From a virus, in the IMG/VR virus record IMGVR_UViG_3300044949_002358, positions 1 through 23,068 of that record: DNA of 23,068 nt. One strand, given 5' to 3'. Below are positions 1-23,068 of this stretch, piece after piece; within the stretch, counting starts at the first letter, position 1; each line of letters begins with the position of its first letter. The translations under genes and the position numbers were made by a program. Under the pieces are notes generated by a model that saw only the letters and a list, made by a program, of their open reading frames with translations, did no database searches and was not told the origin of the DNA.

Positions 1-234
1 GTAGGAGTCTTTCTGAATGGAGAGGACGGTGCCGTTGTCAGTGCGGGTGATGGCTTTGTGGCCAGGAATTTCCAGCATGTCGCTGGTGAAGATGGGCGAG
101 GCTTTCACTTGCCAATCGGCATTGGCCATGCGGAAGGCTTCGCGGGCAGGGAGGGTGCCGTCGAGAACAGTGCCCAGTTTGTGCCAAGCAGCTTGGCCGT
201 GGAAGAAAGCGCCGGAGGTGAATTGGTGGCTCAT
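1..234 (-). CDS. DUF932 (phage/plasmid-like TIGR03299) protein, 5' part only
   Basis: The frame is open from an ATG at 234 to the window edge, giving the first 78 residues; the rest lies outside. The N-terminus (MSHQFTSGAFFHGQAAWHKL, then LGTVLDG, EAFRMANADWQV and an IPGHKAITRTDNGT segment) has the layout of the DUF932 family: a tryptophan-containing 'W-H-x-L-G' opening, a short helix ending in 'A.ADW.V', then a strand of the form 'h.ghkai.R.DnGt'. DUF932 proteins are frequent early or replication-linked genes of phages and plasmids; their biochemical role is not established. The gene lies about 107 bases downstream of the SH3-barrel gene, on the same strand, with a possible promoter in the gap. 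There is no Shine-Dalgarno; the start is preceded by AAAACC. Confidence 0.82.
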   Translation of the reverse strand, partial: MSHQFTSGAFFHGQAAWHKLGTVLDGTLPAREAFRMANADWQVKASPIFTSDMLEIPGHKAITRTDNGTVLSIQKDSY

Positions 235-283
235 GGTTTTGATTGAGAAGGAACGAGGCGACGGAAGCGCCGCTTGATTTGAA

Positions 284-312
284 AATTAACTGGTGGGGCG
301 GGCAGCAGTCAA
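284..312 (-). promoter_or_regulatory. Possible sigma-70-type promoter for the DUF932 gene
   Basis: On the minus strand TTGACT (307-312, five of six matches to TTGACA) is followed after 17 bases by TTAATT (284-289, only three of six matches to TATAAT). It is the only good -35 in the gap between the two minus genes. The weak -10 makes this tentative. Confidence 0.28.
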
Positions 313-341
313 GCCCTTTGGCCATTAGCGCTGCTTATGGT

Positions 342-620
342 TCAGAACACTACAGTTTGACCGTTGGCCGTGATCTTGGTCACGCGTTCGCAATCAAAGC
401 TGCGCCAAGCACCTTGACCTTCGTTGCGAGCGATGGAAAAGTCACGGCAGCGGATGACAGAAGGTTTAGTGCTGGGCTTGCCAGTGCCTTTGATTTCCTT
501 GCTGTCGCGAGGGTTGAAGCGGAGCGTGCGGACAGAGCCGTCCTGCTTGACGAACTCTACGCCCACGATGGAGGGGCCAGCATTGAAGATGAACTGGCGG
601 ATGAAGGAGGTTTTATCCAT
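342..620 (-). CDS. Small SH3-barrel (DUF2693-like) phage protein
   Basis: A 92-residue protein starting at the ATG at 620; 25 more codons are open upstream but run through the terminator at 663-686, so they are not used here. Visible features are a strand GVEFVKQDGSVRTLRF, a basic linker, then VIRCRDFS and a 'AWRSFDCERVTKI' strand. This 'v.F.KkDGs.R.....(v)i.v.D.....awRsF....i..i' layout matches the SH3 beta-barrel fold small proteins (DUF2693 and relatives) common in tailed phages; their function is unknown. It lies between a terminator upstream and the DUF932 gene downstream, so it is probably monocistronic or co-transcribed with DUF932. No Shine-Dalgarno is visible; the leader ends TTTTTAACC. 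Confidence 0.8.
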   Translation of the reverse strand: MDKTSFIRQFIFNAGPSIVGVEFVKQDGSVRTLRFNPRDSKEIKGTGKPSTKPSVIRCRDFSIARNEGQGAWRSFDCERVTKITANGQTVVF

Positions 621-662
621 GGTTAAAAAGGAGAGGGCCTCGCGGCTTGAACCAATAGTACG

Positions 663-686
663 AAAAAAGGGGCCTGATGGCCCCTT
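663..686 (-). terminator. Intrinsic terminator (minus strand)
   Basis: Eight-base-pair stem AAGGGGCC/GGCCCCTT with a four-base loop, followed on the minus strand by six T residues. It ends transcription coming from the gene at 926-1192 and the structured region after it. Confidence 0.85.
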
Positions 687-925
687 CTGTAACAAAATGA
701 AATAAAGGCTGGGGACTTACGAGCATGCGCTTGATGCAGAGTCAATCACGGAGGTTATGCCGTTGGAACTCTCTGCACTGTTCGATGACACCCTTCGTTA
801 CAAAACAGAGGCTAGATTATCAATCGTTGCGGCGATTGTTTTTCTCCACCACTTAGCCCAAGCAGTGGCCAGCTTATTTAGGGAGCGCAATCCGGAGCTA
901 TGCAATCTCCGCTCTGCCCCATTGC
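663..925 (-). ncRNA. Candidate structured RNA or structured 3' UTR
   Basis: About 240 bases after the stop at 926 have no convincing gene but contain stem-loops in a row. CGGAG 893-897 pairs CTCCG 907-911, with a short outer GAG/CTC. CCACT 849-853 pairs AGTGG 864-868. CAATCG 821-826 pairs CGATTG 833-838. TGCAGAG 735-741 pairs CTCTGCA 771-777, enclosing ACGG 748-751 with CCGT 760-763. The terminator at 663-686 follows. The array would be the tail of the 88-residue gene's transcript or a processed small RNA. A plus-strand frame (757-963) overlaps it but has mixed, non-phage-like codon choice and runs into the neighbouring gene. I recognise no known RNA family. Confidence 0.4.
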
Positions 926-1192
926 TTAAAGAGTGCGCCAGATTTCGTCTTTCATTGCATTAGCAAGAGTGTAAACAAAATCTTTTGTTCGTTGATGTTT
1001 TTTCCCTTGCATTGCTTTCACAAATTCTTTTTCTGACAATTGTTCAGGAGCCTTTTTAGCATGCTCCATGAGCAGCGTACGAGCTACGGCACGGTCAGCA
1101 GCATTGTAAGAAGCCCATTTAAAACCAACCGTGTCCGTGACCATACGAGAGATGGCACGTTGAGTGTCGGTGAGAAAAGGGGTTTGAGTCAT
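926..1192 (-). CDS. Hypothetical 88-residue protein
   Basis: Starts at ATG 1192 (leader ends CTCAAACC, no Shine-Dalgarno). The sequence is mainly helical and mixed-charge: an N-terminal TQTPFLTDTQRAISRMV, a central ADRAVARTLLMEHAKKAPEQ, and a basic KAMQGKKHQRTKDFVYTLAN before a short acidic end. There are no cysteines, no signal peptide and no membrane segment. I do not recognise the family. It has its own promoter (1225-1253) and is followed by a structured stretch and a terminator, so it appears to be a single-gene unit, consistent with an early host-takeover type protein; that role is inference only. Confidence 0.75.
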   Translation of the reverse strand: MTQTPFLTDTQRAISRMVTDTVGFKWASYNAADRAVARTLLMEHAKKAPEQLSEKEFVKAMQGKKHQRTKDFVYTLANAMKDEIWRTL

Positions 1193-1224
1193 GGTTTGAG
1201 CTGTCGCCAGCGATGAACAGAGGA

Positions 1225-1253
1225 AGTATGAGGGAAGAAAAGCCCCCTGTCAA
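1225..1253 (-). promoter_or_regulatory. Sigma-70-type promoter with its -35 inside a terminator loop
   Basis: Minus strand: a perfect TTGACA (1248-1253), a 17-base spacer, then CATACT (1225-1230, four of six matches). The start codon of the 88-residue gene lies about 33 bases downstream. The -35 is exactly the six-base loop of the terminator hairpin of the preceding unit. Confidence 0.6.
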
Positions 1254-1260
1254 GGGGGCT
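1235..1260 (-). terminator. Intrinsic terminator after the RlpA-like unit
   Basis: Seven-base-pair stem AGCCCCC/GGGGGCT around a six-base loop TTGACA (minus strand), followed by TTTCTT. It lies 16 bases after the stop of the 58-residue gene. Confidence 0.8.
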
Positions 1261-1275
1261 GTCAGGAAAGCTTGA

Positions 1276-1452
1276 CTAAGGCTGAATGCTCACGGGGAAA
1301 CCGTTGGCAATGCGGCAATAGCGCTCAGGGTGAAGCTTGAGGCACTTAGCCAGGCCCTGGTGATCAGCAGCCGGATCTGGTGCCTTCATGATCGCCATGG
1401 CAGCAGCCGAGAAGACGATGGTGGTGAGAAAAAATGAAGCAAAGTCTTTCAT
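1276..1452 (-). CDS. Small secreted or membrane-anchored protein, 58 residues
   Basis: Begins three bases after the stop of the RlpA-like gene (ATT TAA ACC ATG), so it is almost certainly translated from the same message. The N-terminus MKDFASFFLTTIVFSAAAMA is a hydrophobic signal or anchor sequence; the remaining part is short and has two cysteines in AKCLKLHPERYCRIANG, which could form a disulphide outside the cytoplasm. A terminator follows at once. I do not recognise the family. Pairing with a secreted RlpA-like protein suggests a joint role at the cell wall, but nothing in the sequence proves this. Confidence 0.72.
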   Translation of the reverse strand: MKDFASFFLTTIVFSAAAMAIMKAPDPAADHQGLAKCLKLHPERYCRIANGFPVSIQP

Positions 1453-1455
1453 GGT

Positions 1456-1806
1456 TTAAATGCGCGAGAGGCAAATACGGGCAACGCCCTGGCCTGGGGA
1501 AGCAATGCGAGAGAAGCTTCCGTAGGACAAATCAAGAATGCGACCGCCCGAGTATGGGCCACGGTCATTGATTGTCACCACTACGGTCTTGCCGTTGTCA
1601 CGATTCTTCACTTTTACTTTGGTGCCCATGGGAAGCGAGGGGTGAGCAGCGGTGAGACCGTAAGCATTGAAGCGAGCGCCGCTGGCAGTGGTTTGGCCGT
1701 GATAGCCATCGCCAATGCCATAGTGACTGGCTTGTCCGCACGACAAAGTAGCCGCTTGGACAGGAGCGCTGCCAAGCAGCAGAAGGGGAATTAGGAAACG
1801 TAGCAT
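1456..1806 (-). CDS. RlpA-like double-psi beta-barrel protein, secreted
   Basis: Chosen start is ATG 1806, which puts a clean signal peptide first (MLRFLIPLLLLGSAPVQA, probable cleavage near residue 18); 15 more codons are open upstream. The mature part is a complete RlpA-type double-psi barrel: SHYGIGDGYHGQTTASG at 27-43, LTAAH 51-55, LPMGTKVKV 58-66, TINDRGPYSGGRILDLS 78-94. RlpA proteins act on peptidoglycan, some as lytic transglycosylases on strands without stem peptides; the Asp of NDRGP and His of TAAH correspond to the catalytic pair. No SPOR domain is present, so only the enzymatic core is carried (116 residues). In a phage this could help lysis, superinfection exclusion or wall remodelling. 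It is far from the main lysin (15855-16799) and on the other strand. Confidence 0.9.
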   Translation of the reverse strand: MLRFLIPLLLLGSAPVQAATLSCGQASHYGIGDGYHGQTTASGARFNAYGLTAAHPSLPMGTKVKVKNRDNGKTVVVTINDRGPYSGGRILDLSYGSFSRIASPGQGVARICLSRI

Positions 1807-1866
1807 CAAAACAGAGAGAGTGGCTAGCGAGGAACGCGAGCATCTCGGCAAGCGTTCTGACTATTG

Positions 1867-1880
1867 TGACACGCTTGTCA
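1867..1880. promoter_or_regulatory. Inverted repeat upstream of the RlpA-like gene
   Basis: TGACA-CGCT-TGTCA is a perfect 5-bp inverted repeat about 60 bases upstream of the start at 1806. Its minus strand contains TTGACA (1876-1881), but I see no -10 at the right distance. It could be an operator; evidence is weak. Confidence 0.22.
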
Positions 1881-1913
1881 AGCTCCCTGTGAACCAAACG
1901 GTCGATGAGGGTG

Positions 1914-2152
1914 TATAGTAATGAAGTGGTCGGCTTAGGCGGCTTAACGGCTGCCCCCGTCGTAAGGCGGGCCGTAAGGACAAGCGCGACTGACAATGCG
2001 GGCCAGACTGTACGGTTCGGCCAAGGGTCTATCATGGTTCCCTGCGAGGCGCATTGTCCCCATTGCTGATCTTCTGGAGGAGGGCTCGATGGGAGCCGTC
2101 GCATCGGAGGCCACACAAAGGGAAAGGAGGGCGAAAGCCCTCCTTTCTTTTT
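1914..2152 (+). ncRNA. Candidate structured non-coding RNA, plus strand
   Basis: About 240 bases with no good frame lie between the RlpA-like gene and the 50-residue gene. On the plus strand there is a possible -10 (TATAGT, 1914-1919), then several pairings. CCCG 1956-1959 pairs CGGG 1968-1971 inside ACGG 1947-1950 with CCGT 1972-1975. A nine-base long-range stem joins GACAATGCG 1992-2000 and CGCATTGTC 2050-2058, enclosing GGCC 2001-2004 with GGCC 2019-2022 and AGGG 2024-2027 with CCCT 2040-2043. GGCTC 2083-2087 pairs GAGCC 2093-2097. A strong terminator ends it. The strand is opposite to both flanking operons. No -35 was found for the -10. I do not recognise it as tmRNA, 6S, RNase P, a group I or II intron or a tRNA. 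Confidence 0.45.
2123..2152 (+). terminator. Strong intrinsic terminator (plus strand)
   Basis: Ten-base-pair stem AAAGGAGGGC/GCCCTCCTTT closed by a GAAA tetraloop, then CTTTTT. The T-tract is on the plus strand only, so it must serve a plus-strand transcript, although the flanking genes upstream are on the minus strand. Confidence 0.85.
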
Positions 2153-2200
2153 GCCTATACGAAGCCAGCTAGACTCGGCCTATACATTGCTGGCCGGGGC

Positions 2201-2353
2201 ATGAAGCTGTCGCCTGAGCAAGATCGTGAGCGTTTAGCGCGATGGCTGAGGAACGGAGAGGAATACGATGATTGGGAATATGGTACTGAGCCCATCCCTG
2301 GAGATGATTCATGGGCAAAAGAAAAGGCCCCTAATGGGGCCTGGGAAGATTAA
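2201..2353 (+). CDS. Hypothetical 50-residue charged protein
   Basis: Start taken at ATG 2201; the frame is open further upstream but runs through the terminator. The product is very hydrophilic: MKLSPEQDRERLARWLRNGE, then an acidic and aromatic EEYDDWEYGTEPIPGDD stretch. It reads like a real phage protein in composition, but it stands alone on the plus strand among minus genes, and its last codons coincide with the minus-strand terminator at 2317-2342 and overlap the convergent gene stop by four bases. Family unknown. The context could also mean it is a chance frame. Confidence 0.45.
   Translation: MKLSPEQDRERLARWLRNGEEYDDWEYGTEPIPGDDSWAKEKAPNGAWED
2317..2342 (-). terminator. Intrinsic terminator closing the 5967-2350 operon
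   Basis: Seven-base-pair stem AGGCCCC/GGGGCCT with a four-base loop, followed on the minus strand by TTTCTTTT. It lies eight bases after the last minus gene's stop. Confidence 0.75.
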
Positions 2354-2517
2354 ATGGAAGTGGCAGCGCGATAAAGCTCTAAATAGAGCGTGTTTTGTCG
2401 CTCTCGCCAAAAAGCAAGGCGTTCTTCTAATTGTTGCAACGTAAGCGGACGTTGCTTCCGTTGTTCATAGTCCCAATCCAGCAGCGGATCATTTTCATAG
2501 TCTTCAGGAATCATCAT
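2350..2517 (-). CDS. Hypothetical 55-residue protein
   Basis: Two adjacent ATG codons (2517, 2514) give 55 or 54 residues. The reading frame begins inside the last codons of the preceding gene (14-base overlap), as in the rest of this tightly packed operon. The product is acidic at the start (MMIPEDYENDPLLDWDYEQR) and then helical and charged (LTLQQLEERLAFWRERQNTL). No motif is recognised. It is the last gene before the terminator at 2317-2342. Confidence 0.7.
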   Translation of the reverse strand: MMIPEDYENDPLLDWDYEQRKQRPLTLQQLEERLAFWRERQNTLYLELYRAATSI

Positions 2518-2839
2518 TGTCCCTTTCTCCGTGCCAGAAATCTTTCAGGGCTTCTTTCATGCTGTCCTTAAGACTACCTTCTCTCACATAGAAACCAACG
2601 CCCTCGTCTTTATATTCAGAATGAGCACGCTCAAAGTCTTGCGTGGCAGCATAAATAATTTCCTCGGTGATTTGACGAATGTTGTCAATGCAAGAACCGC
2701 TGAGCTGGTTGTAGGCATAGCCAGGAAACATGGCTTCCTTCACATCTTGAAGGCAATCAAGGTAGCGGCTTTTGTAATGGTCAAAGATGTGCCAATATTC
2801 GGCCTCATGACCATCGTTTTTAAACGCAGGGATGTTCAT
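2504..2839 (-). CDS. Hypothetical 111-residue protein
   Basis: Starts at ATG 2839, overlapping the preceding stop as ATGA. Rich in aromatic and acidic residues: AEYWHIFDHYKSRYLDCLQD near the start, a central CIDNIRQITEEIIYAATQDF helix, and an acidic C-terminus ending RDNDDS. No signal peptide, membrane segment or known motif. The likely fold is helical. It sits in the middle of the small-gene operon; function unknown. Confidence 0.75.
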   Translation of the reverse strand: MNIPAFKNDGHEAEYWHIFDHYKSRYLDCLQDVKEAMFPGYAYNQLSGSCIDNIRQITEEIIYAATQDFERAHSEYKDEGVGFYVREGSLKDSMKEALKDFWHGERDNDDS

Positions 2840-3015
2840 GGTTCAGAAGCAAGGGAAGAAAGACGATCAACAACAGGAGCTAATGCTCGCTCTTTGGTTC
2901 GATAGCAATCATAAAGCTCATTAACTACCTGCATGAAATCAGGCAAGAGTTGATGGGCTTTTCCGTCTTCGATGTAGTCAAACACCACATCGTGCAAATG
3001 ATTAATGCTTGCCAT
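2836..3015 (-). CDS. Hypothetical 59-residue protein
   Basis: Runs from ATG 3015, coupled to the preceding gene as TGATG, to a stop that overlaps the next start as ATGA. Coupling on both sides is good evidence that this short frame is translated. The product starts MASINHLHDVVFDYIEDGKA, continues through a helix LLPDFMQVVNELYDCYRTKE, and ends VVDRLSSLASEP. No family recognised. Confidence 0.75.
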   Translation of the reverse strand: MASINHLHDVVFDYIEDGKAHQLLPDFMQVVNELYDCYRTKERALAPVVDRLSSLASEP

Positions 3016-3350
3016 CAGAAGGTGCCTTTAATTGCTTTGCAATAGCTGGTCATATATTCTTCAAGATCAGCGCCAGTCGGAGCATATTGCATGAATTCTT
3101 CATGGTTCTCCTTAAGCGTGTCAATGCTCACGACAAAGCAGCAGAGAATACGTTGCAATGCCAGACGCTGCGTGAAATTAGGCTCTTCTTCAACAGCCTT
3201 TTCCAGCGTGCAGATAAACTCCTGCAGCTCATTAACAGTGAAATGGCGCTGAACCAAAGGCTCGCCCATGCTCATGATCATTTGGCCTCTAGCATTGAAG
3301 GCACTAATACCTTCCTTGGCCAATGGTCGGTAGAAAGAGGAAGCAGTCAT
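3015..3350 (-). CDS. Hypothetical 111-residue helical protein
   Basis: Starts at ATG 3350 just after a terminator-like hairpin (3356-3382), leader TTTAAGCC, no Shine-Dalgarno. Visible parts are an N-terminal MTASSFYRPLAKEGISAFNA, then several helices (FTVNELQEFICTLEKAVEEE; LALQRILCCFVVSIDTLKEN) and a short EEYMTSYCKAIKGTF tail. Four cysteines show no metal-binding spacing. Family unknown. It may be the first gene of a sub-operon (3350 to 2350) if the upstream hairpin terminates part of the transcripts. Confidence 0.75.
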   Translation of the reverse strand: MTASSFYRPLAKEGISAFNARGQMIMSMGEPLVQRHFTVNELQEFICTLEKAVEEEPNFTQRLALQRILCCFVVSIDTLKENHEEFMQYAPTGADLEEYMTSYCKAIKGTF

Positions 3351-3355
3351 GGCTT

Positions 3356-3382
3356 AAAAAAACGAGGCAAGATCGGTCTTGC
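3356..3382 (-). terminator. Terminator-like hairpin upstream of the 3350 start
   Basis: Minus strand: GCAAGA/TCTTGC stem with a four-base loop, then CTCG and seven T residues. It lies between the stop at 3432 and the start at 3350, so it could reduce read-through within the operon. The four-base gap before the T-tract makes it weaker than the other terminators. Confidence 0.45.
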
Positions 3383-3431
3383 TTGCTGGCAATCTATGAA
3401 ACCACCATGCCCTCGTCAAGCCCTGCAATGA

Positions 3432-3833
3432 TTAGCGTTTCTTATTGCTCCGCAAGTGCTTAGCCACCACTCCAGTGCGAAGCGGCTTCTCCCGCCACTT
3501 CACGGCCATGCAATGGCAATGCCCCATAGGCTCAAGTTCAGCATGCCTATAAGCCCTGTCTAGGAGAATCTGGAGGGCTTGCCGCTTTGCCTTCGATAGG
3601 GGAGCCTCCGGCTCCTCAATGCAACATCGAGCGAAGTCTGCGATTTCTGAAATGTCATCGAGGTTGTTGGTGCTGATGACAAAATGCCGGCCACGACGTT
3701 TGGCCTTAGCCCATGCAGGATGAATGGGCGGGTTTTCTGCAGCTAGTGCCCTGGCATCTTCTTCCAGTTCAGGAGGGATGCATATATGCACTGTTGGAAC
3801 AAGCTCCGTCAGGAGCGTCAGTTGCCCGTCCAT
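3432..3833 (-). CDS. Hypothetical 133-residue protein with basic C-terminus
   Basis: Begins at ATG 3833, three bases after the preceding stop. A strand-like opening (LVPTVHICIPPELEEDARAL) leads to a basic patch AWAKAKRRGRHFVISTNNLD, then helices DISEIADFARCCIEEPE and SKAKRQALQILLDRAYRHAE, and a strongly basic tail ending AKHLRSNKKR. The basic patches suggest nucleic acid contact, but no domain is recognised. HCHCM near residue 103 is not a complete metal site. Confidence 0.78.
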   Translation of the reverse strand: MDGQLTLLTELVPTVHICIPPELEEDARALAAENPPIHPAWAKAKRRGRHFVISTNNLDDISEIADFARCCIEEPEAPLSKAKRQALQILLDRAYRHAELEPMGHCHCMAVKWREKPLRTGVVAKHLRSNKKR

Positions 3834-3836
3834 TGT

Positions 3837-4019
3837 TCAATGGAAAAGAAAAGAGCGATTGCCCCAGGATAGGGAAGTTTCGCCAAAACAATTGTAAAGA
3901 TGTTCGTAGCCATTGCCATAGACGAAAGTGCCGCTAGGCACTGCATTCCGCCAGACCATGCATAGCTTGCCAATGCGGAGATGGCCAGTTGTGCTGTTGC
4001 AATGAAAAGAAAGGCGCAT
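3837..4019 (-). CDS. Hypothetical 60-residue aromatic-rich protein
   Basis: ATG 4019 overlaps the preceding stop as TGATG; a GTG one codon upstream is less likely. The product is rich in Trp, Tyr, Phe and Gly (MVWRNAVPSGTFVYGNGYEH, then LYNCFGETSLSWG), reminiscent of a small beta-sheet protein. No signal or membrane segment. Support comes from coupling on both sides; the family is unknown. Confidence 0.6.
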   Translation of the reverse strand: MRLSFHCNSTTGHLRIGKLCMVWRNAVPSGTFVYGNGYEHLYNCFGETSLSWGNRSFLFH

Positions 4020-4183
4020 CACAGTTCAGGCTCTGGCAATGGTTTAATTTCTTCCACCAATGCCACCTTCAAATCAGGCCGTATAACGGCCAGGAAGTGC
4101 TCTGCCTGTTTAGGAGAAATGGCTCCAAGAGCAATGCGCTGGCCGTCAGCAGTGGTGATTAAGAAGGTGCGACAGACGTTCAT
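4019..4183 (-). CDS. Hypothetical 54-residue protein
   Basis: ATG 4183 overlaps the preceding stop as ATGA, and its stop overlaps the next start as TGATG. The sequence begins MNVCRTFLITTADGQRIALG, has a short helix ISPKQAEHFLAVIRPDLKVA, and ends EEIKPLPEPEL. The pattern strand-turn-strand-helix-strand suggests a compact small alpha/beta fold. Function unknown. Confidence 0.72.
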   Translation of the reverse strand: MNVCRTFLITTADGQRIALGAISPKQAEHFLAVIRPDLKVALVEEIKPLPEPEL

Positions 4184-4605
4184 CGCTCTTCAATGTCCTC
4201 CAAAATGGCCTGGCTGATTTCTTTCTCCAGCATCTCCTTCCAATCTTCGCTGCCACCAAGGCTTCCCACTTCGCAAACAAGATGGAGACTATCGCTGATG
4301 CGCGTGGCGTCCATCAAGCATGCACATGCCTCAGGAAGCTGGCCGGTTCCGAAGAGATCTTCCGCTGCTTCAGTGTGGGTTTCAAACCACTTACCAAGGG
4401 CAAACAATGCAATCTGCCGATAAGCTTCATCGCCATAGTTACCAACGAAAAAGTTGATGGTTTTGGCGAGGGTGGGAGGCACACCAACAGTGCCCGGATC
4501 CTGAAGATGAGGAGAGATGGAGGAGGCAATAGCCTCCTTCTTACCGGCCTTGGCATCGGCTGCCTGGCGCAGGAAGTCGTTGACAGTGGAGAAGGAAGGG
4601 TCCAA
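4180..4605 (-). CDS. Hypothetical 141-residue helical protein, TTG start
   Basis: The only workable start is TTG at 4605; the frame has no ATG before about residue 98 and an in-frame stop lies upstream. The protein appears all-helical: STVNDFLRQAADAKAGKKEA, TLAKTINFFVGNYGDEAYRQ, IALFALGKWFETHTEAAEDL, then an acidic C-terminus EKEISQAILEDIEER. It lies 45 bases after the HTH gene and overlaps the next gene by four bases. No family recognised. The upstream in-frame codons encode a CxxCxxC run that has no start codon and is probably not translated. Confidence 0.72.
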   Translation of the reverse strand: MDPSFSTVNDFLRQAADAKAGKKEAIASSISPHLQDPGTVGVPPTLAKTINFFVGNYGDEAYRQIALFALGKWFETHTEAAEDLFGTGQLPEACACLMDATRISDSLHLVCEVGSLGGSEDWKEMLEKEISQAILEDIEER

Positions 4606-4650
4606 TGGAAATTGGCAACTACGGCAGTATGCACAGGCTAGCCGTGCCTG

Positions 4651-5400
4651 TCAATAGTCGTCTTCATTAATTGTTTGTAAAGGCACCGTTTCAGGCCAGG
4701 GTTCGTTTTCTGGCGATGGATCGAAGCTGATGGCCTCTGCACTGGCAGGCAAGGCATTCTCCCTGCGCTCTTCAGTAGCTTTAGATTCTTTTTCTTTTTG
4801 GATGGTTGTTGATAAATCCTGGAGAAACTTTCTGTAGCTGGTGTCCTGCTGCTCCACTGGCCGTGCTTCATGAAGACCAAGCAGCTTGGCCTGTTCCACC
4901 AGACTGTTCTTGGCAACAGTCAGAAACGCTGAATCACCAGCACTCTCTTCAAGTCGGACGGTTTCATTACTTTGTCCATTGTTGTCGGACATTGTAATAA
5001 TTCTTTTCTTTTTACTATTTTCAAAGCTTTGAAGAGCCATGTCCTTAAGGTCCATCTGCTCCTTAAGAAGACGTGCCCGATGCACGTCTTGGTTCTTCAA
5101 AATTTCTTCCGTATACAGCAAACGATTAAATTTTCTATCACCATTAACTGTTTCCTTGCTGAGCTTGAGCACATTTGCAATCTGACGATTGCTCATTGAC
5201 GCTGCCAATAATTCTTGCACCATCCATCGCCTAAGCCCAAGCATATCCTTGCTATAGCCAGCAGCTCCATTGCCGCCATTCACTTGCGTGTCACGAATGG
5301 CTTCAAACTGACTTTCAGAAATGCCAGCTTTTTTCAATGCATTGGAAGCATATTCAAACTCTTCTTCTGGACTGCCAAATGTAATTTCAGGCCGTGCCAT
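4651..5400 (-). CDS. HTH DNA-binding protein, possibly small-terminase-like
   Basis: 249 residues from ATG 5400. An N-terminal region (EEEFEYASNALKKAGISESQ) is followed by a clear helix-turn-helix around residues 58-92 (WMVQELLAASMSNRQIANVL, then KLSKETVNGDRKF). A long charged helical part (LLKEQMDLKDMALQSFENSK) leads to FLTVAKNSLVEQAKLLGLHE near 160-178, and an acidic, Pro/Glu-rich tail ends INEDDY. An HTH followed by a helical part with 'EQ.KLLGL' is the arrangement seen in small terminase subunits, which recognise packaging sites as oligomeric rings. No large terminase gene is in view, so a transcription regulator is equally possible. Confidence 0.65.
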   Translation of the reverse strand: MARPEITFGSPEEEFEYASNALKKAGISESQFEAIRDTQVNGGNGAAGYSKDMLGLRRWMVQELLAASMSNRQIANVLKLSKETVNGDRKFNRLLYTEEILKNQDVHRARLLKEQMDLKDMALQSFENSKKKRIITMSDNNGQSNETVRLEESAGDSAFLTVAKNSLVEQAKLLGLHEARPVEQQDTSYRKFLQDLSTTIQKEKESKATEERRENALPASAEAISFDPSPENEPWPETVPLQTINEDDY

Positions 5401-5412
5401 ACGTTTTTCTAT

Positions 5413-5595
5413 TCACCCATGCATTGTATCTCCTTTTCCATGGAGAGTACGAACAAACAATTCAGTGAAGCGTTCCATTTGTGAGGCCACGACAGTGGCC
5501 GGAGCTTCATCAATTGCAGCTTTTAGTTTGCAAAGCTCTTGCCATTCATTGTCTGACAAATCTTGAGAAGCAATGTCTTTAGGAACGAAGGTCAT
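5413..5595 (-). CDS. Hypothetical 60-residue protein
   Basis: From ATG 5595, starting inside the end of the membrane-protein gene (17-base overlap), to a stop 12 bases before the HTH gene. Sequence: MTFVPKDIASQDLSDNEWQE, then LCKLKAAIDEAPATVVASQM and ERFTELFVRTLHGKGDTMHG. It is helical and mixed-charge. No family recognised; the packed context supports translation. Confidence 0.65.
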   Translation of the reverse strand: MTFVPKDIASQDLSDNEWQELCKLKAAIDEAPATVVASQMERFTELFVRTLHGKGDTMHG

Positions 5596-5737
5596 GATTC
5601 AACAAACCAATGGCATGAAAGATGCCTAGAAAAAGAGCGGCGCCAATAGCGCCGCTTGTCAGAGCCACTCTAATTTCGTGCTGGCGAATTTTTGCGTCAA
5701 TCAGACGATTAATTTCATCAGCAGAAAGCTTGGTCAT
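5579..5737 (-). CDS. Small single-span membrane protein, 52 residues
   Basis: ATG 5737 overlaps the preceding stop as ATGA, and the end overlaps the next gene by 17 bases. A charged amphipathic helix (MTKLSADEINRLIDAKIRQH) is followed by one transmembrane segment at about 24-46 (VALTSGAIGAALFLGIFHAI) and a short polar tail. It could be a membrane-targeted early protein; a holin role is less likely so far from the lysin. The transmembrane codons form an 8-bp hairpin (5636-5656) followed on the minus strand by CTTTTT, so the coding sequence contains a terminator-like element. Confidence 0.72.
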   Translation of the reverse strand: MTKLSADEINRLIDAKIRQHEIRVALTSGAIGAALFLGIFHAIGLLNHDLRS

Positions 5738-5967
5738 TGCTCAGCATTGTCGATGGCAAAGCCCTTGTCAATTAATTGTTGCATTTCGTCAAGACTAGAG
5801 CGCCAATGGCGCTCTCCATTACCATCACGGGCTCCATAAATAGTACGGGCCGCAGGTCGCGGCCCTTTGCTAGGAGAAGAAAAGCCGTAGTGAATGATTG
5901 GCTGAATTTCCACTCCGTTATGCACGAGCAAGGGCAAGTGATCAACAGAGCGCGGAGCGTTAAGCAT
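5734..5967 (-). CDS. Hypothetical 77-residue protein
   Basis: First gene of the 5967-2350 operon, from ATG 5967. Visible parts: MLNAPRSVDHLPLLVHNGVE, a basic KGPRPAARTIYGARDGNGER, and a helical DEMQQLIDKGFAIDNAEQ end. The basic segment is encoded by two strong hairpins: GGGCCGC/GCGGCCC (5847-5865) and GAGCGCC/GGCGCTC (5798-5814). The next gene is coupled by ATGA. No family recognised and no promoter identified with confidence upstream. Confidence 0.68.
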   Translation of the reverse strand: MLNAPRSVDHLPLLVHNGVEIQPIIHYGFSSPSKGPRPAARTIYGARDGNGERHWRSSLDEMQQLIDKGFAIDNAEQ

Positions 5968-6043
5968 TGGCTGAAATAATTCTTTGCAATGCTAATGACA
6001 AGATTTTTGTTTGAAGGCTTCTTTAGCCTTCGTCTTGTATCGT

Positions 6044-6059
6044 TCCGCCCTTGGGGGCT
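6044..6059. repeat. 16-bp direct repeat, copy 1
   Basis: TCCGCCCTTGGGGGCT, identical to 6145-6160. The core GCCC-TT-GGGGGC is itself nearly palindromic. Confidence 0.8.
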
Positions 6060-6144
6060 CCACTATGTCTTGACCGGCCTGGCGGAGGTTTATGGCCTCG
6101 TCTGGCCTGTTGTTTTTAGGGAGCCTTGGCCCGGCCTGGAGCGC

Positions 6145-6160
6145 TCCGCCCTTGGGGGCT
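6145..6160. repeat. 16-bp direct repeat, copy 2
   Basis: Second exact copy of the 16-mer, 101 bases after the first, in the same orientation. The surrounding bases differ, so it is a short exact repeat and not a longer duplication. Confidence 0.8.
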
Positions 6161-6275
6161 ACGCTTGGTCTGGAGGGCCAGGGAGGCTGGAGAAGCTCGC
6201 TTTGATGAGTGGTTACTCGCGGGACTTTCCGGAACCACTATAAGCATGCCCGCCAAGCGCAACTATGCCACTGAC

Positions 6276-6395
6276 TCAATTGTCACAGTCCTCAGCGGGA
6301 AATTCACGCTCTTCCATTGCCTCCTCTTCCGCTTGAGGCGCAGCAAAAAACGGCGCTTCAGGCGCCGTTGGTTCATCGTTCCAAATGATTTTCAT
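6276..6395 (-). CDS. Doubtful 39-residue acidic reading frame
   Basis: ATG 6395 to TGA 6276 gives MKIIWNDEPTAPEAPFFAAP followed by an acidic QAEEEAMEEREFPAED end. A weak AGGAAA lies upstream. Against it, codons 10-17 are the intrinsic terminator at 6345-6368 on the same strand, so most transcripts would stop inside it. It may be a chance frame or a short leader-type peptide. Confidence 0.28.
   Translation of the reverse strand: MKIIWNDEPTAPEAPFFAAPQAEEEAMEEREFPAEDCDN
6345..6368 (-). terminator. Intrinsic terminator downstream of the primase-helicase gene
   Basis: Seven-base-pair stem ACGGCGC/GCGCCGT with a five-base loop, directly followed on the minus strand by six T residues. It lies about 115 bases after the primase-helicase stop, beyond two other hairpins. 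Confidence 0.82.
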
Positions 6396-6426
6396 GATTA
6401 ATAAAATATTTCCTACAATCTAATAA

Positions 6427-6473
6427 GTCGTCCGCTGCGGTAGACGACGGGGAGGCTAGCTACAGAGCCTCCC
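6427..6473 (-). other. Two adjacent stem-loops after the primase-helicase gene
   Basis: GGGAGGCT 6450-6457 pairs AGCCTCCC 6466-6473 (8 bp, 8-base loop), and GTCGTC 6427-6432 pairs GACGAC 6443-6448. They begin 10 bases after the stop at 6484. Neither has a T-tract, so they may protect the 3' end or be processing sites ahead of the terminator at 6345-6368. Confidence 0.5.
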
Positions 6474-6483
6474 TCACTATTGG

Positions 6484-8448
6484 TTAGAACCAAATATCGT
6501 CATCTTCAACGATGGGTTCAGCAGCAGCGGAAACAGTAAAATCTTCTTCCCTATAGCTCCACGATTGGTAGAGGCGAGTGCGCTCACCATTCGGCCCCAC
6601 ATTAAAGCTGCTAGTCAATAGCCCTTGGCGACGTGCTTGCTCAGCAAGGCGCCCAGCAAGATTGCCATCAAAGCTGCTCACATGCCGTGATAATGCCATG
6701 CGGTCAAAGCGGCGAGTGGGCTGCGTGTCAACGGCCTGCACCAAGCGATCAAGGTCGTCCCTGCCACCATTAACTGGTCCTTCATAGAACCAACCATATG
6801 TGGCCGGATCTCGCCGCAGAAAATGCTTGCCAGCCAAGCCACTACGACTCTTCGTCCATTCAAAGATGAACTGCGTCGTGTCATAGTTGTTGTCCTGCCG
6901 GTAAAGCTTCACCACTTCGCTCACATTGGCTTCAAAGCTGGAGCTATCGCGAATGCCACCACTCTTGTTTAAGTGGTGAAGAATGACAATGCTGCATTCA
7001 TATTCGTTGGCGATGTCACGGAGTTCGTAAATGCAATTACCAGCATCAGAGCGAATCAAATCCACGTCCATGCCAGCAAGGCAGGAAGTAAGACTGTCGA
7101 TCATGATGAGCTGCGGGCGATGCTTCTTGATATATGAAAGAAGTTGGGGAATGTTGTTGAATCGCCAGCGGTCAATGAAGCCAATGTCGCCCTTGTCTAA
7201 ATTCTCGTTGTCGTCGTAGCCAATGATTTGCATCTTCTCTGCAGCATCAACCACTGGTTCGTCGCATTGAATGATGAGAGACTTGCCTTTCTTGCAACGG
7301 CGCCTGCTCCATGGAGAACCAGTGGCAACGTGCAATGCCCAGTTGTACAAAAGCGTGCTCTTGCCGCTGCCAGGCGCTGCAGCCAGCAGCATGACGCTGC
7401 TCTCAGGCAAGATGCCAGCAATGGTCCAAACGCGAGAATCTTCAGACATAGCAATGGTTTTGGCGTCCATCACCTCCATCTCCTCACGGCCATGCACGCG
7501 GGATCTTGCTTCAGCTAAAAGCTTTTCCACTTCCGTGGCTGGCATCTTCACTTCATGAAGCGTTAGCCACTCTCTCGCTTCAAAAATCACCCTTGCATCG
7601 TTGTTGTAAAGACCAACCATGCGCTCAAACGTGGCAATGATCTCTTCAAAGGAGGGGCGCCCGTCGCGGCCTTCATGCCTGTCCTTAAAGACGATGGAGG
7701 CAAGGATGAGTTCTTGGTCGGCGCCATCGTCCAACCAGTCGGCCATGTCGTAGCCGCCGTTCTGGGGCAGGCTTTCCCATTCAAAGCTGTCTGGATCTGC
7801 GTAGAGCCACTGCGAGCCAGGATTGTCAGCGGCCACTTCGCGCATGAGAGCCACGCCAGGCTCATCACGGTCTGGGCAGAGGACTAATTGATGCTGGCGA
7901 AATAGTAAAGAATAGTCACCGTTGCTTCGATATTGCCCACTGCCACCTAGGAAAGTAACAGCAGGAAGCCCTACTTCCCAAAGCCTGTCACAACACAATT
8001 CGCCTTCAACAACAAAAATTGGAAGACTATTTGCCTTAGAAAAATCAAGGGCTTCTTGATAGCGATAAGGAAGTATGTTTGTTCTAATTTCATCAATTAC
8101 TTTCTTGCGTTTCTGTACATCAGAGGGAATGGTTGGATATTGCTGACGAATGCTCTTTTTGCCTGATGAATCGTCGCGCACCACCTCCAAAACCGTTTCC
8201 CCATCACGGTTTGCGTAGGAGAAAGTATATCTTTGATGGGGACGCTGAGGACGCTCCCAGCGCTCTAATGGGGCAATGGCATTGCGAATTTCAGCGCGAT
8301 GTTTAGCGGAAGTGTCATTAAAGCAATTGTATGCGCCAGTTTCTTCGTTGACGGAAAAGTCATTACCGTCACATGCGGGACAAATGTATTTACCTGCGTG
8401 ATCGCTCGGCTCCAGTTTGCCGAGGTGCTCAAGAATCGAAAATGCCAT
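6484..8448 (-). CDS. Primase-helicase: zinc ribbon, Toprim and RecA-like ATPase
   Basis: 654 residues from ATG 8448. A zinc-ribbon-like N-terminus has C23, C26, C42 and H50. A Toprim core follows with VVEGE at 146-150 and CPDRDEPG at 191-198 (D193, D195). A RecA/DnaB-type ATPase has Walker A PGSGKST at 359-365, Walker B QLIMIDS at 446-452, and ILHHLNK around 489-495. The C-terminal part (about 580-630) looks like a small winged-helix-type region. Such fusions unwind DNA and prime lagging-strand synthesis at the phage fork. The last residues, PIVEDDDIWF, resemble the acidic tip of bacterial SSB. The gene is divergent from the recombination operon starting at 8531 and ends in hairpins and a terminator. 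Confidence 0.93.
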   Translation of the reverse strand: MAFSILEHLGKLEPSDHAGKYICPACDGNDFSVNEETGAYNCFNDTSAKHRAEIRNAIAPLERWERPQRPHQRYTFSYANRDGETVLEVVRDDSSGKKSIRQQYPTIPSDVQKRKKVIDEIRTNILPYRYQEALDFSKANSLPIFVVEGELCCDRLWEVGLPAVTFLGGSGQYRSNGDYSLLFRQHQLVLCPDRDEPGVALMREVAADNPGSQWLYADPDSFEWESLPQNGGYDMADWLDDGADQELILASIVFKDRHEGRDGRPSFEEIIATFERMVGLYNNDARVIFEAREWLTLHEVKMPATEVEKLLAEARSRVHGREEMEVMDAKTIAMSEDSRVWTIAGILPESSVMLLAAAPGSGKSTLLYNWALHVATGSPWSRRRCKKGKSLIIQCDEPVVDAAEKMQIIGYDDNENLDKGDIGFIDRWRFNNIPQLLSYIKKHRPQLIMIDSLTSCLAGMDVDLIRSDAGNCIYELRDIANEYECSIVILHHLNKSGGIRDSSSFEANVSEVVKLYRQDNNYDTTQFIFEWTKSRSGLAGKHFLRRDPATYGWFYEGPVNGGRDDLDRLVQAVDTQPTRRFDRMALSRHVSSFDGNLAGRLAEQARRQGLLTSSFNVGPNGERTRLYQSWSYREEDFTVSAAAEPIVEDDDIWF

Positions 8449-8488
8449 GGCGCAGCAAGAGATGGGCTGGTTCTAGCAGGAAAAAGCT

Positions 8489-8500
8489 GGCTTGGAAGCC
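8489..8500. promoter_or_regulatory. Palindrome in the divergent intergenic region
   Basis: GGCTT-GG-AAGCC, a perfect 5-bp inverted repeat, lies in the 82-base gap between the divergent primase-helicase (start 8448) and ribbon-helix-helix (start 8531) genes. Its position suits an operator for the adjacent possible regulator; this is inference. Confidence 0.3.
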
Positions 8501-8530
8501 CCCTTCCGTTTCTTAACGTCAGCTTCAGAA

Positions 8531-8869
8531 ATGCAGCAGTTGACGCCCCTGGAAAGCATGGCTAACATGGCCAAGTTGTCCATACTGGCCATGATTGCAT
8601 TGCCCGTAAAACCTCCCAGCTACGGCGAGGCCAAGAAAGGGCGTCATTTCACGATGACTGACACCGCCTTCCTTCATCTCACCAACATCGCCCATGAGGC
8701 GCGTCTGTCCCTGAGTGAAACCATGGAGCGTCTTGTGCGCTCAACGCCTGTTTGGGAAGGCAGCGCCACTCTCGCGGATGGTGCGTTCTCTTTGATTGAG
8801 GATTACGCCGTGTCCCTCAACAACTCCCCTGATTCCTTGCTTGGTGACGATGAAAGTTTCTCAGCTTAA
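8531..8869 (+). CDS. Possible ribbon-helix-helix regulator, 112 residues
   Basis: ATG 8531 is used; ATG 8558 or a TTG at 8492 are alternatives. After an N-terminal stretch, GRHFTMTDTAFLHLTNIAHE followed by ARLSLSETMERLVRSTPVWE (about residues 37-76) has the ribbon-helix-helix pattern: a strand 'hF.hT', helix 1, a loop ending 'lS.SE', and helix 2 'ERLVR'. RHH proteins are dimeric DNA-binding repressors. A C-terminal part (SLIEDYAVSLNNSPDSLLGD) is acidic. As first gene of the plus operon, opposite the primase-helicase, it could control this divergent switch; a palindrome lies just upstream. Pattern recognition is by eye and moderate. Confidence 0.6.
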   Translation: MQQLTPLESMANMAKLSILAMIALPVKPPSYGEAKKGRHFTMTDTAFLHLTNIAHEARLSLSETMERLVRSTPVWEGSATLADGAFSLIEDYAVSLNNSPDSLLGDDESFSA

Positions 8870-9107
8870 AAATGCCGCCGAACAGTTTCTGATTTCCCAT
8901 GGTGATGGAGAAGTCAAATTGATTTGGGAGATTGGCTGCTTTGAGGAGGGCTACGACCCTGAGTATGAAGAGGATGTGAACGATGCCCGTGTGGTGCCTG
9001 ACTGGCCCCTCCCTGGCTGCTCTCTAATCTTTCCCAATGAAGAAGTGGAGCAAAAGTTTGTCCTGTTTTACGGGGATGGCCTCACTTCCAAGCGCACCCT
9101 CTCCTGA
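8850..9107 (+). CDS. Hypothetical 85-residue acidic protein
   Basis: ATG 8850 lies inside the end of the RHH gene (20-base overlap) and the stop overlaps the annealing protein start as TGATG. Sequence: MKVSQLKNAAEQFLISHGDG, an acidic EEGYDPEYEEDVNDARVVPD, and a beta-like CSLIFPNEEVEQKFVLFYGD. Coupling to the recombination gene suggests an accessory role in the same process. No family recognised. Confidence 0.8.
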   Translation: MKVSQLKNAAEQFLISHGDGEVKLIWEIGCFEEGYDPEYEEDVNDARVVPDWPLPGCSLIFPNEEVEQKFVLFYGDGLTSKRTLS

Positions 9108-10048
9108 TGACCTCCTCCTTCACCATTTATTCCCCTTCCGACTTTTCCCAAATGGACGATTTTTCTAAGCAAGCGATGATGGATCGCTACAACGGTGTGT
9201 TTGCCCCTCTGGAAATTACTGCTGGTGAATTCAAGAAAGCTTACGACACCCCTGACATTGGCCCCCACATTGAAAAGGACTACAAGGGTCTGTCGTATCT
9301 GTCCTGGCCGTTTGCCTACCGCTATCTCAAGGAGCATTTCCCAGCCCTCTTCGTGGCCTTTGAAGAAAAAACTATTGGCGAAGTGGTGTTTGGCGGCCCT
9401 GGCTATTACTACCTGCGCCCCTATTTGACGGATGGCATCAAGCGTACTACAGCGCTGATCTTTCCCGTGATGGACCGCAAGCACAATGCCATCCAACAGC
9501 TCGATGGCCGCGCCATTAGCGACAACTGCCAACGCGCTGCTGTTAAGTGCATCGCCACCTTCACCGGCCTCGGCCTGCGTCTTTACGCAGGCGAAGACAT
9601 CCCTAAGGAAGATGAAAAAGCAACGGCCAAACTCCCGCTCCAACAGGAAACTCCGAAGCCTGCAGCGCGGGCAAGCAAGAAGGACGCGCCAGTTGCAGCA
9701 GATGCTGCTGATACTGGAGCAGAGGCAGCTCCTGCCTCCGCTTTCGATGCCAAAGAAGCCTTGACCAGTTTCTGTAAGGCGAATCCGCTGGGTTATCAAG
9801 ACGAGCAGCGCAGCCTTGCTGCTGGCAAAGCCGCTCTTGACACGCTTGGCATGACTCGCGCCACCGAAATCAAGAACTGGCAGCATTTTGGCAATGTCGT
9901 TTCTGCCATGGTCACCCTCTGGGCCAAGGATGAGCAAATCCGCATTACCAAAGCTGATATGCGTACTGAACTAGACATCATTATTGCCGCTACGACGGTG
10001 GACGAAATGGTAGTCAAAGTGGCAGAGTTCGTCGCAAAAAAGCAATAG
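9107..10048 (+). CDS. Single-strand annealing protein, DUF1071/Sak3-like
   Basis: 313 residues. The core matches the DUF1071 (SSAP Sak3-type) pattern: IEKDYKGLSYLSWPFAYRYL at 55-74, a GPGYYYLRPYLTDG strand at 97-110, LIFPVMD at 117-123, the AISDNCQRAAVKCIATFTGL helix at 136-155, and GLRLYAGEDIP at 156-166. These proteins bind ssDNA and anneal complementary strands in phage recombination, working with a 5'-3' exonuclease; the RecB-like nuclease at 10992 is the likely partner. After an Ala/Pro/Lys linker (about 170-212) a helical C-terminal region (213-313) follows. A terminator lies 10 bases downstream. Translation is coupled to the upstream gene. Confidence 0.88.
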   Translation: MTSSFTIYSPSDFSQMDDFSKQAMMDRYNGVFAPLEITAGEFKKAYDTPDIGPHIEKDYKGLSYLSWPFAYRYLKEHFPALFVAFEEKTIGEVVFGGPGYYYLRPYLTDGIKRTTALIFPVMDRKHNAIQQLDGRAISDNCQRAAVKCIATFTGLGLRLYAGEDIPKEDEKATAKLPLQQETPKPAARASKKDAPVAADAADTGAEAAPASAFDAKEALTSFCKANPLGYQDEQRSLAAGKAALDTLGMTRATEIKNWQHFGNVVSAMVTLWAKDEQIRITKADMRTELDIIIAATTVDEMVVKVAEFVAKKQ

Positions 10049-10058
10049 ACCTGGCAGC

Positions 10059-10080
10059 GGCCCGCCTTGAGCGGGCCTTT
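10059..10080 (+). terminator. Intrinsic terminator after the annealing protein gene
   Basis: GGCCCGC/GCGGGCC stem with a five-base loop followed by TTT. The short T-tract suggests partial termination, allowing some read-through to the genes downstream. Confidence 0.7.
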
Positions 10081-10105
10081 GCTGGATCTCTTTGTTTAGA
10101 CCGCG

Positions 10106-10240
10106 ATGGACTTCCCATTTCTGAATCTCCTTCCGCCCTCTTTGGCTCATGATCCACTGGGACTCTTCCTTTTGGTTTCATTGCTTTCTGCTTCCCTCGC
10201 TGCTCTCATTTACGTTCTATGTCTCCTGAATTCCCGGTAG
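10106..10240 (+). CDS. Small membrane protein, 44 residues
   Basis: ATG 10106 to TAG 10240, overlapping the next gene start (10219). The product is almost wholly hydrophobic: MDFPFLNLLPPSLAHDPLGL, then a single span (LFLLVSLLSASLAALIYVLC). It fills an otherwise empty 170-base gap, and the overlap arrangement is typical of this genome. There is no Shine-Dalgarno. Function unknown; with the secreted protein at 10750 it forms a group of envelope-directed small proteins in the recombination block. Confidence 0.55.
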   Translation: MDFPFLNLLPPSLAHDPLGLFLLVSLLSASLAALIYVLCLLNSR

Positions 10241-10446
10241 GAAAATGGACCTTCGGTTATCGCGAAGGTGACCTCCATTTAACAATGACTTCCGATACTA
10301 ATTTTTGTCGTGAAGTTATTGAAAACTTTTCCCACTTTCTTCGTGGTGCTGGTTTTTGTGACAGCAATGTCATTGATGGCTTTGCTGCCGTCTTAGAAGA
10401 AATGGAAAGCATTCGTCCCTCCTCCATCGTCCATGAAGAATCATGA
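10219..10446 (+). CDS. Hypothetical 75-residue protein
   Basis: ATG 10219. Sequence begins MSPEFPVGKWTFGYREGDLH, continues LTMTSDTNFCREVIENFSHF, and ends with an acidic helix AAVLEEMESIRPSSIVHEES. A two-strand hairpin followed by helices is likely. It overlaps the next gene by 14 bases. No family recognised. Confidence 0.75.
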   Translation: MSPEFPVGKWTFGYREGDLHLTMTSDTNFCREVIENFSHFLRGAGFCDSNVIDGFAAVLEEMESIRPSSIVHEES

Positions 10447-10753
10447 AGCCCTCCTTGACAAATGCCATGAAGCATTCTGGAATTGGTCTGACAACGGCCT
10501 CAGTAGCGATTTTCGCATTGCTGCTGTTTTTCAAGTGCTTGCTGATGATCCTCTCGTGGATCGCCAGTATCTTGCGCAAATTTCCCGCAAAATTCTCATG
10601 TCTGACATCGCAATGTGCCAAGGGGGTGAATGCCCTGTCCGCGAAAATTGTTGGCGTTATATCGCGCCTACTAATCGCTGGCAAAGCTATATCGAAACGC
10701 CGCCATTCACTGAAGATGGCTGCGACTACTTTTGGGACGTAAACGAAAAATGA
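10433..10753 (+). CDS. Conserved-looking cysteine-cluster phage protein, 106 residues
   Basis: The N-terminal half is helical (MKNHEALLDKCHEAFWNWSD). The C-terminal half has a compact cysteine set: C62, C67 and C73 in MCQGGECPVRENCWRYIAP, then WQSYIETPP and C97 in EDGCDYFW. This 'C..(g)(e)CP.r..CwRY.Ap....QSY...PPf....C.yf' pattern is one I associate with small phage proteins of unknown function; four cysteines at this spacing could bind zinc or an Fe-S cluster. Coupled to the next gene by ATGA overlap. Gene reality is well supported; the metal-binding role is inferred. Confidence 0.8.
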   Translation: MKNHEALLDKCHEAFWNWSDNGLSSDFRIAAVFQVLADDPLVDRQYLAQISRKILMSDIAMCQGGECPVRENCWRYIAPTNRWQSYIETPPFTEDGCDYFWDVNEK

Positions 10754-10992
10754 AAACCATTCTCGCCTTTCTCTGTATTACAACAGCACCATTTCCCGCA
10801 TTGGCGCAATCAATTCCCATTCAACAAAGTGGAGGATATTGCCCTCTGGGGTACTATTCTTCCTCTGGATATTGCGTGCCAAGCCGTTCTAACCCTAATA
10901 GATGGTCTATTAATGCAGCTTCAAATACGGCTTGTCCATTGGGCACGTATAAAAGTGGAAATTATTGCACAAAGAACTATGGCAGCCGCTGA
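10750..10992 (+). CDS. Secreted cysteine-rich repeat protein, 80 residues
   Basis: ATG 10750 overlaps the preceding stop (ATGA). A typical signal peptide, MKTILAFLCITTAPFPALAQ, is followed by two copies of a short cysteine module: GGYCPLGYYSSSGYCVPS and ACPLGTYKSGNYCTKN, separated by about 20 residues. Each has the form C-P-L-G-x-Y-x-S-(x)-x-Y-C and probably closes a disulphide loop outside the cytoplasm. The protein therefore acts at the periplasm or cell surface although it sits between recombination genes. I do not know its role; superinfection exclusion is one possibility. Its stop overlaps the exonuclease start as TGATG. Confidence 0.82.
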   Translation: MKTILAFLCITTAPFPALAQSIPIQQSGGYCPLGYYSSSGYCVPSRSNPNRWSINAASNTACPLGTYKSGNYCTKNYGSR

Positions 10993-11792
10993 TGGCCTGT
11001 TACGATCTGTGTCTAAGCAAACTGACGATGCCCCGGCTCGCCCGATACGAACCCAACCGGCTACAGATCAACAAGCGCAGGTATTACGTTTGCGACGATT
11101 TTCCCAATGTCCCCGCAGGGTGTGTTTTGCCCTCTGTGACGACTATTGCGAGCGCGTGTTCGCCGCCTGGCAAGATTGCAGCGCTTATGAACTGGCGCAA
11201 GAAAGTGGGCGACGCAGAAGCCAATCGTCGCACTCGTAATGCCGTAGATCGAGGCAACTGGTTGCATGGCGTATTAGAGGATCTATGGAATGGAGAGGAT
11301 GTAAATTGCCATCTTGATTCCCATCCAAATTACGTTCCATATTTCACTTCCATCTCATCGTTTCTAGAGAGAGTGGATAGTCCATTGCTTATTGAAAGCG
11401 CTATTGCTTGGTATGACAATGCCAGGCAAATTGGCTATTCGGGCACATTTGATATGCTCGCCAAAATGAACAATGGCGACTATGCATTGCTCGATTGGAA
11501 AACCAGCTACAAGCAAAAACCTGATACACAGCTAGCCGATTATCGGATGCAGCTTGGGGCTTACGTACAAGCCATTGAGCAGATGTATGACATTGAAATT
11601 AACGAGGCACATTGCGCTATTGCCATTTATGACCCTGATACGGAAAAAGGGCAAGACGCTCAAGTGGTGAGCCTGTCAGCCGGAGAGCTTGCCATGCAAG
11701 CTGGCTTAATGGTTCAGAAAACTCAGCAGTATTTCTTCGACCACTATCCTGGCAAAATGCCCTTAACAATTTCTATGGATAAGGGAGCGTAG
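10992..11792 (+). CDS. PD-(D/E)XK exonuclease, RecB/Cas4-like
   Basis: 266 residues from ATG 10992 (TGATG overlap); ATG 11028 is an alternative and gives the more usual N-terminus (PRLARYEPNRL). RecB-family motifs are in order: GNWLHGVLEDLW near 89-100 with the conserved His, an ESAIAWYD strand near 135, GYSGTFDM with D154, LLDWKTS with D168 and K170, and the QLGAY helix near 187-191. This is a metal-dependent nuclease that probably resects DNA ends for the annealing protein at 9107, making a two-component recombination system. It ends 71 bases before the ssDNA-binding-like gene. Confidence 0.88.
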   Translation: MACYDLCLSKLTMPRLARYEPNRLQINKRRYYVCDDFPNVPAGCVLPSVTTIASACSPPGKIAALMNWRKKVGDAEANRRTRNAVDRGNWLHGVLEDLWNGEDVNCHLDSHPNYVPYFTSISSFLERVDSPLLIESAIAWYDNARQIGYSGTFDMLAKMNNGDYALLDWKTSYKQKPDTQLADYRMQLGAYVQAIEQMYDIEINEAHCAIAIYDPDTEKGQDAQVVSLSAGELAMQAGLMVQKTQQYFFDHYPGKMPLTISMDKGA

Positions 11793-11851
11793 CATTTCGA
11801 GGGAATGGCATTAAGCTGTAGCAGCCCGTCCAGGGCCCACTACACTCCTTT

Positions 11852-11856
11852 GAGGA
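11852..11856 (+). promoter_or_regulatory. Strong Shine-Dalgarno for the 11864 gene
   Basis: GAGGA seven bases before the ATG. Most starts in this window lack a recognisable Shine-Dalgarno, so this suggests unusually high expression of the downstream gene. Confidence 0.7.
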
Positions 11857-11863
11857 ACAACCA

Positions 11864-12148
11864 ATGCCCTCTGGCAATCTCCCCGTGTTTAGCGGTACTG
11901 TCGATCTCACCCCTGACATTCTGAACGCAGCCAAAAAGGCTGGTCCGAATGCTCAAGGTAACTACAGCTTCCGCGTGGCGCTGTGGGACAACGACAAGCG
12001 CGACAAGGACACCTCCCCTCATTACAAAGGGCAAGTGACCGTCAACAAGATGGATAACAGCCCCAAGGCTTATTCCAGCTTTTGGAAGAACGAAAGCAAT
12101 GGCGCTGGCAGCAGCAGCCGCTCCTCGTCTTCTGACGATCTGTTCTGA
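11864..12148 (+). CDS. Possible ssDNA-binding protein, 94 residues
   Basis: The product begins MPSGNLPVFSGTVDLTPDIL, has a strand-rich middle (GNYSFRVALWDNDKRDKDTS, then HYKGQVTVNKMDN) and a Ser/Gly-rich linker ending SSSDDLF. A beta domain, flexible linker and acidic tip with terminal Phe is the layout of SSB proteins. It is one gene in a recombination and nucleotide block, with the best Shine-Dalgarno in the window and its own terminator, as expected for a protein needed in stoichiometric amounts. I cannot match the beta domain to a known OB-fold family by eye, so the function is inferred from layout and context. Confidence 0.55.
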   Translation: MPSGNLPVFSGTVDLTPDILNAAKKAGPNAQGNYSFRVALWDNDKRDKDTSPHYKGQVTVNKMDNSPKAYSSFWKNESNGAGSSSRSSSSDDLF

Positions 12149-12168
12149 GCTTCATTTTGGTGGTCACG

Positions 12169-12196
12169 GGGCGGCTTATGCCGCCCTTTCTTTTTC
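12169..12196 (+). terminator. Intrinsic terminator after the ssDNA-binding-like gene
   Basis: GGGCGGC/GCCGCCC stem with a TTAT loop, then TTTCTTTTTC. It lies between the stop at 12148 and the dCTP deaminase start at 12207. Confidence 0.85.
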
Positions 12197-12206
12197 TTCA
12201 CGAATA

Positions 12207-12794
12207 ATGACTCTTCTTTCCGACAAAGAAATCAGCATCCTCGCTGAAAACGACATTATTTTCCCTTTCACTGGCGAAAAGCGCCGTGAGCTTGACAATG
12301 GCACCAAGGCGTTGTCCTACGGCCTTTCTCACGCTGGTTACGACCTGCGCCTGTCCCCCAAAGGTTTCATGGTCATTGATAACAACCAAGAGGCCAGGGC
12401 GCTCGATGTGAAGCGCTTTGATGAAAGCGTGATGTATGAAGCTACGCCCATTGAAGAACTTGGCAGTACTTTCTTCGTCTTGCCTCCTTTTTCCTACGCA
12501 TTAGGCGTTAGCCTTGAACGCATCACAATGCCCAACAACATTATGGGCATTTGCGACGGGAAGAGCACGTATGCACGTCAAGGCACCATCATTAACGTTA
12601 CGCCAATTGAGCCTGGCTGGTCTGGCTTTCTCACTATTTGTATTGTCAATCCCTTGGCTTTTCCGGCTCGCATATATGCCAATGAAGGCATAGTGCAAAT
12701 CATGTTCATGGAGCTTTCTAGCGACGTGGGCAAAGCCTATGGCCAAGGAAAGTATCAAAATCAAGGCGCTAAAGTATCTTTCGCTGCCGTCTGA
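12207..12794 (+). CDS. dcd: dCTP deaminase
   Basis: 195 residues from ATG 12207; the upstream open codons cross a terminator and are excluded. Family motifs: SYGLSHAGYDLRLSP at 37-51, DGKSTYARQG at 117-126, VTPIEPGWSGFLTI at 131-144 (E135 in the position of the catalytic Glu), and a C-terminal GQGKYQNQGAKVS. The enzyme deaminates dCTP to dUTP, the first step toward dUMP for thymidylate synthesis, and so feeds the ThyX encoded at 13802. A dUTPase is not seen here; the family also includes bifunctional dCTP deaminase-dUTPases, which I cannot distinguish by eye. Confidence 0.93.
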   Translation: MTLLSDKEISILAENDIIFPFTGEKRRELDNGTKALSYGLSHAGYDLRLSPKGFMVIDNNQEARALDVKRFDESVMYEATPIEELGSTFFVLPPFSYALGVSLERITMPNNIMGICDGKSTYARQGTIINVTPIEPGWSGFLTICIVNPLAFPARIYANEGIVQIMFMELSSDVGKAYGQGKYQNQGAKVSFAAV

Positions 12795-12797
12795 TGC

Positions 12798-13157
12798 GTG
12801 AGTGCTCTTGAAGATCAGTTTCTTGGACTGTGGCAAGCTCACTATCCTGATCTCCCATTGATCAGGGAATTTAGTGATGTGCCTAGCTGGGAAGTTGATT
12901 TTCAGGAGCGCTATGCAAAGTCAAAACGATCCAAACGTTATCGAGCCGACTTCGCTCACCTTCCATCCAATAGTCTCATTGAAATCCAAGGAGGCACTTT
13001 TAATCGAGGCCGTCACGTCACCGGCAGTGGTTATGAGCGTGATGCCCGAAAGTTTAATCTTGCCACCATTGGCGGATGGAGAGTGTTCTTGCTAACTAGC
13101 CAAACGGCCAAAGACGCCGCTTGGCTTGCGAGGATCGCCGCTGCACTTCGTCATTGA
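12798..13157 (+). CDS. Putative PD-(D/E)XK nuclease, 119 residues, GTG start
   Basis: GTG 12798, three bases after the dcd stop, is the best start; the nearby ATG is out of frame. After VPSWEVDFQERYAKSKR comes RYRADFAHLPSNSLIEIQGG, then RHVTGSGYERDARKFNLATI and a hydrophobic GGWRVFLLT strand. The order 'RaDF......l.IEIqGG......H..g.gy..D..K.n.a...GW.v' resembles Vsr/DUF559-type phage endonucleases with Asp, Glu and Gln replacing Lys in the E-x-(K/Q) position. A role as a structure-specific or restriction-like nuclease in recombination is likely but unproven. The last 62 bases overlap the convergent gene 13096-13467. Confidence 0.75.
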   Translation: MSALEDQFLGLWQAHYPDLPLIREFSDVPSWEVDFQERYAKSKRSKRYRADFAHLPSNSLIEIQGGTFNRGRHVTGSGYERDARKFNLATIGGWRVFLLTSQTAKDAAWLARIAAALRH

Positions 13158-13467
13158 CCATTTGCGTGGCTTCGTCGAGCAGTTCAGCAGCAGCTTGTAA
13201 GTCCCATTCCTTCATTGACATGGCCTGGCGCAGCTCTAAGTTTTCTTTCACGAGCGAACCAACGGCCTCCTGCATATTGGACCAGCCCTCCATTAAATTC
13301 ACCGCCACTTCACGCAGTTTTTCCACATCAGAGCATTCTGCAATGGCACGCTTGTTAGCAGCTAATGCAAAATCTCTTTCTAGACTGCGTTCAAATGGAC
13401 CCATGGCAGCAATGTAAGGACGACCTTGATAGCTTAACTCTACTGGAATAGAGAAATGCGTGGACAT
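13096..13467 (-). CDS. Hypothetical 123-residue coiled-coil protein on the opposite strand
   Basis: The only minus gene inside the plus DNA-metabolism block. ATG 13467. A short N-terminal region (SIPVELSYQGRPYIAAMGPF) is followed by long amphipathic helices: RDFALAANKRAIAECSDVEK, EVAVNLMEGWSNMQEAVGSL, KENLELRQAMSMKEWDLQAA, then a basic end QRRSSQAKRRLWPFG. Consistent heptad-like leucines suggest a coiled coil. It overlaps the convergent nuclease gene by 62 bases and the divergent gene at 13456 by 12 bases. Family not recognised. Confidence 0.75.
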   Translation of the reverse strand: MSTHFSIPVELSYQGRPYIAAMGPFERSLERDFALAANKRAIAECSDVEKLREVAVNLMEGWSNMQEAVGSLVKENLELRQAMSMKEWDLQAAAELLDEATQMVNDEVQRRSSQAKRRLWPFG

Positions 13468-13824
13468 TGTTTCAAAACCATTTGCTTTAGCCTAACCACA
13501 CGAGGCTATGGCAGACAGTTTGTTTACAAGGTGGACGATGGGAAGAAAGCCGTAATTAAAGCTACGGACCGCCGTCCATTTCAGCTTCCACGTACTCCAC
13601 GTAATTATCAATGGTGTCCTGGTGAAGAAGTGATATACGTGCAACCAACCGCAGCAGGATGGATGCTTACTAGCGTTGTCGGCACATTAATTGGCTTTGT
13701 TTTTAATGGTGGAAAAAAGCGTGCAGTAGTCATTTGGCATTCCAATACCAAGATCTCGCCTACAATCAGCTTGCAGCGTTTACGACCAGCCTCACTGTTC
13801 CATGGCCACAGCACCTTCCATTGA
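13456..13824 (+). CDS. Small SH3/KOW-like barrel protein, 122 residues
   Basis: The only ATG in frame is 13456, 12 bases inside the divergent neighbour, so the true start may be different. The N-terminal residues carry no clear signal. From about residue 50 the pattern CPGEEVIYVQPTAAGWMLTS, GTLIGFVFNGGKKRAVVIWH, then TISLQRLRPA is that of a small SH3/KOW-type barrel ('PGd.V.y.......GtviGf...g..a.V.W......i.l.rL.p'), common in phage proteins of unknown function. It overlaps the thyX start by 23 bases. Confidence 0.6.
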   Translation: MRGHCFKTICFSLTTRGYGRQFVYKVDDGKKAVIKATDRRPFQLPRTPRNYQWCPGEEVIYVQPTAAGWMLTSVVGTLIGFVFNGGKKRAVVIWHSNTKISPTISLQRLRPASLFHGHSTFH

Positions 13825-14515
13825 CCCTTTGAATGATGGCATCAGCTTTGTGCGTCTTATTGACTGGATGGGCAGTTCTCTTGATATCGTCTGCGATGCT
13901 CGCCAATCTTTTGATCAAAACAGCGTTGAATGGTCGGAAAAAGACCAAAAGCTCCTGAATTATTTGGTCAAGCATCAGCACACCAGTCCGTTTCGTGGTG
14001 TGGTGACTAAATGGCAAGTAAAGGCGCCACTGTTTATTGCTCGTCAATGGTGGAAACATGTCATTGGTGGCACGTATGCCAATGATCAGCTTGGCTGGAA
14101 CGAGAAAAGTTTTAGATATTGTGAAGCTGACAGCGAAGAGTTTTACATGCCTCGCGAATTCCGCAAGCAAAGCGAAAGCAACAAACAGGCATCAGCCGGC
14201 CCCCTGGAAGGCCGCTCTCATGACATAGCGATGATTGAATATGCGAAGGGCTTGCAGGCGTCTAAAAGCGCCTACCAGACGCTCCTAGCACTGGGTGTGA
14301 GCAAGGAGCAAGCCCGTGGCGTGCTGCCCACTTCCCTCTATACTTCTTTCACTTGGACCTGTAGCCTGCAGGCTCTCCTTCATTTCATCAGCCTTCGCTC
14401 GCCAGCGGATGCTCAAGGTGAAATCCAAGCCTACGCTCAAGCCTTGTCCTTGTTAGCCCGCCCCCTCTTCAAGGAAGCTTTCGACGCTTTTGAAACCAAT
14501 GACTCCTCCTTCTGA
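13802..14515 (+). CDS. thyX: Flavin-dependent thymidylate synthase ThyX, motif variant
   Basis: 237 residues. ThyX features: HQHTSPFRGVVTKWQVKAPL at 58-77, the substrate-binding helix FIARQWWKH at 78-86, WNEKSFRYCEAD at 99-110, EFYMPREFR at 113-121, and the C-terminal EQARGVLPTSLYT at 169-181 followed by ALLHFISLRS. ThyX makes dTMP from dUMP using methylene-tetrahydrofolate, FAD and NADPH; dUMP comes through dcd upstream. The canonical RHR-x7-S signature is changed: RH-R is KH-V and the spacing to N-E-x-S is longer. The downstream gene overlaps its end by 17 bases. Confidence 0.9.
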   Translation: MATAPSIDPLNDGISFVRLIDWMGSSLDIVCDARQSFDQNSVEWSEKDQKLLNYLVKHQHTSPFRGVVTKWQVKAPLFIARQWWKHVIGGTYANDQLGWNEKSFRYCEADSEEFYMPREFRKQSESNKQASAGPLEGRSHDIAMIEYAKGLQASKSAYQTLLALGVSKEQARGVLPTSLYTSFTWTCSLQALLHFISLRSPADAQGEIQAYAQALSLLARPLFKEAFDAFETNDSSF

Positions 14516-14897
14516 GAGCCGCCCTCAAATGTTTGACCCCGTAAACAACCCCCTTCATTACAGTTCTGGTGGCGTGGAAGCTATTGAAGCGCTGGAAGCT
14601 TGCATGACGCCTGAAGCGTTTAGAGGATTTCTAAAGGGCAATGTCATCAAATATGTTTGGCGGTATGAAAATAAAAATGGCTTGGAAGATTTAAAGAAAG
14701 CCAAGTGGTATCTAAAAGCTCTTATTTTTGCTTTAGAAATGGAGCAAGAAAAAGAAGCTCTGGAAGCCATTGAAGGCAATTGCAAAGACGGCTTTTGCCC
14801 TATGCCTGGTGCAAGCAGCCCAGATACAATCGTAGGAGTGCGTTTTGACAATCCTCTGCAGTCATATAATTTCTTTGATCCAGTTCACGATGGTTAA
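14499..14897 (+). CDS. DUF3310 (SaV-like) protein
   Basis: ATG 14499; it begins within the end of thyX. The core VNNPLHYSSGGVEAIEALEA, FRGFLKGNVIKYVWRYENKN, then GLEDLKKAKWYLKAL (about residues 16-75) is the DUF3310 signature, found in many phages and often called nucleotide-kinase-like because of the SaV protein. A charged helix and a C-terminal tail with QSYNFFDPVHDG follow. It is the last gene of the nucleotide block. Its stop overlaps the convergent HNH stop, and a bidirectional terminator follows. Confidence 0.9.
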   Translation: MTPPSESRPQMFDPVNNPLHYSSGGVEAIEALEACMTPEAFRGFLKGNVIKYVWRYENKNGLEDLKKAKWYLKALIFALEMEQEKEALEAIEGNCKDGFCPMPGASSPDTIVGVRFDNPLQSYNFFDPVHDG

Positions 14898-15382
14898 GCA
14901 GCGCAAATTGCTGGTATTAAAAAGCCCCCGACAATGGGGGCTTTTTCTTGCGCAGGAATATAAAGACCGCGATCCTCGGCATAAGCTTCCACATCATGCA
15001 GCGACGTATGGGCACTAACAAAACTATTGCAATGCACCCAAGTGGTTAATATTTCCTCCCGACGCGGCGTCCAAAATTGCTGCGGCCGCCACCATTCAAA
15101 AATAGGCTCAGCGCCTTTGTCTAGATTACAACTCTTGCACGAAGGCACTAAATTATATTTTGCAAAGTGAGGACCACCTTTGCTTTTGGGAACAATATGA
15201 TCCAGGGTAAGTTTTTCGCTCCATTTGCCGCAGTAAGCACAAGCACAATGGCCGAGCGGTCCTTTTAATGGGTAGTCTTCAAAAATACTTTTTCTAAAGC
15301 GTCGTCGTGCATCTCCAGGGCGAAGTTCAATGAGAGAATGTAGCAGCTCATCGGGACCATTCGCTATTTGCATGGGGAGCAT
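14894..15382 (-). CDS. HNH endonuclease
   Basis: ATG 15382 gives 162 residues; the frame is open for 36 more codons upstream but those overlap the plus gene at 15463 and look non-coding. Zinc-binding HNH fold: CACAYCG (C48, C51), LTLDHIVPKSKGG with D61-H62, NLVPSCKSCNLDKG (C82, C85, N86). This is the layout of free-standing homing-type or packaging-linked HNH nucleases. It lies opposite to all its neighbours, between the nucleotide and lysis blocks, which suits a mobile gene. The last codons (EKAPIVGGFLIPAICAA) are read through the terminator hairpin at 14919-14946. Confidence 0.88.
   Translation of the reverse strand: MLPMQIANGPDELLHSLIELRPGDARRRFRKSIFEDYPLKGPLGHCACAYCGKWSEKLTLDHIVPKSKGGPHFAKYNLVPSCKSCNLDKGAEPIFEWWRPQQFWTPRREEILTTWVHCNSFVSAHTSLHDVEAYAEDRGLYIPAQEKAPIVGGFLIPAICAA
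14919..14946. terminator. Bidirectional intrinsic terminator
   Basis: AGCCCCC/GGGGGCT stem with a six-base loop, flanked by A5 on the left and T5 on the right, so it can work on both strands. It separates the convergent DUF3310 and HNH genes and lies inside the 3' end of the HNH frame. Confidence 0.85.
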
Positions 15383-15462
15383 ATTTAATTTTCTTGCCAC
15401 TAATCTAACGGCTAAATTTGCCCTGCTGAGAATGTTTATAATTGATAAATGCGCTACCAGCA

Positions 15463-15672
15463 ATGAAAAGCTTTCAAGAAGGACTGACAAATTTTGTTGC
15501 GACCATTACAGCAGGAATGCTGCTATCCACTGGCGCCATGCTTATCACAGTGGGCAATCAGCAGGTGAAGGTGGCCACTCAAATTGAAAGCATCACGGAG
15601 AAATTAGACACTCTCACTGAAAATATTACAGCCCTAGAAAGTAGGGTGCGCTCTTTAGAAATTCGACGCTAG
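15463..15672 (+). CDS. Membrane protein with coiled-coil tail, holin candidate
   Basis: 69 residues from ATG 15463 (an ATG seven codons upstream is less likely). After MKSFQEGLTNF there is one transmembrane segment (FVATITAGMLLSTGAMLITV, about 11-30), then a heptad-rich helix (VATQIESITEKLDTLTENIT, ALESRVRSLEIRR). Its position next to the lysin makes it a holin or holin-partner candidate; single-span holins with a charged cytoplasmic helix are known. Which of this and the next protein forms the hole cannot be told from sequence. Confidence 0.72.
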   Translation: MKSFQEGLTNFVATITAGMLLSTGAMLITVGNQQVKVATQIESITEKLDTLTENITALESRVRSLEIRR

Positions 15673-15674
15673 GC

Positions 15675-15682
15675 TATAAATA
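15675..15682 (+). promoter_or_regulatory. T4-late-promoter-like box TATAAATA
   Basis: Exact match to the T4-type late promoter -10 element, 19 bases before the ATG at 15702 and repeated as TATAAATATAAATT. It precedes the second small membrane protein and the lysin, where a late promoter is expected. I saw no other exact copy in the window, so it could also be an AT-rich coincidence or a host sigma-70 -10. Confidence 0.45.
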
Positions 15683-15701
15683 TAAATTCGCTTATCAAAC
15701 A

Positions 15702-15845
15702 ATGAGCGGCGCTGAATGGTTTGTGATCGGTGGCATTTTGATTGCTGCTGCTGACCAAATTCTTGATCGTTCCCCCTGGAAAAGCAATAACGTCCTCCAA
15801 CTTCTGATGGAAGGACTTAAGAGCATCTTCCGTGTGAAGAGCTGA
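15702..15845 (+). CDS. Small membrane protein, 47 residues, holin candidate
   Basis: ATG 15702 to TGA 15845. MSGAEWFVIGGILIAAADQI forms one short transmembrane segment, followed by LDRSPWKSNNVLQLLMEGLK and a basic KSIFRVKS end. The order transmembrane helix, 'S-P-x-K-S-N', amphipathic helix, basic tail occurs in small proteins beside phage lysins. It lies nine bases upstream of the lysin start. Function inferred from size, topology and position. Confidence 0.72.
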   Translation: MSGAEWFVIGGILIAAADQILDRSPWKSNNVLQLLMEGLKSIFRVKS

Positions 15846-15854
15846 GGCTTAGCC

Positions 15855-16799
15855 ATGTGGGCTAATAACAGGGCGTTCTGGGACGAATGTTTCCAAATAG
15901 CCCGACGTTGCGGCGCTCGCTATCCCGAGCTTGTCGCAGCACAATGCTGTCTAGAAAGCGGTTTTGGTAAACATACCAGTGGTAAAAATAATTATCTCGG
16001 CTTAAAAGGACCGGGCACCGCCACGACCACGCAAGAGTGGTACGACGGTCAATGGGTGACGATTAAGGCTGGGTTTATTGACTTTCCCAGCCTGACTGCT
16101 TGCATTGATTATCTTGTTACGCGCTGGTATAAAAATTATCGGCACTTCAAGGGAATCAACAATGCTCCTAACCGTTACGCTGCTGCGCGTGCGCTAAGAG
16201 AGCAGCGCTACGCCACTGATCCTGACTATCCAATAAAGCTTTCTAAGCTAATGAAAGAATACGCCCCTGAGTCCACGCAAATTATTATGACTGGCCCAAA
16301 GAAAAAGCCGCAGCAGTTTGGCTTTAAGAAAGGAGATTCCCATCTCATTGTTAATGACATTAGCGAGACAATGAAAGCCTTTAATTTTGAAGGCGAATTT
16401 TTATGGGAAGTGCCATGCCTTGCTCGCGGGCAATATTCCGACAGTGAATTTAAACTAAAAAATTCAGACACTCCGCCGGGTCTTTATAAAATTGGTGCTA
16501 TTTACAAAGATTACGAAAGCAAAGGCGACAAGCCCGCTTATGATCGAACTCTTATGGCTTATGGCTGGTACAGCTTTGATTTAGTGGAGCTTGAGAATCA
16601 AGAAGCTGGCAATGGTAGGGCAGGAATTATGATTCATGGCGGCGGTAGTGCATGTGGTTGGCCCGGCGCATGGGCGCCCAAGCAACCTCTTTTCCCCACT
16701 CATGGTTGCGTACGCTGTCATAACATTGATCTTCGTGATCGAATTCTTCCCCTAACCAAAACTGGTACTATTTTTGTCAGTGTTTATCAAGAAGGATGA
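15855..16799 (+). CDS. Two-domain lysin: GH73 glucosaminidase + YkuD L,D-transpeptidase fold
   Basis: 314 residues. The N-terminal domain (about 1-137) is FlgJ-type GH73: ARYPELVAAQCCLESGFGKH at 21-40 with the predicted catalytic E34, NNYLGLKG 45-52, the EWYDGQWVTIKAGFIDFPSL segment 61-80, and YATDPDYPIKLSKLM near 119-133. After a Gly/Lys/Pro linker, residues 158-312 form a YkuD-type domain: KGDSHLIVND 159-168, PPGLYKIG 207-214, IMIHGGGSACGWPGAW 258-273 and PTHGCVRCHNID 281-292, giving the family His (261 or 283), Cys 285 and Arg 287. GH73 cleaves glycan chains; YkuD domains join or, in some cases, cut L,D peptide links. The combination would attack both parts of the wall. No signal peptide, so holin release is expected. 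Confidence 0.85.
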   Translation: MWANNRAFWDECFQIARRCGARYPELVAAQCCLESGFGKHTSGKNNYLGLKGPGTATTTQEWYDGQWVTIKAGFIDFPSLTACIDYLVTRWYKNYRHFKGINNAPNRYAAARALREQRYATDPDYPIKLSKLMKEYAPESTQIIMTGPKKKPQQFGFKKGDSHLIVNDISETMKAFNFEGEFLWEVPCLARGQYSDSEFKLKNSDTPPGLYKIGAIYKDYESKGDKPAYDRTLMAYGWYSFDLVELENQEAGNGRAGIMIHGGGSACGWPGAWAPKQPLFPTHGCVRCHNIDLRDRILPLTKTGTIFVSVYQEG

Positions 16800-17200
16800 C
16801 GCGGCAAAGTTGGTTTAATGCTTTGTGCTATGAAGCAGGATTGTGGGCCGCCTCAAAGCGGCCCTCTCTTGCTTTTCAGCCATGGTTCAAAATGCTCATG
16901 GCACATTGCAAGCCAGATTGGGTGGAGTGGAAAACTAAAATCGTCATGGAGAAAGTGGACGAGCAGGCAGCGGTGTTGGTGAAGCAATGGGAAAAAGAAG
17001 AAAGGAAAACAAAGGCCAATGCCTTGGCCGATGAAGCCAAGAAGCTTTTCCCTGATGCCATTGTCACTCCACTGCCCGATGCCATTGTCCCTTCTGTCAT
17101 GATTGAAAAAGCCCCGCCAGCGGATGCCAGCGAGGCTGTGAAGGCCCTTGGAGGGGAGCTGCGGATTACTTATCAACTCACAAGCCCAGAAGACTCTTGA
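16796..17200 (+). CDS. Hypothetical 134-residue protein after the lysin
   Basis: ATG 16796 overlaps the lysin stop as ATGA, so it is co-translated with it. Starts MTRQSWFNALCYEAGLWAAS, then a Trp-rich QPWFKMLMAHCKPDWVEWKT, a charged helix (AAVLVKQWEKEERKTKANAL), and a repeated PDAIV motif (FPDAIVTPLPDAIVPS), whose DNA carries a 12-base direct repeat (17054-17065 and 17079-17090). Highly charged and probably partly coiled. It could be a lysis accessory or spanin-like factor, but it lacks a signal or membrane segment. The last 23 bases overlap the convergent gene. Confidence 0.75.
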   Translation: MTRQSWFNALCYEAGLWAASKRPSLAFQPWFKMLMAHCKPDWVEWKTKIVMEKVDEQAAVLVKQWEKEERKTKANALADEAKKLFPDAIVTPLPDAIVPSVMIEKAPPADASEAVKALGGELRITYQLTSPEDS

Positions 17201-17399
17201 GCTGGTTCCACTTAGCCAGTTCTTCTTCGTGGTAATTTGTCCATGAAGCAATAGCGTCAATTAGCCCTTGCCGAGCCTTGACTGCATCGCCATCTGCAAG
17301 AAGCTCTTGCAAAGCCTCTGAAATCATTTCCGTTTTTTGCTCATACCACTTATCAGGCCACAGTTCAGCGTCCATAAACGTTTGACGAAAGCGAAACAA
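17178..17399 (-). CDS. Hypothetical 73-residue protein at the end of the tail operon
   Basis: A TTG at 17399 gives 73 residues; ATG 17375 gives 65. MFRFRQTFMDAELWPDKWYE is followed by an acidic helix MISEALQELLADGDAVKARQ and an IDAIASWTNYHEEELAKWNQ helix. It is the last minus gene of the structural block, 12 bases after the preceding stop if TTG is used. Composition is like small tail-operon proteins. No family name can be given. Confidence 0.7.
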   Translation of the reverse strand: MFRFRQTFMDAELWPDKWYEQKTEMISEALQELLADGDAVKARQGLIDAIASWTNYHEEELAKWNQLKSLLGL

Positions 17400-17411
17400 G
17401 ATTAGCGCAAC

Positions 17412-18635
17412 TTATACCACTTCCACCCAGCCAATCATGCCAAGAGCCTTAGCGTTAACACTGCTGTCAACAGTGAGAATAAGCGTATCACTTTCTCCAG
17501 AAGCATTTTGTCCGAGGGCAAGACGAATGGCCTCTGCCACTGCATAGTTATTAGCACTGCCTTGACTGACAAACCCAGAGTCGATAACTGTGCCTTCCGT
17601 GGCGGTGCCGCTTGTCGTCACTTCTACGTTCCCACGGCCGTTGCCTGCCGCTGTCCACGTAACGCCTGAAAGGGTGGGATTGAGACGCAAGCGCCACAGC
17701 ACCACGTCACTGGAGGCGGTAGTCGTTGAAATGCGAACTGGCAAGATTACATTCCCAGTGCGACCACTGGCCATGCGAATACCGGCTGTAATTCGTTCTC
17801 CAGACGTGTTTGGCACAGAGCCAACATCATGACTAACAGAATAAATAGCGCCATCTGGTTCATATCCACCTTCGCTTAAAATGCTGCAACAAATATGCTT
17901 CAAAGTACAACCAGACGCTTGAGCTGATGCATTATGAATGCGATAAGACAAAGGCAAAATAGCAGTTGTCATATAAACAGAAGTGAGTGCATTGTAATGA
18001 TTAAATTCATGGCAGTAAATAATTTCTCCATTAATCACAAATCCGCAACGCACTCTTCCTACACCAAGCCATTCAAGATCCGCAGTAAAGATTTGTGCTT
18101 TAGAAAAATCCAAATCTGAAAGCGTATTTAAGTTCCAATCAGACTGATTTACTACGTCTTCAACAATGCTTCCAGATGAATAATTTCTAATGACAAATTG
18201 AACGGTTGTTCCACTTGCTCTAACCATTACACCGTTGTAATCATTAAACAAGCCCACTTCTTGAATTAATCCAGCAGTAGGAGCAGTGCCTGCAAAACTT
18301 TGCAGAACCATCATGCTCTTACCAGCTTGATATGGAAAGTTTTGCTTTGTCCTACGCAGTACAGTATCGCCAGAAGCAGTAGTAGTGGTCATCGCCACAC
18401 TGCTTTGATTGGTTAAAAATGTGGACGTGCCACCGCCTGTAATTTTGTCAAACCATTGATCCGTGCGTTTATCAAAACGCATTGTGCTATCAAAAAGCGT
18501 ATAGGGAGCACTAACACGCGCTCTGCCAAATGCATCTACAACGCCACTGTCCGGTCCCGTCTGTAAAAGCTGTCCGCGCCAATCAGCTTGAACGTGAGTT
18601 TCAAACTGCTCACCATTGGCTTTGATTTGGCCCAT
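17412..18635 (-). CDS. Virion structural / tail appendage protein, 407 residues
   Basis: ATG 18635. The N-terminal part has VVDAFGRARVSAPYTLFDST near 32-51, a 'D.FGR.RVS.P.TLFDs' motif I associate with structural proteins of cyanophages and other marine phages. The rest is rich in Thr, Ser, Gly and short strands (TTTTASGDTVLRRTKQNF; GRTGNVILPVRISTTTASSD), typical for a beta-rich tail or capsid appendage. Likely a virion protein involved in surface contact; exact position in the particle is not known. It starts 40 bases after the preceding gene's stop. Confidence 0.78.
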   Translation of the reverse strand: MGQIKANGEQFETHVQADWRGQLLQTGPDSGVVDAFGRARVSAPYTLFDSTMRFDKRTDQWFDKITGGGTSTFLTNQSSVAMTTTTASGDTVLRRTKQNFPYQAGKSMMVLQSFAGTAPTAGLIQEVGLFNDYNGVMVRASGTTVQFVIRNYSSGSIVEDVVNQSDWNLNTLSDLDFSKAQIFTADLEWLGVGRVRCGFVINGEIIYCHEFNHYNALTSVYMTTAILPLSYRIHNASAQASGCTLKHICCSILSEGGYEPDGAIYSVSHDVGSVPNTSGERITAGIRMASGRTGNVILPVRISTTTASSDVVLWRLRLNPTLSGVTWTAAGNGRGNVEVTTSGTATEGTVIDSGFVSQGSANNYAVAEAIRLALGQNASGESDTLILTVDSSVNAKALGMIGWVEVV

Positions 18636-18675
18636 GACAAAAGAAAATATTTCCTTTTATCGTAGCCAAGATTGA

Positions 18676-19221
18676 TTAGCCTAAGTCTTTGATTAAAGAA
18701 GCATTAATGCGTGAACTGCTTTCACAAAAATATGCCAACACATCAGTTTTTCCCGATGCAGTGGAAAGCGTGGGAGCAGTGCCGCCTGGAAATTTAAACG
18801 CATTTCCATAGGACATTGTTCTATTTCCCGAGGAATCCTGCTTAATAACAATTGTTCCAGTTTGTCCCGATGCAGCATTAGTGGGATTGGCCAATGTGCG
18901 ATTTCCGGAAATAGTAATTACAAAGTTATTACCAAGTGAAAAATCGGGGGTGATGGTAGCTCCGTCCACCAATGTGACAATGCCTCCACGCTGAGCAGCG
19001 CTAAAAGTTTGTGCAACATTTGTCTTGGCAGTGTTGGCATCATATGCTTGAACGCTGGTGCCAATTGCAGCTTCTTTCAACAATGGAAAGCCGCCAGCAG
19101 TGGCGCCATCATGAACCACTACCACATCTTTGTCAGTGTCAACAGTAACTTCAGCAACGGCACCAGTGAAACCACTATGCTGAGCCGTTGTTCCCCGCCT
19201 GAGTTGAATTTGAGTGGCCAT
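18676..19221 (-). CDS. Tail fibre-type protein with Mtd_N-like N-terminus
   Basis: 181 residues. MATQIQLRRGTTAQHSGFTG, then VDTDKDVVVVHDGATAGGFP near 27-46 and LLKEA, is the 'iqLRRGT...h..F.Ga..Evt.dt.k..l.vhdG.t.GG.pl' pattern of the major-tropism-determinant N-terminal domain, used to attach receptor-binding proteins to the tail. The C-terminal part (NNFVITISGNRTLANPTNAA onward) is a beta-rich segment. It belongs to a row of three genes with related N-termini (19221, 19430, 20764), coupled to each other. Confidence 0.8.
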   Translation of the reverse strand: MATQIQLRRGTTAQHSGFTGAVAEVTVDTDKDVVVVHDGATAGGFPLLKEAAIGTSVQAYDANTAKTNVAQTFSAAQRGGIVTLVDGATITPDFSLGNNFVITISGNRTLANPTNAASGQTGTIVIKQDSSGNRTMSYGNAFKFPGGTAPTLSTASGKTDVLAYFCESSSRINASLIKDLG

Positions 19222-19430
19222 TAAACCAAGCTCCCATAATCGAAAGAACCGTCCACTGCTCCATCCAGTAGTCCGTAGTCAGCATTGCCAGGATTAATCA
19301 ATACCATGCTTCCTGCTTCATTTTTAATATATAGTTTACCGGCGCTTTTATCCCACGCTGGTTCTCCAACAACAAAATCTGCACCACTGGGTACAGTAGT
19401 GCCACGTCTTAATCGAATGACATTGGCCAT
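19221..19430 (-). CDS. Short tail protein with LRRGTT N-terminus, 69 residues
   Basis: MANVIRLRRGTTVPSGADFV, then GEPAWDKSAGKLYIKNEAGS and a MVLINPG strand: the attachment-type N-terminal domain without a fibre. The C-terminus DGAVDGSFDYGSLV resembles weakly the ends of its neighbours. It is coupled on both sides by overlapping or adjacent stop and start codons. It may act as a separate adaptor subunit, or be a shortened relative of the fibre genes. Confidence 0.78.
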   Translation of the reverse strand: MANVIRLRRGTTVPSGADFVVGEPAWDKSAGKLYIKNEAGSMVLINPGNADYGLLDGAVDGSFDYGSLV

Positions 19431-20764
19431 TAGAAAGTCCCGCCGTCAATAGTTGCGCTAGGACTAAGATAATCGGTGCCATCAACTGCTGCACTAAAGG
19501 CGCTAGTTCCATTGCCTTTCAAAATGCCAGTTAACGTGGTAGCTCCCGTACCTCCATTGCTCACTGCAATAGTGGTGCCGTTCCAAGTGCCAGTAGTAAT
19601 AGTGCCAAGCGTGGTAATTGTTGCTTGGCCTACGTAAGTGGAGGCAATATCAATGGAATCAGCATTGACTGTAATGCGATCTGCCGTGCCAACGGCATCA
19701 ATAGTATTGCCAGTTTTCGTGAGACCAGCGCCTGCAGTAATTTGGCCGGCACCAGAGAATTGAGTGAAGGACAGACTCGTGCTGTCAAGAGTGATGGTTC
19801 CATCAGTGGTTAACACCCAACCACTATCAGCATTGGCCGTGCCCTCTTCGACGAAGACGAACATGCCAGCCGTAACCTTGGCGGAGCTATCCGCATCAGT
19901 CGCCCGAGTCCATGAACCACCAGACACCACTACATAGATGCCATTCTCGGAAGCAGTGCTTTGGTTTTTAACCAACACTCGCTGGCCGGCAGAAAGGCTA
20001 ATGCCATCAATTGTTTGCGTACCAGAAAGCGTAATATTGGCAGTAGTGGCAACGCGGCAACTATCTTTTACATCAAGCCCTTGCTTGCTAGCGTCAACGT
20101 ACGCTTTTGTTGCAGCATCTTGAGCGCTAGTTGGATCTGCAAGATTTGTAATTTTTTGACTATTTAAACTTACCGATGCAGAAGGTGCTGCTAATTGATC
20201 TAAACGATTAGTCCGTACTTGCGTATCAAAATCACTGATTTTTGCTGCAGTGAGAGTGGGAATATCACTTGCTTCGAGAGAAGCGCCAGCAGTAACTAGC
20301 CCTTTTGTATTAACAGTGACTTTGGTGTAAGTGGCGGCAGAAACGCCAGTGTTGGCAAGCGTTAAAGTGACGGAAGTGGTTCCAGAGCCAGTGGCATCAC
20401 CAGTAAAAGAAATGTTCTGGTTGCCAGTGAGATAATTTTGCGCCTTGACAAATGCAGTGGTGGCAAGCTTTGTACTGCTGTCGCTGCTAGTTTGCGTGGC
20501 AGCCGTGGCTGTGGAACCAGTGAGATCAACAGAACCAGTAAAAGTTTTATTTCCAGTGACTGTTTGAGTGGTGCCTAAGGTGAGAAATGCTCCAGGACCG
20601 CCAATGGCAGGAACAGTTGTGGCAGTACCACCAGCTCCGCCGGTGCCTTTGCCATAATAAAGAACATCATCTACTTCGTTATAAGCCAATTCCGCATTGG
20701 CCAAGGACGACGGGGCGCCGGCGGCTCCACTAGTGCGACGCTTAATCCGAACTGTGTTTGCCAT
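19430..20764 (-). CDS. Long tail fibre protein, 444 residues
   Basis: N-terminus MANTVRIKRRTSGAAGAPSS, then LANAELAYNEVDDVLYYGKG is an attachment-type domain like its neighbours'. The body is made of fibre repeats: STKLATTAFVKAQNYLTGNQ near 96-115, KITNLADPTSAQDAATKAYV near 204-223 (a motif common in tail fibres), and a central SLSAGQRVLVKNQSTASENG domain of the kind found in many fibres. The end (TALTGILKGNGTSAFSA-like, then IDGGTF) has the repeated 'GNGT.A.....G.DYl' form. Likely the main host-contact fibre. Confidence 0.85.
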   Translation of the reverse strand: MANTVRIKRRTSGAAGAPSSLANAELAYNEVDDVLYYGKGTGGAGGTATTVPAIGGPGAFLTLGTTQTVTGNKTFTGSVDLTGSTATAATQTSSDSSTKLATTAFVKAQNYLTGNQNISFTGDATGSGTTSVTLTLANTGVSAATYTKVTVNTKGLVTAGASLEASDIPTLTAAKISDFDTQVRTNRLDQLAAPSASVSLNSQKITNLADPTSAQDAATKAYVDASKQGLDVKDSCRVATTANITLSGTQTIDGISLSAGQRVLVKNQSTASENGIYVVVSGGSWTRATDADSSAKVTAGMFVFVEEGTANADSGWVLTTDGTITLDSTSLSFTQFSGAGQITAGAGLTKTGNTIDAVGTADRITVNADSIDIASTYVGQATITTLGTITTGTWNGTTIAVSNGGTGATTLTGILKGNGTSAFSAAVDGTDYLSPSATIDGGTF

Positions 20765-21067
20765 TTAAAAATTCCCGCCGTCAGTAAGTGAGATTAAAGT
20801 TTCCGAAGAATCGGCTTTATACTTGCCGCTTGTATCATCATAGTAAATTACAGATTTGTTAGTTTTATCATTTACATCCACATCTGCCAATGCAGCAAAA
20901 GTACCGCCAGTTGTTGCTAGCGGACCATCGGCAATAATTGCCACTTGAGCTGGAACGTCTGGGGCGACAACAGTGATGGCCTGTTGCGAAATAGGCGCAA
21001 CAATTGGCCGCTCGCTCACGGGAGCGACAATGGCTTGCCCATCAATTGTTACATTTACTCTTGTCAT
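20765..21067 (-). CDS. Tail-associated protein, 100 residues
   Basis: ATG 21067 overlaps the preceding stop as ATGA and its stop lies directly before the fibre start. MTRVNVTIDGQAIVAPVSER, Val/Ala/Pro repeats (PIVAPISQQAITVVAPDVPA), then FAALADVDVNDKTNKSVIYY and DDTSGKYKADSSE, ending SLTDGGNF. The middle 'aL.DVDv.....k.vi.yd..sgKy.ads' is a motif common in tail fibre and neck-like proteins. It shares its end (GACGGCGGGA before the stop) with the long fibre gene. Probably a fibre base or connector. Confidence 0.72.
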   Translation of the reverse strand: MTRVNVTIDGQAIVAPVSERPIVAPISQQAITVVAPDVPAQVAIIADGPLATTGGTFAALADVDVNDKTNKSVIYYDDTSGKYKADSSETLISLTDGGNF

Positions 21068-21402
21068 GCGCCGCTAAAGCCTTGCTGCCAAAAAGCAGTG
21101 CCCTCTAAAATATAAAATTTGTCTAAATTGGGATTGGTCAATAGCACGTCATATTGTCCCTGCTCTGTGATGCCACTGGTTACGGCAGCATCAATTTTAA
21201 TGCGAAACACTCCACTGGCTTGCGTGACAAAAGTGGATTGAAAGTCTGCTAATTTTGCTGTGCCTTTACGGTTGAATAATTTAGCTGCAATGGTATATCC
21301 ACTCATATTCACAGGCACGCCATTGGTATCCTTGTACTGCACAAGAAGATCAAAGGTGGCACCTTGATAGATTGTGATGTCGTATTTAGCCGGCTCAATC
21401 AC
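21064..21402 (-). CDS. Ig-like / BppU-type tail protein, 112 residues, GTG start
   Basis: GTG 21402 is the best start; an in-frame stop lies nine codons upstream. The product AKYDITIYQGATFDLLVQYK, then DTNGVPVNMSGYTIAAKLFN and FRIKIDAAVTSGITEQGQYD, is an 'I..GdTf.l...y.D..G.PvnLtGyt...q....' beta domain found in baseplate and tail proteins. It lies after a terminator (21448-21471) and heads the fibre cluster 21402-17178. An AAGGAAAAGGG run lies upstream but 12 bases or more from the start. Confidence 0.78.
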   Translation of the reverse strand: MIEPAKYDITIYQGATFDLLVQYKDTNGVPVNMSGYTIAAKLFNRKGTAKLADFQSTFVTQASGVFRIKIDAAVTSGITEQGQYDVLLTNPNLDKFYILEGTAFWQQGFSGA

Positions 21403-21447
21403 AATGCGCTTTTGCCCTTTTCCTTATTGTAAGCATCTTTGGCTAAT

Positions 21448-21471
21448 AAAAAAGAGGGCCTCAGCCCTCTT
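21448..21471 (-). terminator. Intrinsic terminator between structural units
   Basis: Eight-base-pair stem AAGAGGGC/GCCCTCTT with a four-base loop, followed by a run of T on the minus strand (A at 21448-21453). The stop codon of the 30-residue gene lies in the loop. Confidence 0.83.
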
Positions 21472-21553
21472 CATCTTCCCTGGGAATGATGGCTAAAAAC
21501 GAATAGCCCATGATCAAAAGAAACGACAACAGGCCAAGGCCAATGAATGTCAT
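21461..21553 (-). CDS. Tiny membrane protein, 30 residues
   Basis: ATG 21553 to TGA 21461: MTFIGLGLLSFLLIMGYSFL, then AIIPREDEEG. One transmembrane span and an acidic tail. It overlaps the preceding gene as ATGA and has AAGGGGA eight bases and AAGGA two bases before the start, stronger ribosome-binding signals than most genes here. The stop is in the terminator loop. Function unknown. Confidence 0.62.
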   Translation of the reverse strand: MTFIGLGLLSFLLIMGYSFLAIIPREDEEG

Positions 21554-21687
21554 TTTCCTTGTCCCCTTGAAAGCTTGCGACCATGGCTCGCTTTGCTGTT
21601 TTTGCCATCCCCTTGTCGGGTGAGCTTAGGAGCGCGGGGCTTTTTCAGCTTTTGAGCCGATACTCCCACTTTTGAGCGAACTGCCAT
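21550..21687 (-). CDS. Very basic small protein, 45 residues
   Basis: ATG 21687 overlaps the preceding stop (TGATG) and its end overlaps the next start (ATGA). MAVRSKVGVSAQKLKKPRAP, then KLTRQGDGKNSKASHGRKLS and RGQGK: about one third Lys plus Arg, no acidic patch. It probably binds nucleic acid or another acidic partner, or is a small scaffold-like or tail-packing peptide. Coupling on both sides supports translation. Confidence 0.68.
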   Translation of the reverse strand: MAVRSKVGVSAQKLKKPRAPKLTRQGDGKNSKASHGRKLSRGQGK

Positions 21688-22211
21688 CAATCAATGCCGG
21701 CATCGGCAGATGAAAAGTCACTTGCAATTGTAACGCCACTTGCAGGAGCCGGCGGTTGATTGGGAGGCCAAACTGGATATAGAGGGCCTGTAATATATTG
21801 AGCAAGCTCGTCAGTGGTAGCCGTTGCTGCAATTACCTGATTCTTTTCGCCAGCGGCTTGCCGAATGGCCTCACGCTCCTCTTTGATTCCCGATGGTACG
21901 GGGCGACCATTGTCGCTTTCGCGAATAATTTGCCAATCAGTGGGAGTGAGCAGAGTGTTGGCAGTTTGACGAGTTTGGCCCTGCCAAAGCTGAACTAATT
22001 GCTCGTGGTCCTTGGGAATCAAACTACCATCTTCGCGCCTGCCCCAATAGAACCTCTCGTCGTAAGGAATGGGGTCGGGCTCTTCTGTAATTCCAGCCGC
22101 TAAACGCTCTTCTGGCGATGCAAGACGAAGCCAATTTGCAGGGCGTTGAATTCCTCCCGCATCGGTAAATGGCACATCAAGTGCTAACGGACGCCCAAGC
22201 AGGATAAACAT
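21687..22211 (-). CDS. Tail-associated protein, 174 residues (tail assembly/XkdW-like)
   Basis: ATG 22211. Begins MFILLGRPLALDVPFTDAGG and has IQRPANWLRLASPEERLAAG, DPIPYDERFYWGRREDGSLI, then LLTPTDWQIIRESDNGRPVP and SGIKEEREAIRQAAG. The 'L..TDW..iR..(d/e)....vP..i...R..iR' segment near 87-115 is typical for tail fibre assembly and DUF4376/XkdW-type proteins adjoining fibre genes. The end is Pro/Ala-rich with a final SSADAGID. A possible promoter lies upstream (22228-22256). It heads a three-gene unit ending in the terminator at 21448-21471. Confidence 0.7.
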   Translation of the reverse strand: MFILLGRPLALDVPFTDAGGIQRPANWLRLASPEERLAAGITEEPDPIPYDERFYWGRREDGSLIPKDHEQLVQLWQGQTRQTANTLLTPTDWQIIRESDNGRPVPSGIKEEREAIRQAAGEKNQVIAATATTDELAQYITGPLYPVWPPNQPPAPASGVTIASDFSSADAGID

Positions 22212-22227
22212 ACAATTAACAAGGCAT

Positions 22228-22256
22228 ATTGTAAAGTGTAGCCAATTTCTTGACAG
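22228..22256 (-). promoter_or_regulatory. Possible promoter upstream of the 22211 gene
   Basis: Minus strand CTGTCA (22251-22256, four of six matches), 17-base spacer, TACAAT (22228-22233, five of six matches), 16 bases before the ATG at 22211. The short leader is tight but possible. Confidence 0.35.
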
Positions 22257-22288
22257 AAGTCCACTTCCGCACTAGTCTTGTTCACTAC

Positions 22289-23068
22289 TCACCTGGCGCG
22301 AGAGTAATTAAAGGGTGACTCGGCGAAGGCGGCGTAGATGTAGGTAACCCCAGATTGATTAAAAGCTGTATTACTATCGCGGACCTTAAAACCATTGCTT
22401 ACAAAGTCGATGGCGTGGTTTGATAACACAGACTCGGCATTTGAATTATTCGGTGAAAGCAAGGCAATGGCTGCGTTATAGCTGTCCCTAGCGGAATCCC
22501 ACAAATACCAACCCTGAACACCTGTGGACTTAATCAGTAACCAGCGAGGGCGCATTCCGGTGAACACAAACGGGCCATCCGAGCTGCCATTCCCGGTGTA
22601 GCTGCCGAAAGAAGAGTACCCGACTACTTGGCTGAAACAGTAACCCACATAATCGAAGGCACCGTTGACAGCAGAATCACTGCCCAACTGGAATACGGTT
22701 GACGTGGGCGCCGCATTGAAAATGGCGCTAGAAGTAGCCACCGCGCCGGTGGTAAATGTCATGTATTTACCGGAGCCGTTTGAGGTGTGATAAATGCACC
22801 AGGCATCGGCTCTGTTTCTTGCCTTCAAAATTATCATCGAGGGGGCAACCCCTAAGCCATGACCCACCGTGGCACCAGTGGTTGAGTTCCCGCTGTATGT
22901 GACCACGCTAAATCCGGCGGTGGCGTTAGCTCGCACACTAGAAGTGATGGAGCCTGCTGTGTTCGTGACGGTGCTCGATCCTCCGTCAAACGCCCAGCCG
23001 ACATAGGTGGTTGCGCTGGCATTTACGTCATCAAGACTAAGACCTTGGGTGAGGGTAAATCCGTCACT
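22289..23068 (-). CDS. DUF7483-like virion structural protein, 3' part only
   Basis: The frame is open for 260 codons up to the window edge; the true start is outside, and a GTG at 22936 is internal. Visible pattern: NASATTYVGWAFDGGSSTVT, SSVRANATAGFSVVTYSGNS, TVGHGLGVAPSMIILKARNR and ADAWCIYH, then GAFDYVGYCFSQVVGYSSFG, SYTGNGSSDGPFVFTGMRPR, WLLIKST and a C-terminal VTYIYAAFAESPFNYSRAR. This 'S.VRaN.taGFSivtYtGn.t.gaTvGHGLG.aP..iivK.R' and 'Y.A.AE.PF..s.Ar' combination is a common concanavalin-like structural domain in marine and freshwater phages (DUF7483), usually in tail or capsid decoration proteins. Confidence 0.85.
   Translation of the reverse strand, partial: SDGFTLTQGLSLDDVNASATTYVGWAFDGGSSTVTNTAGSITSSVRANATAGFSVVTYSGNSTTGATVGHGLGVAPSMIILKARNRADAWCIYHTSNGSGKYMTFTTGAVATSSAIFNAAPTSTVFQLGSDSAVNGAFDYVGYCFSQVVGYSSFGSYTGNGSSDGPFVFTGMRPRWLLIKSTGVQGWYLWDSARDSYNAAIALLSPNNSNAESVLSNHAIDFVSNGFKVRDSNTAFNQSGVTYIYAAFAESPFNYSRAR

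Follow-up and report, generated by a model that had tools for sequence, protein, structure and literature searches.

A cyanophage endolysin joining a GH73 glucosaminidase to a YkuD-fold domain, the probable peptide-attacking half of a widespread lysin type

The gene at 15855..16799 (+ strand) of the window, the whole stretch of 23,068 nucleotides analysed here, encodes a 314-aa protein in which a GH73 domain is followed by a YkuD module. This protein is read as a bifunctional endolysin of an S-CBS4-like cyanophage, the YkuD half of which would act as an L,D-peptidase on the mDAP-D-Ala bond of the stem peptide during lysis. Judged from sequence, structural models and analogy, this reading is given a probability of roughly 0.58. 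The YkuD half probably supplies the peptide-attacking function of a lysin type that is widespread though uncharacterised. The window itself is a 23-kb virus record and a fragment of an S-CBS4-like cyanophage, a picocyanobacterial virus. It encodes a Sak-like annealing protein, dCTP deaminase, ThyX, an HNH endonuclease and tail proteins, and its gene content and order track those of Synechococcus phage S-CBS4.

The lysin frame opens with ATG at 15855 and closes with the stop codon at 16797-16799, giving 314 codons plus stop with no internal stops; its assignment comes from Pfam, PHROG and 81% identity to S-CBS4 gp063. The GH73 (Glucosaminidase, PF01832) domain covers residues 22-136 (15918..16262, +), with E 1.1e-16 and 62 bits against a cut-off of 30.2, and Foldseek relates it to 3fi7 and 5dn5. 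The YkuD module is placed at residues 145-314 (16287..16796, +) by the conserved alignment block, AlphaFold2 and Foldseek. Within it, the PF03734 core match spans residues 203-294 (16461..16736, +) with E 8.2e-6 and 26.9 bits against a cut-off of 23.4, the scores of relatives on this model reaching 37.9 bits. In PHROG, phrog_3513 'endolysin' spans residues 1-311 with E 3.5e-54. The first-pass annotation had proposed GH73 and YkuD in a single chain, with profile searches of the two halves as its check; these searches were run, both halves lie above the curated Pfam cut-offs, and Foldseek finds both folds. The YkuD domain is present as it had supposed, the conserved module beginning near residue 145 instead of 155.

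The AlphaFold2 model of the full chain, built with 42 sequences, had pLDDT 81.6 and pTM 0.63. Its comparison with the PDB in Foldseek returned both GH73 structures (3fi7, FlgJ) and YkuD/Ldt structures (4a1i, 1y7m, 6xj6, LdtMt1) at probability 1.00. Residues 145-314 modelled alone with 69 sequences reached pLDDT 91.4 and pTM 0.88, and the model matched Pgp2, YkuD and LdtMt at probability 1.00. The alignment of the YkuD domain gave zero matches to PDB sequences at E <= 1, so that the fold comparison is the sole tie of this domain to solved structures.

In the GH73 half, E34 of the ESGFG motif (codon 15954..15956, +) is the likely catalytic acid and is invariant in 23 homologues; the ES.G glutamate presumably has this role, as in the GH73 family at large. 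E61 (16035..16037, +), located in a beta-hairpin and also invariant in the 23 homologues, is a candidate for the second acid. The profile, the fold and the invariant E34 all fit the prediction that this half is an N-acetylglucosaminidase.

In the viral-contig scan, 403 candidate stretches encode some relative of the lysin, GH73-only matches being counted in. Locus counts rest on the best 80 loci per scan, and all of these best 80 of the 403 candidates match residues 1-314, or nearly so, with 79-100% identity. The median pairwise dN/dS among 23 full-length genes was 0.067 for GH73 and 0.080 for YkuD, values that are rough as dS is about 1.4 and near saturation. At the sequence level both halves are clearly constrained by purifying selection, and with all 80 kept viral loci matched over nearly the full length, the joining of GH73 to YkuD is no chance fusion. 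When the YkuD module alone was searched, the only isolate phages matched were S-CBS4, S-CRM01 and B23. The suggested link to cyanobacteria held in the searches made, in which GH73-YkuD was found only in cyanobacterial viruses, virus-like elements and a few cyanobacterial genomes.

The surroundings of the gene resemble a lysis cassette, the membrane and signal features of its proteins being judged by eye. Directly upstream of the lysin is encoded a small protein of 47 aa, hydrophobic in its N-terminal part (15702..15845, +), a homologue of S-CBS4 gp064 and, by its position, a holin-like candidate. It is preceded by a 69-aa protein (15463..15672, +) homologous to S-CBS4 gp065, with a hydrophobic N-terminal stretch, a coiled-coil-like C-terminus and weak matches to Rz-like (E 0.002) and XhlA (E 0.007) families; it is a candidate for a spanin- or holin-like function. 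The lysin N-terminus has no evident signal peptide, which together with the two small hydrophobic ORFs upstream makes up the layout of a predicted lysis cassette. A 134-aa ORF (16796..17200, +) overlaps the lysin stop codon (ATGA) and belongs to phrog_6464, function unknown. The HNH endonuclease gene (14894-15490, - strand) adjoins the lysis genes on the opposite strand and occupies the same place in S-CBS4 (gp066). Elsewhere in the window, at 1456-1851 (- strand), there is an RlpA-like DPBB protein with a signal-like N-terminal stretch (PF03330, 1.3e-23; phrog_7930, lipoprotein precursor), and an RlpA-like gene is also found close to the YkuD gene of S-CRM01.

According to the proposed mechanism, the endolysin would cross the membrane at the end of infection, aided by the small upstream membrane proteins, as the gene layout suggests. 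The GH73 half would cleave the glycan strands. In the YkuD half, His261 and Cys285 would attack at the L-centre of mDAP3, giving a thioacyl-enzyme, and the leaving part would be what lies beyond this residue, either D-Ala4 alone or a D-Ala4 that is linked to the next stem. The acyl group would then pass to an acceptor, presumably water. The net effect would be that of an L,D-peptidase trimming the stems, with the opening of 4-3 cross-links as the version relevant to lysis; cross-linked stems, beyond the free ones only, would have to be accepted as substrates. The known YkuD carboxypeptidases trim single stems, and this activity alone should not lyse a cell.

Conservation of the active site was counted over 106 distinct sequences of the lysin-type YkuD subfamily. 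The predicted general base H261 (16635..16637, +) and the predicted nucleophile C285 (16707..16709, +) are present in all 106, as are G262 and G284. T282 is kept in 105 sequences, and so is R287 of the GCxR motif (16713..16715, +). H283 of the THGC motif (16701..16703, +) is found in 82; the other 24 naturally have L, Y, M, F or R in place of this HGC histidine. The intact HG...THGCVR core claimed earlier is seen in the window protein, and its H261/C285 pair holds throughout the subfamily; H283 does not. The spacing between the catalytic residues, H-G-X22-C, is longer than the range in the H(S/G/D)X14-19C pattern described for the His/Cys pair of the YkuD fold (PMC4599014). The catalytic pair His160/Cys176 of Csd6 (PMC4599014) corresponds to H261/C285 of the lysin. 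That the catalytic residues of the lysin share one pocket is suggested by the fold matches and by the order of the motifs.

Near-complete retention of H261, G262, G284, C285 and R287 suggests that catalysis, beyond mere binding, is conserved. This bears on the possibility that the YkuD half is a wall-targeting module which holds stem peptides, possibly via the acyl-enzyme, and so concentrates the glycosidase, turnover being minor. Many lysins do carry a second domain that is binding and not catalytic, and variation at the HGC histidine is tolerated. Against such a role stand the invariance of His261 and Cys285 in 106/106 sequences, the stand-alone family members that have no fused glycosidase (loci L168, L185, L188 and L192) and the peptidase-type domain found in the same place in sister lysins, which together make it very unlikely.

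The variable histidine also has a parallel among the effectors of type VI secretion systems (T6SS). In Tlde1a, replacement of the HGC histidine (H129A) left D-amino-acid exchange in place, partly abolished carboxypeptidase activity and greatly reduced cross-linking (PMC9638812). By this analogy, the natural loss of H283 makes it unlikely that cross-linking is the selected reaction. The canonical cyanobacterial transpeptidases likewise vary at this position (TNGC, SNGC, SQGC, TRGC), so that loss of the histidine is not diagnostic. The same parallel could favour an exchange or capping enzyme like Tlde1, by which D-Ala4 would be swapped or removed, blocking repair by D,D- and L,D-transpeptidases while GH73 cuts. 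Tlde1a combines carboxypeptidase activity with D-amino-acid exchange, the latter outliving the loss of the HGC histidine, in line with the natural H283 variants, and R287 is transpeptidase-like. However, an enzyme with no evident signal peptide would come into action only as the infection ends, by which time repair hardly matters. Moreover, the lysin protein had no match to Tlde1_dom (PF10908) at E <= 0.1 in Pfam, and this model matched just one B23-type relative at E 0.058, below the cut-off. An exchange or capping function is considered unlikely.

For the preferred hydrolase reading, the ranking of structural neighbours gives some direction. The first five PDB hits of the YkuD-domain model in Foldseek are Csd6/Pgp2-type L,D-carboxypeptidase folds, with a modest margin over transpeptidases: Pgp2 (E 8.9e-6, TMq 0.57) and Bd1075 (1.5e-5, 0.55), against B. 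subtilis YkuD (7.3e-5, 0.47) and LdtMt1 (3.1e-4, 0.46), with DpaA after these. TM-scores of 0.46-0.57 for a predicted model separate hydrolases from transpeptidases without firmness. Bd1075 is taken here to be an L,D-carboxypeptidase. Pgp2 is described as an L,D-carboxypeptidase (PMC3961634, PMC8038945). Carboxypeptidase, endopeptidase and amidase activities are all on record among YkuD enzymes (PMC12729407, PMC4599014, PMC10653827). The activity of Csd6 needs H155 and W158 (PMC4599014); by an ungapped count back from the catalytic histidine, the lysin has A256 and M259 at these positions, and it is therefore not classed as a member of the Csd6/Pgp2 group. The GCxR position is occupied by Arg in many LD-transpeptidases and by Ala in the hydrolase DpaA (PMC10653827), so R287 would, by analogy, point away from hydrolysis and toward the transpeptidases.

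Context for a peptide-directed role comes from the domains with which GH73 and YkuD are combined. In the sister cyanophage lysins S-CBS1 gp24 (1.5e-12) and PSS2 gp098 (2.1e-8), Pfam finds a C39-like cysteine-peptidase domain joined to GH73, and the S-CBP3 lysin has C39 and GH73 in reverse order, the C39 match of 3.2e-4 being below the cut-off. These lysins agree with the earlier remark that peptidases are among the usual lysin partners, and a C39-like peptidase domain in the place of YkuD favours a peptide-cutting role for the latter. The YkuD module is itself found with other glycosidases. In phage B23, it stands on the N-terminal side of a GH19-type domain (Pfam match weak, at 7e-4), and the viral loci L160-L167 correspond to the B23 chain over its whole length. 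In S-CRM01, the stop codon of a GH24 lysozyme gene is overlapped by a gene that has the YkuD module at its end, and five genomes of the WH 5701 family (L219-L223) carry an intact GH24-YkuD chain of about 470 aa with YkuD at the C-terminus, confirmed for L219 in Pfam and PHROGs. From these sequences the S-CRM01 pair appears to be a GH24-YkuD chain split by a frame change. In that pair (g113/g112, L082:4156-5465), two frames overlap and the GH24 C-terminus runs on in g112, a pattern that a frameshift site, a genuine split or an error in sequencing could each explain. Among the members without a fused glycosidase, the Aphanocapsa MAG locus has a small hydrophobic and coiled-coil ORF directly before the YkuD-only ORF (L192:2687-3507), a layout like the cassette of the window without the fused glycosidase.

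By its sequence, the same YkuD subfamily thus recurs with three unrelated glycosidase families, GH73, GH24 and GH19, and this is new here. Tentatively, it may form a lysin-domain class of its own: a YkuD-fold L,D-endopeptidase that opens 4-3 cross-links at the mDAP-D-Ala bond, is confined to viruses of cyanobacteria, combines with no fewer than three glycosidase families (GH73, GH24, GH19) and could in some elements be the sole lytic enzyme of its gene; this broader proposal is put at somewhat below even odds.

When bacterial genomes were scanned for the YkuD module, 19 loci emerged, all of them cyanobacterial and 56-63% identical, and 26 of the 201 genomes of the WH 5701 family have a lysin-type YkuD. 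Most genome-encoded copies have no glycosidase and begin with a 'PERF...PQQ' module, which also starts the GH24 gene of S-CRM01. This N-terminal module of about 55 aa (MxPERFxxRFxxFKGxPQQxxGVxxL...ILxExAPWAxxFS; N-termini of L180-L198 and L082:4156-4340) had no Pfam match in L180 and is possibly wall-binding. The profile made for it was contaminated by GH19-type sequences, and the only match used was that to S-CRM01 g113. Some copies have phage-like surroundings, with a major head protein near L198 and a terminase in L185. Downstream of genome-encoded YkuD genes there is a conserved small membrane-protein-like ORF (PFDRERFVFKxLAVVIxTQL; L180:3514-3828, L196:3514-3882, L193:4053-4436), a holin-like candidate with no PHROG match. 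The GH24-YkuD coding region of L219-L223 lies at about 598-2013, the frame of L220 being longer. In the genome of L219 (L248), a catalase-peroxidase-like long ORF upstream and a SulP-like transporter downstream, both named by eye, give a cellular-looking and not phage-like setting. The five genome-borne GH24-YkuD copies may be domesticated lysins.

In the same genomes, the Pfam YkuD model scores canonical enzymes at 1e-20 to 1e-30, while the lysin type reaches about 1e-5 to 1e-7. In the tree, a single very long branch separates lysin-type YkuD from the sampled canonical enzymes of the hosts. The GH73, GH19, GH24 and PERF forms, whose labels were assigned by rule from the loci, are mostly grouped apart from one another; L177, a GH73 form, lies outside the main clade of its type. 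In an hhalign comparison of the lysin-type family with the canonical host enzymes, the aligned part was limited to 26 columns around GCxR. The data do not support a direct, recent capture of a host L,D-transpeptidase, as several genome copies lie in phage-like stretches and the canonical enzymes are on a distant branch. This part of the data also bears on whether the domain is a true L,D-transpeptidase captured from the host, which would make 3-3 cross-links or anchor proteins and be used outside lysis. The YkuD fold, the SHGC/THGC-type core and the GCxR arginine agree with such an enzyme. Its joining to glycan cutters of three families, the very long branch and far lower YkuD-model scores relative to the sampled canonical enzymes, and the fact that making cross-links opposes lysis render it highly improbable.

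If the hydrolase reading is true, YkuD as the peptide-cutting half of a lysin would add the mDAP-D-Ala bond class to the known lysin targets and would connect, in a testable way, the wall chemistry of cyanobacteria with virus exit. The natural swaps (YkuD in place of C39, GH73 in place of GH24 or GH19, His in place of Leu at HGC) are ready comparisons.

Most characterised YkuD enzymes are involved in building or trimming walls or in anchoring to them, and those of T6SS effectors damage the wall of a rival. The closest known relative is S-CBS4 gp063 'endolysin' / PHROG 3513, with the same domain order, length and gene neighbourhood, its identity of 81% extending over the full length. Its records name an endolysin, N-acetylmuramidase or lysozyme, YkuD being unmentioned in the records shown. 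Surveys list YkuD as a rare lysin domain: a PhaLP cluster of 10 entries placed under peptidases (PMC8310338), three YkuD domains in a hot-spring virome (PMC5017753) and one gut phage lysin of the order GH25-choline-binding-YkuD (PMC13284279). The arrangement is therefore not without precedent, S-CBS4 gp063 being annotated as an endolysin and PHROG 3513 covering the full chain. Among open-licence papers, neither a functional study of a cyanophage YkuD lysin nor a tested activity of a phage-lysin YkuD domain was found. Three findings are new: that the YkuD module recurs with three glycosidases, that it occupies a peptidase slot, and how its active-site residues are conserved.

The gut lysin and the PhaLP cluster likewise combine a glycosidase with YkuD or rank YkuD as a lytic domain, but with another glycosidase and host and as domain annotation only. 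The GH73-C39 lysins (S-CBS1 gp24, PSS2 gp098, S-CBP3) share the plan of GH73 plus a cysteine-enzyme domain with peptides as its expected substrate, whereas their partner fold is papain/C39-like and not YkuD. Pgp2, Csd6 and Bd1075 share the His/Cys pair, Pgp2 and Bd1075 being the closest solved folds; unlike the lysin, they are cellular and set cell shape, and Csd6 and Pgp2 have an extra NTF2-type domain. The Tlde1 effectors of T6SS also use a YkuD-type fold, there to damage the wall of a rival, but they are secreted and have no glycosidase partner, and the lysin lacks a Pfam match to their domain.
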